A stretch of DNA of 64,000 nucleotides from an uncultured Synergistales bacterium (GTDB lineage: Bacteria > Synergistota > Synergistia > Synergistales > Aminobacteriaceae): positions 1-64,000 of the forward strand of contig CAJOGI010000004.1 of the NCBI GenBank assembly GCA_905234075.1, given 5' to 3'. Made by a program: the position numbers and the translations under genes. The notes beneath the pieces are model-generated. The model was not told the DNA's origin. It searched no databases and was given only the letters and a program-made list of their open reading frames with translations. Shown here piece after piece: positions 1 to 64,000 of this stretch. Numbering within the stretch: position 1 is the first letter of the stretch; every line of letters starts with the position of its first letter.

Positions 1-1122
1 CTCAACTAAAATTTCAAGCTCTTGGCCTTCAAATAACCTGCTCCTGTCGTCTGCTATTTCGCTTTGAAATTCGAGAACTTCTCCGCAGCGTTCTTCGGCA
101 GTCTCGCGTGAGACTTGTTTGTCGAAACCTGCCCCCCTCGTTCCTTCTTCGGGTGAATAGGGAAAAACTCCGACGCGGTCAAATTCAATTTCGCTCAAAA
201 ATTCTAAAACTTTCTCAAATTTTTTTCTTGTCTCGCCGGGAAATCCCGTCATTATTGTTGTCCTCAACGTGAATAAATTATCAACGCCCCGAATGTAATT
301 AAAAATTTTTTCCATGTGGCCTTCAGGGCACGGCCTGTTCATTTTCGCTAAAATTTCTGAATCAGCGTGCTGTATCGGAATGTCGAGATAGTGCAAAACT
401 TTTTCATGAGACATCAAAAAATCTATCAGCCCTTCATTAACTCTGTTCGGGTGCAGATATAAAAGCCTAAGCCACGTTCCATCGGGAAGCTCCCTATTAA
501 GTTCGCGGATTAAAGTTTTCAAGTCCGTTCCGTCGTTGAAATCCTGTCCGTAAACCGTCAAGTCCTGACCGACAAGGCATAATTCCTTAGCACCGGCAGC
601 GCAGAGCATCAAAGCCTCATCGATTAAATTTTTTAACGGCACGCTCCGCAGTCTTCCCCTTATTGAAGGGATTGCGCAATACGAGCATAAAGTGTTACAG
701 CCCTCGCTGATTTTTAAGTATCGCGTCCAAAATTTTTTATCGAGGGCGTGAGAAATTATTTTGCAGTTAGCGTTGAAATTTCCGCCGAGAAAATTAATAA
801 TCCCCTCCCATTCTTCAGAACGCGCAAATAAATCGACCGTCGGAAATTCTTTTTTCAAATCTTTTTCGTAACGGTTGACGAGACAGCCGAGTACGATTAA
901 TTTTTTTATTGTGCCGTTATTTTTTAATTCTTCGAGGTCAATTATCGCGTCAATATTTTCTTTCACAGCGTCTACAATAAAACCGCAAGTATTAATAATT
1001 GCGGCTTCTGCGTTTTTTGCTTCGTCTTCTATTTCATGGCCGGCAGCCCTCAGCAATGCGGTTAAGTGTTCGCTGTCCGCAGTGTTCTTGGCACAGCCCA
1101 TGCTTAAAATAAAAATCTTCAT
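1..1122 (-). CDS. rimO: RimO, ribosomal protein S12 methylthiotransferase (3' end cut by window edge)
   Basis: Radical-SAM enzyme that methylthiolates a conserved Asp of ribosomal protein S12. The reading frame starts at an ATG (1122-1120) and runs off the left edge, so 374 codons are visible of a family length near 440. The N-terminal MTTase domain has Cys10, Cys46 and Cys80 for one 4Fe-4S cluster. The radical-SAM motif CNTLCSYC (Cys142, 146, 149) holds the other. The stretch DIPIQHAD and the start MKIFILSMGCAKN favour RimO over MiaB, which is present separately at 10596-11924. The start overlaps the stop of the upstream Mrr-like gene by 4 bases (ATGA), so the two are probably translationally coupled. 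The missing part should be the end of the TRAM domain. Confidence 0.9.
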   Translation of the reverse strand, partial: MKIFILSMGCAKNTADSEHLTALLRAAGHEIEDEAKNAEAAIINTCGFIVDAVKENIDAIIDLEELKNNGTIKKLIVLGCLVNRYEKDLKKEFPTVDLFARSEEWEGIINFLGGNFNANCKIISHALDKKFWTRYLKISEGCNTLCSYCAIPSIRGRLRSVPLKNLIDEALMLCAAGAKELCLVGQDLTVYGQDFNDGTDLKTLIRELNRELPDGTWLRLLYLHPNRVNEGLIDFLMSHEKVLHYLDIPIQHADSEILAKMNRPCPEGHMEKIFNYIRGVDNLFTLRTTIMTGFPGETRKKFEKVLEFLSEIEFDRVGVFPYSPEEGTRGAGFDKQVSRETAEERCGEVLEFQSEIADDRSRLFEGQELEILVE

Positions 1123-2171
1123 GAATTTTTGTATTCGCTGAAGCTTTCCTCGTCGATTGATTTAAGCTCAAAAATTCTTTCAGTGTTGACACAGAAATTA
1201 TGGCTTATCATAAGCCCTGCTAATTTTTTGCCGTCTATTAACATAATTCTTTCATCATTGGCGCAAATTTCAGCCTGCTCTGAAAAAGTCCCAAGCGTCG
1301 CAAAAAGCCCCTTGCCTCCCTTGTCAGCTAAAGCGTCTACAAAATCCTGCATGTCTGCTTTTCCGACTGACTTTTCCGGCGAAAGTTTACGCGCTTGAAT
1401 ATAAATCGGAGTCATCTCGGCCTTGTCCTCAAGAATTACGCCGTGAATTAAATCGCTTCCTGCGGCTTCGTTAGTGTAGCGGGCATTTTGAAAAACCCTG
1501 TAGCCCATCTTTGAAAGCAGATCCATAACTAGAGCGCGGAAAGTATCCTGATGAAGTGCCGCAGTTTTTTCGAGAACTGTCTCGGCAAGTTTTTCGTTAT
1601 ATTTTTTCAGAACATTCTCAATATCGTGGGTTTCGCTCAAATTGTCTTCCCTCTCTTCGTAGTTTTCGCTCTCTGCTGTTATTTCTTCCTGCGATTCAAA
1701 ATTTTGTTCCGGCTCTTCAGCTTCATTAGCTTCTTCCGATTCTGCGTCAGTGTCTATCGGGTCATCTTGATCAAGAAATTCTTCCGGCTCCGGCTCATTG
1801 TCATTAACAACTTCTTCTTCGGGTGCGTCTAAAAATTCCTGCTCCGAAAAATCAACGGGAATTTCCTGTTCCTGTTCCGGCTCGTCATTAACTTTCAACT
1901 CCGACTCTAAATGCTCAAGCCCGGCCCGCGTAATCATGTAAATATTTTTTGAGGGGTGAGAAAGAAATTTATTTTTCCTTAAATATTTTTGTGCTTCGCT
2001 AATATTATTCTTGAAAGCTGTTTTCTCTGCGGACGACATTTCTTCGAGACTTACGCCGAGATTTTCAGCTACGATTTCAAGAATTTCATTTATTGAAAAA
2101 CTATGCGGCGTTTCGTCCTTAAAGGCCTCAAGCAGCGGCAATCGTATTTCTTTAGCGTCTGGAATTGGCAT
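1119..2171 (-). CDS. Mrr-like protein with winged-helix N-terminus and altered active site
   Basis: A 350-aa protein in three parts. Residues 1-90 look like the Mrr_N winged helix. Residues 95-195 are a very acidic Glu/Asp linker. Residues 205-335 match the Mrr restriction-endonuclease fold. In Mrr enzymes the core reads GGIDG followed by YIQAK; here the equivalents read LIHG and YIQARK, so the usual Asp is His and the usual Lys is Arg. The downstream LIDGKKLAGLMISHN matches the Mrr end of domain. The gene overlaps rimO by 4 bases. A paralogue with the same two changes lies at 56888-57415. It may be a modified-DNA-binding protein, an atypical nuclease or a non-catalytic relative; family membership is fairly sure, activity is not. 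Confidence 0.75.
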   Translation of the reverse strand: MPIPDAKEIRLPLLEAFKDETPHSFSINEILEIVAENLGVSLEEMSSAEKTAFKNNISEAQKYLRKNKFLSHPSKNIYMITRAGLEHLESELKVNDEPEQEQEIPVDFSEQEFLDAPEEEVVNDNEPEPEEFLDQDDPIDTDAESEEANEAEEPEQNFESQEEITAESENYEEREDNLSETHDIENVLKKYNEKLAETVLEKTAALHQDTFRALVMDLLSKMGYRVFQNARYTNEAAGSDLIHGVILEDKAEMTPIYIQARKLSPEKSVGKADMQDFVDALADKGGKGLFATLGTFSEQAEICANDERIMLIDGKKLAGLMISHNFCVNTERIFELKSIDEESFSEYKNS

Positions 2172-2510
2172 AAAATTTCACCTTTCTTTTATTTTTTACA
2201 TCGTGATAGCTTTGAAAATTATACTTCAAAAATTTTATGCTAAAATATTTTAATCAAGATTTATAAAAAATTACGGATCAGAAAAATTACAACTACATTT
2301 ACACCTACAAAAATTTCAAAAATTTTTTGCGCCCGTAAAATTTTACAGAGCCGATTAAAAAAATAGAATCAAAAATTTTTCAAGAGACCCCAGAAAAAAA
2401 TTTTTCATTTCTAAATTTTTTCTCGTGTGTTATCATTTACGGCAATTCCAAATAAAAGTTCATAAAATATTTTTAACAATTTTATTTTTTTCAGGAGGGA
2501 ATATTTTTGC
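2172..2510. other. AT-rich divergent intergenic region, no gene seen
   Basis: This 339-base gap separates the leftward Mrr-like gene from the rightward FMN-binding gene and must hold both promoters. On the minus strand a TATAAT lies at 2223-2218, about 45 bases before the Mrr-like start, without a clear -35. The stretch 2332-2380 is a copy of a dispersed repeat that recurs at 29120-29169. No open frame with a ribosome binding site was found. Confidence 0.5.
2336..2379. repeat. Dispersed intergenic repeat R2, copy 1
   Basis: About 44 bases from AAAATTTTAC to ATAGAATCAAAAATTTTT, nearly matching 29126-29169, with roughly six differences clustered in the middle. Both copies are in intergenic DNA. 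Its function is unknown. Confidence 0.55.
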
Positions 2511-2849
2511 GTGAAGAAATTTTTTAGTTTTATTCTTGCCGTGTGTTTTATTCTTACAGCTGCATGTGCGTTTGCATTCACGCCCGGCACATATGAAGGC
2601 GAAGGCAAAGGCTATAGCGAGAACGAGCCGGTCAAAGTAAGAGTTACGGTTGATGCTGAAAAAATCACAGCCGTTGAGATTGACGTGTCCGAAGAGCAGC
2701 AGCCGTTCGCAGCATCGATTTTTCCCAAGTATATCGAGGCATTAATCGGACGCACTGACGGAAACATTGACGCTATAGCAGGCGCAACAGTATCAAGAAA
2801 CGGCATTGCCGAAGCTGTCAATAAGGCTTTAGAAAAAGCCTCAAAATAA
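2511..2849 (+). CDS. Exported small FMN-binding domain protein
   Basis: A 112-aa protein with a Sec signal peptide (about residues 1-22, cut after AFA) and one FMN_bind domain. The motif DAIAGATVS near residues 84-92 fits the ApbE flavinylation signal, in which FMN is attached covalently to the Thr. It should act outside the cytoplasmic membrane as a small flavin electron carrier. A GTG start at 2511 is chosen because AGGAGG lies at 2493-2498 upstream. The sequence is nearly the same as the modules in the next gene 24 bases downstream, so it looks like one unit of a tandem duplication. It probably passes electrons to or from the flavocytochrome c at 3389-5623; that link is an inference from position. 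Confidence 0.85.
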   Translation: MKKFFSFILAVCFILTAACAFAFTPGTYEGEGKGYSENEPVKVRVTVDAEKITAVEIDVSEEQQPFAASIFPKYIEALIGRTDGNIDAIAGATVSRNGIAEAVNKALEKASK

Positions 2850-2873
2850 TTTTTCACAGAAGGGAAGATTTTT

Positions 2874-3077
2874 ATGAAGAAATTTTTTAGTTTTGTTCTT
2901 GCCGTATGTTTTACTCTTACGGCTTCGTTTGCGTTTGCATTCACGCCCGGCACATACGAGGGCGAAGGCAAAGGCTACAGCGAGACCGCGCCGGTTAAAG
3001 TAAAAGTTACGGTTGACGCGGAAAAAATCACAGCCGTTGAAATTGACGCACCCGAAGAACAGCCGTTCGGAGACTGA
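2874..3077 (+). pseudogene. Signal peptide plus first half of FMN-binding module, cut by frameshift
   Basis: The first 67 codons of what should be one long flavocytochrome c gene. They encode a signal peptide almost identical to that of the gene before it, then the start of an FMN_bind domain. The frame ends at a TGA (3075-3077). Compared with the next repeat unit (3189 onward), 41 bases are missing just before that stop, and 41 is not a multiple of three. The coding sequence resumes in another frame at about 3072. This fragment supplies the only export signal for the FAD domain downstream. Either the gene is broken in this strain, or the tandem repeats were misassembled. Confidence 0.7.
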
Positions 3078-3423
3078 CGGCAACATTGACGCCATAAGCA
3101 CTGCAACAATGTCGCGCAACGGCATTCAGGAAGCTGTCAATAAAGCGTTAGAAAAAGCCAGCGGACCTAAAGAAGAATCTAAAAAGGGTTTCACGCCCGG
3201 CACATACGAAGGCGAAGGCAAAGGTTACAGCGAGACCGCGCCTGTTAAAGTAAAAGTTACGGTTGACGCGGAAAAAATCACAGCCGTTGAAATTGACGCA
3301 CCCGAAGAACAGCCGTTCGGAGTTCCGAATTTTCCGAAGTATATCGAGGCATTAATCGGACGCACTGACGGCTATAACAAGCGCAACAATGTCGCGCAAC
3401 GGCATTCAGGAAGCTGTCAATAA
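3013..3423 (+). pseudogene. FMN-binding module fragments between two frameshifts
   Basis: Homologous coding begins at about 3072, not at the nominal frame start. It contains the end of one FMN_bind module, with DAISTATMS in place of the flavinylation motif, so its Gly is lost. It then has a linker and most of a second module that repeats 2943-3067 with about three base changes. Just after ALIGRTDG the sequence lacks a net 11 bases, between two GACG microhomologies, that include the flavinylation motif. The frame then runs out at 3423. The correct frame continues as the ORF at 3389-5623. See the preceding fragment for interpretation. Confidence 0.65.
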
Positions 3424-5623
3424 AGCGTTAGAAAAAGCAAAAGGCGGAAAGGACGCAGGGACTTCAGCTCCGCTTTCATTCACTCCCGGCGAATACACTG
3501 CGACTGCTGACGGCTATAACGGCCCTGTAACTGTCAAAGTAACTTTTGAATCCGATAAAATCAAAGGAATCGCCGTTGAGAAACATTCTGAGACGGCTCA
3601 CGTCGGCGACATAGCTTTTGACATAATGATCCCCGAAATGATTCAGGCTAACGGCTCAGGAGTTGACGGCGTATCAGGCGCAACCTTCTCAACACGCGCC
3701 CTCCGTAATGCTGTGAACTCTGCTGCAGAGCAGGCCAAGTGCACAAATTTTGAAGCATTCAAAGCCGCTAAAGTTGAACACAAACCCGGCGAACCTATCA
3801 CTCTTCATTATGATGTCGTCATCGTTGGAGCAGGCGGAGCAGGAGTAGCAGCGGCGGCTCAAGCTGCTCAGGACGGCAACAAAGTCATAATCATTGAGAA
3901 AAATGCTGAAGTCGGCGGAAATACTCTCGTGTCGGGCGGACAATATCAAAGCGTCATGCCCTACCTTGTATGGGATCCGAAAAATCCTGACGCTGAGACG
4001 GGAATTTACGCTTTCACCGGCGCGGAATATCCGAAAGTTAAATCAGTGCAGGGCTGTATCAATGAGCTTAAAATGATTTTGAACTGGAGCGAGGCTCCGT
4101 TTGACGCTGACTATTATAAAACTCATGAATTTGTCGCCGGAGATGCCCTCGAACTTTCAAAGCACGGAGTACACGCGGAATACCTGCCCGTTTTGAAAGC
4201 ACTCAAGGCCGAAATTAAAGCCTATCTCGACTGGGCACAGCCGAAACTCGACGCAGGCACGCCCGAAAATCAATTAACTCTCTTCTCAACGCTTAACCTT
4301 CATATTTTCCAGACTTATTACGGCGGTTTGAGACAGAGCGCGGATAAATCACAATGGATTTACGGCGATGTCAATCTCGTTAAGCAGTTTATTGAGAAAG
4401 CGCAGGGCCTCAAAGAATGGCTCGAAGGCATGGGCTCAACTTTCAAAGAGGACGGCCAGCCTACTTTAATCGGCGCGTTGTGGTACCGCGAGAACGAATT
4501 TATCGGTGCTAACGTTGACACTGACGGAGACGGAACGCCCGAAAATTATCCGGGACGCTGGGGAACTTATTTTGTCGCTCCTATTAACGCTTTCTTAAAA
4601 GCTAATCAGGAAAACAGAATTATGCTCCGCACGACCGTTAAAGAGCTTATCAAAGAGAGCGGAAGGGTCTTTGGAGTTAAGGCACAGCGTTACGACGGCA
4701 CAGAAGTTACTGTTTACGCGGCGAAGGGCGTTATCCTTGCGACAGGCGGCTACGCAGCGAACATAAAGAAAGTTCTTGACGAAAACGTTTACTGGTCGCC
4801 GGAATATCTTTCACTCTCAACGAAAACTACAAACCGTTCATCGCTTCAGGGCGACGGCATAACAATGGCACAGGCAGCAGGAGCAAACGCTACGGGCTTG
4901 GGCTTCACACAGTTAATGCCGATTTCGTGGATTGACAACGGAAATTTAGCTTTTGGCGGCGGTAACTATGCCTGCTGGATCAATCCGAACACGGGCAAGA
5001 GATTTGTTGACGAAGGCTCGGAGCGCGACGTTCTTTCACTCGCTGAATTTAGAAACGGAATGGACTACAAAGGAAGCAAGGGAGTTTTCTTGGAATTTTA
5101 TAACGTTGAGCAGAAGATGCCCGCGCCTACACAGCTTCCTGAGACGGGAGACTTCGCAGGGCGTTACTACAGGCGCAAAATTTCAGAGCTTCCTGAACTT
5201 TTCAAAGAGCTTGGAGTCAAGGCTGACCCGAAAGTCGTTGAGGAGACGATCAGAAATTACGACAAGGCTGTAATGTCCGGCAAAGATTTTCCTGATGTCG
5301 GCAAGGCAATCGCTTCGAGGCCGGTCGGCAACGTTCAGAAAAATGCTGACGGAAGTTATAACCCGGATACTTACGATTTAGACAATACCGTAATGACGAT
5401 AAGATTAATGGCACCGAGTACGCACCACACGATGGGCGGACTTGTCGTTGATGAAGAGAGACACGTTTTAACGCCCGAAGGAAGAATTATTCCGGGACTT
5501 TACGCGGCCGGCGAAGTTACCGGCGGTATTCACGGAGGCAACAGGCTCGGCGGAAACGCGATCACCGAAATTTTTGTTTCAGGTCGTATCGCTGCGTCAT
5601 CTCTTAACGCGGACAATAAATAA
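3389..5623 (+). CDS. Flavocytochrome c family reductase: FMN-binding plus FAD-binding fumarate/urocanate reductase-like domain
   Basis: A 744-aa frame. Residues 1-20 are the tail of an upstream FMN module. Residues about 30-110 form an intact FMN_bind domain with the flavinylation motif DGVSGATFS. Residues about 140-740 form the FAD_binding_2 reductase domain: FAD motif VVIVGAGGAGVAAA, GGNTLVSGGQ, then HHTMGGLVVDEERHV and GNRLGGNAITEIFVSGR near the C-terminus. Such enzymes reduce fumarate, urocanate or other enoates as periplasmic terminal reductases. The substrate cannot be told from sequence alone. The ATG at 3389 has no ribosome binding site and no signal peptide, so the true gene almost certainly starts at 2874, with two frameshifts intervening. 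A heptad-repeat terminator follows. Confidence 0.85.
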   Translation: MSRNGIQEAVNKALEKAKGGKDAGTSAPLSFTPGEYTATADGYNGPVTVKVTFESDKIKGIAVEKHSETAHVGDIAFDIMIPEMIQANGSGVDGVSGATFSTRALRNAVNSAAEQAKCTNFEAFKAAKVEHKPGEPITLHYDVVIVGAGGAGVAAAAQAAQDGNKVIIIEKNAEVGGNTLVSGGQYQSVMPYLVWDPKNPDAETGIYAFTGAEYPKVKSVQGCINELKMILNWSEAPFDADYYKTHEFVAGDALELSKHGVHAEYLPVLKALKAEIKAYLDWAQPKLDAGTPENQLTLFSTLNLHIFQTYYGGLRQSADKSQWIYGDVNLVKQFIEKAQGLKEWLEGMGSTFKEDGQPTLIGALWYRENEFIGANVDTDGDGTPENYPGRWGTYFVAPINAFLKANQENRIMLRTTVKELIKESGRVFGVKAQRYDGTEVTVYAAKGVILATGGYAANIKKVLDENVYWSPEYLSLSTKTTNRSSLQGDGITMAQAAGANATGLGFTQLMPISWIDNGNLAFGGGNYACWINPNTGKRFVDEGSERDVLSLAEFRNGMDYKGSKGVFLEFYNVEQKMPAPTQLPETGDFAGRYYRRKISELPELFKELGVKADPKVVEETIRNYDKAVMSGKDFPDVGKAIASRPVGNVQKNADGSYNPDTYDLDNTVMTIRLMAPSTHHTMGGLVVDEERHVLTPEGRIIPGLYAAGEVTGGIHGGNRLGGNAITEIFVSGRIAASSLNADNK

Positions 5624-5627
5624 AAAA

Positions 5628-5658
5628 GTTAGGAGTTAGGAATTAGGAGTTAGGAGTT
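5628..5658. repeat. Heptad repeat TTAGGAG/TTAGGAA (site 1)
   Basis: Four tandem heptamers of the form TTAGGAR directly after the flavocytochrome stop. They form the left arm of the terminator below. The same unit recurs at about ten other gene junctions in the window. Confidence 0.75.
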
Positions 5659-5689
5659 AAAAAAAATTTCCTAATTCCTAATTTTTTTT
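5636..5689 (+). terminator. Terminator built from heptad repeats
   Basis: Perfect 13-bp stem TTAGGAATTAGGA (5636-5648) with TCCTAATTCCTAA (5669-5681), followed by eight T. It lies between the flavocytochrome gene and the convergent DUF457 gene. Confidence 0.8.
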
Positions 5690-5690
5690 G

Positions 5691-6230
5691 TTAAATATTT
5701 TTCCATAAGACCTTTAGAAAATTTATCGCGCTGTCTACTGTAAAAAATCTCACGGAAAACGCGAGCATAGAAAGTAATACGCAGCACAAAATAAAATTTC
5801 TTTCGCCCCTGCTCACTTCGCCGATCTTCTTCGACATGTGAAAGACATGAAGCCCGATACTTCTCTTCCATGGAAATAAAAACGGCACCGTTCCGCACCA
5901 TGCGTCTTCTAAAATATGAAGCAGGCAGCCCATCAGCCAAAAGCCGGCGCAGGCCCACACGTCATAGTGAGCGTTGCGGCCGTCAACTAAGGCTGACAGT
6001 CTCGGAACTATCCAGCCCGAACGTTTGAAGCATGCATACGCCATAACCGCCCAAGGGACAAACCAGTGTGTCCAGCGTCTGTGCCAACGGTTGCGCCTCT
6101 TGCCAAAAAATACGTATTCAGAAGAATCCGGAAAGGTACTGCCGAAAAAGCTAAATAACGCCGCAAGCGGCGAACCTGTCGCACCTAAAACTATTGCTGT
6201 CGTTGAAAGTCTGTGTCCTTTTCCTGTCAT
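5691..6230 (-). CDS. Membrane-bound metal-dependent hydrolase-like protein (DUF457/YdjM family)
   Basis: A 179-aa membrane protein. The N-terminus MTGKGHRLSTTAIVLGATG, the conserved DSSEYVFFG and the His/Arg-rich RRNRWHRRWTHW segment match the YdjM/DUF457 family of small inner-membrane proteins, described as metal-dependent hydrolases. About four membrane segments can be seen, with conserved His residues near the membrane faces. It is transcribed divergently from cobU, whose start lies about 75 bases away. The 3' end reaches the heptad terminator at 5636-5689. The biochemical role of the family is not established. Confidence 0.7.
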   Translation of the reverse strand: MTGKGHRLSTTAIVLGATGSPLAALFSFFGSTFPDSSEYVFFGKRRNRWHRRWTHWFVPWAVMAYACFKRSGWIVPRLSALVDGRNAHYDVWACAGFWLMGCLLHILEDAWCGTVPFLFPWKRSIGLHVFHMSKKIGEVSRGERNFILCCVLLSMLAFSVRFFTVDSAINFLKVLWKNI

Positions 6231-6305
6231 TTTTATTTTTTTTAAGAAAACCTTTGCTAGAATTAATGAAAGATAAAAATTTAAGTTATTATAGCAAAAA
6301 CAGAC

Positions 6306-6815
6306 ATGTTTATTTTTATTTGCGGAACATCTGGAAGCGGTAAAAGTTTTTACGCGGAAGAAAGATTAGAAAATTTCAGCGGCTCTCAAAAATTTTACAT
6401 AGCTACGGCAAAAATTTATGATGAAGAAATGCGCGAGCGCGTCAAAAAACATAAGGCCATGAGAAAAAATAAAGGCTTCGCAACGATTGAAAAAACTTTT
6501 GACGTAGGGACGATAAAAATTCCCGGTGCTTCAAGCGTTTTGGTCGAAGCTCTTACGACTTGGCTCGCTAATGAAATGTTTGAGCACGAAGAAAAATTTT
6601 CAGCGGCTGAAAAAATTTTGGGAGATTTTCACGCGCTGAAAGCCCGGTGCAAAAATATAATTTTAGTCTCTGATGATATTTTTTCCGATGGAATTATTTA
6701 TGATGAACTGACGGAACAATATATAAAGGCACTGGCAGGACTTACAAAAAACTTCGCCGCCGAAGCTGACGAAGTTATCGAGTGCTTTGCTGGCCTGCCG
6801 ATACGATTGAAATAG
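6306..6815 (+). CDS. cobU: CobU/CobP, adenosylcobinamide kinase/guanylyltransferase
   Basis: A 169-aa enzyme that phosphorylates adenosylcobinamide and adds GMP, a step in assembling or salvaging the B12 nucleotide loop. Evidence is the Walker A GTSGSGKS at residues 7-14, the family signature FYIATAKIYDEEMRERVKKH, the segment VLVEALTTWLANE, and a length typical of CobU. No other cobalamin gene and no cobalamin riboswitch are seen nearby, so this may be a salvage gene or a detached part of the pathway. The gene ends three bases before the convergent ABC ATPase gene, with no room for a separate terminator. Confidence 0.88.
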   Translation: MFIFICGTSGSGKSFYAEERLENFSGSQKFYIATAKIYDEEMRERVKKHKAMRKNKGFATIEKTFDVGTIKIPGASSVLVEALTTWLANEMFEHEEKFSAAEKILGDFHALKARCKNIILVSDDIFSDGIIYDELTEQYIKALAGLTKNFAAEADEVIECFAGLPIRLK

Positions 6816-6818
6816 CTC

Positions 6819-7853
6819 TTACTTCTCGAATACGTGGTAAGTGTCAAAATCAAGCCATACATTCGCGCCGATTTCAATTTCTCCGTAAGTCCGGCCTTCT
6901 CTTATAACTCTTACTTCTGTTCCATCAACATCGATTCGACAGTCATTTACATCACCGAGATAATAAGCCTGCGAAAGTTTGCCGCATAATATCCCCTCGT
7001 CCGTCCTAATTTTTATGTTCTCAGGACGCACTGCGATGACGGCTTTTCCGCGTTTATCGCCTGAATATTTCATGACTTGGCCGCCGGAAAATTTTATTTC
7101 GCCCTCAAAAATATCAGCGTCAAGAAAATTTATTCTGCCGATAAAATCAGCTACAAATTGATTTGCAGGATTGCTATAGATATTTACAGGGCTGTCGATC
7201 TGCTGGACAATTCCATTATTAAACACAATGACTTTATCGCTCATTGCCATCGCTTCTGTTTGGTCATGCGTTACATAAACGACAGTTATGCCGAATTTTT
7301 TTTGCATTTCCTTAATTTCAAACCTCATTGTCTCTCTTAATTTAGCATCAAGATTGCTTAAAGGCTCGTCAAGCAGAAGGACACGAGGATTGCTCACCAA
7401 CGCACGACCGAGTGCAACTCTCTGCTGCTGTCCGCCTGAAAGTTCATTCGGCATACGCTCTGCATATTGAGATAAATCTACAGCTTTAAGAATTTCTGAA
7501 ACTCTTTTATTTCTTTCACTGCGCGGAATTTTTTGTATTTTCAGGGGGTACTCTACGTTCTCAAAAACATTCATGTGAGGCCAAACTGCATAAGATTGAA
7601 ATACCATTCCTATATTACGAAGATTAGGGGGGACAAAATTATTTGCACTGCTGACTGTTACATCATCAATTTTTATTTCGCCGGTTGTAGGTTTTTCAAA
7701 TCCTGCGATCATTCTTAGCAGAGTTGTTTTGCCGCAGCCTGAAGGCCCTAGTAACGTAACAAACTGCTTATCCTCGAAAACGCCGCTGAATTTTTTTATT
7801 ACTTCAACGTTGCCGTAATACTTCGTTATATTCGTCAATGTTATCGATGACAT
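6819..7853 (-). CDS. ABC transporter ATP-binding protein, Fe3+/spermidine importer type (FbpC/PotA-like)
   Basis: A 344-aa ATPase that powers the importer encoded upstream. It has Walker A GPSGCGKTT, Q-loop VFQSYAVWPHMNVFENV, signature LSGGQQQRVALGRAL, Walker B VLLLDEPLSNLDAKLR and H-loop VTHDQTEAM. A C-terminal TOBE-like region follows (AVRPENIKIRTDEG). The frame is open back to 8126, but the true start is taken as the ATG at 7853, which begins MSSITLTNITKYYGN and overlaps the permease stop by one base (TAATG). The upstream extension is only permease sequence in another frame. Confidence 0.9.
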   Translation of the reverse strand: MSSITLTNITKYYGNVEVIKKFSGVFEDKQFVTLLGPSGCGKTTLLRMIAGFEKPTTGEIKIDDVTVSSANNFVPPNLRNIGMVFQSYAVWPHMNVFENVEYPLKIQKIPRSERNKRVSEILKAVDLSQYAERMPNELSGGQQQRVALGRALVSNPRVLLLDEPLSNLDAKLRETMRFEIKEMQKKFGITVVYVTHDQTEAMAMSDKVIVFNNGIVQQIDSPVNIYSNPANQFVADFIGRINFLDADIFEGEIKFSGGQVMKYSGDKRGKAVIAVRPENIKIRTDEGILCGKLSQAYYLGDVNDCRIDVDGTEVRVIREGRTYGEIEIGANVWLDFDTYHVFEK

Positions 7854-9532
7854 TAAATCGAAAATTCTCCTTTTGTTAATTTGTTTAATATCCAATTCAC
7901 AATTATTATCAGAAGCAATATTCCTGTTGCTATCGCGCTGGCGGTCTGCTGGCTGTGATAAGTCTGATAAGTGAATAACTCGTATCCTATTGTCTTTGTA
8001 TCTGTCGAATAAAGCAGCGTTGACATTGTTAATTCGTAAAAGCTGGGCATGAAAATTAAAAACCAGCCTGCAACGACTGACGGAGCTATGAGAGGCAGCG
8101 TAACATCTTTGAAACTTCTCTGCCATTCAGCACCCGAAATCAGGGCGGCTTCTTCAAGTGAAGGGTGAATTTGACTCATGGCAGATACGACTGTCCTCAT
8201 ACCCATTAACAAATATTTAACCATGTAAGCTACAATCATGATTGTTAAAGTGTTATAGATATTTATTCCAAACCTTCCGCTCATTGTCATGATTAACGCG
8301 AGTGCTATTACAACGCTGGGAGTTCCGCTGCCCAATGTAATAAGAAAATCAGGAATGTGCCGCCCTTTAGCGCGTGTTCGTGTCAGAAGCCATGCCATGA
8401 CGCAAGAAATTATAATTCCTGCTGTCGCTGCAACAGAAGCCGCGATTAAGCTGTTCTTCGCAGTATCAAGAATACCCTTGCGCGTCAAAAGAATATTCCA
8501 ATAACGGGTCGTAAAGTTTGCAAGCGACAGAGGCTTGCCTAAATTTTTTGTGAATGATGTCATCGCCACAGTAACAAAAGGAATTATTACGACTATTAAC
8601 GCAAATATCCCCACTAAAATTGTAATGGGTATCCGCCATTTTCCAAGCTCAACGATATTCGGGCGCGTTGATTTTCCTGATACAGTTATATATTGCTTTT
8701 TTCCGCAGATGAAAGTCGAAATATAAAGCACAATATTTGCAATTACCATTAAAGATACTGCCAAAACCGTCGCGTCAGTAAGCCCTTCAGGCGATCCGAC
8801 ATAAACATAATCAATTATTCTTGTCGTTACTGTATCAATTTGTCCGGGCGCGCCAATTATTGAAGGGATACCGTAGCATGAAGCAGCAGAGATAAAAACA
8901 AGAAGGGCTGCCGCAACAATCGAAGGGAACATAACAGGAAACGTTACAGTCATAACTGTTTTCAGAGGCGAAGCTCCGCTAATCTTTGAAGCCTCCTCGA
9001 GTGAAGGATCCATTTTTTCCATAGCTCTTGAAATTGTTATGAATGCGTAAGGATAATAAAACGTTGTCAAGACCCAGACAAGACCGCCGATTGTATAAAT
9101 GTTGAACGGATTTTCAGAAAGCCCGAAAAGATTTGCTATAAATACATTCAGCGTGCCGACTCTGGGATTGAGGAGACGAAGCCATGCCATAGCCCCGACA
9201 TACGGCGGTACCATGTAAGTCATAACAAAAAGAGTGCGGAAAAATTTTCTTCCGTATAAATCAGTCCTGCCGACAAGCCACGCCAACGGAAACGCGATCA
9301 TTATTCCAAAGATCATTGAAAGTCCTGCAGTGATGAGAGTATTCCGCAGCGCGTTCCAGTTAAGAGGGTATGTATAAATTCGGCTGAAAGCTGATAAAGT
9401 GAAACCGTTTTCGCCGACGAACGAGCGGAAAATTAAGTAGCCCATCGGGAAAACATTGAAAACAAAAAGAAAAGCCGCAATCAAGATGATTAATACGGCT
9501 TTCACATTAAAAAAATTATTTTTAGGGTACAT
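7853..9532 (-). CDS. ABC transporter permease, fused double permease of Fe3+ type (FbpB-like)
   Basis: A 559-aa membrane protein made of two BPD_transp_1 permease halves, each about 270 residues with six or so membrane segments. Each half has an EAA loop that contacts the ATPase: SLEEASKISGASPLKT in the first, SLEEAALISGAEWQRS in the second. This two-in-one layout is typical of FbpB-type Fe3+ and 2-aminoethylphosphonate importers. The gene follows the binding-protein stop by about nine bases and overlaps the ATPase start, so the three genes form one operon transcribed leftward. Confidence 0.9.
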   Translation of the reverse strand: MYPKNNFFNVKAVLIILIAAFLFVFNVFPMGYLIFRSFVGENGFTLSAFSRIYTYPLNWNALRNTLITAGLSMIFGIMIAFPLAWLVGRTDLYGRKFFRTLFVMTYMVPPYVGAMAWLRLLNPRVGTLNVFIANLFGLSENPFNIYTIGGLVWVLTTFYYPYAFITISRAMEKMDPSLEEASKISGASPLKTVMTVTFPVMFPSIVAAALLVFISAASCYGIPSIIGAPGQIDTVTTRIIDYVYVGSPEGLTDATVLAVSLMVIANIVLYISTFICGKKQYITVSGKSTRPNIVELGKWRIPITILVGIFALIVVIIPFVTVAMTSFTKNLGKPLSLANFTTRYWNILLTRKGILDTAKNSLIAASVAATAGIIISCVMAWLLTRTRAKGRHIPDFLITLGSGTPSVVIALALIMTMSGRFGINIYNTLTIMIVAYMVKYLLMGMRTVVSAMSQIHPSLEEAALISGAEWQRSFKDVTLPLIAPSVVAGWFLIFMPSFYELTMSTLLYSTDTKTIGYELFTYQTYHSQQTASAIATGILLLIIIVNWILNKLTKGEFSI

Positions 9533-9541
9533 TATTTTTTA

Positions 9542-10549
9542 TTATTTTTTTACACGCTCTTCAAAGTTTGTGCGGAGTTCTGTACGCTCTTTGAGGCAAT
9601 TTTCCCAACTTACAGGCATAGCATTTTTAACTATCGTGTCAGTTGCGATGGAGTCGTAAGGAACAGCGGGAGGATTTTTTCTGACAGAGTGCATCCAGCC
9701 TTTGACGATATATTTCTGTCCCTCTTCAGATAAAAACCAGTCCGTCAATTCTTCGCAGATTTTTGAATTTCCGTGTGCGCTCCATTCATCTTTTATCGTC
9801 ATGATAGGAGAAGGAACGCAAATTACTCCGTCCGTCGGATAAATTACTTCAAGCTCGCTGTCTTCTTCCTCGCGTTTTTTCAGAACCGACTCTTCAAGTA
9901 TCATGATGACTTTGCACTCGCCCGTCTCAAGTTTTGTCAGAGCCACTGAGCCGGACTCGACCATGACTTTATTTTCAGCCAGCTTGTCAAAATATTCATA
10001 GCCGTATTTGTCTTTAAGTGCCGATATAGCGACAAGTGCCGTGCCTGATGTCAAAGGGTTTGACATGGAAATCATGCCTTTCATTGACGGGTCGTAAGCA
10101 AAATCTTTGAACGACTTGGGCAAATCTTCCTTGCTAAATTTTTCAGGGTTGAACGCTAAAATCATGTTCAAAGTTCTCACGGGATACCAATAACCCTCCG
10201 CGTCATATTCAAGCGAAATATTTTCAGCTTCTTTCGTGATGTAGGGGTGAAGAAGTCCGGCCTCTTTAAGTTCAAGAGAATATGAAGGGTCAGCCACCAT
10301 TAACATATCACAGCCGAGTTTTTTTGTGTCGCGTTCCGCAGCAATTTTCGCCTGCAGAGTTCCTGTTCCGCCGTAAAAAAATTCTACGTCGTAATTCGGG
10401 AATTTTTCATGCAGCACAGCCGTCATAGCTTCGATTACGTCTTCATACATTGAAGTATAAATCGTAACTTTAGGCTTATCCGCAGCATTAGCGGCTCCGC
10501 CCATCACAAAAAGACCAAGCACCATAAAAAGAACTAATAATTTTTTCAT
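9542..10549 (-). CDS. ABC transporter substrate-binding protein, Fe3+-type (FbpA-like)
   Basis: A 335-aa periplasmic binding protein with a Sec signal peptide (about residues 1-22, cut after ANA). The mature start KPKVTIYTSMYEDVIEAM and the segment VEFFYGGTGTLQAKIAAERDTKKLGCD are typical of the FbpA/AfuA-like group, which also contains 2-aminoethylphosphonate and sugar-phosphate binders. The ligand is therefore open; iron is only the most common assignment. It is the first gene of the leftward operon with the permease and ATPase. AGGAGGTTTTAAGA precedes the ATG on the minus strand. Confidence 0.88.
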   Translation of the reverse strand: MKKLLVLFMVLGLFVMGGAANAADKPKVTIYTSMYEDVIEAMTAVLHEKFPNYDVEFFYGGTGTLQAKIAAERDTKKLGCDMLMVADPSYSLELKEAGLLHPYITKEAENISLEYDAEGYWYPVRTLNMILAFNPEKFSKEDLPKSFKDFAYDPSMKGMISMSNPLTSGTALVAISALKDKYGYEYFDKLAENKVMVESGSVALTKLETGECKVIMILEESVLKKREEEDSELEVIYPTDGVICVPSPIMTIKDEWSAHGNSKICEELTDWFLSEEGQKYIVKGWMHSVRKNPPAVPYDSIATDTIVKNAMPVSWENCLKERTELRTNFEERVKK

Positions 10550-10595
10550 TCTTAAAACCTCCTAAAACTTTTATAATTTTAGCACGCAATGTCTC

Positions 10596-11924
10596 CTACT
10601 TCACGCTCCCGTGAAGACACCACGCTTCAGCCGAAGTTATTTCCACGTTCACGAACTCTCCTAAAAGTTTTTTGCTGCCCTCAAAAATTACGACCTTGTC
10701 CGACGGCGTTCGCCCCTGTAATAAATTTTCTCCCTTAGGCGCAGAGCCATCGACAAGGACTTCAAAAATTTTTCCCGTCAATTCCTGATTGAGTTCAAGA
10801 GTTATTTTGTCCTGAAGTTCGTTCAGCGTCATTAAACGTTTTAATCTTAAATCAACGGGCAAGGCTCCTTCCATTGTTGCCGCAGGTGTCCCGTCGCGTT
10901 CGGAATATGCCGCGCTGTGAACTAAGTCGAATTTTATTTCGCGCAGGGCGTTCATTGAGGCGTTAAAGTCTTCGTCAGTCTCTCCGGGAAATCCTACAAT
11001 TAAATCAGTGGTAAGGCCGAGACCGGGAATTTTTGAGCGCGTTAAATTAATTTTTTCGAGATATTCTGAATAAGAATATTTCCTGTTCATTAATTTTAAT
11101 ATTCTGTCGCTTCCTGATTGAATGGGAAGATTTAACGACGGACAGACAGTTTCTTCATTAGCCATGACGTTAATAATATCTTCCGTGAAATCCTGCGGCA
11201 ATGACGTAACGAACCTGACGCGCTTTATTCCGTTGAGCCTTGCTATTTTTTCCAAGAGCCACGCGAAATTTAAGCCGATGTCTTTGCCGTAGCTGTTGAC
11301 GTTTTGGCCGAGCAAAGTAATTTCTTTCACGCCGTCATTGATTAACATTTCGGCTTCGGAAAAAATTTCTTCGGGACTTCGTGAGACAAAACGCCCCCGA
11401 ACATACGGAACTATGCAATAAGTGCAGAAGTTATCGCAGCCGTGAGCGATTGTGATATAGGCTTTATATTTATTCTCGCGCTTGATTGTGATGTTGTCCG
11501 AATCAAAATTCAAGCTGTGAAATTCTCGCGGGTCCGTGTCGAGCAAATTAATTCTTGACTTAGGGTGCGAATAAATCTGCTCGATAGCGTCAGGAAGCAA
11601 GCCTATATGTCTTGGCCCGGCAACAAGCCTGACATAAGGGAAGCGGTTTAATGCCTTCTCGCCTATTCGTTGAGCTATGCACCCCGTGAGCGCGACTAAG
11701 GGCCGCTGATTTTTTTGCCATGAAACGTCATAGAGGCCAAGCTCGCTCCAGACTTTTTGCTCGGCCTTTGCTCTGACGCTGCAGCCGGTTATCATTACTA
11801 TATCGGCTTCGTTCTCGCTGACTTCCTCCCAGCCGCGTGAGCTTAAAACAGTTCTGACTCTGTCAGCGTCGTAAACGTTCATTTGACAGCCGTAGACTTT
11901 TACGCAAAACTTTTTAGCCGTCAT
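10596..11924 (-). CDS. miaB: MiaB, tRNA-2-methylthio-N6-dimethylallyladenosine synthase
   Basis: A 442-aa radical-SAM methylthiotransferase that adds the methylthio group to i6A37 of tRNA. The N-terminus VYGCQMNVYDADR is the MiaB hallmark, with Cys13 as a cluster ligand. GCDNFCTYCIVPYVRGR is the radical-SAM motif, and a TRAM domain ends the protein. Its start overlaps the stop of the unknown gene upstream by 4 bases (ATGA), and that gene lies three bases after purB, so purB, the unknown gene and miaB are one transcript. The window thus holds both methylthiotransferases, miaB and rimO, each preceded by a 4-base-overlapping gene of unclear role. Confidence 0.95.
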   Translation of the reverse strand: MTAKKFCVKVYGCQMNVYDADRVRTVLSSRGWEEVSENEADIVMITGCSVRAKAEQKVWSELGLYDVSWQKNQRPLVALTGCIAQRIGEKALNRFPYVRLVAGPRHIGLLPDAIEQIYSHPKSRINLLDTDPREFHSLNFDSDNITIKRENKYKAYITIAHGCDNFCTYCIVPYVRGRFVSRSPEEIFSEAEMLINDGVKEITLLGQNVNSYGKDIGLNFAWLLEKIARLNGIKRVRFVTSLPQDFTEDIINVMANEETVCPSLNLPIQSGSDRILKLMNRKYSYSEYLEKINLTRSKIPGLGLTTDLIVGFPGETDEDFNASMNALREIKFDLVHSAAYSERDGTPAATMEGALPVDLRLKRLMTLNELQDKITLELNQELTGKIFEVLVDGSAPKGENLLQGRTPSDKVVIFEGSKKLLGEFVNVEITSAEAWCLHGSVK

Positions 11925-12670
11925 TTATGCTTCTTGTTCCATTCCTTAAATTTTTCCCAGCCAATGAGCCATAAGAAAGAATGAGCGTCAATCAAGCGAA
12001 CACTTTTAATAGTAACTAGCTCTGGTAGTTTCTCTTGCAGTATTTCTTGAACTTCTTTAACAATCTTAATGAAGCCCATGTAATTTTCCCAGCTGCATTT
12101 ACCGGAAAGTTTTTCATAATTAACCTCCAGCCCGTAAACAGTGCTAAGATACGGAAAGACATTTTCATCAAAGTGTTCAGGACTTACAGGAACAAAACGC
12201 GACGGGGCTTTAACGAAAAACAGGTAAGCAATCAAACGATAAGAGCCACCAAAAATTTTTTTTACATTTTCAAAAGCTGTCTTCTCTTCATCGCCGGGCC
12301 TGCTTTTGTAAATTTCATAGAGAGTGCGCTCTGCTTCAGGATTAAAATTTTCGTTTTGAGGGGAGAGCATATCGTCAAATTCTTTTTTATATGTCCAATA
12401 GATAAGATTTACATTAAGCCCCACAGCCCGTTTACAACGTTCCAAAATTTTCCCGCTGTTAATCCACGATTCGTCCCATTTTTCACATTGAAGTTCGTCT
12501 CGGGCACGTAAAGCAGCTTTCATTTTGTATCCCTCACCATCTTTGCTTCCCAGAAAGGAACTTTCATCAACGAAACTGAACTGCCGCCCATGATCTTTGA
12601 AATCTACGAAAGCAACGAAATCTTCAATCGCCATTTTTAGTTTTTCAGGATTTTTTATTGCGCTCTGCAT
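11921..12670 (-). CDS. Unknown 249-aa protein coupled to miaB
   Basis: Not recognised. The protein is soluble, with no signal peptide or membrane segment. It is rich in Lys, Glu and aromatic residues. Visible blocks are SFVDESSFLGSKDGEGYKMK near residue 35, a central LIAYLFFVKAPSRFVPVSP (about residue 145) and a C-terminal SVRLIDAHSFLWLIGW. The last block resembles short motifs I associate with uncharacterised proteins near restriction systems, but this is a weak impression. It sits three bases after purB and overlaps miaB by 4 bases. An antisense frame at 12035-12511 was judged a shadow because this gene fits the operon so tightly. Confidence 0.75.
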   Translation of the reverse strand: MQSAIKNPEKLKMAIEDFVAFVDFKDHGRQFSFVDESSFLGSKDGEGYKMKAALRARDELQCEKWDESWINSGKILERCKRAVGLNVNLIYWTYKKEFDDMLSPQNENFNPEAERTLYEIYKSRPGDEEKTAFENVKKIFGGSYRLIAYLFFVKAPSRFVPVSPEHFDENVFPYLSTVYGLEVNYEKLSGKCSWENYMGFIKIVKEVQEILQEKLPELVTIKSVRLIDAHSFLWLIGWEKFKEWNKKHK

Positions 12671-12673
12671 TTT

Positions 12674-13969
12674 TTAACCTCCGAAAAATCTTGCAAAAAT
12701 TTCATCAACATATCTGAGATAAAAATCATTCTCAAATAATTTTTTAAGCTGCTCCGGGTCAACTTCCTTCATTCTTTCATCGGAAAGCAATAAATCCAAG
12801 AAAGCCACTCCGCTCGAAGCCGTTTTCATTGCGTTTTCCTGAACGATTGCGTAAGCGTCCTCGCGTGAAAGTTTTAACTCGTCAAGCAAAAATGTTAAAA
12901 CTCTCTGGGAATAAACAAGCCCGTTTGTCTGGCTGATATTTTCTTTAACGCGGATTTCGTCAACCGTCAGCCCCTTCAATATTTTCGTCATGCTCCGAAG
13001 CATAAACGCCGCAATATTAAAAGCGTCCGGCCATATAACGCGCTCGGTTGAAGAGTGGCTGATGTCGCGCTCGTGCCACAAAGCTACGTTCTCCATGCCC
13101 GTTAAAGCATAGCCGCGTAAAAGTCTCGACATTCCGCAGACACGCTCGCATTTAATCGGGTTGCGTTTATGAGGCATTGCGCTTGAACCTTTTTGCCCGA
13201 CCCCGAACGGCTCAAATGCTTCTCTGACTTCGGTGCGCTGTAAATTTCTTATTTCAAGTGCCATTCTCTCAAGCGTACAGCCCATTAACGCAAGAGCGTT
13301 CAGAACTCCGGCGTGTCTGTCGCGCTGTAAAATCTGATTAGAAACTTTCGCAGGCTCAAGGCCGAGCAGCTCGCACACACGCGCTTCAAGCTGAGGCGAA
13401 CACATTGCGTAAGTTCCTACGGCTCCGGAAATTTTCCCGGAAGAAACATCTTTGCGGGCGTATTCAAGTCTTCCTTTGTCGCGCAGTAATTCCGCGTGCC
13501 AGTTCAAAAACTTCAGTCCCATTGACATAGGCTCGGCGTGTATTCCGTGAGTGCGTCCGATACAGGGAAGATATTTATATTTTTTCGCAAGTTCTTCGAC
13601 AACAAAGTCAAGCTCATCGAGAGCTCTTATTATTATGTCAAGGCTGTCGCGCATCATTATTGAGCTTGCTGTGTCAAGAATATCGCTGCTTGTCATTCCC
13701 AAGTGCAAATATCTGCCGTTCTCGCCTATACTTTCGGCAACGGTGCTGACGAATGCAACGACATCGTGCTGAGTTTTCTTTTCGATTTCCTGAACTCTCT
13801 CAACTGTAAAATGAGCATTAGCGACAATATCTTCAAGAGCCTCCTGAGGAATACGTCCTGCCTCCGTCCACGCTTTGCAAACTGCTATTTCAACGTCAAG
13901 CATAACTTTTAGCCTGTTATATTCGTCCCACAAGGCTGAAATATCACGCTCTGAATATCTTTCAATCAT
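12674..13969 (-). CDS. purB: PurB, adenylosuccinate lyase
   Basis: A 431-aa enzyme of the fumarase/aspartase superfamily. It cleaves SAICAR to AICAR and adenylosuccinate to AMP in purine synthesis. The signature GSSAMPHKRNPIKCE (about residues 262-276) carries the catalytic loop Ser. GRTHGIHAEP near residue 140 contains the catalytic His, and TSSDILDTASS near residue 90 is also conserved. Length is normal for the family. It is the first gene of the leftward purB-unknown-miaB unit; no other purine gene is near. Confidence 0.95.
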   Translation of the reverse strand: MIERYSERDISALWDEYNRLKVMLDVEIAVCKAWTEAGRIPQEALEDIVANAHFTVERVQEIEKKTQHDVVAFVSTVAESIGENGRYLHLGMTSSDILDTASSIMMRDSLDIIIRALDELDFVVEELAKKYKYLPCIGRTHGIHAEPMSMGLKFLNWHAELLRDKGRLEYARKDVSSGKISGAVGTYAMCSPQLEARVCELLGLEPAKVSNQILQRDRHAGVLNALALMGCTLERMALEIRNLQRTEVREAFEPFGVGQKGSSAMPHKRNPIKCERVCGMSRLLRGYALTGMENVALWHERDISHSSTERVIWPDAFNIAAFMLRSMTKILKGLTVDEIRVKENISQTNGLVYSQRVLTFLLDELKLSREDAYAIVQENAMKTASSGVAFLDLLLSDERMKEVDPEQLKKLFENDFYLRYVDEIFARFFGG

Positions 13970-14106
13970 GATAAAAATTTCTCCATCTCTTAAATTAAAA
14001 TAAATTTCATAAAAATAAATTATAACCTAATGCTTAATTCCTAATTAAAAAATTTATGATAAAATATTTTTGAGCAGTCCTAAAAATTTCCAGAAGAATT
14101 AATTTT

Positions 14107-14136
14107 GGGGACTACAATGGGGACTACAATGACATT
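14107..14136. repeat. Dispersed repeat R1, copy 1 (tandem GGGGACTACAAT)
   Basis: GGGGACTACAAT twice in a row (14107-14118 and 14119-14130), then GACATT. The same arrangement, with one A/G difference in the dimer, occurs at 29076-29105. Both sites are intergenic. Confidence 0.65.
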
Positions 14137-14285
14137 CAAAATTTTTAGCTTTCATAAAAATTCACAACGATAATTTTTTTCATAAGTGTATAAATTTTTT
14201 CCGTCTAATTGAAAATTTCTGACTGTAATTTTTTTTTTATGAGGAATTTTTTTTCGTCATTAAAAATTTTCGCGTAGTGTTTTAA

Positions 14286-14332
14286 TTTTTTTATAGTGTA
14301 AAATGTAAAAAATTTTTTTATAGGAGCGATTT
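14286..14332 (+). promoter_or_regulatory. Promoter and RBS cassette, copy 1
   Basis: Contains TTATAGTGTAAAAT (14291-14304), with TAAAAT as a probable -10, an A/T-rich spacer, and TAGGAGCG as the ribosome binding site. The same block in the same order recurs at 14561-14604 before the YjbH gene. No good -35 is seen. Confidence 0.5.
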
Positions 14333-14333
14333 C

Positions 14334-14489
14334 ATGTATCTCAAAAAAGTCTTGTTCATAATTATAATGATCTTAATAGTTTTTCTAGCCTTTGTAATGA
14401 TTTCTGACGATGATGCTTACCCCATGACAAGAGACGTTGTGAGCTTTGCTGAACTTTCGCAGTCCTTAGTCCAAGACGCTGCCCTTTAA
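14334..14489 (+). CDS. Small single-pass membrane protein, 51 aa
   Basis: An ATG at 14334 opens a 51-codon frame ending at TAA 14487-14489. Residues 2-22 (YLKKVLFIIIMILIVFLAFV) are a strong membrane anchor with Lys at the cytoplasmic end, followed by an acidic, soluble tail of about 29 residues containing ISDDDAYPM. TAGGAGCG lies nine bases upstream. The 5' leader is a near copy of the one before the YjbH gene about 120 bases downstream, so both genes probably respond to the same signal. No homologue is recognised. It may be a small partner of the polysaccharide export genes; that is inference. Confidence 0.55.
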   Translation: MYLKKVLFIIIMILIVFLAFVMISDDDAYPMTRDVVSFAELSQSLVQDAAL

Positions 14490-14546
14490 CTCCCCCTCCC
14501 TAACTCCTAAACTCTAAACCTTAATCCCTAATTTTTAATTCCCTAC
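14490..14546. repeat. Heptad-like repeat, CT-rich orientation (site 2)
   Basis: Degenerate tandem heptamers of the type CTAACTC, CTAAACT and CCTAATT fill the gap after the small gene. They read as the reverse complement of the TTAGGAG family, so here the repeat is antisense to the neighbouring genes. Confidence 0.5.
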
Positions 14547-14560
14547 GTATTTATAATTAT

Positions 14561-14604
14561 TTTTTATAGTGTAAAATATAGTAAAAATTTTTTAGGAGCG
14601 GTTT
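14561..14604 (+). promoter_or_regulatory. Promoter and RBS cassette, copy 2
   Basis: TTATAGTGTAAAAT at 14564-14577, then AGGAGCG at 14594-14600. It is a near copy of 14286-14332 and drives the YjbH gene, whose TTG start is at 14609. Confidence 0.5.
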
Positions 14605-14608
14605 TATT

Positions 14609-16747
14609 TTGCGTAGGTTCTTTATAAAATTTATTCTCTTATTTCTTTTTATTTTTATAATTTTTACGAATAATTCATACGCCATAACGGGAGGCAACAC
14701 AGGCTTTACGGGCTTGTGGGAATATCCGACTGCAGAAATGCCCCACGACGGAGGCGGTCGCTTCGGCTACACGAAAGCTACGCCGTATGGATATTATTTT
14801 TTAGATTTAGCTTGGCTGCCTTGGCTCGAAATTAATACGCGCCTCAGCACATTTAACAGCATTGATGCTAACGGCAGACGCTACATGGATAAAGCCATCG
14901 ACTTAAAATTTATGCTCTGGGACAGTAAAGACCCTGCAAAATGGTATATCCCTTCAATCTCTGCCGGAGTTGTTGACATGATGGGAACAGAGTTAATGAA
15001 AGCCTATTTCGGCGCGATGACGTGGCGTTATGGAAAATTTGCGGCGACGCTCGGCTACGGCTCAGACAGGTTAAACGGCTTCTATGGCGGTGTTGAATGG
15101 GACATTGACAGCTGGCTGACGCTCAAGGCTGAATATAGTCCGCTTGATTATGATCAGGACGTTGTAAGCGGCCAAAAAATTTTAAGAGGGGACAATGCCG
15201 CGAAGAAAAAATATAACGCCGGTGTTGTTATTCACGCTCCTTGGGGCATGGACGGCTCATTAAGCTATCAGCGCGGAAACGAATGGGTCGTAGGAATTTC
15301 GCAGACAATAAATCTTGCCGGCCCCTACATTGGAAATCATAGAAGAACTTACGGCACTCCCGGTGATGCACGCATACCTTGCTGGGATAAGCTTGACACA
15401 GATACTTTAATTTCAAAATTAAAATCAGGCATTGAAAGATACGTCAGAGTCCGCGATGTTGACGTTAAGGTTGAAGCAACAAAGAGAGAACACAAATTAT
15501 ATTTAGCCTACGAAAATTACGGCTATGCCTCGCACGCTGAGGCAATGGTGAGAATTTTAGTTTTATTGTCGGCGGTCATGCCGGACGTTGACGAGCTCAC
15601 TTTAATTCATAAAAACGCAGGAGTTCCTGTCGTTCAGGCAACTTTTCCCGGAACTTTATTATTTGACATAAGAGCTAAAGATTTACGAAGCAAAGAGCCC
15701 ATGAAAGAATCGATTTTTAACTGGGCGGATTCTGACAGCGAGATCCAAGACCCCGATGCCAAAGGGCTTCTGCACAACAAAGCAACTCATGAAGTAAAAG
15801 CTATGGTGGTGTTTGAGCCGCGAATTGACCAGACCTTACGCGAAGCCTATATGGACCGCTGGGACATAGATTTAGTTTACAACGGCCGTTACTATAATGG
15901 CTGGGGCAGTGTCTTTGATATAAGATTTCCTATTTATAATCACGTAGATACTTCAGATTATTTCGGCTTATGGTGGGAGAAAGATTTGAACAACACAATC
16001 AGGATTCAGAAGGCCGGACTAACTTACGCAAATAAATTTACTAAAAACGGCCGCGCTTGGTTTTTTGCTGATGCAGGTTATCTTGATGAAGCATGGTTTG
16101 GCGCAAACGCTTGGGCGAGATATTACAGCGAAAGCGGTAACTGGTGGATCGGCGCGAGGCTTGCTGCGTTCCATGACAGAGACCCTTACTCATTCGGCGG
16201 ACTTACCGAAGGCGTATATAGATACTATCGCGGAAGAACTTACGATGTCCCGACTAATAAAGAATGGTATCCGACCGGCTGGGTGCAGGCTAATTATCAT
16301 TTTACCGATGTTGATTTAGATGTCGGAATTTCTTACGGTAGATATGTTGACGGCGACAAGGGCATTAAATATGAAGTTACGCGCCACTGGGACGATACTG
16401 CTATTGGCTTCTGGGTTATTGACGCTGACAGACACGCGCCCGATAAAAATTTCTCGCTTGCAGGAGTTCATTTAGAGATACCGGCTGACAAATGGTTTGG
16501 CACCATGTTCGGCAATTCGAGTTCGCATGTATGGGAACAGAACACCATTTTTCTTTCAACGTATTATATGGAGTCGGCCCGCGAAGGAGCGACTATCAGA
16601 ACGCCGGAACGCTTAATGAATCAGTTAAGGCCCGTAGCAATGAAGCGAAACGTCGAGAAATTGCTTCAGGAATATTGTTCATACGAGGACGAGCAATATG
16701 AGGACGAGAAAACTGTAACGAGCCTTTTTGAATATATTTTTCACTAA
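14609..16747 (+). CDS. YjbH/GfcD-like outer-membrane exopolysaccharide protein
   Basis: A 712-aa protein with a signal peptide (about residues 1-26, cut after SYA). It is rich in aromatic residues and alternating strands, as in outer-membrane beta-barrels. The mature N-terminus GGNTGFTGLWEYPTAEM and LAWLPWLEINTRLSTFN match the YjbH (DUF940) family. YjbH/GfcD proteins pair with Wza/GfcE-type exporters in exopolysaccharide and group 4 capsule secretion, and a Wza-like gene follows 25 bases downstream. The TTG at 14609 is chosen because AGGAG lies ten bases upstream and the signal peptide begins there. Its position implies a diderm envelope. Confidence 0.8.
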   Translation: MRRFFIKFILLFLFIFIIFTNNSYAITGGNTGFTGLWEYPTAEMPHDGGGRFGYTKATPYGYYFLDLAWLPWLEINTRLSTFNSIDANGRRYMDKAIDLKFMLWDSKDPAKWYIPSISAGVVDMMGTELMKAYFGAMTWRYGKFAATLGYGSDRLNGFYGGVEWDIDSWLTLKAEYSPLDYDQDVVSGQKILRGDNAAKKKYNAGVVIHAPWGMDGSLSYQRGNEWVVGISQTINLAGPYIGNHRRTYGTPGDARIPCWDKLDTDTLISKLKSGIERYVRVRDVDVKVEATKREHKLYLAYENYGYASHAEAMVRILVLLSAVMPDVDELTLIHKNAGVPVVQATFPGTLLFDIRAKDLRSKEPMKESIFNWADSDSEIQDPDAKGLLHNKATHEVKAMVVFEPRIDQTLREAYMDRWDIDLVYNGRYYNGWGSVFDIRFPIYNHVDTSDYFGLWWEKDLNNTIRIQKAGLTYANKFTKNGRAWFFADAGYLDEAWFGANAWARYYSESGNWWIGARLAAFHDRDPYSFGGLTEGVYRYYRGRTYDVPTNKEWYPTGWVQANYHFTDVDLDVGISYGRYVDGDKGIKYEVTRHWDDTAIGFWVIDADRHAPDKNFSLAGVHLEIPADKWFGTMFGNSSSHVWEQNTIFLSTYYMESAREGATIRTPERLMNQLRPVAMKRNVEKLLQEYCSYEDEQYEDEKTVTSLFEYIFH

Positions 16748-16772
16748 ACTAAAAACGGAGTGATTTTATTTT

Positions 16773-19094
16773 ATGAAAATAACGTGTAAAAAATTTTTTA
16801 TAGCATTGCTAATGCCACTGGCTTTGTGTAGTGCCGGATACGCCGCCGTTATTAACGCTCAGACGGGACAGCAGCCTGCCGGCGTGAATACAAATAATAA
16901 TAATGTTCAAAGACAGCCGCAGAATTATTATCAGGGTAATATTAATCGGCCTTTAGTTGAAGATACGAGGCCGAACATGATGACTTATGATTATTATGAT
17001 TATTATGAGCCGTTTACTTCTGATGATATTCCCTTGACTGACGAGGAAATTAACGAATTATTTGATCAAATTCTGAACTCGCAGAACGATAATCCGCCGA
17101 AAGATCCGACTATAGCTAAAACGTGGACCAAGAACAAGAATAAAAAGAATAAAAAGGATGAAGATAAGGATGAAGATGAAGATAAAGAAGAGCCGTTTAA
17201 GAGCCCTATAAATCAATTATTTAAGCGTATTCCGCGCTACGGAATGTCATTCTTCAGACATTCTCCAGCGTCATTTGTTCCGTTGGACAGCGTGCCTGTA
17301 ACTCAGGACTACAGAATAGGCGTTGGCGATGAAATGACGCTCACTATATGGGGAATCCCCGAAGAGGGCTTTTATAATTTCATAATTAACCGCGACGGCA
17401 TGGCCTCTATTCCGCATATAGGAACGATTAGACTCGCCGGTTATACAATGCAGGAGGCCGAGAGAGTAATTCATATGCGGCTTAACCGCTACTACACGGG
17501 TTTCCAAATGAATTTGTCTATGGGCAAAGTCAGCTCGATAATGGTCTATGTAACCGGCAACGCCCGAAGGCCCGGAGCCTATACCGTCTCGTCGTTTTCA
17601 ACTTTAGTCAACGCCCTTTTAGCTTCAGGGGGCCCGGCATCTAACGGAAGTCTGCGGAAAATTGAATTAAAGCGCGGAGCGAAAACCGTAGCGGTTTTTG
17701 ATATGTATGCAATGTTGATGCGCGGAGATAAAACTCAGGACGCAAGACTTCAAGCAGGAGACGTTATATATATTCCGCCTGTGGGGCCGTTAGTCGGGGT
17801 TGCAGGAGAAGTCCAGAAGCCCGGAATTTATGAGATCAACGGCACAACCCGTATGGAGGATTTGCTTTACATAATCGGCGGAATGAGCGCGAGAACGTTC
17901 GCCGGAAGGATTCAATATTTCAGGATAATGAATAACTCTTATGTAAGTGCTTTTGAGGGTTCTCTGTCGGAACTTGAAAATTCAGAACTTCATGACGGCG
18001 ATATTATCCGATTGTTCCCGATTAGCAACTTGAGCGCAACCGCAAGAATTGAAGGCACGCTGTTGAAACCGGGCACGTATGCAATAACACCTGGACGTAC
18101 AACAATCGCCGACTTAATCAAACGCGCAGGAGGATTAAAGCCTACAGCTTCAGACACTGCTGAAATAACGAGGGTAACTCCTTCGCTTGAAGGCCCTGTG
18201 AACGAACGCTTTACGGTAAATATTGCTCAGGCATTGCAGGGCGACCCGATGAATAATTTGACGCTTGAGGACAACGATCAAATAACAGTGCTTGTAATTC
18301 CGGAATGGAAAAAACAAATCAGCGTCACAATCGCCGGAGAAGTTAAAAAGCCCGGAGTTTACGCAATGTTTCCGGGCGAGAGGCTTTCAGATCTGCTCAC
18401 ACGTGCCGGAGGTTTTACATCGAAGGCATTTTTGCGCGGAGCTATTTTTACCCGCCCTTCAGTTGCTGAAGAGCAGAAGCTCGCATTAAATCGAATGGCT
18501 GACCAGATGGAAAGAGATTTGCTCCAGTCTATGCAGAACACCACCCCTTCAACTTCCGGCTCGACGGCTCTTGATTCTGAGTATAAAAGAAGAGTTGATT
18601 TAATTGACTCTCTAAGAGAGCTTGACGTTATGGGAAGAATTATTACGAAAATAGATTCGCCTCAAAACATAATCGGAACGGCTTGGGATTATGAACTTCA
18701 GGACGGCGACGTTTTAAGGATACCCGACACGCCTTTAACCGTAAATATTATGGGAGCAGTTTACGCTTCAACGAGCTATATTTATCATCCTAAAATGGGA
18801 ATAAACGCTTACATCGCTGCTGCGGGCGGCGCATTAAAGAATGCCCATAAAAGGCTTGTCTATCTGCTCAAGAGCGATGGAACAACCATAAGGCTTACGC
18901 GCAGTACTTCCATGCTGTCGTCAAAAATGTGGAAAGCCCCTCGCGGTTATTCTGCAAAAATTGAACCCGGCGACACAATCGTAGTACCTGTAAAATATCT
19001 TGAACGTCAGAACATAGACAATCTTAAGGACACAATCGATGTTATTTATAAAGTTGCTGTCGCTGTCGGAGTAATCCTCAACAATAGTAAATAA
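16773..19094 (+). CDS. Wza/GfcE-like polysaccharide export protein with five SLBB domains
   Basis: A 773-aa exported protein. A signal peptide (cut near YAA, residue 25) is followed by an Asn/Gln-rich stretch, a DYYDYYEPF segment and a Lys/Asp/Glu low-complexity patch (about residues 115-145). A Poly_export domain begins near residue 175 (DYRIGVGDEMTLTIWG). Five SLBB units follow, each with a G-x-V-x-x-PG-Y core: VTGNARRPGAY, VAGEVQKPGIY, IEGTLLKPGTY, IAGEVKKPGVY, and a divergent last one. A short hydrophobic C-terminus (VIYKVAVAVGVIL) ends it. It probably forms the export channel partner of the YjbH protein. No Wzc kinase or glycosyltransferase is nearby. Confidence 0.85.
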   Translation: MKITCKKFFIALLMPLALCSAGYAAVINAQTGQQPAGVNTNNNNVQRQPQNYYQGNINRPLVEDTRPNMMTYDYYDYYEPFTSDDIPLTDEEINELFDQILNSQNDNPPKDPTIAKTWTKNKNKKNKKDEDKDEDEDKEEPFKSPINQLFKRIPRYGMSFFRHSPASFVPLDSVPVTQDYRIGVGDEMTLTIWGIPEEGFYNFIINRDGMASIPHIGTIRLAGYTMQEAERVIHMRLNRYYTGFQMNLSMGKVSSIMVYVTGNARRPGAYTVSSFSTLVNALLASGGPASNGSLRKIELKRGAKTVAVFDMYAMLMRGDKTQDARLQAGDVIYIPPVGPLVGVAGEVQKPGIYEINGTTRMEDLLYIIGGMSARTFAGRIQYFRIMNNSYVSAFEGSLSELENSELHDGDIIRLFPISNLSATARIEGTLLKPGTYAITPGRTTIADLIKRAGGLKPTASDTAEITRVTPSLEGPVNERFTVNIAQALQGDPMNNLTLEDNDQITVLVIPEWKKQISVTIAGEVKKPGVYAMFPGERLSDLLTRAGGFTSKAFLRGAIFTRPSVAEEQKLALNRMADQMERDLLQSMQNTTPSTSGSTALDSEYKRRVDLIDSLRELDVMGRIITKIDSPQNIIGTAWDYELQDGDVLRIPDTPLTVNIMGAVYASTSYIYHPKMGINAYIAAAGGALKNAHKRLVYLLKSDGTTIRLTRSTSMLSSKMWKAPRGYSAKIEPGDTIVVPVKYLERQNIDNLKDTIDVIYKVAVAVGVILNNSK

Positions 19095-19119
19095 CTAAAT
19101 AATTAAGGAGGAAGATAAC

Positions 19120-19383
19120 ATGAAAAAATTTTTTCTCGCGCTGTGTTTAACGCTTTGCTTTACTTTTACGGCCTGTGCAAAAGGCAATTACGAATATAAG
19201 ATCGTGCCGCTCGGCTCATTAGGTGCGCTTCAAAAAGAAAAGTCTGCCGCTTCCAAGACGCAGCAGCTTGAGACCATATTGAATCAATACGGCAGGGACG
19301 GCTGGGAAATTTCAGAAATTTTTGCGGTGCGGACAACGTTTGACCCTAACGTGTTTTTCGTGATTATGCAGCGCGAAATTTAA
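19120..19383 (+). CDS. Small DUF4177-like lipoprotein
   Basis: An 87-aa protein. Residues 1-19 form a signal sequence ending FTACA, a plausible lipobox with Cys19. The remainder, YEYKIVPLGSL, then LNQYGRDGWEISEIF and a final strand, matches the DUF4177 pattern (YEYKV, then LN-x-x-G-x-x-GWE). The function of the family is unknown. It follows the export protein by 25 bases behind AAGGAGG, so it is probably the last gene of the polysaccharide operon. Confidence 0.75.
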   Translation: MKKFFLALCLTLCFTFTACAKGNYEYKIVPLGSLGALQKEKSAASKTQQLETILNQYGRDGWEISEIFAVRTTFDPNVFFVIMQREI

Positions 19384-19390
19384 CTCAGAC

Positions 19391-19418
19391 TTGACGTATA
19401 AAAAAAATGCGATAAAAT
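19391..19418 (+). promoter_or_regulatory. Promoter of tRNA-Pro
   Basis: TTGACG (19391-19396), a 16-base spacer and TAAAAT (19413-19418), ending 12 bases before the first base of the tRNA. Confidence 0.7.
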
Positions 19419-19430
19419 ATTCGTGTTTTA

Positions 19431-19508
19431 CGGGACGTAGCGCAGTCTGGCTAGCGCATCTGCATGGGGTGCAGGGGGTCGGAGGTTCGAATCCTCTCGT
19501 CCCGACCA
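19431..19508 (+). tRNA. tRNA-Pro (anticodon GGG)
   Basis: A complete cloverleaf of 78 bases. The acceptor stem CGGGACG pairs with CGTCCCG, starting with the C1-G72 pair typical of bacterial tRNA-Pro. The D stem is GCGC/GCGC. The anticodon stem TCTGC/GCAGG encloses the loop ATGGGGT, with anticodon GGG at 19466-19468. The T stem is GGAGG/CCTCT with loop TTCGAAT. The CCA end is encoded (19506-19508). Confidence 0.97.
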
Positions 19509-19571
19509 TTTTTTTATCACGTTTTATTCATCTTGTTCATCGTTACGAAATTTAGAATAATTGAAAATTTT

Positions 19572-19610
19572 ATCCTGTATGAAAAATAAAACTTCGTGCA
19601 GGATTTTTTT
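19572..19610 (+). terminator. Terminator after tRNA-Pro
   Basis: ATCCTGTA (19572-19579) pairs with TGCAGGAT (19597-19604), apart from one internal mismatch, followed by six T. Confidence 0.65.
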
Positions 19611-19622
19611 GTAGGTGGGGGA

Positions 19623-20465
19623 TTATGTCAATGGCTTGGCGATAGTTTTCTGCCATAATGAGATATACTGCTCATTCAAAAAGGTCGGATAATCAACTTC
19701 AGGTGCAGGTCTTCCCCAGTGAAAAGCTTCAGAACGCCCGGATAAATATTTCTTTAACGCACTCGGTGTATCATCGTCAAAAACAATAGTAATATTTTTT
19801 GCTTTTATCTCCTCAATATAATCACGAAGGCCGGCAAAATTTCCCTTCTTCCATTTTTCGAGGCTTTCACTTTCCGGAACTTCAATTTTACAGCCCGCAG
19901 CCTTTAACAAAATTCCGCAGGAGCCGCTCATGTCGCAGACGGCTACATCTTTTAAGACCTGACCGGCAAGCGAAGCACCTGACAACCTCGCTTGAAATTC
20001 AGCTAGCCTTCTTTGATAATAGGGATAATTCTGCGTGTCCCATTCAGACAGAGCCGTTAAAATTTTTTGCGCCACGAAGGGGATTACTGACGGGTCGATT
20101 AATAAAGATTTTTCTACGGGGAATGATGAATATAAATAGCAGACGTTAAAATCTTCAAGGCCTTTTATTGTGTCCGCATCGTTTTTATCAAGCGCAATTA
20201 TTTTCGCATCGGAGGGGAGTTCGCGTAAAATTCTTCCCCTTTCAGCGACGACTAAATCGCCGTTAGAGTTCCAAATTTTTATGGGAATGACGTTGACTTC
20301 CTGACCGCCTATGAAAGAAGCGAGCAGGGCAAGCCACATGTCAGTTACTGCAATATTTATTTTTTCCTGACAGAAGGCAGCCCCGCTGAAAGTTAATATC
20401 ACGGAAAAAATAATCGTGATAAAAATTTTTATTTTATTCGTCGCCGAATTTCGCTTTAAGGTCAT
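19623..20465 (-). CDS. Divergent ZnuA-like periplasmic binding protein
   Basis: A 280-aa protein with a signal peptide (about residues 12-32, cut near SGAAFC). The layout recalls cluster A-I metal-binding proteins (ZnuA/TroA). A first strand and helix carry VTDMWLALLASFIGGQEVNV. A middle DPSVIPFVAQKILTALSEWD then resembles the ZnuA linker-helix region with its following YYQRRLAEFQARL. The His residues that bind Zn or Mn in that family are not present at the usual places, so the ligand may differ or binding may be lost. The ATG lies inside the end of rnc (32-base overlap), so it is probably the last gene of the fatty-acid operon. No partner permease is near. Confidence 0.55.
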   Translation of the reverse strand: MTLKRNSATNKIKIFITIIFSVILTFSGAAFCQEKINIAVTDMWLALLASFIGGQEVNVIPIKIWNSNGDLVVAERGRILRELPSDAKIIALDKNDADTIKGLEDFNVCYLYSSFPVEKSLLIDPSVIPFVAQKILTALSEWDTQNYPYYQRRLAEFQARLSGASLAGQVLKDVAVCDMSGSCGILLKAAGCKIEVPESESLEKWKKGNFAGLRDYIEEIKAKNITIVFDDDTPSALKKYLSGRSEAFHWGRPAPEVDYPTFLNEQYISLWQKTIAKPLT

Positions 20466-21168
20466 TTAATACAAGCTTTGCAACTTTATATTCCGCGCCT
20501 TTTCTCGTCCTGTCCGTCTCGATATGCTCAAAGCCGTTCATGTAAAGCCTTACGGTAAACTCCGGCGCATGTGAAGGCCCTTTGACTTCAAGCAGCTCAT
20601 AATTCGGGAGCGGCATTTTATGCGCCTGAAGCCATAATTGCAGGGCCGTCTTCGGATCATGTTCGGCTTCCTGCTCTTCGGCATCTTGCAGGAATAATTT
20701 TTTTATTACTCTGTCTGCTGCAGCCATGCCGCTGTCAAGGCACACAGCCCCCAGAACTGACTCGACTGCATCAGCGCATATCGAATGCGGAAGTGCATCG
20801 CTCTTTATCGAACGTCCGTGCAAAAGCAAATACGGAATATTTAATAAAACCGCCTTCTGATAAAGTGCTTCGCTCTTCACAAGCTCGGCGCGCATGTGAG
20901 TTAATTCACCCTCTTTAGCGTCCGGGTACATTCTATATAACGCTCTGGCTATGACAAAGCTGAGAACTGAATCTCCGAGAAATTCAAGACGCTCATTATT
21001 ATGAAAGAGCCCGTTCTCTCGTGAGAATGACGAATGAGTTAAAGCCTCTTCAATTAAATATCTGTCAGTGAAAGTGTAGCCGAGATTGTCTTCGAGCTTC
21101 TTCAATTCCGTCTCGTCAATCACAGCTTTCTTTCTGCGCGGGCCAAATTCTTCATCAAATCCTGGCAT
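20434..21168 (-). CDS. rnc: Rnc, ribonuclease III
   Basis: A 244-aa double-strand RNA endonuclease for rRNA and mRNA processing. The signature NNERLEFLGDSVLSF carries the catalytic acidic residues. The second metal-binding helix (DAVESVLGAVCLDSG) and a C-terminal dsRBD (about residues 170-240: DPKTALQLWLQAHKMPLPNYE) complete it. It follows fabF by seven bases at the end of the fatty-acid operon, the same neighbourhood (acpP-fabF-rnc) seen in many Firmicutes and related phyla. Confidence 0.95.
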   Translation of the reverse strand: MPGFDEEFGPRRKKAVIDETELKKLEDNLGYTFTDRYLIEEALTHSSFSRENGLFHNNERLEFLGDSVLSFVIARALYRMYPDAKEGELTHMRAELVKSEALYQKAVLLNIPYLLLHGRSIKSDALPHSICADAVESVLGAVCLDSGMAAADRVIKKLFLQDAEEQEAEHDPKTALQLWLQAHKMPLPNYELLEVKGPSHAPEFTVRLYMNGFEHIETDRTRKGAEYKVAKLVLNDLKAKFGDE

Positions 21169-21175
21169 TTTTTAC

Positions 21176-22426
21176 TTACCCCGAGAAACGCTCAAAGGCC
21201 AAGACCCCGTTATGGCCGCCGAAGCCGAAGCTGTTTACTAAGAGTCTGTCAACCTTTCTATCAACGCCCCTGCCCGTCGAGATAGTTATATCGCACTCCG
21301 GGTCGGGTGTCTCGTAATTCAATGTCGGGTGAATGAAATTTTCTTCGATTGCCTGCATTGACGCAATGACTTCAAGACCGCCGGCCGCGCCCAAGCAATG
21401 TCCGATTAAACTTTTTGTCGAAGTTACTGTGATATTTTTTGCGCAGTCTCCGAAGACGTGATTAATCATTCCGGCTTCCATTTTGTCATTAAGGCCCGTT
21501 GAAGTTCCGTGAGCATTAATATAATCGACTTGATTTTTATCCCAGCCCGACATTTTGAGAGCCTTCTCTGTTGCATACGCCGCGCCCTTAGCTTCGGGGT
21601 CGGGTGCCGTGATGTGTCCTGCGTCGCAGGAAGTCCCATAGCCCGTAAATTCTGCGTAAATGTGTGCGCCTCTTGCCAAAGCGTGCTCAAGTTCTTCGAG
21701 AACGACAACGCCTGCTCCCTCTCCCATGACAAAACCGTCTCTATCTTTATCAAACGGCCTCGATGCTTTTTCGGGCTCGTCGTTCCTCGTTGAAAGAGCT
21801 TTCATTGAGGCAAAGCCGGCAATGCTGATAGCTCTCAACGCTGCTTCAGTTCCTCCGGCGATTATAACGTCAGCGTCATCGCGGATAATAGCGTGATAAG
21901 CCTCGCCCATGCTGTGAAGAGAAGTAGCGCACGCCGTAACGACGCATAAGTTAGGCCCTTTCGCTCCAAGCACGATAGCTACATAAGCCGTTGACATGTT
22001 ACTGATCATCATCGGGATAAAATACGGGCTGACTCTCTTTGAGCCTTTTGTCATCATAATTCCGAAATTGTTGAATGAAGTTTCAATTCCGCCCTGCCCT
22101 GTTCCGATATACACGCCTAATCTATAAGGGTCAATGCTTTTAACGTCGAGCCTGGAGTCTTCGACTGCAAGTTTTGCCGCAGCTACAGCAAATTGAATGG
22201 CACGGTCGGAGCGTTTTGCTTCCTTGCCCGGCATGAAGGCCGACGGGTCAAAATTTTTTATCTCGGCTCCGAATGTAACAGGGCAGTCGCCTAATTCAAA
22301 AGTCGTTATAGGGCCGATGCCGTTCTTGCCGTCGCGCAGTGCCTGCCAGTAATCTTTTTTGCCCAACGCTATCGGGCTGACAGGGCCAAGACCGGTAACA
22401 ACTACTCTGCGTTTTTTTTCGCTCAA
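21176..22426 (-). CDS. fabF: FabF, beta-ketoacyl-ACP synthase II
   Basis: A 416-aa condensing enzyme that elongates acyl-ACP with malonyl-ACP. The active-site Cys is in VVTACATSLHSMGEA. Catalytic His residues are in NAHGTSTGLND and SLIGHCLGAAGG. The start MSEKKRRVVVTGLGPVSPI is typical. About 160 bases containing a heptad repeat separate it from acpP. No fabH is found in this operon, so chain initiation must be encoded elsewhere or done by another synthase. Confidence 0.95.
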   Translation of the reverse strand: MSEKKRRVVVTGLGPVSPIALGKKDYWQALRDGKNGIGPITTFELGDCPVTFGAEIKNFDPSAFMPGKEAKRSDRAIQFAVAAAKLAVEDSRLDVKSIDPYRLGVYIGTGQGGIETSFNNFGIMMTKGSKRVSPYFIPMMISNMSTAYVAIVLGAKGPNLCVVTACATSLHSMGEAYHAIIRDDADVIIAGGTEAALRAISIAGFASMKALSTRNDEPEKASRPFDKDRDGFVMGEGAGVVVLEELEHALARGAHIYAEFTGYGTSCDAGHITAPDPEAKGAAYATEKALKMSGWDKNQVDYINAHGTSTGLNDKMEAGMINHVFGDCAKNITVTSTKSLIGHCLGAAGGLEVIASMQAIEENFIHPTLNYETPDPECDITISTGRGVDRKVDRLLVNSFGFGGHNGVLAFERFSG

Positions 22427-22548
22427 AATTTTTTCATCTCCTGTTTAAGATTTTTTATTTATATGAAAAAGGAGACAGGACCAAACCGCCCGCCCCCCGT
22501 TAAATTCAGTTAGAAGTTAAGAGGCAAAAAGCAAAAGGCAATAACAAA

Positions 22549-22580
22549 ACTCCTACCTCCTAATTCCTACCTCCTACCTA
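22549..22580. repeat. Heptad repeat between acpP and fabF (site 3)
   Basis: On the minus strand this reads as tandem TAGGAGG, TAGGAAT and TAGGAGG units just after the acpP stop. Orientation is sense with the operon. Confidence 0.7.
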
Positions 22581-22586
22581 AATTTT

Positions 22587-22838
22587 TTAGTCTTCCACGT
22601 CGATTTTTTCGAGCGTGTATTTAAGTGCCTCGCCTACTGATGTTAATTTCTCTGCATCTTCGTCAGGAATTTCGATTCCAAATTCGTCCTCTATTCCCAT
22701 GATAAGCTCTACGATGTCAAGAGAGTCCGCTCCGAGATCTTCGACAAAAGATTTCTCTTCGGTTACCTGATCCTCTTCAACATCAAGACGGTTTGCTACT
22801 ATTCCTTTAAGTTTTGCTACAACTTCTTCTTTAGTCAT
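22587..22838 (-). CDS. acpP: AcpP, acyl carrier protein
   Basis: An 83-aa acidic carrier. The phosphopantetheine-attachment Ser is in [18 protein letters not shown], followed by [12 protein letters not shown]. It carries the growing chain for the fab enzymes on either side. GGGAGGTG precedes the ATG. High expression relative to its neighbours is expected from the family but is not shown by the sequence. Confidence 0.97.
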
Positions 22839-22872
22839 GTTAATTCACCTCCCTTATGAGATAGTTTTTAAT

Positions 22873-23607
22873 TTAATACATAGTCATGCCGCCGTCAACT
22901 GCTAAGACTTGGCCGGTTATGTAGGAATTTGCTTCGCTCGCAAAAAAAGCAGCTGCCCTTGCAACGTCTTCGGGGCTTCCGATTTTTCCGATGGGAATTG
23001 ATTTTAATATTCCCTCTTTGGCTTCGGGCTTTAATCCTTCGGTCATGTCAGTGTCAATAAATCCCGGCGCGATTGCGTTCGCAGTAATCCCCCGTTCAGC
23101 ATACTCACGGGCGATTGATTTCGTGAGGCCGATTATACCAGCTTTTGACGCAGCGTAATTAGCTTGGCCTGCATTGCCGATAAGTCCGACGACTGAAGCA
23201 ATGTTAATAATTCTTCCATAACGAGCCTTTGCCATGTCGCGTATGGCCTCGCGGGTGCAATAAAAAGCCGCGTTCAAATTCGTATTAATTACGGTCTGCC
23301 AGTCCTCCGGCTTCATTCGCATTAAAAGAGTGTCTCGCGTAACTCCTGCGTTATTAACTAAAATGCTTACGGCTTCGCCCATAACGCTTTTAACATTCTT
23401 GAACATCTCGGCGACTTGATTGTAATCGCTGACATCAGCCTTAAAAATTTCAGCCTTGACTCCGAGATTTTTAATTTCGGCGCAAAGATTTTTTGCAGGC
23501 TCTTCGCTCCGATTAAAATTTATTGCAACGTCAAAATTATTTTTTGCAAGCTCAAGAGCTATTGCCCGGCCTATGCCTTTTGACGCGCCTGTTACGAGTG
23601 CTAACAT
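22873..23607 (-). CDS. fabG: FabG, 3-oxoacyl-ACP reductase
   Basis: A 244-aa short-chain dehydrogenase that reduces 3-ketoacyl-ACP with NADPH. It has TGASKGIGRAIAL at residues 6-18 (nucleotide binding), NNAGVTRD, the catalytic Ser in NIASVVGLIGN, YAASK with the catalytic Tyr and Lys, and IAPGFIDTDMT. The start overlaps the end of fabD by 7 bases, indicating coupling. Confidence 0.95.
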   Translation of the reverse strand: MLALVTGASKGIGRAIALELAKNNFDVAINFNRSEEPAKNLCAEIKNLGVKAEIFKADVSDYNQVAEMFKNVKSVMGEAVSILVNNAGVTRDTLLMRMKPEDWQTVINTNLNAAFYCTREAIRDMAKARYGRIINIASVVGLIGNAGQANYAASKAGIIGLTKSIAREYAERGITANAIAPGFIDTDMTEGLKPEAKEGILKSIPIGKIGSPEDVARAAAFFASEANSYITGQVLAVDGGMTMY

Positions 23608-24548
23608 TTTTCTAACTCCTCACGAATTTTCTCTAACTTCTCCGGCGTTGCTCCCGAAAATAAATTCATGCCCTTCTTACAGCGTTTAATTAATCCCGAA
23701 AGAACATCGCCGTTGCCGATTTCAAAGTAAGTATTAATTCCAAGCGTGTCGGCCATGTAATTAACGCTCTGTTCCCACAAAACCGGGCTGAAGGTCTGAG
23801 CATATAATGAGGCTCGAATCTCGTCGGGATTTTTCACCGGCTTCGCGCTGACGTTTGCGATAATATCATACTTTGCGTCATTCCACGAAATTTTTTCAAA
23901 CTCTGCTTTTAATTTTTCGGCGGCAGGTTTCATATAAACGCTGTGAAAAGGTGCGCTGACATTTAATTTAACGCCTTTCTTAGCTCCGTAAGTTTTCGCG
24001 TTTTCGATCGCCTTGTCGATAAATTCACTCAAGCCTGAAATTACGACCTGTCCGGGAGAATTAAAATTAGCCGGCTGAATTTCTCCGTTAGGCGCGACGT
24101 TATCGCAAAGATTTTTCACTCCGTCTTCATCGAGGCCAAGCAATGCCGCCATAGCTCCTTTGCCTTCGGGTACAGCTTCCTGCATAAAAATTCCGCGCTT
24201 ATGAACGAGCTGAACGGCATCTTTGAAAGAAATTGCTTCGCCTGCAACAAGCGCGGTGTATTCGCCCAAGCTGTGGCCGGCGCAGCACGCGGGATTTATT
24301 TTCGCTCCCATCTCGTTAATTAAAACCCTAAGAGCCGCGATACTCATCGTCATGATTGCAGGCTGTGAATTTTTCGTGAGGGTTAATTCCTCTTCGCTGC
24401 CCTCAAAAATTAATTTCGTTAAATGAAAATTCAAAGCGTCATCAGCTTCGTCAAAGACATCTTTAGCCGAGTGAAAAGCCTCATAGATTTCTCTGCCCAT
24501 TCCGACTTTTTGAGAGCCTTGACCGGGGAAACATAAAGCATACGGCAT
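23601..24548 (-). CDS. fabD: FabD, malonyl-CoA:ACP transacylase
   Basis: A 315-aa enzyme that loads malonate onto ACP. The start ALCFPGQGSQKVGMG, the nucleophile motif AGHSLGEYTALVAG (Ser) and the catalytic His in SAPFHSVYM are clear. It lies two bases after fabK and overlaps fabG by seven. Confidence 0.95.
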   Translation of the reverse strand: MPYALCFPGQGSQKVGMGREIYEAFHSAKDVFDEADDALNFHLTKLIFEGSEEELTLTKNSQPAIMTMSIAALRVLINEMGAKINPACCAGHSLGEYTALVAGEAISFKDAVQLVHKRGIFMQEAVPEGKGAMAALLGLDEDGVKNLCDNVAPNGEIQPANFNSPGQVVISGLSEFIDKAIENAKTYGAKKGVKLNVSAPFHSVYMKPAAEKLKAEFEKISWNDAKYDIIANVSAKPVKNPDEIRASLYAQTFSPVLWEQSVNYMADTLGINTYFEIGNGDVLSGLIKRCKKGMNLFSGATPEKLEKIREELEKC

Positions 24549-24550
24549 TA

Positions 24551-25510
24551 TTATTTTTTCACCTCTCCGACGTTCGATAAAACTTTTTCAGCTTCAGCGA
24601 ACATATTTTCTATGATTACTTTTGCAGGCAAAATTTCATTTACCATTGCGGCACTCTGACCGGCCATTAGTGAGCCCCATTCTGTATCGCCGTTGACGAC
24701 AGCAGCGCGTAATTTTCCTGTTCCAAGTGCTTCAATTTCCGACGCTGGGGCGCGTTCTGCTTCGAGCCTCTCAAATTCTGCGGTTAATTTATTTCTCAGA
24801 CACCTCACGGGGTGGCCGAGCGACTGTCCTGTTATTGCCGTGCTTCTGTCGCGTGCATCGATCACTGCCTTTTTATAATTCGCGTGAACGGTACACTCTT
24901 CACAGCAGATAAATCTCGTGCCGACCTGAACGCCCTCAGCACCGAGCGCAAACGCAGCGACTACTCCGCGACCGTCAGCGACTCCTCCGGCGCATATAAC
25001 AGGAATTTTTACGGCTTGGGCAATCTGCGGAGTTAATACCATTGTCGTTAATTCGCCTATGTGTCCGCCTGCTTCCATTCCTTCAGCGACAACCGCGTCA
25101 GCTCCCTGCTTCTCAACGCGCTTGGCCTGAGCTACGGAGGCGACTACGGGGATTACGATTGTCCCGGCAGGCTTTAATTTTTCTAAAACTTTTCCGGGAC
25201 TTCCTGCGCCTGTCGTTACGACCGGGACTTTATGCTTTAACGCGACTTCTAAGGCATCTTCGGCGGTCGGGGACATCAGCATTATATTAAGCCCGAAGGG
25301 TCTGCCGGGCTCGATTAATTTTTTAGCCTTTATAATTTCCTGCTCTAAAATTTCCTTCGGTGTCGCCGCTGCGGCGATTATTCCGAGTCCTCCGGCGTTG
25401 CTGACTGCCGATGCTAATTCCGCATTCGCAACCCAAGCCATACCGCCCTGAATTAAGGGATATTTCGTGCCGAGCAATTTACAAATTCTGTTATCTGTCC
25501 GTAAAAGCAT
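24551..25510 (-). CDS. fabK: FabK, enoyl-ACP reductase II (FMN)
   Basis: A 319-aa FMN enzyme of the nitronate monooxygenase/IMP-dehydrogenase-like fold that catalyses the last reduction in chain elongation. Typical stretches are YPLIQGGMAWVANAELASAVSNAGGLG, quoted here only as its ends YPLIQGGMAW and NAGGLG, together with VPVVTTGAGSPG, GMEAGGHIGELTT and ICAGGVADGRG. It is the only enoyl reductase seen in the window; FabI and FabV are absent here. The family is insensitive to triclosan, which is established knowledge rather than something visible here. Confidence 0.93.
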   Translation of the reverse strand: MLLRTDNRICKLLGTKYPLIQGGMAWVANAELASAVSNAGGLGIIAAAATPKEILEQEIIKAKKLIEPGRPFGLNIMLMSPTAEDALEVALKHKVPVVTTGAGSPGKVLEKLKPAGTIVIPVVASVAQAKRVEKQGADAVVAEGMEAGGHIGELTTMVLTPQIAQAVKIPVICAGGVADGRGVVAAFALGAEGVQVGTRFICCEECTVHANYKKAVIDARDRSTAITGQSLGHPVRCLRNKLTAEFERLEAERAPASEIEALGTGKLRAAVVNGDTEWGSLMAGQSAAMVNEILPAKVIIENMFAEAEKVLSNVGEVKK

Positions 25511-25519
25511 TTTTATTTT

Positions 25520-26512
25520 TCATTCCTCTCTTATTTCCAACTGGTCATTTACATTTTCATAAATAAAATTTCTTGCGACTGAAACCGCGCTTAAAATTGC
25601 AGGAGACTTTGAACGCCCGTGCGCTTTTATGACGGCCCCGTTCACCCCCAGCAAAGGCGAACCGCCGTACTGTTCATAATTAAAGCGCGTCCATAATTTT
25701 TTAACGACGGGAGCAAGCAAAACCATTCCGGCCTTAGCCATGAAAGATTTTTTTACTTCGTCAGTCAGTAAAGATTTCAAAGCCTGCATAATGCCTTCGC
25801 CGAGTTTTAATGCTATGTTGCCGTTGAAGCCGTCGCAGACTATAACATCGGCCTTGCCCCATACAACATCATTGCCTTCAATATAGCCGCCGAAATTTAA
25901 TTTTTCATGCTTTTCAATTAATTCACGCGCTCCCAAAACTGTATCATCGCCTTTAATTTCTTCCGTGCCGTTCGACAATAATTTTATTTCGGGATTTTTC
26001 ACGTTCATTATTTTTTTTGAATATAACTCTCCCATCAGGGCGAACTGCAGTAAATTTTTAGGCGTACATCTGACCGTCGCTCCGACATCGAGCATTAAAG
26101 AAACTTTTTCGACCGACGGTATCGGAACTCCGAGCGCGGGCCTGTCAACTCCGGGCAAGCGTCCGACGACGAGAACTCCTCCGGCGACTATTGCTCCCGT
26201 GCTTCCGGCAGAGACACAGCCCTGAGCATCTCCGCGCCTCACCATTTCCATAGCGACTCGAAGGCTTGAATTTTTCTTTTTTCTTATAGCATTGGCCGGG
26301 TGTTCGTCGGGGTCAATAATTTCGCTCGCGTGCTCAATGTGAATACGGGGGTTATTAACTCCGCAGGCTTTTATTTTTTCGCTGTCGCCCGTCAAAACTA
26401 TTTCAATGTCGTCATATTTTTCACACGCTTTCAAAGCTCCGGCGCAGATCTCACCGGGCGCATTGTCGCCGCCCATAGCGTCAAGAGCTATGACTATATT
26501 TTTTTTGTTCAA
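25520..26512 (-). CDS. plsX: PlsX, phosphate acyltransferase
   Basis: A 330-aa enzyme that makes acyl-phosphate from acyl-ACP for phospholipid synthesis. Evidence is the start IVIALDAMGGDNAPGEI, GCVSAGSTGAIVAGG, DVGATVRCTP and VVWGKADVIVCDGFNGNIALKL. It uses a TTG start at 26512 behind GAGGTG on the minus strand. It heads the leftward operon plsX-fabK-fabD-fabG-acpP-fabF-rnc. A FapR gene and rpmF, often found before plsX, are not here. Confidence 0.94.
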   Translation of the reverse strand: MNKKNIVIALDAMGGDNAPGEICAGALKACEKYDDIEIVLTGDSEKIKACGVNNPRIHIEHASEIIDPDEHPANAIRKKKNSSLRVAMEMVRRGDAQGCVSAGSTGAIVAGGVLVVGRLPGVDRPALGVPIPSVEKVSLMLDVGATVRCTPKNLLQFALMGELYSKKIMNVKNPEIKLLSNGTEEIKGDDTVLGARELIEKHEKLNFGGYIEGNDVVWGKADVIVCDGFNGNIALKLGEGIMQALKSLLTDEVKKSFMAKAGMVLLAPVVKKLWTRFNYEQYGGSPLLGVNGAVIKAHGRSKSPAILSAVSVARNFIYENVNDQLEIREE

Positions 26513-26624
26513 GATTTTTCTTTCACCTCATTCCTAATTTCTAATTCATTTATCATTCTAAAATTTTTATAGCAAAGCCTTCGATAAAATTTTCTTTAAC
26601 TCCGACTTTTTTTACGAAATTTCA

Positions 26625-26652
26625 TTGTAGCATACGGACTTTGAAATATAAT
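26625..26652 (+). promoter_or_regulatory. Promoter of the papain-like protease gene
   Basis: TTGTAG (26625-26630), a 16-base spacer and a perfect TATAAT (26647-26652). The predicted transcription start near 26659 lies after the upstream TTG at 26641, which supports the ATG at 26692 as the real start. Confidence 0.6.
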
Positions 26653-26691
26653 TATGAACAGAAAAAATTTTTTAGAAAGGAATTTTACTCG

Positions 26692-29034
26692 ATGAGAAAA
26701 AAATTTTTAGCTTTATTTTTTTTCGCTGTGATTCTTTTTTCGGGGACGGCTCACGCAGATTTCGCGCCCGTTGATCTTTCTCGGCTTTCAAAAAATCCGC
26801 CGATTTCATTCAAAATCAAACTCGCCGACAATGAGAAGCTACCTTCCTCTTACGACTTGAGGGACTACGGCTTAGTTACTTCAGTAAGAGATCAGGGGGC
26901 ATGGGGGACGTGCTGGGCCTTCGGCAGTTACGCGGCAATGGAGTCAGATTTTTTGAAAGCTTACAGCGGCGACATAAGCAAATTTTATAGCGGCTGGACG
27001 AATGAAAATTCAAAGGACGTTAATTTTTCAGTCCTTCATACTATTTTTGGGACGTACTTAGCTTCGAGAAGGTCGGATAATTTTTCAGTTAATAGTAACA
27101 ATCATCTTGTTACAACTCCGACATTATCGCAGGCCATGAATGCCGGAGGCTATACTCAAAAACTTGTCGCGGTCCTCGCACGGGGCTGGGGCTGGGGGCC
27201 TGTTCCTAATGCGGAGCTCTCATATGACATAGTGTTTAATAAATCCTCCAGCGACGTTGATAAAATCACAATACAGAGCTACGACAGCTACACTTCTGTT
27301 TTGAGGCTGACCGATGCTTTTTATCTTCCTGTTGCCAGGCCGGATGATAATGATAACAGGTCCGCATTTCTTGATAATTCAGACGACGTAAAAAAATTAA
27401 TCATGGACTACGGGGCGATTGCTGTCTCTTATAATCACGCCGATGACCCCAGATTCTTAAATACTTCTAACGGTGCTTATTTTTATTCTGACGAGACAAA
27501 GAGTTCAGAGGATACGGACAAAGAACCGTCGGACACTAACCACGTAGTCGCCATAATCGGCTGGGACGATGATTTTCCGGTAACGTCGTTCAATGAGATC
27601 GACAGACCGTCAAAGCCCGGAGCATGGCTGATTAAAAACAGCTGGGGGCCTAACAACGACGGCGGCATGGACAACGACGGCTGCTTCTGGATTTCGTATG
27701 AGCAGTATTTGAAAGACGGCACGGCCTTCTGTGTCGAGCCGGCGGACAAAAAAATTTATACATACGGTCATGACTCGCTCGGCTGGTGCTCATGGTGGGA
27801 GAATCAAAACGGAGATTTGACGGGCGAGGCGGCTGCGGTCTTTCAATCGAAGAGGGCTTCGGAAAAATTGCACTCAATAAGTTTTTACACGACGGACAAC
27901 AACGCCGAAGTAGAAATTTGTGTTTATGACTACGGCACAACGCACCCACGACAGATAAACGCGAGCGGCGATAAAAATCTTCCTGCCGACATTTTGAAAT
28001 ATCAGAAAGAAATTGCTCACGTAAAAAAAGATACATACAACTACGCCGGCTTTCATACGTTCAAATTTGATAACGGCCCGACGCTCACAAAGGGAAATTA
28101 TTACGGCGTTCATTTAATCGTAACTAACCCGGAAGATTCTTCTCACCCTATAGCCGCTGAAATGAGGCTCAACGGTTATTCAGATTACGCCCTTGCGCTT
28201 GACGGGGAGAGTTATTTTTATGACGGCAGCAGCTGGGTGAATGGAGCGTCCCTGACTCAAAAGAGCGGCGATATTACTTTGCATGTTCCTGCAAACGCCT
28301 GCATTAAAATGGCTACATACTCCGATTACGAAGCAGATAGCTCAGAAGAAAATAACAATACAATCGATAATGTATCGATAAGGACGTGGCCGACAATGAC
28401 TGTCTCAGCCGCAGACTTTGAAGAAAAAAATCCCAACACCGGCAAAGAAAGCGACTACAAGGGCAGAAAATTCACTCAGATTCTTGTAGATAATAACGGC
28501 AATGCGTTCTCAGCTGACGTGCCCGTAGCATTTTACATGGCATATCTTGAGGACCTCTACGAGACATCATCGAGTGAGATTTCAAAATACGGAACAGGAA
28601 AAATGCCGACGGAAATTGACCCAATGTACCCGGCAGGCTACAAGCCCGACGAATATTTTGTAGGAACTCAAGACGACATAATCTACCCCGTTTACGGACC
28701 CGTGAGCGCGAAGACAGAAGCTGAAGGAAAATTGACGGTTGACGCTGACAATCTTGTTTCACTTTTTAACAGCAGCAGAAAAATTGAAGTCCCTACGGGC
28801 CACTACGAAGTAGTTTATGCTTATCCCGCGTCATCATCGGACACTGCCCCAAGCATCGTCGGCTCACTGCGCGTCGTCGAAGTTACAGAGGCTAACAACG
28901 GCGGCGGAGGCGGCTCTAACGACAGCAGCGGCACTTGTAATTCTAACGTAGGCTTCACGTGGCTGGCAGGTCTGATAATTCCTGCGCTGCTTCTCAAAAA
29001 AAATAACTTTACAAAAAAAACACTTACGATATAA
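26692..29034 (+). CDS. Secreted papain-like (C1A) cysteine protease with Synergist-CTERM anchor
   Basis: A 780-aa exported protein. Signal peptide is residues 1-22 (cut after AHA). The C1A domain spans about residues 48-345, with Gln68, nucleophile Cys74 in QGAWGTCWAFG, His284 in NHVVAIIGWDDDF and Asn316 in WLIKNSWGP. A beta-rich region (about 350-540) looks like the lectin-like domain that often follows C1 peptidases in this phylum, and a second beta-rich domain follows. The C-terminus has a Gly/Ser spacer, a Cys, the hydrophobic FTWLAGLIIPALLL and a Lys-rich tail, matching the Synergist-CTERM sorting signal. The ATG at 26692 has AAAGGAA upstream. No propeptide inhibitor domain is obvious. 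Confidence 0.85.
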   Translation: MRKKFLALFFFAVILFSGTAHADFAPVDLSRLSKNPPISFKIKLADNEKLPSSYDLRDYGLVTSVRDQGAWGTCWAFGSYAAMESDFLKAYSGDISKFYSGWTNENSKDVNFSVLHTIFGTYLASRRSDNFSVNSNNHLVTTPTLSQAMNAGGYTQKLVAVLARGWGWGPVPNAELSYDIVFNKSSSDVDKITIQSYDSYTSVLRLTDAFYLPVARPDDNDNRSAFLDNSDDVKKLIMDYGAIAVSYNHADDPRFLNTSNGAYFYSDETKSSEDTDKEPSDTNHVVAIIGWDDDFPVTSFNEIDRPSKPGAWLIKNSWGPNNDGGMDNDGCFWISYEQYLKDGTAFCVEPADKKIYTYGHDSLGWCSWWENQNGDLTGEAAAVFQSKRASEKLHSISFYTTDNNAEVEICVYDYGTTHPRQINASGDKNLPADILKYQKEIAHVKKDTYNYAGFHTFKFDNGPTLTKGNYYGVHLIVTNPEDSSHPIAAEMRLNGYSDYALALDGESYFYDGSSWVNGASLTQKSGDITLHVPANACIKMATYSDYEADSSEENNNTIDNVSIRTWPTMTVSAADFEEKNPNTGKESDYKGRKFTQILVDNNGNAFSADVPVAFYMAYLEDLYETSSSEISKYGTGKMPTEIDPMYPAGYKPDEYFVGTQDDIIYPVYGPVSAKTEAEGKLTVDADNLVSLFNSSRKIEVPTGHYEVVYAYPASSSDTAPSIVGSLRVVEVTEANNGGGGGSNDSSGTCNSNVGFTWLAGLIIPALLLKKNNFTKKTLTI

Positions 29035-29044
29035 TATAAAGCAG

Positions 29045-29075
29045 TTCCCCGAAATGAACGGGGAATTATTTTTTT
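29045..29075 (+). terminator. Terminator after the papain-like protease gene
   Basis: TTCCCCG (29045-29051) pairs with CGGGGAA (29059-29065), followed by a T-rich run to 29075. Confidence 0.8.
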
Positions 29076-29105
29076 GGGGACTACAGTGGGGACTACAATA
29101 ACATT
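29076..29105. repeat. Dispersed repeat R1, copy 2
   Basis: GGGGACTACAGT and GGGGACTACAAT in tandem, then AACATT. It matches 14107-14136 and begins directly at the end of the terminator T-run. Confidence 0.65.
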
Positions 29106-29125
29106 AAAATTTTTTAGAGCGAACA

Positions 29126-29169
29126 AAATTTTACGGAGCAATTTGAAAAAATAGAATCAAAAATTTTTT
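29126..29169. repeat. Dispersed intergenic repeat R2, copy 2
   Basis: AAAATTTTAC to ATAGAATCAAAAATTTTT, about 20 bases after R1. It matches 2336-2379 with roughly six differences. R1 and R2 are adjacent here but occur separately elsewhere in the window. Confidence 0.55.
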
Positions 29170-29213
29170 GGGGACCTTCCGGAAATTTTTGAGCTATTTT
29201 TTTTAGTGTCTTT

Positions 29214-29247
29214 TGAAAAAAAAATTCCCCCTGAAAAAACAGGGGGA
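29214..29247 (-). terminator. Terminator after the TMEM43-like gene
   Basis: An 8-bp stem TCCCCCTG/CAGGGGGA (29226-29233 with 29240-29247). Read leftward it is followed by about nine T. Confidence 0.85.
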
Positions 29248-29260
29248 CTGTGAAAAAATT

Positions 29261-30442
29261 TTAAGCCTCAGATTTTTTTCCCTTCGAGTAAGATAAATAA
29301 ATTAACACGAGTGCCGCCGCGATTAACGCTCCTGCGATTAAGGGCCTGAAACGCACCCAAGCCACTGCAATTACGATTAGCGACCACGCAAGGCCAAGCA
29401 GGAATGCAACAACACCCATGCCCGCGCCGATTATTGTGCCGAGCAGCGGAATGACATCGCCGAGAACTGAAAGCGGCTTGAAAATCATTCTTAGGCCAAG
29501 AACGACGAGCAGCACTCCGCCGACACGGATAAGCCACGCGATCATATTATTCTCGGAGCGTGCGCCCTCAAACATTTTCGCCATTCCTACTTTGCCCATG
29601 TTCAGCCTGCTGAATGAATAGCCGTTCGAGGCCGTGAACTGTTCAAAAGTATCACGGATAACCTGCGCCACGATTGAGACTTCAGCCTGCGGAGTGTATT
29701 TGAATGTAACGCGGACATCTCCGACTTGAGGGCTGCCGGGATTTTCCCCGATATAAACGGTGCTGCCCGACACTGTGATTAATTTGTCCGGGCTTGCCTG
29801 ATATTCTTTAGGAGCCGCGATTATTTTTGCAACAGAATTAACATCAACGCTTGTTAAATTCATCGGGACTTCTCCGCCGATTGAGTGAATCAAAAATTCC
29901 GGGAGTTTATACGCTCCGAAGGTTACGTCTCTTGCCCATATAGTGTTATCGTCAACGTTTGCAAGAGTCTTGTTGAGCCCTCTATAGTCGGGGTCTTTGA
30001 ATGAATTTGAGTCAACAGGACTTGACGACCATTCCTTCTCGTAGGTGTAAGTCGTAACGGTCTCTTCGCCTCCGCCTAGTTTCTTTCGCGTCTCCGAGTG
30101 TGAATGCTCCTGCCACTGATAATATTCAGCGGACTTTTCAATATTAATTGCTTGAATCTCAACGCCGAAAACAGGGTCGCGCAAAATTTCTTTAGTCTCT
30201 GCACGTCCGATAGCGTGAATAACTTTTCCCTCAAGTGCGGGATCTATTTTGCTGATGTCCGAAACATCTTGAGTAACGAGTTCAGCCTCGCCGATTGCCC
30301 CGGCAGTCTTGAACGTCCTGCCCTCGTTCCACCACAAGAGCCACGTAGCCAGCGCAATAATTACAAACCCCGCGACAATTCCGCCGAACGACTCGCCGAG
30401 CCGTTGAAACCAGTTTTTGCTTGTTACTTCAGTGTAAGCCAT
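29261..30442 (-). CDS. TMEM43 family membrane protein
   Basis: A 393-aa protein related to the TMEM43/LUMA family, known mainly from eukaryotic inner nuclear and ER membranes but also present in bacteria. One membrane segment lies near residues 20-40 (GGIVAGFVIIALATWLLWWNEGR). A large polar region follows (about 45-295) with the conserved EYYQWQEHSHSE block. Three or four C-terminal membrane segments include WLIRVGGVLLVVLGLRMIF. The frame is open to 30505, but the ATG at 30442 follows GGAGG by about nine bases and starts MAYTEVTSKNW, so it is chosen. The bacterial function is unknown. It is divergent from rpsD. Confidence 0.82.
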   Translation of the reverse strand: MAYTEVTSKNWFQRLGESFGGIVAGFVIIALATWLLWWNEGRTFKTAGAIGEAELVTQDVSDISKIDPALEGKVIHAIGRAETKEILRDPVFGVEIQAINIEKSAEYYQWQEHSHSETRKKLGGGEETVTTYTYEKEWSSSPVDSNSFKDPDYRGLNKTLANVDDNTIWARDVTFGAYKLPEFLIHSIGGEVPMNLTSVDVNSVAKIIAAPKEYQASPDKLITVSGSTVYIGENPGSPQVGDVRVTFKYTPQAEVSIVAQVIRDTFEQFTASNGYSFSRLNMGKVGMAKMFEGARSENNMIAWLIRVGGVLLVVLGLRMIFKPLSVLGDVIPLLGTIIGAGMGVVAFLLGLAWSLIVIAVAWVRFRPLIAGALIAAALVLIYLSYSKGKKSEA

Positions 30443-30485
30443 TAAAGAAGACCTCCATTTAAGCAATAAAATTTTTTGAGTATTT

Positions 30486-30514
30486 ATTATAATATGCGCT
30501 GTCATTAATTGTAA
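30486..30514 (-). promoter_or_regulatory. Promoter of the TMEM43-like gene
   Basis: On the minus strand TTACAA (30514-30509), a 17-base spacer and a perfect TATAAT (30491-30486), about 45 bases before the ATG. The same -35 hexamer, read on the other strand as TTGTAA, with TAAACT at 30532-30537 and again a 17-base spacer, could serve rpsD. Confidence 0.5.
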
Positions 30515-30585
30515 TTTTCATTCGTCAATGTTAAACTAAATAAAATTTTTGACAGATTATAAAAATTTAAGGAGCGTTTATTAAA

Positions 30586-31197
30586 TTGGCAACACGAAGA
30601 GAGCCTAGATTCAAATTATGCCGTCATCTTGGGGTGAACGTGTGCGGACACCCTAAGGCGTTGAGACGTGCAGATACTAAAAAGAACGCAGCTGCTTCGG
30701 CGGCTAGAGCAGGCCAGAAAGTTTCACAGTACGGCCTTCAATTAATGGAAAAACAAAAAATTAAAGCGTATTACGGAATACTTGAGAGACAGTTCGCACG
30801 CTATTTCGACCTTGCGAAGAAGAGCAAGGAGATGACAGGCGTGGCTCTGCTCAAAGCACTTGAGTGCAGGCTTGACAATCTTGTTTACAGGACAGGCTTT
30901 GCCCGTTCAATCCGTCAGGCGCGCCAGCTTGTTAATCATGGTCATATCCTCGTAAATGGAAACAAGGTTGATATTCCTTCCTACGGCGTAAAAGTTAATG
31001 ATGTTATAAGCCTCAAGGAGAAGACGCGCACAAATCCGTTAGTCGAAAATAATTTTAACGGCTTTGTTTCGTTCAGCGTCCCATATCTTGAAAAGGATAA
31101 GGCGCAGTTCAGCGCGAAGTTAATCCGCGAGCCTATGCGCGAGGAACTTCCTATCGACGTAAACGAAATTCTGGCGGTTGAGTTGTACTCAAAATAA
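30586..31197 (+). CDS. rpsD: RpsD, 30S ribosomal protein S4
   Basis: A 203-aa primary rRNA-binding protein of the small subunit. It has the N-terminal [18 protein letters not shown], the [22 protein letters not shown] region and a C-terminal S4 RNA-binding domain ([36 protein letters not shown]). The TTG start follows AAGGAGCG. It stands alone, away from any alpha operon (rpsM-rpsK-rpsD-rpoA), so any S4 autoregulation would act on this single transcript. Confidence 0.96.
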
Positions 31198-31228
31198 ATA
31201 AATTAATTTAAGAAAAAATATTTTTTGC

Positions 31229-31324
31229 TCTTATCAAGAGAGGTGGAGGGACCGACCCTGTGAAGCCCGGCAACCCGCAAAGGCGGGTGCCAATATCGGC
31301 AGCATTAAGGCTGAATGATGAGAG
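31229..31324 (+). ncRNA. SAM-I riboswitch aptamer (S-box)
   Basis: Matches the S-box core: CTTATCAAGAGAGGTGGAGG, then GACC, GTGAAGCCCGGCAACC, GGTGCCAATATCGGCAGC, and a closing GATGAGAG. Helix P1 pairs CTCTTATC (31229-31236) with GATGAGAG (31317-31324). It lies directly before metK, so S-adenosylmethionine should repress its own synthase. Confidence 0.95.
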
Positions 31325-31356
31325 AGAGAAGCAGTGAAGCAATAGAAAAAATTTTC

Positions 31357-31396
31357 AACGTACTCTCTTAAATCATTTCGAGGGTACGTTTTTTTT
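31357..31396 (+). terminator. Riboswitch-controlled terminator before metK
   Basis: An 11-bp stem, AACGTACTCTC (31357-31367) with GAGGGTACGTT (31380-31390), then a T-run to 31396. The CTCTCTT of its left arm (31363-31369) can instead pair with AGAGAGAG at 31321-31328, which includes the 3' side of P1. That gives a clear antiterminator. Confidence 0.9.
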
Positions 31397-31429
31397 GTGT
31401 TTTAATTTTTTATTCAGGAGGAAAATTAA

Positions 31430-32632
31430 TTGGCAGATAATTTTATTTTTTCATCGGAGTCAGTAACCGAAGGACACCCGGACAAAGTCGCAGATCAAAT
31501 TTCTGACGGCGTTCTTGACGCGATTTTGAAGGACGACCCTATGGGGCGCGTGGCGTGTGAAGTTTTAGTCTCGACCGGGCTCGTGGTCGTTGCAGGAGAG
31601 ATCAGCACGAAGACTTACGTAGACATTCCCAAAATTGCGCGTGAGACTATTAACGCAATCGGCTACACGAGAGCGAAATACGGCTTTGACGGCGACACTT
31701 GCGCGGTCTTGACGGCGATCGACGAACAGTCCGGCGACATTGCTCAGGGCGTTGACAATGCTATCGAAGTCCGCGACGATGCCTCTATCACGGAGCAGGA
31801 CATAGCGAAGACAGGCGCAGGCGATCAGGGAATGATGTTCGGGTACGCTACGAACGAGACGAAAGAATTTATGCCCATGCCGATAGCTCTTGCACACGCT
31901 CTTTCACGTCAATTAACGAAGGTGCGCAAGGACAGGACGCTTTCATATTTGAGGCCGGACGGAAAAACGCAGGTCTCTTTGCGTTACGAGAACCGCAGGG
32001 CCGTTCACGCCGACACGATTGTAGTTTCAGCGCAGCATCACCCGGAGGCAAGCCTGAAGGAAATCCGCGCCGATATTATTGAGCATGTTATCACGCCTAT
32101 AGTGCCGGAGAATTTGATTGACGGGAACACAAGAATTTTTGTCAACCCGACAGGACGTTTTGTTAAGGGCGGGCCTATGGCTGACTCTGGACTGACTGGA
32201 AGAAAAATTATCGTTGACACTTACGGCGGCTGGATACCGCACGGGGGCGGAGCGTTTTCGGGCAAAGACCCGACGAAGGTTGACAGAAGCGGAGCATATA
32301 TGACGCGCTACGCGGCAAAAAATATCGTTGCGGCAGGAATTGCTGACGAGTGTCAGATTCAAGTCGCCTATGCAATCGGAGTGGCCGAGCCCGTCTCGTT
32401 AAATGTCAACACGTTCGGAACAGGAAAGATCAGCGAGGAAAAAATTTCAAAACTTCTCCGCGAGCATTTTGACTTCAGGCCGGCGGCAATAATCCGGGAC
32501 TTGGATTTACGCAAGCCGCAGTATAAAGCCCTCGCAGCATACGGGCATATGGGACGGATTGATTTACCCGTTCTGCCGGGCTGGGAGAAGACAGACAGGG
32601 CCGAAGAATTAAGAAAGGCCGCAGGACTTTAA
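31430..32632 (+). CDS. metK: MetK, S-adenosylmethionine synthase
   Basis: A 400-aa enzyme that makes SAM from methionine and ATP. The start [22 protein letters not shown], shown here by its ends [15 protein letters not shown] and ADQISD, is diagnostic. [12 protein letters not shown] and [19 protein letters not shown] (ATP and metal site) follow. A TTG at 31430 behind CAGGAGG is the start. It is controlled by the SAM-I riboswitch just upstream and ended by the hairpin at 32649-32696. Confidence 0.97.
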
Positions 32633-32648
32633 TTTTTAATTTTTTAAT

Positions 32649-32696
32649 TAAGAGTGAGGAGTGAAAAATACAAAACATTTCTCACTCTTATTTTTT
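32649..32696 (+). terminator. Terminator after metK
   Basis: A 10-bp perfect stem, TAAGAGTGAG (32649-32658) with CTCACTCTTA (32681-32690), followed by six T. Confidence 0.85.
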
Positions 32697-32704
32697 CACC
32701 GCTA

Positions 32705-32713
32705 TGCTAAAAT
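32705..32713 (+). promoter_or_regulatory. Extended -10 promoter of the glutathione peroxidase gene
   Basis: TGCTAAAAT with the extended TG element; transcription would start near 32720. This lies inside the longest peroxidase frame and so favours the internal GTG start at 32776. Confidence 0.5.
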
Positions 32714-32775
32714 CAAGAAAATTAATTTTCATTCTTTTTTTCATTTTTATTTTTAATTCGGAGGTGTATTCTTCA

Positions 32776-33324
32776 GTGAGTAATATTTACGATTATTCCG
32801 TGTTAAACACGAAGGGCGAAGAAGTTTCGCTCGGTAAGTTCAAAGGCAAAGTGCTTGTCATCGTCAACACGGCGACGGGCTGCGGATTCACTCCCCAGTA
32901 TGAACAGCTTGAGGACATGTACAAGAAATATCACGACAAAGGACTTGAGATTATCGACATTCCCTGCAATCAGTTCGGGGCACAGGCTCCCGGCTCTGAC
33001 GAGGAGATTCACGAATTTTGCGCACTTCATTACAATACGACTTACGAGCAGTTCAAGAAATCTGACGTAAACGGCCCGAACGAATTAAAGCTCTACACGT
33101 TCCTGAAGAGTCAAAAAGGCTTTGAGGGTTTTGACGCTGACCACAAGCTCACGTCAATTCTTAATGACATGCTCGGCAAGGCTGACCCGGATTTTGCGAA
33201 GAAGCCTGACATTAAATGGAACTTCACAAAATTTATAGTTGACCGTAACGGAAATGTTGTAAAGCGTTTTGAGCCCACAACGGACATGGCGAAGGTCGAA
33301 GAGTGCGCGGCATCATTGCTCTAA
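32776..33324 (+). CDS. Glutathione peroxidase family thiol peroxidase
   Basis: A 182-aa thiol peroxidase of the BsaA/GPx type, which reduces hydroperoxides, usually with thioredoxin in bacteria. The peroxidatic Cys36 is in VNTATGCGFTPQYEQLE, a Cys form rather than selenocysteine. The second conserved block is IIDIPCNQFGAQAPGS, and WNFTKFIVDRNG contains the catalytic Trp and Asn. The frame is open from an ATG at 32704, which would add a signal-like MLKSRKLIFILFFIF. That start has no ribosome binding site and abuts the metK terminator. The GTG at 32776 has GGAGGTG ten bases upstream and gives the normal family length. A trxA gene follows 24 bases later. Confidence 0.85.
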   Translation: MSNIYDYSVLNTKGEEVSLGKFKGKVLVIVNTATGCGFTPQYEQLEDMYKKYHDKGLEIIDIPCNQFGAQAPGSDEEIHEFCALHYNTTYEQFKKSDVNGPNELKLYTFLKSQKGFEGFDADHKLTSILNDMLGKADPDFAKKPDIKWNFTKFIVDRNGNVVKRFEPTTDMAKVEECAASLL

Positions 33325-33348
33325 ATTTTTTAGGAGGAAATAAAAATC

Positions 33349-33663
33349 ATGGCAGTTAAAGTGATCGAGAATAACGACACAGCAGAACTTGACGCGGCTA
33401 AAGTTGCATTGCTTGATGTCTGGGCGACGTGGTGCGGACCTTGCAAAGCCATTGCGCCTATCGTTGAGGAACTTTCAGAAGAATTTGCGGGCCAAGTTGA
33501 ATTTTTCAAGGCTGACGCGGACGAAAACCCGGAGCTTGCGAAAAAACTCCGCGTTATGAGCATTCCGAACTTAATGATTTTCAAAGAGGGCAAAGTCGCG
33601 GCGAGGCACGTCGGCTTCACTGACGCTGAAGAGCTAAGGAACTGGGTTAAGTCGAATATTTAA
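33349..33663 (+). CDS. trxA: Thioredoxin
   Basis: A 104-aa thioredoxin with the active site WCGPCK in VALLDVWATWCGPCKAIAP. The cis-Pro loop MSIPNLMIFKEGK follows. It is probably co-transcribed with the peroxidase gene just before it and is a natural electron donor for it. TAGGAGG precedes the ATG. Thioredoxin reductase is not in the window. Confidence 0.93.
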   Translation: MAVKVIENNDTAELDAAKVALLDVWATWCGPCKAIAPIVEELSEEFAGQVEFFKADADENPELAKKLRVMSIPNLMIFKEGKVAARHVGFTDAEELRNWVKSNI

Positions 33664-33683
33664 TTCAGGCAGGAGAAAAAATT

Positions 33684-34079
33684 TTGCGTCATAAAGTAAA
33701 AGTTACTGTAATTGACAAAAAACTTTACCCTGAACTTCAGGAAAAATATTGCGCTGATAAAAATTCGGGTGCTTGTCCATGCTACAACGTCGGCGACGAA
33801 TTTATTTTTTACAGAGATGATGAACATGACGACCATTTTTGGCACGGCGGATTAAACACCCTCGTAAAAACTTCGGCAGACCCCGACACGGTAGCAGGAG
33901 GCTCGAAAATTCCGCATTGTTCTGAAGCATGGGACGCGATCTCAAGATATATTTATACGGGATTGCAGGGCGGTTCAATTATGAAAGGCTGGATGGAACG
34001 CGAGAACGAAATGATAGCCTGCTGTTCTGACGGGACGAGGCCGGTAATTTTCAAGATTGAACGGATTGATTACGAGTAA
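33684..34079 (+). CDS. TIGR04076 family protein
   Basis: A 131-aa cytosolic protein of unknown function. The start VKVTVIDKKLYPELQEKYC, the CPCYNVGDEF block, CSEAWDAISRYIYTGLQGG and the C-terminal CCSDGTRPVIFKIERID match the TIGR04076 family, which is common in anaerobes. Several conserved Cys residues suggest metal or redox chemistry, but none has been shown. A TTG start at 33684 follows CAGGAG. It lies 20 bases after trxA, so it may belong to the same oxidative-stress transcript. Confidence 0.75.
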   Translation: MRHKVKVTVIDKKLYPELQEKYCADKNSGACPCYNVGDEFIFYRDDEHDDHFWHGGLNTLVKTSADPDTVAGGSKIPHCSEAWDAISRYIYTGLQGGSIMKGWMERENEMIACCSDGTRPVIFKIERIDYE

Positions 34080-34132
34080 AAAATTTCCTGACTTCTCAAT
34101 AAAAAAATAAAATTTTTAGGAGGCTTTCTACG

Positions 34133-35113
34133 ATGAAAAAATTATTAGCGGCACTTTTATTAACTGCATTGCTTGCTTCATCAGCGGCGGCGGCAGGCGT
34201 TGTTTTACAGCTCGGCTTTGAAAATTCCATGAGCGAGCCTATAGGCCAAGCCCTTGCGAAATGGCAGGAACTTTTAGCGGCACGCAACACCGGCTTGACG
34301 ATGGAAATTTTCCCGGATTCACAGCTCGGCAACAAGACGGACTTAATTGACCAGATGTTACTCGGCGAGCCCGTGATGACTTTGGCCGACGGTGCATTCT
34401 TTGCTGACTACGGAGTGCCGGACATGGGAATAGTTTTCGGGCCGTTCCTCTTCGCTAACTGGGACGAGTGCTGGAAATTAGTTGAGTCCGCGTGGTGGAA
34501 AGAGCAGTGCGAAAAACTTAACACGATGGGCCTCAAAGTCGTTGTCTCTAACTGGGCATACGGCGACCGCCACACGCTCACGACAAAGCCGGTTAAGACT
34601 GTCGAGGATTTGAAAGGACTTCAGATTAGGGTCCCGACTAATCAAATTCAGACAAAGGGCTTTGAAGTTTTAGGCGCGACACCTGTCGGAATGAGCTTGG
34701 GCGATGTTTACACGGCCTTACAGCAGGGAACGATTGACGGCGGCGAAAATCCGTTGAGCACTCTTTACGGACGCAAGCATCACGAAGTCGCAAAGTATTT
34801 AATTCTCGACGGGCACGTTTTGAATTTTACAAACTGGATTTGCTCATCAATGTGGTTTGACAGCCTTACGGAAGAACAGCAGAAGGCATTAGTCGAGACG
34901 GGCCACGAGGCAGGAGTTTTCAACAATGAGCTTCAGGCGAAGGCTAACGATTATTATCGCGGCTTAATGGAAAAAGAGGGCGTTACTGTTGTTGTTCCGA
35001 GCGAGGAAGTTTTGAAGGGCTTTAGAGAAAAGGCTCAGGACTTCTACAAACTCGGCGATTTATTCAAGTGGTCGGACGGTCTTTATGAGAAAGTCAAGGA
35101 CGCAATGAAATAA
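34133..35113 (+). CDS. TRAP transporter solute-binding protein (DctP family), without membrane partners nearby
   Basis: A 326-aa periplasmic binding protein. Signal peptide is about residues 1-23 (cut after AAA). The DctP fold is shown by LEIFPDSQLG-type MEIFPDSQLGNKTDLI, TTKPVKTVEDLKGLQIRVPTN (shown to VPT), VGMSLGDVYTALQQGTIDGGENP and WFDSLTEEQQKAL. The Arg in QIRVP normally binds a carboxylate, so an organic acid ligand is likely. The usual small and large membrane subunits (DctQ, DctM) are missing on both sides, and a terminator follows at once. It must share a membrane partner encoded elsewhere. Confidence 0.9.
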   Translation: MKKLLAALLLTALLASSAAAAGVVLQLGFENSMSEPIGQALAKWQELLAARNTGLTMEIFPDSQLGNKTDLIDQMLLGEPVMTLADGAFFADYGVPDMGIVFGPFLFANWDECWKLVESAWWKEQCEKLNTMGLKVVVSNWAYGDRHTLTTKPVKTVEDLKGLQIRVPTNQIQTKGFEVLGATPVGMSLGDVYTALQQGTIDGGENPLSTLYGRKHHEVAKYLILDGHVLNFTNWICSSMWFDSLTEEQQKALVETGHEAGVFNNELQAKANDYYRGLMEKEGVTVVVPSEEVLKGFREKAQDFYKLGDLFKWSDGLYEKVKDAMK

Positions 35114-35146
35114 GTTACTCAATGCTTAAAAAGTATTATACTAATT

Positions 35147-35172
35147 CCCGCTTTTAATGAGCGGGTTTTTTT
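35147..35172 (+). terminator. Terminator after the dctP-like gene
   Basis: CCCGCT (35147-35152) pairs with AGCGGG (35160-35165), followed by seven T. Confidence 0.85.
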
Positions 35173-35207
35173 ATCACGAAAAATTTTTGAGTGAGGAGGA
35201 AAAAATT

Positions 35208-35708
35208 TTGGACGAAGAAATTTTTGAAATAAAAAAATATCCTGACCCTGTATTAAAAAAAATAGCTGAGCCTGTTGAAGTCTTTGACGATGAATTAAAG
35301 AAGTTTGTTGAAAAATTATTCGCCTCAATGCACGCTCACGACGGAGTAGGGCTCGCCGCGCCTCAAGTGGGAGTTTTGAAAAAAATAGCTGTCGTTGAGT
35401 ATGAAGGAAAAAGCTACGTCTTAATCAATCCTAAAGTCATTGACCGAAAAGGAACTCAAGAGGCTGAAGAGGGCTGTTTAAGTTTTCCCGGAATTTACGC
35501 AAAAGTTCTGCGCCCTCAATGGGTAAAGATAGAGGCCCAAGACGAAAAGGGCGAAACGCAGATTTATGAGGGCGAAGGCTACGTGGCGCGGGCGTTCCTT
35601 CACGAGATGGACCACTTAAGCGGAAAAGTTTTTATCGATTATCTTTCAAGCCTGAAGCGCAACGCGATCAAGAAAAAAGTTTCCAAGCATACGGGCGGAC
35701 ACTTTTAA
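35208..35708 (+). CDS. def: Def, peptide deformylase
   Basis: A 166-aa metalloenzyme that removes the N-formyl group from new proteins. All three motifs are present: GVGLAAPQVG, EGCLSFPG and HEMDHLSG, giving the metal ligands Cys, His and His. The frame is open from 35157, but that lies within the upstream terminator. The TTG at 35208 has AGGAGG at 35194-35199 and starts LDEEIFEIKKYPDPVLKKI, as expected for the family. The fmt gene follows 45 bases later, pairing formylation with deformylation. Confidence 0.93.
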   Translation: MDEEIFEIKKYPDPVLKKIAEPVEVFDDELKKFVEKLFASMHAHDGVGLAAPQVGVLKKIAVVEYEGKSYVLINPKVIDRKGTQEAEEGCLSFPGIYAKVLRPQWVKIEAQDEKGETQIYEGEGYVARAFLHEMDHLSGKVFIDYLSSLKRNAIKKKVSKHTGGHF

Positions 35709-35743
35709 TCAGGCAGGAGGCAGGAGGTAGGAGGTAGGAGGTG
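35709..35743. repeat. Heptad repeat between def and fmt (site 4)
   Basis: Tandem GCAGGAG and GTAGGAG units on the plus strand fill the def-fmt junction. The last AGGAGGT lies about 11 bases before the fmt ATG and is its ribosome binding site. Confidence 0.75.
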
Positions 35744-35753
35744 TTAAGTAAGA

Positions 35754-36647
35754 ATGAAATTAAAAAATATTTGGTTCACGGGGACGGGAAATTTTGCCGC
35801 CCTTTGCCTCGAAAATTTCATTAACGGCGGCTTGACGTTCACAAAAATAATTACGGGGCTTCCTACTCGTTCAGGCCGCAACGGAAAAGAAAATCCCTCG
35901 CCGGTCGAATTGAAAGCCAAAGAGCTTGGCCTTGACGTTACGAGAACAGGAAAATTAAACGACAATCAGGAATTATTGAGCGAGCTTGAAAAAAATACGC
36001 CGGAAATAATTTTTGTGATTGACTTCGGTCAAATAATCAAAGAGCCTTTTCTTTCGGCTCCTGAATACGGCTGCATTAATATTCACCCGTCGTTATTGCC
36101 TGAATACAGAGGCGCGGCACCCATTCAAAGAGCTCTGCTCGACGGAAAAAAATACACGGGCGTAAGCGTCTTCAGGCTCGTTAAGGCGATGGACGCAGGG
36201 GGAATTTTAGCGCAGGAAAAATTTGAAATCCCGGAAGGCTTCAACGCTTCGGACCTGTATAAAAAACTTTCCGAAATAGGCTCGAAAATCGCGTCAGAAG
36301 CTCTTGAAAAAATCCCTGAATATAATTTAACCCCTCAAGATGACTCACGCGCTACGTATGCAGAGAAGTTAAACAAAAACGAGTTCGAGCTTTCTTTCTC
36401 AATGACGGCTGAAAAATTCTGCAACACAGTCCGGGCTCTTGATATGTCCGGCGGAGCTTTTATTTTTATTAATAACAAGCGCGTAAAAATCTGGCGTGCA
36501 CGAGTCGTCCGCGAGGGCGAAAATAAAAATAAAAAGAATAATGCCGTGTTCCCGTGCTCTGATTTTTGCGTGGAGCTTCTCGAAGTCCAGAGCGAGGGCA
36601 AAAAGAGAACGACGGGTCAAGAATGGGCGAGGGGGATTAAAAATTAG
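35754..36647 (+). CDS. fmt: Fmt, methionyl-tRNA formyltransferase
   Basis: A 297-aa enzyme that formylates initiator Met-tRNA. The catalytic block CINIHPSLLPEYRGAAPIQ supplies the Asn and His, and AMDAGGILAQ supplies the catalytic Asp. A C-terminal OB-like domain starts near residue 205. Length is a little short of the usual 310. The start is set by the heptad-derived ribosome binding site. It forms an operon with def. Confidence 0.93.
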   Translation: MKLKNIWFTGTGNFAALCLENFINGGLTFTKIITGLPTRSGRNGKENPSPVELKAKELGLDVTRTGKLNDNQELLSELEKNTPEIIFVIDFGQIIKEPFLSAPEYGCINIHPSLLPEYRGAAPIQRALLDGKKYTGVSVFRLVKAMDAGGILAQEKFEIPEGFNASDLYKKLSEIGSKIASEALEKIPEYNLTPQDDSRATYAEKLNKNEFELSFSMTAEKFCNTVRALDMSGGAFIFINNKRVKIWRARVVREGENKNKKNNAVFPCSDFCVELLEVQSEGKKRTTGQEWARGIKN

Positions 36648-36760
36648 GAGTGAATTTTATTTTTGAATTTCTAAAATTTTTTTTCTGCGTTATAATTAAC
36701 AAAACCATTTAATATTTTATTTAATCTTATTTAATCAGGATAAAAAGGCTAGGTGCTTTT

Positions 36761-37327
36761 ATGCCGCAAAGTATGAGCAAAAACATTGAAGAAACTTGTG
36801 TTAAAGAAAACAGGATTTTTGACGGAAAGATATTAAATCTTCGCTGCGATGAAGTCCGAACGCCGTCGGGGCGCATTGCTTCCCGTGAGGTCGTTGAACA
36901 TAAACCTGCTGTCGGAATGTTGGCAGTTACGGACAAAAAAACAGTCCTGCTTGTGCGTCAATATCGTTACGCAGTCGGTGAGGAGACTTTAGAAGTCTGC
37001 GCCGGATTAATCGAAAAGGGCGAGGATCCTGCGGCCGCTGCCGAGCGCGAAATGCAGGAAGAAATGAACGTCAAAGCAAAAAATCTTTACAGGATAGGCG
37101 AGTTCTACGCTTCGCCGGGTTTCTGCACGGAAATTTTCACGCTTTTCTTAGCTGAAGGACTTGAAAAATCATCGCTTCCTCAAGATGAAGATGAAAACGT
37201 CTCAGTGTTAGAAGTTCCATTCAAAGATATACCGGTCATGATAAAAGAGGGAAGGATACGGGACTCTAAAACGTTTGCGGCTCTTTCGTGGCTTATGGCG
37301 AAGGAGGGGATTGCCCCTGAGATATAA
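36761..37327 (+). CDS. Nudix hydrolase, ADP-ribose pyrophosphatase type
   Basis: A 188-aa Nudix enzyme. The Nudix box is GLIEKGEDPAAAAEREMQEEM (shown here as its ends GLIEKGED and REMQEEM); its catalytic Glu residues are kept, but the Gly after EE is replaced by Asn. The preceding VVEHKPAVGMLAVTDKK and LLVRQYRYAVGEETLE are typical of ADP-ribose pyrophosphatases (NudF type), which break ADP-ribose into AMP and ribose 5-phosphate. The ATG at 36761 follows AGGTG. A TATAAT at 36691-36696 may be its -10. Confidence 0.85.
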   Translation: MPQSMSKNIEETCVKENRIFDGKILNLRCDEVRTPSGRIASREVVEHKPAVGMLAVTDKKTVLLVRQYRYAVGEETLEVCAGLIEKGEDPAAAAEREMQEEMNVKAKNLYRIGEFYASPGFCTEIFTLFLAEGLEKSSLPQDEDENVSVLEVPFKDIPVMIKEGRIRDSKTFAALSWLMAKEGIAPEI

Positions 37328-37402
37328 AGCTCCAAAAGCGTCGTTGTAGTTTTTAGTTAAATTAATTTTTATAAAAATTTTTTTAAGGAGAGTTTTTTAC
37401 AC

Positions 37403-39562
37403 ATGTTAAACAATTTCAAAATCACGGGCAAACTTACTATAGGCTTCGGAATTGTCTTGGCACTTTTCGCGGTCGCGGTCTTTTTCTCATGGACGAGCAT
37501 TTCGTCAGTTCAGTCGGACGTTCAATATTTACAGCTTGTCGTTGACAACACAGTTAAATTAGCTGTAGAACTTACGAATAATATCAGTTGGATTAGAGCG
37601 TGTGTCAGAGACCTGAAATTCTCTGAAAGCGATGAGGACATTGACCGGCTGACGGGATATTTCGGTTCACTGCGAAGCCTGATTGACAAGGGCAAGCAGA
37701 TGTATGCTCAAAATCCTACGTTATCAAGCCTTTCAAACCTTGCGGAGATGGAAAATCTGTTACGAAACGCAGAAAGCACAGCTACTAAAACGTTCCAGAT
37801 GATTAGGACAAAGCGCACGGTTTCCGCGACTCTTAACAAAGAGATTGACAAGATGATTGAGCTTCTCACCAGCGTCATTGACATGCAGTATCAAATCACG
37901 CTCGATAAGCTGAAGACGAACGTAGAAGGCACTGACTTCGAGACAGACATTAACAGAATCAGAGCTGCTGAATCACTCATGACAGCATTTGCCGTTACGG
38001 CAAGAAATTACGCGGTCGCTCTCGACACGAGGGACGCGAAAATGATGAACGACATCGTTCAGCAGTTAGTCAACGGCGAGAACATGTACAACAGATTTTA
38101 CGAGGGCTCGCGCTTCAAAGAAGTCAGGGACATTATGACGGCAGGGCGCGGAACTTTTACGACGCTTAAAAACGGCTTCCAAGATGTTTTGACTTCGTTC
38201 ACGCAGACCGAACCGGCATTTGCGGCACTCTTGGCAGACGGTTTGGCACTTGTGAATATATCTAATAAAATCACTGACGCAGGCACACAGCGTATAGTTG
38301 ACCTTTCGCAGGGTGCGTATGACTCGCTCGGAAGCACAATGCTGCTTTTAATCAGCCTTGCGTGCGCGGCTATCGTTGTCGGTGTCGGAATTGCTCTTTA
38401 CATTTCTAAATCAATCTCCAAGCCTCTTGGGCGTGTTGTCGAACTTTGCGGAAACGCCAGCAACGGCGACATGTCAATCGTACGCGATGACTTCCATTAT
38501 GTAGGCAAGGACGAGCTTGGCGAACTCGGCGACGCTCTCTCGGATATGTTTGCTTCGTTAAGCACCGCAATTTATGATATTCGCGGCCTTGCGGTTGAGA
38601 GCCACGAGAAGTCATCGGCAATGAAAGAGGACGCAGGCAAAAACCTCGACTACGCCAACAACGTACGCTCAAGCGTTTCCAACGTCGTTAAATTAATGGA
38701 GAGCAACTCTTCATCATTGCAGGAAAGCAACGCAGGAACAGAGGAGATGTCAGCCGCTTCAATGACATCTGCACAGGCTGCAACGGACTGCGCGGAGTTC
38801 ATTTCCAACATGACGACAGTTACGGGCAACGCCGTTAATACGGTTAAAGAAGCTATCGCAAATATCGTAGTTCTTCAGAGAAAGACAAAAGAGAGCGGAA
38901 TTAAACTTCAGGCACTCGTCGAGAACGTCAACAAGATAAGCGAGTTCATCGGAGATATTACTTCAATCGCCGACCAGACGAACTTATTAGCACTCAACGC
39001 AGCAATCGAAGCAGCAAGAGCCGGTGAAGCGGGACGCGGTTTCGCAGTCGTTGCTGAATCAGTCAGAAAACTTGCCGAAGAGTCCAGCAGAGCAGCCGAG
39101 AACGTAAGAGGCTTAATTGAGACGTTACAGGAAGCCGCAAGAGAGACGAAGACATCAAGCGATGAGACAGCAGTCCTTCTTGACGAGACGACAGAAAAAG
39201 CAAACGGAGCACAGGATTCGCTTGCTGAAGCCATCGGACAGATTGACAAGGCCAACGACAGAATACAGAATATCGCCGCAGTCGCTCAGGAGCAGGCAGC
39301 GTCAAGCCGTGAAATCGCCGCAGGCATCGACAACGTAACAAAGGCCACGACTGAAATTCTTGAGCACCTTGAGAGCATTAAGAACGACATGGACGAGACG
39401 GCCTTAATAGCTGAAAGAGCCGCTCAGGGTGCAGTTGACCAGACTGGACTTGTCGAGAGCATTACCGAGTCGCTTTCACAGTTCAAGATTGAGCACGAGG
39501 GCAACACGAAGTCTTCATCACGCCCCTCAAAGCCTAAAGCACTTCCGGCAAAAAAGAAATAA
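37403..39562 (+). CDS. Methyl-accepting chemotaxis protein
   Basis: A 719-aa chemoreceptor. Membrane segments lie near residues 11-33 and 312-335. The periplasmic region between them is helical, like a four-helix-bundle sensor, with no PAS or Cache motif seen. A HAMP domain follows ([20 protein letters not shown]). A long cytoplasmic coiled coil has its hairpin tip at [20 protein letters not shown] (shown to G) and [17 protein letters not shown]. Methylation Glu/Gln sites are expected on both sides. The tail is Ser/Lys rich without a CheR pentapeptide. No che genes are in the window, and the ligand is unknown. Confidence 0.93.
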
Positions 39563-39590
39563 ATTTAATTTAGAGTTCACACGGGGTCTT

Positions 39591-39619
39591 GGGAATTTTC
39601 CTGAGGCCCCGTTTTTTTT
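39591..39619 (+). terminator. Terminator after the chemoreceptor gene
   Basis: ACGGGGTC (39591-39598) pairs with GGCCCCGT (39605-39612, one G-T pair), followed by a run of T to 39619. Confidence 0.8.
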
Positions 39620-39674
39620 GCATGTTATAATTTCAGAGCAATAAAAATTATTTTAACGAGGAGGACTATAAAAC

Positions 39675-40214
39675 ATGGCGAACAAATACGCAGGCACACA
39701 GACAGAGAAAAATTTGCAAGCGGCTTTTGCAGGAGAGTCGCAGGCTCGCAACAAGTATACTTATTTTGCTTCAGTAGCAAAGAAAGAAGGCTACGAGCAG
39801 ATTTGCGCACTGTTCCTCAAGACAGCCGACAACGAAAAAGAACACGCTAAGATGTGGTTCAAGGAGCTTGAGGGCATCGGAGACACGGCAGCTAACCTCA
39901 AGGCAGCGGCCGAAGGCGAGAACTACGAGTGGACCGACATGTACGAGGGATTTGCCAAGACAGCCGAAGAGGAAGGCTTCAAGGCACTGGCAGTAAAATT
40001 CCGTCTTGTCGCGGCAATCGAAAAGCACCACGAAGAACGCTACAGGGCTTTATTAAAGAACGTTGAGGCTCAGGAAGTTTTCGCGAAGAGTGAAGTTAAA
40101 GTCTGGGAGTGCAGAAACTGCGGACACATCGTCGTAGGGACAAAAGCTCCTGAAATCTGCCCGGCATGTGCCCATCCTAAGGCTTATTTTGAAGTCCACG
40201 CGGAGAATTATTAA
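39675..40214 (+). CDS. Rubrerythrin
   Basis: A 179-aa peroxide reductase of anaerobes. The diiron four-helix domain (residues about 1-140) has the paired Glu/His ligands: [27 protein letters not shown] and [14 protein letters not shown]. The C-terminal rubredoxin-like domain has two CxxC pairs in [12 protein letters not shown] and CPACAHP. It is monocistronic, between the terminators at 39591 and 40239, behind GAGGAGG. Together with the peroxidase-thioredoxin pair it suggests an anaerobe that meets oxygen or peroxide. Confidence 0.95.
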
Positions 40215-40238
40215 TTTTTATATTAGTTGAATTTTTTG

Positions 40239-40275
40239 CTCCCCTGTAGTTTCATGGCAGGGGAGTTTCTTTTTT
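40239..40275 (+). terminator. Terminator after rubrerythrin
   Basis: CTCCCCTG (40239-40246) pairs with CAGGGGAG (40258-40265), followed by TTTCTTTTTT. Confidence 0.85.
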
Positions 40276-40290
40276 CCTAATTCTAATTTC
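40276..40290. repeat. Short heptad repeat spanning the hemB stop (site 5)
   Basis: On the minus strand ATTAGAA, ATTAGAA and TTAGGAA follow one another. The TAG in the second unit is the hemB stop codon, and the first unit encodes the last residues Ile-Arg-Asn. Confidence 0.55.
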
Positions 40291-41254
40291 TAATCCATTC
40301 AGCCAAGTCAAGAGCATAATAAGAGATTATTATGTCCGCTCCTGCGCGTGCGATTGAGTAAGCACTTTCAAGCGCGATATTTTTTTCATTAAGCCACCCG
40401 TTTGCGGAGGCGGCCTTCATCATTGCGTATTCGCCGCTCACTGAATAAGACGCTGTCGGGACGAAAAAATTTTCTTTGACTGATTTAAGCACATCGAGAT
40501 AAGGCAGTCCCGGCTTCACGATTATAATATCTGCTCCTTCTTCGATATCGAGGGCGGTTTCTCTCAATGCCTCGCGGACGTTGCGGGGGTCCATTTGATA
40601 AGTTTTTCTGTCGCCGAACTGCGGAGCGGAGCCGGCTGCCTCCCTAAAAGGCCCGTAGAAAGCCGACGCATATTTAACTGCGTAAGACATAATCAAAGTA
40701 TCTTGAAATTTCTCATGGTCAAGGGCTGTTCTTATTGCTGCCGTGTGTCCGTCCATCATGTCCGAAGGCGCGACAATGTCAGCTCCTGCACGGGCTTGAG
40801 AGACTGCGACGCGCGATAAAATTTCAAGCGTCGGGTCGTTCTCTATTTTTCCGTCGTGAATTACTCCGCAATGTCCGTGCGACGTGTACTCGCATAAACA
40901 TACATCGCCGATTATTGTTAAATCCGGAAATTCTTTTTTTGAAATTCTTATTGCCTGTTGTATAACTCCGTCCTCGTTCCAAGCCGAAGAGCCGCACTCG
41001 TCTTTATGTTCGGGAATGCCGAAGAATAAAACTCCGCCGATTTTGCTTTCTGCGGCACGTTCAAGAACTCTTGGGAGAGTGTCCGGGCTGTAGCGTTTCT
41101 GGCCGGGCATTGAAGGAATTTCCTCGATAATATTTTTACCTTCGCGAATGAAAACTGGATAGACGAACATTGACGGCGATAATTTTGTCTCGCTCGCCAT
41201 GTCTCTGATTGCTTGAGATTTTCTCAAACGTCTGGGACGATAAATTATATTCAT
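40283..41254 (-). CDS. hemB: HemB, delta-aminolevulinic acid dehydratase
   Basis: A 323-aa enzyme that joins two ALA molecules into porphobilinogen for haem, sirohaem and B12. The Schiff-base Lys is in IIVKPGLPYLD, and a second active-site Lys appears in VKYASAFYGPFREAAGS. The signature VSGEYAMMKAASANGW is clear. The N-terminal MNIIYRPRRLRKS is normal. Other hem genes are absent here. Its last codons come from a heptad repeat. It is followed rightward (upstream) by greA 17 bases away, in the same orientation. Confidence 0.94.
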   Translation of the reverse strand: MNIIYRPRRLRKSQAIRDMASETKLSPSMFVYPVFIREGKNIIEEIPSMPGQKRYSPDTLPRVLERAAESKIGGVLFFGIPEHKDECGSSAWNEDGVIQQAIRISKKEFPDLTIIGDVCLCEYTSHGHCGVIHDGKIENDPTLEILSRVAVSQARAGADIVAPSDMMDGHTAAIRTALDHEKFQDTLIMSYAVKYASAFYGPFREAAGSAPQFGDRKTYQMDPRNVREALRETALDIEEGADIIIVKPGLPYLDVLKSVKENFFVPTASYSVSGEYAMMKAASANGWLNEKNIALESAYSIARAGADIIISYYALDLAEWIRN

Positions 41255-41271
41255 TTTTTATTTTTTATTTT

Positions 41272-41775
41272 TTATTTTTCAATCGAGATAATTTTTAATT
41301 TTCTTGTGCCTCGCGGAATTTTCACCGTAACGACATCGCCGGCCACGTGTCCTGTTATGGCTTGGCCTACCGGACTTTTCTGTGAAATTCTCTGAATGCC
41401 GCCTTCAGAGAAAGCCGCAACGGATAACTCTTCAGAGCCGACTAAATCATAAACATGACGCTTGCCCTTGTTGTCAACGTCCTCAAGAGTAATTCTCAAT
41501 CCGACTCCGACGCGGTTTGTGTCAAGTTTTGCCTCGTCGATGACGACAACTTTGCTCAAAGTGTTTTCAAGGTCGGCTATGCGGTCTTCGAGTTTTGCCT
41601 GTTCTTCTTTTGCTGAGGCGTATTCTGCATTTTCGCTCAAGTCCCCGAATGCGCGTGCCTCTTCGAGTTTCCTTGCTATTTCCTGCCTTCCTATCGTTCT
41701 TAAATTCGTGAGCTGCTCGCTGAGTTTCTCGTAACCGCTCCGAGTCATTTCGTGAACGTCATTTTTTTTTGCCAA
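41272..41775 (-). CDS. greA: GreA, transcription elongation factor
   Basis: A 167-aa factor that rescues backtracked RNA polymerase. The N-terminal coiled coil (residues about 10-80) contains EEARAFGDLSENAEYASAKEEQ, given here by its ends EEARAFGDLSENAEY and AKEEQ, with the acidic tip. The C-terminal FKBP-like domain ends SPVGQAITGHVAGDVVTVKIP. The ATG at 41775 follows GGAGAAAAATAT. It is probably co-transcribed with hemB. Confidence 0.94.
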   Translation of the reverse strand: MAKKNDVHEMTRSGYEKLSEQLTNLRTIGRQEIARKLEEARAFGDLSENAEYASAKEEQAKLEDRIADLENTLSKVVVIDEAKLDTNRVGVGLRITLEDVDNKGKRHVYDLVGSEELSVAAFSEGGIQRISQKSPVGQAITGHVAGDVVTVKIPRGTRKLKIISIEK

Positions 41776-41862
41776 GATATATTTTTCTCCTTTTCATATT
41801 TGATTTTTTCTTATAATATTTTAGCAAAGTGATTTTTTTTTACGAAAGGAAATGAATTTTTT

Positions 41863-42579
41863 ATGGCACAGTATGAAGGTTATATGCCCTACGCTTACGG
41901 TTCAGACAGCGTTGAGGCAGTCAATGAGATTTTCAGGAAAGTCTATCAGTACATGGCAATCGGATTAATTCTCACGGCTGTTACGGCTTACATTACGGCT
42001 TCAAGCACAACGGCGATTAGAATGTTATTCACTTCGCAGGCACCTTTGATTATAATCGCTCTTGCTGAAGTCGGGCTTGTAATTTTTTTAGGCGCGGCCT
42101 TGAATAAATTATCGGCAGCGGCGGCATTAATGCTCTTTGCGGCGTATAGTATTCTGAACGGTATCACATGCTCGGTAATTCTTTTAGTTTATACTAGAGC
42201 GTCAGTTTATCAGGCGTTTTTCTCAACCGCAGGAATGTTCGGAGCTATGAGCGTTTACGGACTTTACACTAAGCGCGACTTAACAAGCATGGGCAGTTTT
42301 TTAAGAATGGGCGTATGGGGGTTATTAATTGCAATGCTGATTAATATTTTCATCGGCTCGTCAATGCTTGAATTAACTGTGAGCGTTCTCGGTATAATAA
42401 TTTTTCTCGGCCTCACGGCTTACGACACGGCGAAAATAAAAGAAATGGCGCGTGCTTCTGAATGGAGCGACGGAAGCATAACTGGAAAAATTGCCGTAAT
42501 AGGGGCCTTATCGCTCTATCTTGACTTCATTAACATTTTTCTTTATATGCTCAGGCTCTTTGGAAAGCATAGAGACTAA
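41863..42579 (+). CDS. Bax inhibitor-1/YccA family membrane protein
   Basis: A 238-aa protein with seven membrane segments, the first starting near residue 28 (VYQYMAIGLILTAVTAYIT). The family pattern is visible in LSAAAALMLFAAYSILNGIT, TAGMFGAMSVYGLYTKRDL and LTAYDTAKIKEM. The last contains the Asp residues linked to Ca2+ leak in bacterial BI-1 proteins. The C-terminal LYLDFINIFLYMLRLFG is characteristic. It stands before topA with a heptad repeat between. Confidence 0.9.
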   Translation: MAQYEGYMPYAYGSDSVEAVNEIFRKVYQYMAIGLILTAVTAYITASSTTAIRMLFTSQAPLIIIALAEVGLVIFLGAALNKLSAAAALMLFAAYSILNGITCSVILLVYTRASVYQAFFSTAGMFGAMSVYGLYTKRDLTSMGSFLRMGVWGLLIAMLINIFIGSSMLELTVSVLGIIIFLGLTAYDTAKIKEMARASEWSDGSITGKIAVIGALSLYLDFINIFLYMLRLFGKHRD

Positions 42580-42583
42580 AAAC

Positions 42584-42609
42584 AGGTAGGAGTTAGGAGT
42601 TAGGAGGTA
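42584..42609. repeat. Heptad repeat before topA (site 6)
   Basis: GTAGGAG, TTAGGAG and TTAGGAGG in tandem on the plus strand. The last unit is a strong Shine-Dalgarno for the 12-codon frame at 42619. Confidence 0.75.
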
Positions 42610-42618
42610 AAGCACTTC

Positions 42619-42657
42619 ATGACTAATTCTTTAATTAATTTTATAAATTGGGGGTAA
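42619..42657 (+). CDS. Putative 12-aa leader peptide coupled to topA
   Basis: An ATG at 42619 behind TAGGAGG opens the frame MTNSLINFINWG, whose TAA (42655-42657) overlaps the topA ATG as TAATG. The topA ATG has only GGGGG two bases upstream, too close to be a good ribosome binding site, so ribosomes may reach topA through this peptide. It could be chance; no homologue is known. Confidence 0.4.
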   Translation: MTNSLINFINWG

Positions 42658-44879
42658 TGATTATTCCGACTTCAAAAAAAACCGTGTCCGCCAAAACTAA
42701 AACGACGGGCACGAAAACTAAAAAAGCGACAGCGACAACAAAGAAAACGACAGCAGTCAAAAAAATTTCTAATCCGTCCGGGAATGGGAAAATTTTAATT
42801 ATTGTCGAGTCTCCGTCAAAGGCCACGACGCTTTCAAACATGCTAGGCAAAAATTATGTCGTCAAGTCGAGCAAGGGCCACATGAAGGACTTGCCTAAGA
42901 GCAGGCTTGCTATAGATATTGAGCATGATTTTGAGCCTGAATATATTTTAGTTAAGGGCAAGGCGGCGTTAAAAAACGAGCTTATGAAACTTGCTTCGGA
43001 GTCTTCGCATGTTCTCTTAGCGTCCGACCCTGACAGAGAGGGTGAAGCTATAGCATGGCACTTGGCCGATATTTTGGGCGTAGATCTTTCTGAGAAATGC
43101 CGCGTGCGTTTCTATGAGATTACGGCCAACGCAGTTAAAACCGCCGTTAAAAATCCTGACTATATCGACTTGAATAAAGTTGACGCTCAACAGGCGCGAA
43201 GAATTTTAGACAGGCTCGTAGGCTACACGCTGAGCCCGTTACTATGGAAAAAAATACGCTACGGACTTTCAGCAGGGCGCGTTCAGTCGGTCGCTTTGAA
43301 TTTAATCTGCGAACGTGAGCGCGAAATCATGAAATTTGTTCCCGACCCTTACTGGGTCATTACAGCGCAGGCCAAGAACGGCAAAAATAATTATGAGCTT
43401 AGGGCAGAGAAACTCGACGGAAAAAGCCTGATGAAAAATTCTCTGCCGCTATTAATCAACACTGAAAAAAAAGCAAAAGAAATCATCGCAGAAATCAAAG
43501 CTAATGAAATTATCGTCAGCGAGTTCAAGACTAAAAAAGTTTCTCATTCAGCCCCTGCGCCGTTCAGAACAAGCACGCTTCAGCAGGAAGCCTCACGAAA
43601 ATTGAGCATGGTACCGGCACAGACCATGAGGACGGCTCAAGCACTTTACGAGGGCATTAACATTCCCGGACGCGGCCACGTGGGTTTAATAACTTACATG
43701 AGAACGGACAGCCTAAGAATTTCCAACGAGGCTCTAGCGTCGTGCAGGGACTTTATAGCTAAAAATTTCAAGCCTGAATATCTGCCTAAAGAAGCTAATA
43801 TTTTCGGAACGTCGAGCAAAAATATGAAAGTCCAGGACGCTCACGAGGCAATAAGGCCGACGGATATTAATTTAACGCCCGATGTTATTAAAGACGCTCT
43901 CACGACGGAACAGTATAAATTATATTCGCTTATATGGCGGAGATTTACGGCCTCTCAGATGTCCGACGCTGTGAGCGCAAAGGCAACGTTAAAGGCCGAA
44001 GCCGGGCGCGTGGGTCTGCGTCAGGAAGGCGAAATTTTGACGTTTGACGGGTGGTCGTGCGTGTGGCCGATTGACTTGAAGGGCAGCGAACTTGCAAAAA
44101 TAAAAGAGGGCGAAATTTTAACCCTTAAAAAAGCTGAGAGCGATAATAGATTTACGAAGCCGCCTGCAAGATACTCGGAAGCAGGATTGATTAAGACCCT
44201 CGAAGAAAACGGCGTGGGCCGTCCTTCAACTTACGCGACAATCGCAGGAACTTTAGAGGGGCGCGGCTACATCGAAAAGAACGAGGAGAAAAGATTTTAC
44301 CCGACGGGGCTTGGCCTGACGGTTGACGAGTTTTTAGCGCAGTATTTTAACCGCAAAGATTTATCTTCAATCGTTGACGCGGGATTTACGGCTCAAATGG
44401 AAAAAGAGCTTGACGAGGTCGAAGAGGCTCAAAGAAAATGGCTCGATGTCGTAGGCGAATTTTGGAAAGAATTTTCAACGACCCTCAATGAGGCGCAGGA
44501 CGCTCCGCGAGTGCCATTGCCTGAGCCGGAGCCTATAGGCGAGAAGTGCCCGGACTGCGGCCACGATTTAGTTAAGAAACGCGGACGTTTCGGGGAGTTC
44601 ATAGCCTGTTCAAATTACCCGGAGTGCAAATATACGCGGCCTATTTTAAGCACGATAGGCGTTAAATGTCCCAAGTGCGGCGAGGGCGATATAGTCCAGC
44701 GCAAGAGCAAAAAAGGAAAAACTTTCTACGGCTGTTCGCGCTATCCTGACTGCGATTATGTTTCGTGGAATAAGCCTGCCGGCGAAAAATGCCCGGAGTG
44801 CGGAGCTGATTTATACAGACGAGGCTCTACGATTTACTGCGAAAAATGCAAATATAAAACGACAGTCAATGAAGAGTAA
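42657..44879 (+). CDS. topA: TopA, DNA topoisomerase I
   Basis: A 740-aa type IA topoisomerase that relaxes negative supercoils. Residues about 4-42 are an unusual Lys/Thr-rich tail (SKKTVSAKTKTTGTKTKK). The Toprim domain follows, with ILIIVESPSKA and the acidic DPDREGEAIAWH. The catalytic Tyr is in HVGLITYMRTDSLRIS. Three C-terminal Cys4 zinc fingers begin CPDCGHDLVKKRG, CPKCGEGDIVQ and CPECGADLYRRG. A TTG at 42648 is in frame but lies inside the leader peptide; the ATG at 42657 is preferred. trmFO starts three bases after the stop. Confidence 0.93.
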   Translation: MIIPTSKKTVSAKTKTTGTKTKKATATTKKTTAVKKISNPSGNGKILIIVESPSKATTLSNMLGKNYVVKSSKGHMKDLPKSRLAIDIEHDFEPEYILVKGKAALKNELMKLASESSHVLLASDPDREGEAIAWHLADILGVDLSEKCRVRFYEITANAVKTAVKNPDYIDLNKVDAQQARRILDRLVGYTLSPLLWKKIRYGLSAGRVQSVALNLICEREREIMKFVPDPYWVITAQAKNGKNNYELRAEKLDGKSLMKNSLPLLINTEKKAKEIIAEIKANEIIVSEFKTKKVSHSAPAPFRTSTLQQEASRKLSMVPAQTMRTAQALYEGINIPGRGHVGLITYMRTDSLRISNEALASCRDFIAKNFKPEYLPKEANIFGTSSKNMKVQDAHEAIRPTDINLTPDVIKDALTTEQYKLYSLIWRRFTASQMSDAVSAKATLKAEAGRVGLRQEGEILTFDGWSCVWPIDLKGSELAKIKEGEILTLKKAESDNRFTKPPARYSEAGLIKTLEENGVGRPSTYATIAGTLEGRGYIEKNEEKRFYPTGLGLTVDEFLAQYFNRKDLSSIVDAGFTAQMEKELDEVEEAQRKWLDVVGEFWKEFSTTLNEAQDAPRVPLPEPEPIGEKCPDCGHDLVKKRGRFGEFIACSNYPECKYTRPILSTIGVKCPKCGEGDIVQRKSKKGKTFYGCSRYPDCDYVSWNKPAGEKCPECGADLYRRGSTIYCEKCKYKTTVNEE

Positions 44880-44882
44880 AGA

Positions 44883-46184
44883 ATGAATAAAATAAAAGTC
44901 ATAGGTGCAGGCTTGGCCGGCTGTGAGGCTGCGTGGCAGATTGCTGAACGCGGCTTCACTGTTGAACTTTATGAAATGCGCCCGTCCCTTTTAACTCCTG
45001 CTCATAAGACGGGAATGTTGGCTGAGATAGTATGCAGCAATTCATTAGGCTCTGAAAACAAAGACGGGAGAATTTCAGCGGCAGGGATTTTGAAAGAAGA
45101 GCTTGAGATTTTTAACTCCCTCATTCTTTTGTGCGCTCATGCCTCACAAGTCCCGGCCGGCGGAGCGTTGGCGGTTGACCGCGAAAAATTTTCGGCTCTC
45201 GTTACTGAAAAAATTACTTCACACAAAAATATAAAATTAATCCGCGAAGAATATAAAAAAATTCCTGACGGCTTGGCAATAATTTCATCAGGGCCGCTGA
45301 CTTCGGACACTTTAGCGCAGGAATTAAAGAGCGTTGCGGGCGAGAGAATTTATTTTTATGACGCTGTAGCCCCCGTCTTGATGAAAGAGAGCATTAACTT
45401 TGAAAAAGTTTTTGTGTCAGGGCGTTACGGGCGCGGCGACGATTACATCAACTGCCCTCTCACTAAAGAAGAATACTTGAAATTTTATGAGGCTCTTGTG
45501 AACGCTGAAAGAAATCTGCCTCACGACTTTGAGAAAAATAAATATTTTGAGGGCTGTATGCCCGTTGAAGCGTTAGCCGACAGGGGCGTAGATACGTTGA
45601 GATTTGGCCCGATGAAGCCAAAAGGCTTGCAAGACCCCAAGACGAATAAAGAGCCTTACGCGGCCGTGCAGTTGAGGCAGGATAATTCCGACGGGACTTT
45701 ATATAACATCGTGGGCTTTCAGACGGGCTTGAAGTGGGGAGAACAGAAGCGCGTTTTCTCAATGATACCCGGCCTCGAAGGAGCCGAGTTCGTGAGGCTT
45801 GGCGTTATGCACAGGAACACTTCGTTAAATGCTCCGGCGGTGCTTGATGATTTCTTGAGATTAAGAGGGCACGAAAATATTTTTGCGGCAGGACAGATTA
45901 CGGGCGTTGAAGGCTACATGGAAAGCACAGCTATGGGACTTGTCGCAGGGATTAACGCGGCTATGACGATGAGCGGAAAAAATCTGCCGTCTTGGCCTCG
46001 TGAAAGCGCGATAGGCTCATTGCTTCACTACTTAAAAACGACAGAGCCGAAACACTTTCAGCCGATGAATATAAATTTAGGACTGTTCCCGGAGCTTAAA
46101 GGCATTAAGGACAAAAAAGAACGCGCTAAAATTTTCAGGGACAACGCAGTGAAATCTATTTTTTCACATCTCCGCGAGACGTAA
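44883..46184 (+). CDS. trmFO: TrmFO, folate-dependent tRNA (uracil-54-C5)-methyltransferase
   Basis: A 433-aa flavoenzyme that makes ribothymidine 54 using methylene-tetrahydrofolate and FADH2. The FAD motif VIGAGLAGCEAAWQ, ELYEMRP, the CSNSLGS block and GQITGVEGYMESTAMGLVAGI (shown to VAG) are diagnostic. It is in an operon with topA, a pairing common in Firmicutes and their relatives. Its 3' end overlaps the convergent hydE by 29 bases. Confidence 0.95.
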   Translation: MNKIKVIGAGLAGCEAAWQIAERGFTVELYEMRPSLLTPAHKTGMLAEIVCSNSLGSENKDGRISAAGILKEELEIFNSLILLCAHASQVPAGGALAVDREKFSALVTEKITSHKNIKLIREEYKKIPDGLAIISSGPLTSDTLAQELKSVAGERIYFYDAVAPVLMKESINFEKVFVSGRYGRGDDYINCPLTKEEYLKFYEALVNAERNLPHDFEKNKYFEGCMPVEALADRGVDTLRFGPMKPKGLQDPKTNKEPYAAVQLRQDNSDGTLYNIVGFQTGLKWGEQKRVFSMIPGLEGAEFVRLGVMHRNTSLNAPAVLDDFLRLRGHENIFAAGQITGVEGYMESTAMGLVAGINAAMTMSGKNLPSWPRESAIGSLLHYLKTTEPKHFQPMNINLGLFPELKGIKDKKERAKIFRDNAVKSIFSHLRET

Positions 46185-47193
46185 CGATTTTATAGCCGAT
46201 TTTTTTCATTCGGTTAGATAAACATTCGCGGCACTGCGCACTTTCTTCGCCGGTGCAGATTTTATTATCGTAAAGTTCGTATTTTTTTCTGACGCTGACG
46301 GGCGACAAGTTCGGCATAACGACATTAGCTCCTGACATTATGCCCTGTTCGCGTCCCGTCGGGCTGATTGTTCCAAGTGCTGTTGTGGCAGGAAGCAGAA
46401 CGGGCGGATAAATCAGCCTTATTATTGAAAGCAAATAACAGGTTAATTCAAGCGAGCCTGCCGAAAAATTTTTGAACGGCGTGTCTTTATGCGGAATGAA
46501 AGGCCCTATGCCGCACATATCGGGCTTAAAATCTTCGATAAATTTCAAGTCTTGAGCTAAATTTTTTTCGGTCTGGAACGGAGAGCCGACCATGAAGCCG
46601 CAGCCGGCCTGATAGCCAAGTTCACGCAGATTATGAAGGCATTTTACGCGGTTTTCGTATGACATTGACGAGGGGTGAATTTTTCCGTAATGTTCGGGGT
46701 CTGCCGTCTCATGGCGAAGTAAATATCTGTCCGCGCCGCAGTCCTTCAAAAATTTATAACTTTCAAAACTCCGCTCGCCCATTGAAAGAGTTACGGCGCA
46801 GTCGGCGTGCCGGGCTTTAATCTTGCGGACAATGCCCCCTAAAATTTCATCAGTAAAGAACTCATCTTCACCGCCCTGTAAAACAAAAGTTCTAAATCCT
46901 AATTCATAGCCTTCATCAGAGCATAAAATAATCTCTTCGGGGCTGAGCCTGTAGCGTTCGCAGTTCTTATTGCCGCGTCTTATTCCGCAGTAATAGCAGT
47001 CGTTGCGGCATATGTTGGAAATTTCGATTAGTCCCCTGACGTAAACATCATTGCCGTAAATTTTTTGACGGGTCTCTACGGCAAGACGGCGGAGAAGTTT
47101 CGCGGCCTCGTCATTACGTTCTTTAACGAGCCTCTCATATTCTGAAATTGAAAGCGAATGAGAAGCCGCGAGCTTTTTAATTAACTCCTTCAA
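46156..47193 (-). CDS. hydE: HydE, [FeFe]-hydrogenase maturase (radical SAM)
   Basis: A radical-SAM enzyme needed to build the H-cluster of [FeFe]-hydrogenase. Evidence is the motif CRNDCYYCGIRRGN, the following RYRLSPEEI, LRHETADPEHYGKIHP and QAGCGFMVGSPFQTE. The frame is open from a TTG at 47211, but that stretch is pure heptad repeat (it would encode LELGVR). The next TTG at 47193 has AGGAG five bases upstream and starts KELIKKLAASHSLSI, so it is chosen (345 aa). The upstream TM1266-type gene ends one base before. HydF, HydG and the hydrogenase itself are outside the window. The 3' end overlaps trmFO by 29 bases. Confidence 0.9.
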   Translation of the reverse strand: MKELIKKLAASHSLSISEYERLVKERNDEAAKLLRRLAVETRQKIYGNDVYVRGLIEISNICRNDCYYCGIRRGNKNCERYRLSPEEIILCSDEGYELGFRTFVLQGGEDEFFTDEILGGIVRKIKARHADCAVTLSMGERSFESYKFLKDCGADRYLLRHETADPEHYGKIHPSSMSYENRVKCLHNLRELGYQAGCGFMVGSPFQTEKNLAQDLKFIEDFKPDMCGIGPFIPHKDTPFKNFSAGSLELTCYLLSIIRLIYPPVLLPATTALGTISPTGREQGIMSGANVVMPNLSPVSVRKKYELYDNKICTGEESAQCRECLSNRMKKIGYKIVTSRGDVKK

Positions 47194-47211
47194 CCTAACT
47201 CCTAACTCCAA
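47191..47211. repeat. Heptad repeat at the TM1266-hydE junction (site 7)
   Basis: On the minus strand three units, TTGGAG, TTAGGAG and TTAGG, overlap the end of one gene and the start of the next. They encode the last residues Gly-Val-Arg-Ser and the TAG stop of the TM1266 gene, and give hydE its ribosome binding site. Confidence 0.7.
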
Positions 47212-47437
47212 CCTTAACGCTTACGCCCTCAAGATTTCCGACGCGCCCTGAAAGTGCCGAAATAACGTCCTGCGGAGCGTCAAGAGCAATGCTGATGATA
47301 TTAATATTTTTCTGATGATAGGGAATGCCCATGCGGCCGATTATAAATTCGCGGAACTCGTGGAGAATATTATTGAGCGTCTCGACTGATGACGTGTTCT
47401 CTACGATTATGCTCATGACTGCAACTCTTGTTTCCAT
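47195..47437 (-). CDS. TM1266 family iron-only hydrogenase system putative regulator
   Basis: An 80-aa ACT/NikR-like ferredoxin-fold protein. TRVAVMSIIVENTSSVETLNNILHEF, quoted as its ends TRVAVMSIIVE and LNNILHEF, with the central GRMGIPYHQKNINIISIALD and SALSGRVGNLEGVSVK, matches the TM1266 family. That family travels with [FeFe]-hydrogenase maturation genes and is proposed to regulate them. It lies directly before hydE. Its last four codons and its stop come from a heptad repeat. Confidence 0.88.
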   Translation of the reverse strand: METRVAVMSIIVENTSSVETLNNILHEFREFIIGRMGIPYHQKNINIISIALDAPQDVISALSGRVGNLEGVSVKVGVRS

Positions 47438-47517
47438 TTTAATTTTTTTACAACCTCCGAAATTTTTGCTAAATTATATAATATTTTTAATGTGAATTTT
47501 TTTTTAAGGAGAAAAAT

Positions 47518-48567
47518 ATGCTTACAAGTTTAATAGCTTTTATCATAGTTATAGCGGTCTGTGTAGTCGTTCATGAATACGGGCATTACATAACCGCTAA
47601 AATTTTGGGCGTTCAAGTCCATGAATTTGCGTTCGGAATGGGTCCGGCTGTCCTTCAGTATCGAAATAAAAAAAATAATATGCTATGGTCTCTGCGTCTG
47701 CTTCCTGTAGGGGGATTTTGCAGGCTTGCAGGAATGAACGAGGAGGAGGACGGCGAAGAGGTAATCTCAGGAATGGGTTTTGATGAGCAGCCGGCTTGGA
47801 AAAGATTTTTAATTCTGCTGAACGGCTCATTATTTAACCTCATTCTAGCTGTGCTTTTAATGGCAGTGTTTTTATGCGGTCATGGAGTTCTCGACATGGA
47901 CAGCACGAAACTTGGCGAGATTATGCAGGGTTTTCCGTCGGAGCGTGCCGGATTGAGAGCAGGCGATGAAGTTTTGAGTATCAACGGCGGAAGGGTTAAA
48001 CGGTGGCGCGAAATGTCGGAGAGGATACGCACGGAGGCACTTAAAAACGAGGCTGTAACGCTCGAAATTAAACGCGGCGATGAAATTATGACCGTGAATA
48101 TTAATATTCCGATTAGTGCAGAATACGGCCGTCCTATGCTTGGAATTTCGCCTTCTCGTGTTCGTTACGGGGTTATGAGGGCGTTTGAAAGTTCGCTGGG
48201 CTACACTTACAAGATGACATCAATGATGATGCGCGGCTTTTATGAATTAATAACTCGTCGGCAGGAGGCTGACGTTACAGGCCCTGTGGGTATAGCATCA
48301 ATGTCGGGGAAGGCTATACGCGAGGGTTTTTGGGATTTCATAACTTTTATAGCGATAATCGCATTGAATTTAGGGATATTAAATTTGTTTCCTATTCCGG
48401 CTCTAGACGGGGGGCGGTTGTTTTTTGTATTAATCGAGATGATTTTTAGGCGGAGGCTTCCTGAGAGGGTTGAGAACTGGGTTCACATGGCGGGCTTTGC
48501 GCTTTTAATTGGATTAATGATTTTGATTACGTGCAAGGACGTTTACAATTTAATTTTTGTTCATTAG
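47518..48567 (+). CDS. rseP: RseP-type site-2 protease
   Basis: A 349-aa membrane zinc metalloprotease. The HEYGH motif (HExxH) is in VCVVVHEYGHYITAKILG near residue 19. A PDZ domain lies at about residues 125-200 (AGLRAGDEVLSINGG). The third zinc ligand is in NLFPIPALDGGRLFF. About four membrane segments are visible. It cleaves anti-sigma factors or signal-peptide remnants in other bacteria. It is followed 19 bases later by comEA rather than the usual dxr/cdsA neighbours. AAGGAG precedes the ATG. Confidence 0.93.
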   Translation: MLTSLIAFIIVIAVCVVVHEYGHYITAKILGVQVHEFAFGMGPAVLQYRNKKNNMLWSLRLLPVGGFCRLAGMNEEEDGEEVISGMGFDEQPAWKRFLILLNGSLFNLILAVLLMAVFLCGHGVLDMDSTKLGEIMQGFPSERAGLRAGDEVLSINGGRVKRWREMSERIRTEALKNEAVTLEIKRGDEIMTVNINIPISAEYGRPMLGISPSRVRYGVMRAFESSLGYTYKMTSMMMRGFYELITRRQEADVTGPVGIASMSGKAIREGFWDFITFIAIIALNLGILNLFPIPALDGGRLFFVLIEMIFRRRLPERVENWVHMAGFALLIGLMILITCKDVYNLIFVH

Positions 48568-48586
48568 GTGAAATTTTAAGGCACTC

Positions 48587-49288
48587 ATGAGACGTTCTGA
48601 CAGGTATAAAAATTTACTTATAACTATTTTGGGGGTAATAATATTTTTGTCCGCCGGCATTTTTGCTATGCTGTTATCTCCTTCTCAAGAAAATAGGGCA
48701 AATATTGTTGAGGTCTCTGAAAAAAAATCACGGTCTGATGAAAAAATTTTTTCGTCCGACAACGCACTCGCCGTAAAAATTCCTGAACCTGAAAAGCCGA
48801 AGCCGGACTGGTATATTTATGTAACTGGGGAGGTAAAAAAACCCGGTTATTATAAAATTTCAGCAGATGCTAGAGTTTTCCATGCGATTGAAAAGGCCGG
48901 AGGTTTTACTAAAAAAGCTGACCAAACTTCTGTTAATATGGCGGAGTTTTTAGCTGACGGCATTTCAATTAATGTTAAAGCAATCAATAAAAATAAAAAA
49001 GAAAAAGCACCGCAGAGGCATGTTACGAATTTTGCAAGACTTCCAAGACCGCAGACTGCGCCCGTACAGTTAAACGAAACAAACAATTCGTCGGGGCTTG
49101 TTGACGTGAACACCGCTACGGCAAAGGAGCTTGAACAGTTAAACGGGGTCGGCCCTGCGATTGCAAAAAGAATTGTAGAATACAGGAACACGCACGGAAA
49201 ATTTTCAAGCCCCGAAGATTTAATAAAGGTAAAGGGTATCGGCAGCGCAAAACTTGAAAGAATGCGCCCTCAAATTTTAATCAGATAA
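48587..49288 (+). CDS. comEA: ComEA-like DNA-binding protein (SLBB plus helix-hairpin-helix)
   Basis: A 233-aa membrane-anchored protein with one N-terminal membrane segment (about residues 9-30). An SLBB domain starts at WYIYVTGEVKKPGYY. The C-terminal double helix-hairpin-helix reads VDVNTATAKELEQLNGVGP, then AKRIVEYR and LIKVKGIGSAKLERM. ComEA binds incoming DNA in the periplasm during natural transformation. comEC follows nine bases later, so the uptake pair is intact in order, though comEC is short. Confidence 0.92.
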   Translation: MRRSDRYKNLLITILGVIIFLSAGIFAMLLSPSQENRANIVEVSEKKSRSDEKIFSSDNALAVKIPEPEKPKPDWYIYVTGEVKKPGYYKISADARVFHAIEKAGGFTKKADQTSVNMAEFLADGISINVKAINKNKKEKAPQRHVTNFARLPRPQTAPVQLNETNNSSGLVDVNTATAKELEQLNGVGPAIAKRIVEYRNTHGKFSSPEDLIKVKGIGSAKLERMRPQILIR

Positions 49289-49297
49289 AATTTTTTC

Positions 49298-50707
49298 ATG
49301 GAACTTTTGCGACGTACCCCGACGCTTGGAATTTTAGCAGCTCTTGTCTCCGGCCTCGCTGTTTATGACCGTGCCGGGGCTTGGGCTTTTTTTATTTTCG
49401 CGCTTTTAATTTTTTCAGGACTGTGTTTTATCTCTCATGAAAGAAATATTCCAGGACATTGGCAGATTTTTTTCGCAGGACTTGCCATCGTGATTTTATG
49501 TTCGGTTAGAATTTATTTTGTCCTTTCAGCTTCGGACATTCTAAGCCCCGAAAAAGAATTTTATAATGAGACAGGAGTTATTTCTCAAGTCCGAACGTGG
49601 GGAAAAAATTACGCCGTGATCATTAATACAGAGCATTACGGAAAATTAGTAACCCGTCTGCGCTTTGCGGAGTACACCGAAGGAATGAGAATAAAGTTCG
49701 ATGGAGTTATAAAGCCACTAAAAAGTTCAGAGAGGCCCGGAAATTTCGACGAGAAAAAATACTGGAAGGCTCGCGGAGTTGAAAGCCGGGTAAATATCAA
49801 AAATGTAGAGGAACTGCCGCAAAAATTTAATCTTGCTTTAATGCGTCATAAAATTTCTCGCGCTTTAACAATAAAAATCCCTAAACTGACAGCAGAATAC
49901 CTCAAAGCCGCTTGGCTGGGCCAGCATACCGAAGAATTAGACAAGAAACATAGAAAATGGGGGACAAGCCATTTACTCGCTGTATCAGGCTTCCATGTAG
50001 GGCTTGCAGTTTTGTCCGCGACAATCCTTTTTAATAAAATTAAGAAAAAATTTTTGTATATTTCTTTAATCATGTGGGGCTATATTCTATTGACAGGAGC
50101 AGCACCCAGCGCAATGCGAGCCGGCTTGATGTTCCAGCTTGCGTTAATCGCACCGCTGCCGGGACGAAAAATAAACGGAGTAAACACTGTAAGCACCGCT
50201 GCCGTAATTTTGCTCTTATATAACCCGTTTTTATTTTGGGATATAGGCTGGCGGCTCTCCGTGATTGCAGCCCTGACGATAACATTGCTCCCAAAAGGAA
50301 AATTTACATGGCTGCTAATCGGCCCGGCCGTCGCTATGACAACATTCCCCCAAGTAATAACAACGTTCAAGACCGTCCCCCGCGTCGGACTTGTAATAAA
50401 TTTATTCGCTCCGTTATATTTTTCAATGGCCTTTACAATTTCTTCAGGCATCACATTCTTTTCACTGACAAATTTTCCGGCCGTAAATAATTTTCTCTTC
50501 CCGATTGAAGGAATTTTCCGCCTGTGGGAAAAAATCGCCGGCATCACCGCCGCCCTTATTCCAGGCAAAATGACTTACAACACCCTCACAATATTTTCAT
50601 GGAACGGAACATTTTTCTTTTTTGCGTGCAGATACTTTAATTTTTCTGCCAAAAAAACCCCGATAATCATACTGTCTCTGACTATTTTTGCCCATTTAAT
50701 ATTTTAA
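49298..50707 (+). CDS. comEC: ComEC/Rec2 family DNA-uptake channel, short form
   Basis: A 469-aa polytopic membrane protein. An N-terminal OB-like region (DUF4131) occupies about residues 60-175. The competence domain follows with the signature HLLAVSGFHVGLAVLS and GAAPSAMRAGLMFQL, and ends in several membrane segments. Full-length ComEC is about 700-800 aa and ends in a metallo-beta-lactamase domain that degrades one DNA strand. That domain is absent here, with no sign of it downstream. Short forms exist in several phyla. Its last 12 bases overlap the convergent NYN-domain gene. Confidence 0.87.
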   Translation: MELLRRTPTLGILAALVSGLAVYDRAGAWAFFIFALLIFSGLCFISHERNIPGHWQIFFAGLAIVILCSVRIYFVLSASDILSPEKEFYNETGVISQVRTWGKNYAVIINTEHYGKLVTRLRFAEYTEGMRIKFDGVIKPLKSSERPGNFDEKKYWKARGVESRVNIKNVEELPQKFNLALMRHKISRALTIKIPKLTAEYLKAAWLGQHTEELDKKHRKWGTSHLLAVSGFHVGLAVLSATILFNKIKKKFLYISLIMWGYILLTGAAPSAMRAGLMFQLALIAPLPGRKINGVNTVSTAAVILLLYNPFLFWDIGWRLSVIAALTITLLPKGKFTWLLIGPAVAMTTFPQVITTFKTVPRVGLVINLFAPLYFSMAFTISSGITFFSLTNFPAVNNFLFPIEGIFRLWEKIAGITAALIPGKMTYNTLTIFSWNGTFFFFACRYFNFSAKKTPIIILSLTIFAHLIF

Positions 50708-52186
50708 CACCGGCTTGTTGCGAAGTACCGCGCTTCCGTTCTTGGCAAAGCCTACGGTCATTCCGGCTATGTACTTCTCAATAAACAGCGAGACTTCAGC
50801 GTCATTCATCTTCAAATCTAATTTTGACAGCGCACGGGTAATAACAGAAAAAAGATTTAATTTAGCTAAGTGGTTTTCTTCAATCTCGTGAATAACCTCC
50901 TGCAATACTGCTTCAGTTTTCAGCTCAAGATTTCCGGCCGTGAAAAACTCGTCAATATAAAAGAATTGGATATTATTATTCTGAAGCCGTTGGTAATAAG
51001 CCTGCGAACAGTTATCGTATTCAAGCATGACAAGAAATTTAATCTCCGGCGTTAATTCGATGAGCGGCCAAAAATCACAGTCGCTGGAAATTATTATAGC
51101 CGCGTCAATCGGCCTCCCGTCAGCTATGCTCTGCGCTATCTCCCTGTAAAATTTTATCGTCAATGCAACGTCAACGGCGGATTTCTCGTCCTTAACCCTG
51201 TCGGTCAAATAATATTCAAGCGGCAGATTTTCATTGCGCCTCAATGCACGCCACTGCGCAGATGTATGCTCGTCATCTACCAAAAGAATTTTAGCGACTT
51301 TGTCAATCATTCCCCTAGCATCTAAATCTTTCATTATGCCGATAACTTTGCAGGGGTCAGCGTTCTCACAGTCAACAGCAATGATAATCCGCCCTGAATT
51401 TACAAAAAAATCTTCCGGGTCCGTGATTGCCGCGTCGCCTGCCTCCGTAACTTTGCTCATGTCATAAAATTTATCCCTGTTGCGCTCATAAAGAATTGGT
51501 AAAAATTTCGCGTCGTCGCGCAAAATATTCCCGTCGCTCTCGTCAGGAGACCAATTTATAAATGACTGATAGGGGAATAAATCTCTAAATTCGCTGTAAA
51601 GTCTTGCGGCCTCTTTATTTCCTTCGATAGTGCTGCCCTTGTTGATAAAAAATAAATTTCTGATATACGGCCATTTTATCCATTCAGGCAGAAATTTCTG
51701 ACAATTGGGAACATGCGGAAGCAGATAATTATGAACGTCCACAATGTACTCATCAAGCCTGCGCCGCGCTCTTACAAAATTTATTCCGTCCTCCTCAAGA
51801 CCCTGCAAAGCGTCCTGCGGCACTAAATCGGGAATGGCATCAATATTTTTTATGTCGGAGTTCATCTCCGTTAATATCGCTTTGAAATTTCTTTGTAATT
51901 TTGTTCTGAGCCTGCAAAGATTTCTGACTATCCGCGCCTCCCTGTCCTGATTTAATTCATCGTAAATGCTTCGATAAAACTGCGGTGTCATGTTTTCAAT
52001 TTGTCCCTGCCCGACACCGAAATATTTATCATCAATGCCGATTAAAAAAGCTATTTTTGAAACTATCTCGCGTTTTGTTTTGGAATTTTCTGCTGATATT
52101 CTGTTCGTCGGAAGATTTTCCGAAAAGTTCTGCAGTGATGCAAGTTTATCGTCGTCTAACATACTGCTTATGCTAAAGTCGCTCAT
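50696..52186 (-). CDS. Large protein with a NYN/PIN-like nuclease domain
   Basis: A 496-aa soluble protein. The N-terminal half (about residues 1-235) is helical and not recognised. The middle (about 248-400) looks like a NYN domain of the PIN fold: IIIAVDCENADP gives the first Asp, DVALTIKFYREI the central Asp, and AIIISSDCDFWPLIELTPEI the pair of Asp residues. These acidic residues are where a metal-dependent RNase or DNase would bind. The C-terminal part is again unassigned. NYN proteins cut RNA or act in defence, but no partner is seen. It has its own AAGGACG site. Its 3' end overlaps comEC by 12 bases. Confidence 0.7.
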   Translation of the reverse strand: MSDFSISSMLDDDKLASLQNFSENLPTNRISAENSKTKREIVSKIAFLIGIDDKYFGVGQGQIENMTPQFYRSIYDELNQDREARIVRNLCRLRTKLQRNFKAILTEMNSDIKNIDAIPDLVPQDALQGLEEDGINFVRARRRLDEYIVDVHNYLLPHVPNCQKFLPEWIKWPYIRNLFFINKGSTIEGNKEAARLYSEFRDLFPYQSFINWSPDESDGNILRDDAKFLPILYERNRDKFYDMSKVTEAGDAAITDPEDFFVNSGRIIIAVDCENADPCKVIGIMKDLDARGMIDKVAKILLVDDEHTSAQWRALRRNENLPLEYYLTDRVKDEKSAVDVALTIKFYREIAQSIADGRPIDAAIIISSDCDFWPLIELTPEIKFLVMLEYDNCSQAYYQRLQNNNIQFFYIDEFFTAGNLELKTEAVLQEVIHEIEENHLAKLNLFSVITRALSKLDLKMNDAEVSLFIEKYIAGMTVGFAKNGSAVLRNKPVLKY

Positions 52187-52229
52187 AATATTTTTTGTAT
52201 CGTCCTTTCTTGCTATATTTTAATTTCAA

Positions 52230-52267
52230 TTAAGAGTTAAGAGTTAAGATAAGAGTTAAGAGTTATA
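52230..52267. repeat. Heptad-like repeat TTAAGAG between YitT and NYN genes (site 8)
   Basis: Five tandem units of the TTAAGAG type on the plus strand, a variant of the TTAGGAG family. Here it is antisense to both neighbouring genes. The YitT stop codon (52263-52265) lies inside it. Confidence 0.65.
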
Positions 52268-53147
52268 AGGATTTCCAGCTCTTGAAGCCCTTGCCTAAGA
52301 CTTCCGAAGCGTCGCAGATTGATACAAATGCCCTCTCATCTTTCTCTTTCAAAAATTTCTTGAGCATTACGACATGACGAGGCGACAAAAGCGTGAACAA
52401 AATCGGCCTCTCCTGCCCTGTATATGCGCCTTTGCCCTCAATGCGCGTTACGCCCTTGCCCAAAGAAGTTATAAAATTGCTGACTTCATCAGGAATATTT
52501 GTAATTATTACGGCCTGTTTGCGCTTGTCAAAGTTATGCGTTACGCTGTCAACAGTTATTCCGTTCACATAAAGCCCTACAGCACCATAGACGACCGACT
52601 CAAGACCTATAACGCCGATTGACAGACCCAAAATAAAAAAGTTTATAAAAATCGAAAAACGCCCGATTTCAATTCCGTAGCGTCTTCTAAGGGCCGCCGC
52701 TAAAATATCCGTTCCGCCCCCTGAGCCTCCGACGTTGAGCATTAAGCCGCCGGCTGTGCCCTTCAATACTCCGACTATAACCGTAGCCATAAATTTGTCA
52801 TCAGGAAGCGGCAGCGGATACTCATCAAAGATTGAAAGCCCCGCCGAAAACGTCATTATCGCAAGCACGGTCAAAGCTAAAAATCTAATATTAAGGTCTT
52901 TATGCGCCCACCAGACTAATAAAATATTTCCCGTCAAAATTACCCAGTTAGGCGAAATTCCGAACATGTAATTAGTCAAAACTGCAATGCCCGACACGCC
53001 TAAATCAGGAAATCGATAATGAAGCGTGAAATAATTTACCGCGAAGGCTTGAATTAAACTTGCTATTATTATGACTAGAACGGCCTTCCAGTCCTCTTTA
53101 ATTATTTTTACTGTATGTGTATAAAGTGATAGAAAAAAATTTTTCAA
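52263..53147 (-). CDS. YitT family membrane protein
   Basis: A 294-aa protein of the YitT family. Five to six membrane segments span about residues 20-200, containing LGVSGIAVLTNYMFGISPNW and GGLMLNVGGSGGGTDILAAAL. A C-terminal cytosolic DUF2179 domain (about 215-285) reads RIEGKGAYTGQERPILFTLLS. The function is not known; the C-terminal domain has a PII-like fold in solved relatives. The start is a TTG at 53147 behind GGGGG. It follows the dnaK terminator and so has its own transcript. Confidence 0.88.
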   Translation of the reverse strand: MKNFFLSLYTHTVKIIKEDWKAVLVIIIASLIQAFAVNYFTLHYRFPDLGVSGIAVLTNYMFGISPNWVILTGNILLVWWAHKDLNIRFLALTVLAIMTFSAGLSIFDEYPLPLPDDKFMATVIVGVLKGTAGGLMLNVGGSGGGTDILAAALRRRYGIEIGRFSIFINFFILGLSIGVIGLESVVYGAVGLYVNGITVDSVTHNFDKRKQAVIITNIPDEVSNFITSLGKGVTRIEGKGAYTGQERPILFTLLSPRHVVMLKKFLKEKDERAFVSICDASEVLGKGFKSWKSL

Positions 53148-53194
53148 ATTCTAAATTCCCCCTTTGAAAATTATATTAGCACAGAGCAAAAAGC

Positions 53195-53237
53195 AAAAAA
53201 AAATTAGGGGTCAGGATTTTTCATGCCTAACTCCTAA
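53195..53237 (-). terminator. Terminator after dnaK, right arm from a heptad repeat
   Basis: Read leftward, TTAGGAGTTAGG (53237-53226) pairs with CCTGACCCCTAA (53215-53204) through two G-T pairs, then nine T. The 5' arm of the stem is part of the heptad repeat at 53226-53253. Confidence 0.7.
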
Positions 53238-53253
53238 TTCCTAACTCTTAACT
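53226..53253. repeat. Heptad repeat after dnaK (site 9)
   Basis: On the minus strand TTAAGAG, TTAGGAA, TTAGGAG and TTAGG follow the dnaK stop, in sense orientation, and enter the terminator stem. Confidence 0.7.
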
Positions 53254-53259
53254 GAAAAT

Positions 53260-55098
<1,839 letters not shown>

Positions 55099-55123
55099 TC
55101 ATTTCTCCTTTTTATCTTTTATC

Positions 55124-55666
55124 TTAATTTTTATTTTCATTAACTGCTTTTCCAACTGTTACCTGCGCCGGACGCAGCACTCTGTCTTTAGTTCTGTAGC
55201 CTTTTAATCTTTCAGTAATGACTTGTCCGTCAAGCTCCGGGTCGTCAACTTCTTCAGTGCCTGCCGCGTCATGAAGTGTCGGGTCAAATTTTTCGCCCTG
55301 CGCTTTTATCGCGTTTACTCCTAAGTTTTCAAGAGCGTTTATAAACTGCCTCTGCACCATTTCAACGCCCGTTACGATTGTTTTTGCGTCTTCGGCGTTT
55401 GCAGCACTCAAAGCCCTGTCTAGGTTGTCAAGCACCGGCAGAATTTCTATAACTGCTTCTTCTTTAGCGCGCTGTCTTGTCTCCTGACGCTCTTTAATCG
55501 CACGCTGACGGTAATTATAAAAATCAGCCCTTGCCACCGCTAAATCATGCTCAAGCTCTTTTATTTTTGCTCCTAAATCGACTTCAGGCTCCTGCGCTTC
55601 TTCTTTATTTTCTGTTTCTGTCTCTATTTCTTGTTCGTTAGCTTCTTCTTTATTATTTTCCTGCAC
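55124..55666 (-). CDS. grpE: GrpE, nucleotide exchange factor
   Basis: A 180-aa cofactor that releases ADP from DnaK. A Glu-rich N-terminus (about residues 1-35) precedes a long helix (IKELEHDLAVARADFYNYRQRA, given by its ends IKELEHDLAV and FYNYRQRA). The C-terminal beta domain reads FDPTLHDAAGTEEV and GQVITERLKGYRTKDRVLRPAQVTV, shown here only from VITERLKGYR to PAQVTV. A GTG start at 55666 is used because the heptad-derived AGGAG/TTAGGAA lies just upstream. Confidence 0.95.
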   Translation of the reverse strand: MQENNKEEANEQEIETETENKEEAQEPEVDLGAKIKELEHDLAVARADFYNYRQRAIKERQETRQRAKEEAVIEILPVLDNLDRALSAANAEDAKTIVTGVEMVQRQFINALENLGVNAIKAQGEKFDPTLHDAAGTEEVDDPELDGQVITERLKGYRTKDRVLRPAQVTVGKAVNENKN

Positions 55667-55667
55667 T

Positions 55668-55703
55668 TCCTAACTCCTACCTCCTAACTCCTAACTCCTA
55701 CCT
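55668..55703. repeat. Heptad repeat between hrcA and grpE (site 10)
   Basis: Five tandem TTAGGAG/GTAGGAG units on the minus strand fill the whole hrcA-grpE gap and end as the grpE ribosome binding site. Confidence 0.75.
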
Positions 55704-55705
55704 GA

Positions 55706-56713
55706 TTAAACCTTGTCTTCATTAAGCGCATCGGCGACGCTTTCAAGAACGCTTATAGATTTTTCATAGTCCATTCTGAGCGGCCCTATTAAGCCTAAAA
55801 CGGCTTTTTGCTGTCTTGGCCGTGCCGGAATTAAAATCATGGCGTTCTCTTCCATTCCTTCAGTCTCGTTTTCCGCACCCAGCGAAATTTTCAGGGCTGA
55901 GCTTTTTCTGCATTTCTCAATCATGTTCGCCAGCGGCTTTTCCTGCTCTAGAATATTCAAGACTGCCTGCAACTTTGATAACGCCTGAAAATGCGGCATA
56001 TTCAATATCTGACGCGCTCCGGAACTGAAGAATTTATAATTCTGCTCCGTCAAAAATTTATCAAGAGCCCCGATTGCTTCCTGACACGACAGCTCCGTCT
56101 CTTCAAGCCCGTTCAGAACGTATTGATACAAAGCCTCGCGGACTTCGCTCCATGAATGACCGCTAGCTACCGTGTTAATACGCCGCGTCAGCTCTTCTAA
56201 AGTGTCTGCGTCAATGTCATAAGGCAGATTAAACTGCGAATGATGAACAAGTCCGCCCTTCAAAACTATCAGGGCTAAAACATTGCTTCCGCCCATAAGC
56301 ATTAAATCAATGTGCCGTATCTCCGCGTCGTCAAGCGTGGGCACAGCAGCAACAGCCACGCAGTTCGTCAATCTTGCCATGAGGTGAGTTACGTGGTTGA
56401 GAAGTTCCTCAATTCCGCTCTTGCTGCCGAGTATTTCACGCTTTATATCGGCCTCGTGCGAATGACTGCGTGCCCGTGCCGTTACAGAATCAACATAAAC
56501 ACGATACGCCCTCGCCGTCGGAAGCCTCCCCGATGAGGTGTGAGGCTGATAAAAATATCCAAGCTCTTCAAGGTCCGCCATCTCATTTCTTATCGTCGCA
56601 GGGCTCAAACCCTTTATATATTTCTTTACAATCGTACGAGACCCGGCAGGCTCTCCCGTCTTGATATATTCATACACTACAGCAAGAATTATGCTTAATT
56701 GCCTCTCTGTCAT
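55706..56713 (-). CDS. hrcA: HrcA, heat-inducible transcription repressor
   Basis: A 335-aa repressor of heat-shock operons that binds CIRCE. The N-terminal winged helix has GEPAGSRTIVKKY and LSPATIRNEMADLEELGYFYQPHTSSGR, given here as LSPATIRNEMADLEELG. A GAF-like inserted-dimerisation core follows. A near-consensus CIRCE lies 36 bases before its start, so it should repress its own operon and be released on heat stress with help from GroEL. GGAGGTG precedes the ATG. Confidence 0.95.
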   Translation of the reverse strand: MTERQLSIILAVVYEYIKTGEPAGSRTIVKKYIKGLSPATIRNEMADLEELGYFYQPHTSSGRLPTARAYRVYVDSVTARARSHSHEADIKREILGSKSGIEELLNHVTHLMARLTNCVAVAAVPTLDDAEIRHIDLMLMGGSNVLALIVLKGGLVHHSQFNLPYDIDADTLEELTRRINTVASGHSWSEVREALYQYVLNGLEETELSCQEAIGALDKFLTEQNYKFFSSGARQILNMPHFQALSKLQAVLNILEQEKPLANMIEKCRKSSALKISLGAENETEGMEENAMILIPARPRQQKAVLGLIGPLRMDYEKSISVLESVADALNEDKV

Positions 56714-56748
56714 TTTTTTTCACTCACCTCCATTTTTATTTCTTATTT

Positions 56749-56775
56749 TTAGCACTCACATATAACGAGTGCCAT
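56749..56775 (-). promoter_or_regulatory. CIRCE operator of the hrcA-grpE-dnaK operon
   Basis: Plus-strand TTAGCACTC (56749-56757), nine bases, then GAGTGCCAT (56767-56775). The consensus is TTAGCACTC-N9-GAGTGCTAA, so one arm is perfect and the other has two mismatches at its outer end. Confidence 0.92.
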
Positions 56776-56793
56776 TAATTTTTAACGCTGATA

Positions 56794-56822
56794 AGATTAG
56801 CAGAGCAAAATTAAAATGTCAA
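56794..56822 (-). promoter_or_regulatory. Promoter of the hrcA operon
   Basis: On the minus strand a perfect TTGACA (56822-56817), 17-base spacer and TAATCT (56799-56794). Transcription would begin near 56786, placing the CIRCE at about +11 to +37, where a repressor would block it. Confidence 0.8.
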
Positions 56823-56853
56823 CAGGGGGATGAAATAAAAAAGAGGGATTAAA

Positions 56854-56884
56854 CCTCCTACCTCCTACCTCCTAATTCCTACCT
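56854..56884. repeat. Heptad repeat after the second Mrr-like gene (site 11)
   Basis: On the minus strand GTAGGAA, TTAGGAG, GTAGGAG and GTAGGAGG follow the Mrr-like stop by three bases, in sense orientation. A short GAGG/CCTC hairpin and six T after it (near 56840) may be a weak terminator. Confidence 0.7.
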
Positions 56885-56887
56885 GAA

Positions 56888-57415
56888 TTAAATTTTGTCG
56901 TAGTCGCTGAATGCGTTAGGGTCGATTGATTTTATTTCGACAACTTCTTTGACGTTCATGCAGAAATTATGAACAATCATGAGGCGTGCTAAAATATTTC
57001 CGTCGATTAAAATTATTTTTTTTTCTTTCGCGTAGTCTTGAGCCGGTTTTGAAAATCCTGCGTTAGTAACGAGAAGGCCGCGTCCTGCTTTTCTTGCCAC
57101 AGCGTCGCCGAAGCTCTGCATACTCCAGCTCGTTATTATTGAGCCTTTATCAAGTTTTCTAGTCTGAATATAAATCGGTCTGTAGCCCGGCCCGTCTTCT
57201 ATTATTAGTCCGTGAATGGCCGATGAGCCTATGCGCCGTCTTGCGTTTTTATAGACCTCGTAGCCCATGCGTAAAAGCAGGTCAGTAATAAGCTGCTCAA
57301 AACCCGCTGCAGAAAGTCCGCTGACCCTTTGCAGGATTTGAGAGACTAAATTTTCATAGTCCGATGCTTCGCCGCTGCTTAGAAGATTAAAATTAAATTC
57401 AGAACGCTCATTCAT
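56888..57415 (-). CDS. Short Mrr-like protein with altered active site
   Basis: A 175-aa paralogue of the C-terminal domain of the gene at 1119-2171, without the winged helix or acidic linker. The domain begins with AGFEQLITDLLLRMGYEVYKNA (given by AGFEQLITDLLLRMGYEV). It reads AIHGLIIED and PIYIQTRK at the positions where Mrr nucleases have GIDG and YIQAK, and ends LIDGNILARLMIVHNFCMN. Both paralogues finish with ELKSID or EIKSID, then FSEY or FSDY. The shared His-for-Asp and Arg-for-Lys changes suggest a distinct Mrr subfamily rather than decay. It is not in an operon with hrcA, which has its own promoter. Confidence 0.72.
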   Translation of the reverse strand: MNERSEFNFNLLSSGEASDYENLVSQILQRVSGLSAAGFEQLITDLLLRMGYEVYKNARRRIGSSAIHGLIIEDGPGYRPIYIQTRKLDKGSIITSWSMQSFGDAVARKAGRGLLVTNAGFSKPAQDYAKEKKIILIDGNILARLMIVHNFCMNVKEVVEIKSIDPNAFSDYDKI

Positions 57416-57504
57416 AAGTGAAAATTATACTCGAAAAATTTTTTTTGTTTTAGGCTATAATGCACGTGAAAAATTTTTAATATTGGAGTTTTTATTTTTT
57501 ATTC

Positions 57505-58476
57505 ATGAAAAAAAATATTGCTTTTGTCTATGACAGCCAGAGCGTCTATGGGATTGAAGACTGTTTGAGCTATTCGGATTTCTGCTACGATGACGAGGCA
57601 GAATATTTCAAAAAGAGTCTTGAAAGTTTAGGCGGCTATGACGTAACACTGTTCTGCGGCATAAAAAATTTTTTTGATGCTTACAACAGCGGCAAAAAAT
57701 TCGACATGATTTTTAATAAATGCGAGGGCTTCGGCACCAGAAACCGCGAGGGACTTTTTCCAGCCCTCTTAGAGTTTTATAACATTCCTTTCGTAGGCAC
57801 TGACGCTTACGGGCTTTCACTTTCGCTCAATAAATTTCACACAAAGCTGATCGCAGAATATTATGAAATTCCTATTCCTAAGTTTGAATTAATTAGCAGA
57901 CTTGAAGACATTGAAAAGACAGCCTCTCTAAAATATCCCCTTATCGTAAAGCCGAACTCCGAAGGCAGCAGCATGGGGGTCGTGATTGTCGAAGACTCCG
58001 AAAAATTAAAGCGTGTAGTCAATGAAATTTCTGATAAATACGGCTATCCTTTAATCTGCGAAGAATATATTTACGGTCATGAAGTCAGCGTGCCAATAAT
58101 CGGAACGGGCAACAAAGCAAGAGCACTCAGCCCTATAGAATTTAAGCAGAATGACGGAAATTTTTTCCCGATTTACTCAACCGAAGCAAAATATTATTCA
58201 GGCTGCCAGACGCTTTTTTTTGATGGCTCAGAGCAGGCTAAAAAAGTCATGACTGACTCGGCACTAAAAATTTACAGGGCCTTAGGCTGCCGGGACTTCG
58301 GGAGGGCTGATTACAGAGTGCGGGGCAACGAGGCTTTTTTACTAGAGATTAACCCCCTCCCGACCTTGTCCGAGCACGGCTCTTTTGAATTATGGGCAAA
58401 TTCTAATAACAGCTCTTTTGCTGAAATATTAGAAGAAATAATTAAATCCGCCGAAGAAAGATACGGAATAAAATAA
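57505..58476 (+). CDS. D-Ala-D-Ala ligase-like ATP-grasp enzyme
   Basis: A 323-aa ATP-grasp ligase. The N-terminal domain IAFVYDSQSVYGIEDCLSYS and FDMIFNKCEGFGTRNREG resembles Ddl. The central ATP-binding parts are YPLIVKPNSEGSSMGVVIV and YPLICEEYIYGHEVSVPIIG. The metal site is GCRDFGRADYRVRG and FLLEINPLPTLSEHGSF. Ddl proper reads EINTLPGMT at this last place, so the substrate may be different: another dipeptide or an amino-acid conjugate. It starts an apparent rightward run with the following signalling genes (27 bases to the next). GGAG at 57485 is some distance from the ATG. Confidence 0.75.
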   Translation: MKKNIAFVYDSQSVYGIEDCLSYSDFCYDDEAEYFKKSLESLGGYDVTLFCGIKNFFDAYNSGKKFDMIFNKCEGFGTRNREGLFPALLEFYNIPFVGTDAYGLSLSLNKFHTKLIAEYYEIPIPKFELISRLEDIEKTASLKYPLIVKPNSEGSSMGVVIVEDSEKLKRVVNEISDKYGYPLICEEYIYGHEVSVPIIGTGNKARALSPIEFKQNDGNFFPIYSTEAKYYSGCQTLFFDGSEQAKKVMTDSALKIYRALGCRDFGRADYRVRGNEAFLLEINPLPTLSEHGSFELWANSNNSSFAEILEEIIKSAEERYGIK

Positions 58477-58502
58477 AAAATTTTTCATAGCGAGGTTTTT
58501 TT

Positions 58503-59405
58503 ATGACGAACAAGAGAAATTTAATCATAATAGCAGCTGCCATTGTCGCTATAGCGTTCGCGTTTATGAGCTACAACACAGGAAATAAGAAAAAAGATTT
58601 TTTAGACTCTGGAGTACTAGGCTATCTCGGAATGACTGAAGAGGAATTTCAAGAGGGCTTTAACGAGTTAAGAGAATTTATGCTTTCTCCGGACAATCAG
58701 GCAAAGTTTGAAAAAGAATCCCTAAGAAGTTACGCGAAAGAACATCGCCGCAATTTTCATTTCTACAATTCTTTAATGGCTCTGATGATGGACTTGAAAG
58801 CCGGAAAACTTGACGAAATAATCTTGCCCGAAAGCGTAGGTCTATATCTCCTAAGCCGAAACAGTTTTTACCGTGATGTTCAATCTATAGAAGTCTTAGA
58901 GTCAGGCATCTGCTTCGGCTTTAGAGAGGACAACGAAGAACTGCGGCAGAATTTTGATAAAATCATTAATGACATGGAAGCTGACGGCACTCTTGAAAAG
59001 TTAAGAAATACATACGTGAGCATCAGCGCAAGAGACCCAGCCCCGAAACGTCCACATAATTTTGAAGCCGCTGACACATTAAAAGTCGTGGTAACAGGGG
59101 ACATGCCGCCTATTGATATGTTCGCAGGGGACGGAAAACCCACAGGCTACAATACGGCAATACTAGCGGAAATCGGCAAGAGGCTCGAAAAAAATATTGT
59201 TTTCGTTAATACCGATGCAGGAGGACGCGCAGCAGCTTTGTCGTCAGGACGCGCCGACGTTGTTTTCTGGTACAGGGTAACTCAGAGCAAAATTGAAGGC
59301 CCTGACCCGTTAGACGAGTTCTTCAAGGACGCTCCGAACGGGGTGATTTTATCAAGACCGTATTACTCGTGGGGCCGCGAAATAGTAATCAGAATGAAAG
59401 ACTGA
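58503..59405 (+). CDS. Membrane-anchored protein with permuted or chimeric SBP_bac_3 domains
   Basis: A 300-aa protein with one N-terminal membrane anchor (about residues 6-23) and an outside domain. The first half (about 80-170) looks like the end of an amino-acid-binding protein: ALMMDLKAGKLDEIILPES, then ICFGFREDNEELRQNFDKI and EADGTLEKLRNTYV. The second half (about 190-300) looks like its beginning: LKVVVTGDMPPIDMFAGDGK, then GYNTAILAEIGKRLEKNIVF and SRPYYSWGREIVIRM at the hinge. The usual order is therefore reversed. It may sense a solute and pass the signal to the genes after it; no transport partners are present. Confidence 0.6.
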   Translation: MTNKRNLIIIAAAIVAIAFAFMSYNTGNKKKDFLDSGVLGYLGMTEEEFQEGFNELREFMLSPDNQAKFEKESLRSYAKEHRRNFHFYNSLMALMMDLKAGKLDEIILPESVGLYLLSRNSFYRDVQSIEVLESGICFGFREDNEELRQNFDKIINDMEADGTLEKLRNTYVSISARDPAPKRPHNFEAADTLKVVVTGDMPPIDMFAGDGKPTGYNTAILAEIGKRLEKNIVFVNTDAGGRAAALSSGRADVVFWYRVTQSKIEGPDPLDEFFKDAPNGVILSRPYYSWGREIVIRMKD

Positions 59406-59483
59406 CAGTAATATTTAAGCCTATTTTATTCGGACGATAAAAATAAATTAATCGTGTAATATAATTAACTCCGTTATGTAGTT

Positions 59484-60131
59484 ATGGAGGTGAAAGTCGA
59501 ATTGATAACAGAACACGTTAAAATTTCAAGCAGCGGCGAGGGAATGAATGAAACCTTAGTCCTCGTGGATAGATTAGCCTCATCGCAGGGGCTTGCAAAA
59601 AAACAAGCTTTTCACTTGCGGTTGCTGACTGAAGAAATGTTCAGCATGGTACGCGCCATCGCAGGAGAACTTGACGCTTATTTCTGGATTGAGCAGAATA
59701 ACCGCAGTTTTGAAATTCATCTTAAATCAAATAAAATTAATATTGATTACGAAAAACGCAGGGAGCTTCTCTCAGTTTCAACGAAGGGCGAAAATATTGC
59801 CAGACGCGGCATCATGGAAAAAGTCCGAGAACTTGTTGAAGCCGGCCTCTACGGCATGGAAGAAAGCTTGAACCTTCAGGCCAAATACGGAACAGGAATG
59901 TTCACTTCTTACGGCTTGATGACACAGCTCGACCCGGGAATAACTGACGCTGTTTATTCGTGGTCGATGCAGAAGTACCGCGACGAAATCAAGACCGAGC
60001 GAGAAGCAAATTCTGATGCTGATGAGGCATGGGACGAGCTTGAAAAATCAATCATTGCGAATATTGCCGACGATGTCCGAGTAGGCGTTTGCAAAGGCAG
60101 TTTTGAAATTATAATAGAGAAGGAATTTTAA
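59484..60131 (+). CDS. Divergent RsbW-like (HATPase fold) regulatory protein
   Basis: A 215-aa soluble protein. LAKKQAFHLRLLTEEMFSMVRAI resembles the first helix and N-box of anti-sigma kinases; quoted in short, HLRLLTEEMFSMV. Where RsbW-type kinases have EE-x-x-x-N, this protein has Met in place of Asn, and no clear D-x-G ATP box is visible. The end, VCKGSFEIIIEKEF, looks like the last strand of the fold. It sits just before two STAS genes, the usual partners. It may bind STAS proteins without phosphorylating them, or use a changed site. The ATG is at 59484 behind GTTATGGAGG-like sequence. Confidence 0.5.
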   Translation: MEVKVELITEHVKISSSGEGMNETLVLVDRLASSQGLAKKQAFHLRLLTEEMFSMVRAIAGELDAYFWIEQNNRSFEIHLKSNKINIDYEKRRELLSVSTKGENIARRGIMEKVRELVEAGLYGMEESLNLQAKYGTGMFTSYGLMTQLDPGITDAVYSWSMQKYRDEIKTEREANSDADEAWDELEKSIIANIADDVRVGVCKGSFEIIIEKEF

Positions 60132-60171
60132 TCATTCTTAAAATTAAAAAATCAGGAGGAATTTTTTTATC

Positions 60172-60468
60172 ATGTTAATCAACAAAGAAGTAAACGGCGA
60201 TTCACTCACAATCGCACTTGACGGAAGACTTGACACGACGACGGCACCCCAGCTTGAGGCGGAAATTACAAGCAGCCTTGACGGTGTTAAAAACTTCGTT
60301 ATCGACATGGAAAAACTTGTTTATGTCTCTTCGGCCGGCCTTCGCGTGCTGTTAAAGGCCCAGAAAATCATGAACAAACAGGGAAGCATGGTAATCAAAA
60401 ACGTCAGCCAGGACATCAAAGAAATTTTTGAAGTTACCGGCTTCGATGAACTTTTGAGCATCGAGTAG
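60172..60468 (+). CDS. STAS domain anti-sigma factor antagonist (first of two)
   Basis: A 98-aa STAS protein of the SpoIIAA/RsbV type. LTIALDGRLDTTTAPQLE is the typical N-terminal strand pair. The phosphorylation site is at Ser53-Ser54 in YVSSAGLRVLLKAQK, and EIFEVTGFDELLSIE closes the fold. The Ser is the residue that partner-switching kinases modify and PP2C phosphatases restore. It has a strong CAGGAGG. Sixteen bases separate it from a second STAS gene with the same central motif. Confidence 0.93.
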   Translation: MLINKEVNGDSLTIALDGRLDTTTAPQLEAEITSSLDGVKNFVIDMEKLVYVSSAGLRVLLKAQKIMNKQGSMVIKNVSQDIKEIFEVTGFDELLSIE

Positions 60469-60484
60469 TAAATAAAAATTAGCC

Positions 60485-60784
60485 ATGAACTTTGAAAAAA
60501 ACGATGACGGCACTGTGTTAAAGCTCACTCTTGATAAAAAACTCAGTGCCGTTACCGCTGACCAGCTTGAAAAAGCTTTAGAAAAAGAATTAGTCGGCGT
60601 AAAAGATTTTACGATTGATATGGCAAAACTTTCTTACGTGTCGTCTGCAGGTCTGAGAGTTTTGCTCAAAGCTCAAAAATACGTCAATCAGCACGGTACC
60701 ATGAAAATTATCAACGCAGTGCCCGAAGTTATGCGTATTTTTGAAACAACGGGCTTTAATGAAATCTTAAACATCTCGAAATGA
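60485..60784 (+). CDS. STAS domain anti-sigma factor antagonist (second of two)
   Basis: A 99-aa STAS protein and paralogue of the one before. It shares YVSSAGLRVLLKAQK exactly, with Ser53-Ser54 at the same positions, and a similar ending (IFETTGFNEILNISK). The N-terminal strand is different: VLKLTLDKKLSAVTADQLE lacks the G-R-L-D of the first copy. The pair may answer to different kinase-like partners in the cluster. The ribosome binding site is weak, so translation may be coupled to the previous gene. Confidence 0.92.
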   Translation: MNFEKNDDGTVLKLTLDKKLSAVTADQLEKALEKELVGVKDFTIDMAKLSYVSSAGLRVLLKAQKYVNQHGTMKIINAVPEVMRIFETTGFNEILNISK

Positions 60785-60818
60785 ATTACAACCCGGAATT
60801 TTTGAGGCGAAAAATAAA

Positions 60819-62627
60819 TTGAACAAGATAGAAGCTAATATCTCACTTTTTGCAATAACATTTTTTGCCTCTATTCAATATGTTTTTCTTGCCGGAGTGC
60901 CTGCAGATTTATCGCATTTCGCTTTTATGTGCATTACGAACTTAATCGGCTTTTTAATGACGTTTGCATTTTTCTTCGGAGAACTTTTCAGGCTCGACGT
61001 AAAACAGATAATACAAAGCTCAATACTTTCGTTGGAATTAATAGGCTTCAATTTTTTTATGCTCATCGGCGTAAAAAATCTTGACCCTTCCGTAGTTGCG
61101 GCGGTAATTTCATCTTACTTTGTATTCATTTTAATTTTTGAGTCCGTCATTAAACGCAAATGGCCTGAAAAGTTCAGCATCATAAGCGTTTTTGCAGTCT
61201 TAGCCGGACTTTTCCTGATGATTAACGCAAATATAAAAAGCCTTTTGAACATAAATATTTTATATTTAATAATCTCTAATGTTTTTTTTGCAGTTTATGT
61301 AATGAGCGTCGGGAGCTATGCTTCGTCGTCAAACCCTTCTATTTTGGCGATGGGGCAGATGTTCTTCTGTTTTATATTTGCATTAATTTTATGGATTTTT
61401 GAAGCCGTTTTCACTGACATTAAACTTAATATTCCAACCAATAGAGAATTTTGGGTCGGAGTGATTTACATCAGTTTCTTTATACGCGGAATTTACGGAA
61501 TTATCCAAGTTTATGCCCAGAGATACGTCAGTCCGCTTAACACGTCATTAATTTTCTCTTCTGAAATTGTAATGACTATGCTGGTGTCGCCCATTATTTC
61601 TAAAATGTTCGGCACTGCGGCTGAACCTGTAACACTCCTGAAAATCATAGGAAGCATTTTGATAGTTTTCGGCATTATCTGTATAGAACCCGGTTTCCTG
61701 AAAAAAATCAGCAGTATTCTCAGCAGAGGTATAAATTTTTCACGCCCAAATAAAAACATAGCTCAAAAAATTACAGCAGGAAAAGAATTTTTTGTTATTA
61801 CTTTAGTTACGTTGATTTATGTTGCCGTTGATATTCCTGTATTAATGACTGGATTTTTGCCTGATTATGCGGGGATAAAAAACGCTGTGCCTTTTGTTGC
61901 AGGATTATTCTTTGGATTTTCCGGCGTTACAGGCTGCTGTGCAGGAGCTGTATTTTCATCGTTCATTATGGTCGAGCCAATCATCGAAATTTTATGGGAA
62001 TGTTGGTGCGTAACCGTAGTGGGGCTCTGCATGTATTACGGCTGGCATCACTTGTCAAAGACCCATAGAATACGCTTTAAGCGAGTTGAACATTATTCAC
62101 GCTATATAATTTTGGTTCTCATTGCTTCAATTTTGTGCTTTAAGCCCAGCTATATAGTTTCGTACTTTTTAACCGGTCTGATAATCGGACTTCCCATTAA
62201 TATTTTATTTGGAAGCCTTTTATATGTCGAACCTTTTCTGCCTGCTTGGTGCGAAATGAAATACGACGCGGAATTTGAACTTGACAATAAGCCGGAAAAT
62301 CTCGAAAGAGTCAACGAAATTTTAGAAGAGACAGCCAACGCAAGCAAAATAGATTTGAAACGCATTTTAGAAACTCAAAGCTGCCTCGAGGAATTAGCGA
62401 TAAGAATTTTTAACGCCCTTCCTGACACGAAAATCAAAGTAAACATAATATATTACAACGCTATTTCAATGAGGCTTGACTATGTTGGCATAAAATATAA
62501 TCCGTTCAAAATAAATAAGCATGAAGACGTTTTGGACATCATGAGCTTAAAAATAATCAAGCATAGAGCGTTAAGAGCGTCATTTTTTTATGTTGAAGGG
62601 AAAAATAAAGTACACGTTGTAATTTAA
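60819..62627 (+). CDS. Fusion of a DMT/EamA-like permease, a second membrane domain and an RsbW-like domain
   Basis: A 602-aa protein. Residues about 1-290 form ten membrane segments in two EamA-like halves (NLDPSVVAAVISSYFVFIL, then YVSPLNTSLIFSSEIVMTML). Residues about 325-470 form five or six more segments, with VPFVAGLFFGFSGVTGCCAG recalling S-component-like membrane domains. Residues about 480-602 look like an RsbW-type HATPase: LETQSCLEELAIRIFNAL, DYVGIKYNPFKI and EGKNKVHVVI. The N-box Asn is replaced by Arg and the G1-box Asp by Tyr, so ATP use is doubtful. A TTG at 60819 is the start, after GAGGCG. It lies between the STAS genes and a phosphatase gene. I know no characterised protein of this layout. 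Confidence 0.65.
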   Translation: MNKIEANISLFAITFFASIQYVFLAGVPADLSHFAFMCITNLIGFLMTFAFFFGELFRLDVKQIIQSSILSLELIGFNFFMLIGVKNLDPSVVAAVISSYFVFILIFESVIKRKWPEKFSIISVFAVLAGLFLMINANIKSLLNINILYLIISNVFFAVYVMSVGSYASSSNPSILAMGQMFFCFIFALILWIFEAVFTDIKLNIPTNREFWVGVIYISFFIRGIYGIIQVYAQRYVSPLNTSLIFSSEIVMTMLVSPIISKMFGTAAEPVTLLKIIGSILIVFGIICIEPGFLKKISSILSRGINFSRPNKNIAQKITAGKEFFVITLVTLIYVAVDIPVLMTGFLPDYAGIKNAVPFVAGLFFGFSGVTGCCAGAVFSSFIMVEPIIEILWECWCVTVVGLCMYYGWHHLSKTHRIRFKRVEHYSRYIILVLIASILCFKPSYIVSYFLTGLIIGLPINILFGSLLYVEPFLPAWCEMKYDAEFELDNKPENLERVNEILEETANASKIDLKRILETQSCLEELAIRIFNALPDTKIKVNIIYYNAISMRLDYVGIKYNPFKINKHEDVLDIMSLKIIKHRALRASFFYVEGKNKVHVVI

Positions 62628-62640
62628 GGAGTGTTTGAAT

Positions 62641-64000
62641 TTGGATAAAGTAAGACGGCCGATTAGGTCAAAAGTTCAGATAATGGTTCTTATCATATCA
62701 ATAGCCGCGCTGAGCGTATCTGCCGCAATAGGAGTTGTCAATATGCTGCAAATCAAAGACGACAGTGAACGCGCATTGATAACGCAGATGGAACAGAATT
62801 TGCGCAACATTACTGCAAGCAAAGCAGATTTGGCACATTCTGAGCTGGAACAGTTTTCGGCCTACATTGAAAATTTTGCAGCCTACATCAGCGAACTTTA
62901 TAAAAATCCTTCGGGCTATGTAAGCCGTGATGTTCCGCTGCCGAGAAAAGAAGATGCCGGCAAATTGGTAATGCAGCGCACTTTACGCGACAAAAGCGTT
63001 TCATTCAAAGACGTAGAAAAAGAAATGTATCTTTTGGGCAACGTCGAGCAGGTATGGCACAACGTAATGACGAGCAATAAAGGGATAATATCACCCATTT
63101 ATCTTGGAACGGAAAGCGGTCTTATGGTAGGCTATGACGACAGGCCCGACTTGAATGACCTTTATTATGATTATTCAAAGTCAACATGGTATAATCTTGC
63201 GAAAAAAATAGGCCATGTGTGCTTCACAAATTTGTACATGGATATTTACAAAAGGGGCCTGATGATAACCTGCGCAGCACCGTTCTATGACGCTGATAAT
63301 AACTTTATGGGCGTTGTTGGAATGGATATATTAATTTCTGATTTATACCGCACTATTATCGAGCTTGATTTAGGAAAAAATGAAGGTGCTTACGCATTTT
63401 TAGTGGATAATGAAGGAAATATCATTGACAACGATAAAACAGCAAAAGAAAATCAACGCTTATTCCGCGAAAAAGGCATGAGTCCTTACGCAGCCGCCCA
63501 GATTTTATCGGGAAAAACAGGATTATCTCTGACACCAAGCAGAATTTATTTTGCTTATGCTCCAATTAAAAGCACCAACTGGAAATTTTGTGTAAGGATG
63601 CCCGAAAGCGTCATTTTAGAGCCAGTCCTAAGAGTTCAGCGGAATATTTTTCTTACTATTCTGTCATACTGCATAGCTTTTATAGTCTTAGTGCTCATCG
63701 TTGCTGTTGCTTCGCGCAAATTTTCAAAGAAATTAACTACACCTATCATTGAATTAAATCGCGATGTTGAGGAAATTTCCGGCGGAAATCTTGATCACAT
63801 GGCCGAAATTTATTCCAATGACGAAATTGGAGACTTAGCTAAAAGCTTCAATGAAATGGCCGTGTCCCTGAAAGATTACATTAAAAACCTTGCTGCAGTT
63901 ACGGCTGAAAAGGAACGTATCGGAGCAGAATTAGACGTTGCAACACAAATTCAGGCTAATATGCTTCCGAGAATTTTCCCGCCGTTCCCGGATAGAAAAG
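62641..64000 (+). CDS. dCache-HAMP sensor leading into a PP2C (RsbU/SpoIIE-type) phosphatase (3' end cut by window edge)
   Basis: The frame opens with a TTG at 62641 behind AAGGAGTG and runs off the right edge (453 codons seen). A membrane segment lies at about residues 14-34. The large outside domain (about 35-330) has the dCache pattern, with FMGVVGMDILISDLYRTI and AYAFLVDNEGNIID. A second membrane segment is at about 333-356, followed by HAMP (TPIIELNRDVEEISGGNLDH). The last visible part, GAELDVATQIQANMLPRIFPPFPD, quoted as its ends ELDVATQIQ and LPRIFPPFPD, is the standard entry to an RsbU/SpoIIE phosphatase domain. It would dephosphorylate the STAS proteins upstream in answer to an outside ligand. 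Confidence 0.88.
   Translation, partial: MDKVRRPIRSKVQIMVLIISIAALSVSAAIGVVNMLQIKDDSERALITQMEQNLRNITASKADLAHSELEQFSAYIENFAAYISELYKNPSGYVSRDVPLPRKEDAGKLVMQRTLRDKSVSFKDVEKEMYLLGNVEQVWHNVMTSNKGIISPIYLGTESGLMVGYDDRPDLNDLYYDYSKSTWYNLAKKIGHVCFTNLYMDIYKRGLMITCAAPFYDADNNFMGVVGMDILISDLYRTIIELDLGKNEGAYAFLVDNEGNIIDNDKTAKENQRLFREKGMSPYAAAQILSGKTGLSLTPSRIYFAYAPIKSTNWKFCVRMPESVILEPVLRVQRNIFLTILSYCIAFIVLVLIVAVASRKFSKKLTTPIIELNRDVEEISGGNLDHMAEIYSNDEIGDLAKSFNEMAVSLKDYIKNLAAVTAEKERIGAELDVATQIQANMLPRIFPPFPDRK

Follow-up and report, generated by a model that had tools for sequence, protein, structure and literature searches.

The window analysed here is a stretch of 64,000 nt from the start of contig C4 in a genome (G000) of 18 contigs and 1.84 Mb. 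Near its start, two consecutive plus-strand genes carry four FMN_bind modules. The first gene (2511-2849, GTG start) is intact and encodes a standalone, presumably secreted single-domain protein of 112 aa (Pfam FMN_bind, E 8.7e-12), which begins, as judged by eye, with a signal-peptide-like segment and has the motif DAIAGAT; its module 1 occupies 2574-2828. The second and much bigger gene opens with a signal peptide and continues with modules 2 and 3; after these come module 4, which is diverged, and an FAD_binding_2 domain, which ends at 5623. Its start (2874-3077), very similar to that of the standalone gene, codes for the signal peptide (again by eye) and the first 45 residues of module 2, up to the stop at a frame break.

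Modules 2 (2937-3147) and 3 (3190-3427) are near-identical and have exact matches of 79 and 56 nt in common, the repeat similarity (189 nt at 89% identity, plus the exact 79-mer) being far beyond chance; the frame of module 3 is broken near residue 62-64 of 84. Module 4 (3473-3754), recognised by Pfam, is diverged and intact, carries the motif DGVSGAT and is in frame with the fumarate-reductase-like FAD_binding_2 domain (3755-5623; Pfam PF00890, E 4e-54), also intact. Pfam assigned FMN_bind to the standalone gene and to the FAD ORF, and a search within the genome itself found FMN_bind pieces in all four modules. Directly after the FAD ORF lies a plus-strand terminator-like hairpin with a U run behind it (5624-5690; -23.5 kcal/mol, z -4.95), built partly from an AGTTAGG repeat. 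Beside the array, on the minus strand, there is a gene for an Mrr-type restriction endonuclease (1119-2171).

Two losses within the module array

The relatives are rumen and gut Synergistaceae or Fretibacterium-like MAGs, and megablast returned no plasmid relatives. The closest contig found, JAFSXR010000018.1 from goat rumen MAG RGIG3568, has the same architecture as contig C73 of G007, the nearest relative among the genomes compared and a member of the same genus as the window genome. A comparison with relatives had been proposed in the preliminary description, and in G007 the big gene stays open over 941 aa. Measured against it, module 2 of the window lacks 41 nt after 3072 and module 3 lacks 11 nt around 3371; the ORFs at 2874, 3013 and 3389 lie in three different frames, neighbouring frames overlapping at 3013-3077 and 3389-3423.

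The junction of the 41-nt loss (3072/3073) immediately follows the exact 79-nt repeat common with module 3, and the word ACTGACGG (3073-3080) adjoins it on the right; the junction has no microhomology, and its 15-mer occurs a single time in the genome. The junction of the 11-nt loss (3371/3372), in module 3, is located directly right of ACTGACGG (3364-3371), with one nucleotide ambiguous by our reading of the alignment to G007. The two losses flank the same 8-nt word from opposite sides, to the left in module 2 and to the right in module 3, and the piece between the junctions (3073-3371) carries that word at both ends and is 299 nt long, or 298 nt under the alternative placement of the ambiguous base.

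Most of the preliminary description is borne out by this comparison: near-identical modules are followed by a diverged fourth, both losses are seen against G007, and the signal-peptide ORF at 2874 is out of frame with the FAD ORF at 3389. Its view of the 11-nt loss as lying between GACG microhomologies had to be abandoned, since a clean GACG-GACG deletion would predict 12 nt and the ambiguity at the junction is only 1 nt. The statement that this loss removes a flavinylation motif is correct in part: the Asp is gone from module 3, while the T-S-A-T part is kept, in the FAD frame. We also rejected a chimeric join in which the junction word was copied from elsewhere in the genome, as no other occurrence was found, and repeat recombination as the origin of the losses, since an exchange between modules alters whole in-frame units and not 41 and 11 nt within one.

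Over the 19,444 nt aligned to G007 there was no other clear uncompensated frame break outside the array, save for an 8-nt difference at a gene end and one divergent ORF; base-level errors throughout the assembly found no support as an explanation, the neighbouring genes being in frame with those of G007. The standalone gene, intact in the window, has a 7-nt frame-breaking loss in G007. Some other features of the aligned region and beyond may be recorded. A minus-strand ORF at 11924-12670, with no Pfam match, shows 23 indels relative to G007, whereas its neighbours show almost none; at 14609-19091 YjbH-like and Poly_export/SLBB genes are adjacent and probably serve exopolysaccharide export, and an indel-rich difference from G007 is found near 17120-17192. 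The match to the G007 contig ends at about 19.5 kb, beside a tRNA gene (19431-19505), and a SAM riboswitch is located at 31228-31324.

Frame breaks and contig ends in other arrays

Frame breaks were counted in a set of 93 sequences, of which 34 were pieces of the window genome or of genomes in its genus and 59 were additional loci left once duplicates had been removed; 43 of the 92 sequences other than the window's had no module copy at the 45% identity limit and contribute to the FAD count only. Loci with two or more modules had five breaks in 37 module copies (8,937 nt), single-module loci none in 33 copies (7,710 nt), and the FAD domain two in 158,028 nt. Multi-module loci differed from the FAD domain (Fisher, p 8e-6), the contrast with single-module loci being not significant (p 0.066). 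As the window genome had been chosen for its breaks, it was left out of a recount, which gave three breaks in 34 multi-module copies (8,226 nt), none in 33 single-module copies and two in 156,162 nt of FAD domain, with p values of 0.0012 and 0.25 for the same two comparisons, respectively. The 7-nt loss of G007 was excluded from the Fisher tests because the match simply ended early. Both breaks in the FAD domain (G012 and G016) fall in non-repetitive sequence.

A comparison of all 36 contig ends of the window genome gave four pairs with an overlap of exactly 99 nt, one of them joining the start of the window's own contig C4 with the start of C3, and one further pair with an overlap of 25 nt. 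Constant exact overlaps between contig ends are a sign of de Bruijn assembly, here with words of about 99-100 nt, and we therefore regard the window genome as a short-read de Bruijn assembly. The available text of reports on rumen MAGs gives IDBA-UD for single-sample assemblies from 100- or 150-bp Illumina reads and MEGAHIT for co-assemblies of the red-deer MAGs (PMC7820578); 150-bp reads, with MEGAHIT for co-assemblies and MEGAHIT plus IDBA-UD for single samples, for the goat RGIG MAGs (PMC8199421); and Illumina assemblies, one of them by IDBA-UD, alongside a nanopore set for the RUG MAGs (PMC6785717).

Damage to module arrays was also observed in other genomes. In L094 (CAJOGG010000034.1), an unrelated red-deer MAG, 23 nt are missing from copy a and 12 nt from copy b, the two losses sitting on opposite sides of one 20-nt word. 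The piece at 5869-6167 has 20-nt identical ends and the same topology as that of the window, with a different repeat period; its length of 299 nt matches the window's, a match noticed post hoc and subject to the window value being possibly 298. In G027, from red deer, a small gene on C81 has an 8-nt duplication at 6244, exactly at the end of a 99-nt exact repeat, and the contig with the other repeat copy stops at the corresponding base. In L125 (RUG14645) both copies, around 6126 and 6380, are cut at the same base, which is the start of an exact 99-nt repeat, and in G015 one copy has a 60-nt in-frame loss. Contigs end in or beside module arrays in G027, G009, G006, G022, G034 and G013, and within the FAD domain too in G020, G028, G012 and G018. 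The array is unbroken in G014, G004, G021, G028, G033, G035 and G001. With assembly-type damage in L125, L094 and G027, arrays in public rumen MAGs need checking before any count of their modules is relied on.

Origin of the losses

Between the window genome and G007, the 744-codon FAD ORF shows 95 synonymous changes against 11 non-synonymous ones (dN/dS 0.03). When changes in module 4 and the FAD domain were assigned to branches, that of the window genome received 14 synonymous and no non-synonymous changes with four outgroups (64 sites ambiguous), and six and none with 14 outgroups (87 ambiguous); the G007 branch received 17 synonymous and five non-synonymous changes, and four and three, respectively. 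The gene is one that has been under strong constraint until about now. The 14 synonymous to no non-synonymous changes are equally compatible with an artefact and with a real loss of very recent date, and speak against an old decay.

We consider that the two losses are most likely a misassembly. The true gene would then be one continuous frame for an exported multi-FMN_bind, fumarate-reductase-like enzyme. The stretch shared by modules 2 and 3, observed as 79 nt and thus below the 99 nt of the contig overlaps, may in reality be longer than the assembler's word; a loop-shaped assembly piece of 299 nt would run once round the repeat unit, and both its ends could have been joined to their neighbours with the overlaps left unmerged, so that 41 nt went missing at one join and 11 nt at the second. 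Such a joining of one loop piece at both ends would account in one step for both losses, for the same word abutting them and for the twin case in L094. In favour of a misassembly are the 99-nt overlaps between contig ends, the topology of L094, the breaks of G027 and L125 at the edges of 99-nt repeats, the intact big gene of G007, and frame breaks that are denser in multi-module arrays than in the FAD domain. Against it, a de Bruijn assembler normally makes no junction that is absent from the reads, so that the explanation depends on an assumed step of joining or local assembly; the repeat as observed falls short of 99 nt; module 1 of G007, a genome from another project, has a 7-nt loss that does not fit the loop topology; two breaks occur in the non-repetitive FAD domain; and the contrast between multi- and single-module loci is not significant.

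The main rival, which we hold to be unlikely, is a genuine and very recent pseudogenisation, in which a reductase gene that is otherwise conserved was inactivated in this strain by two real deletions in its modules; translation of the FAD ORF from 3389 would give a cytosolic protein with no signal peptide. It is what the sequence as given presents, the alignment to G007 is otherwise nearly free of uncompensated frame breaks, and two other intact genes combining FMN_bind with FAD, on contig C5, could substitute for the lost one. However, the absence of non-synonymous changes beside 14 synonymous ones on the branch leaves almost no time for decay, and real deletions must also contend with two losses that flank a single 8-nt word, one on each side, in the manner of L094, and with junctions that offer no microhomology (41 nt) or a single ambiguous base (11 nt).

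A phase switch, in which near-identical modules act as mutual repair templates and gene conversion toggles an extracytosolic reductase within rumen populations, appears very improbable. Every lost segment is intact in a sister module, modules within an array are 78-95% alike as compared with a between-genome mean of 72%, which fits homogenisation or recent duplication, and array damage is recurrent across several genomes; yet no alternative allele was seen among genomes sampled at one per species, no invertible element came to notice, the modules hold no simple-repeat or slippage tract (the only one is the AGTTAGG array, downstream of the gene), the breaks of G027 and L125 lie at the edges of assembly words, and the seven arrays named above are unbroken. 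Programmed frameshifting that fuses the three frames into one protein can be given hardly any weight: the frames do overlap, but two separate shifts would be required and we noticed no slippery site, two modules lack residues outright, and G007 requires no shift. From the three origins offered by the preliminary description, misassembly is thus the one favoured, decay through repeat recombination being unlikely and phase variation unsupported. Should the losses be artefacts, a tandem FMN_bind array in a short-read MAG can pass for a pseudogene or a split gene, and tallies of multi-flavinylated proteins or decayed reductases drawn from such genomes would be off.

Enzyme class and known systems

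Judged by its sequence, the product of the intact gene combines several FMN_bind modules with a fumarate-reductase-like domain and is an ordinary member of a known extracytosolic flavoenzyme class; it would probably pass electrons from the membrane via threonine-linked FMNs to a substrate at an extramembrane FAD site. More than one FMN_bind per protein is present in G007 (in its 941-aa frame) and in G014, and not in the broken frames of the window; the host clade consists of rumen synergistetes with arrays of differing module number. By sequence, the solved structure closest to the FAD domain is urocanate reductase 6t85 (E 1.1e-42, over residues 411-737 only), UrdA of Shewanella, with flavocytochrome c fumarate reductases likewise among the closest to the domain. 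Although UrdA is the best match of the FAD domain among solved structures, the big gene of the window differs in having three FMN_bind modules, with a standalone one beside it. The flavocytochrome c profile TIGR01813 scored 211.6 bits, under its curated cut-off of 285.45. The genome has one ApbE gene (C2:50320-51150, E 1.4e-81).

The flavinylation motif is given in the available text of a review as D-x-x-[S/T]-G-A-[S/T] (PMC12052999). Module 4 (DGVSGAT) fits it, module 1 (DAIAGAT) departs from it by an A in the S/T position, and modules 2 and 3 deviate; in G007 both of these read DAITSAT, and module 2 of the window has S-T-A-T where G007 has T-S-A-T. Repeated modules in the same genus often read D-A-[IV]-[ST]-[NS]-A-T. 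N or S stands at the expected G in many modules of this clade, so that possibly not every module carries FMN.

Proteins with several FMN_bind domains, some clustered with fumarate-reductase-like domains, are a class described by Meheust et al. 2021 (PMC8238504), the main text of which, as available, contains no word beginning with 'synergist'. As far as that text describes the class, the window gene in its probable intact form resembles it in having more than one FMN_bind, a fumarate-reductase-like FAD domain and probable export, with apbE elsewhere in the genome; it differs in that its frame is broken twice in this assembly and its repeated modules read TSAT or STAT where the motif has G. Tandem FMN_bind domains with covalent FMN are likewise found in SaFMN3 and CbFMN4, whose FMN domains number three and four according to the available part of PMC10339131; unlike these, the window gene runs on from its tandem domains into an FAD reductase.
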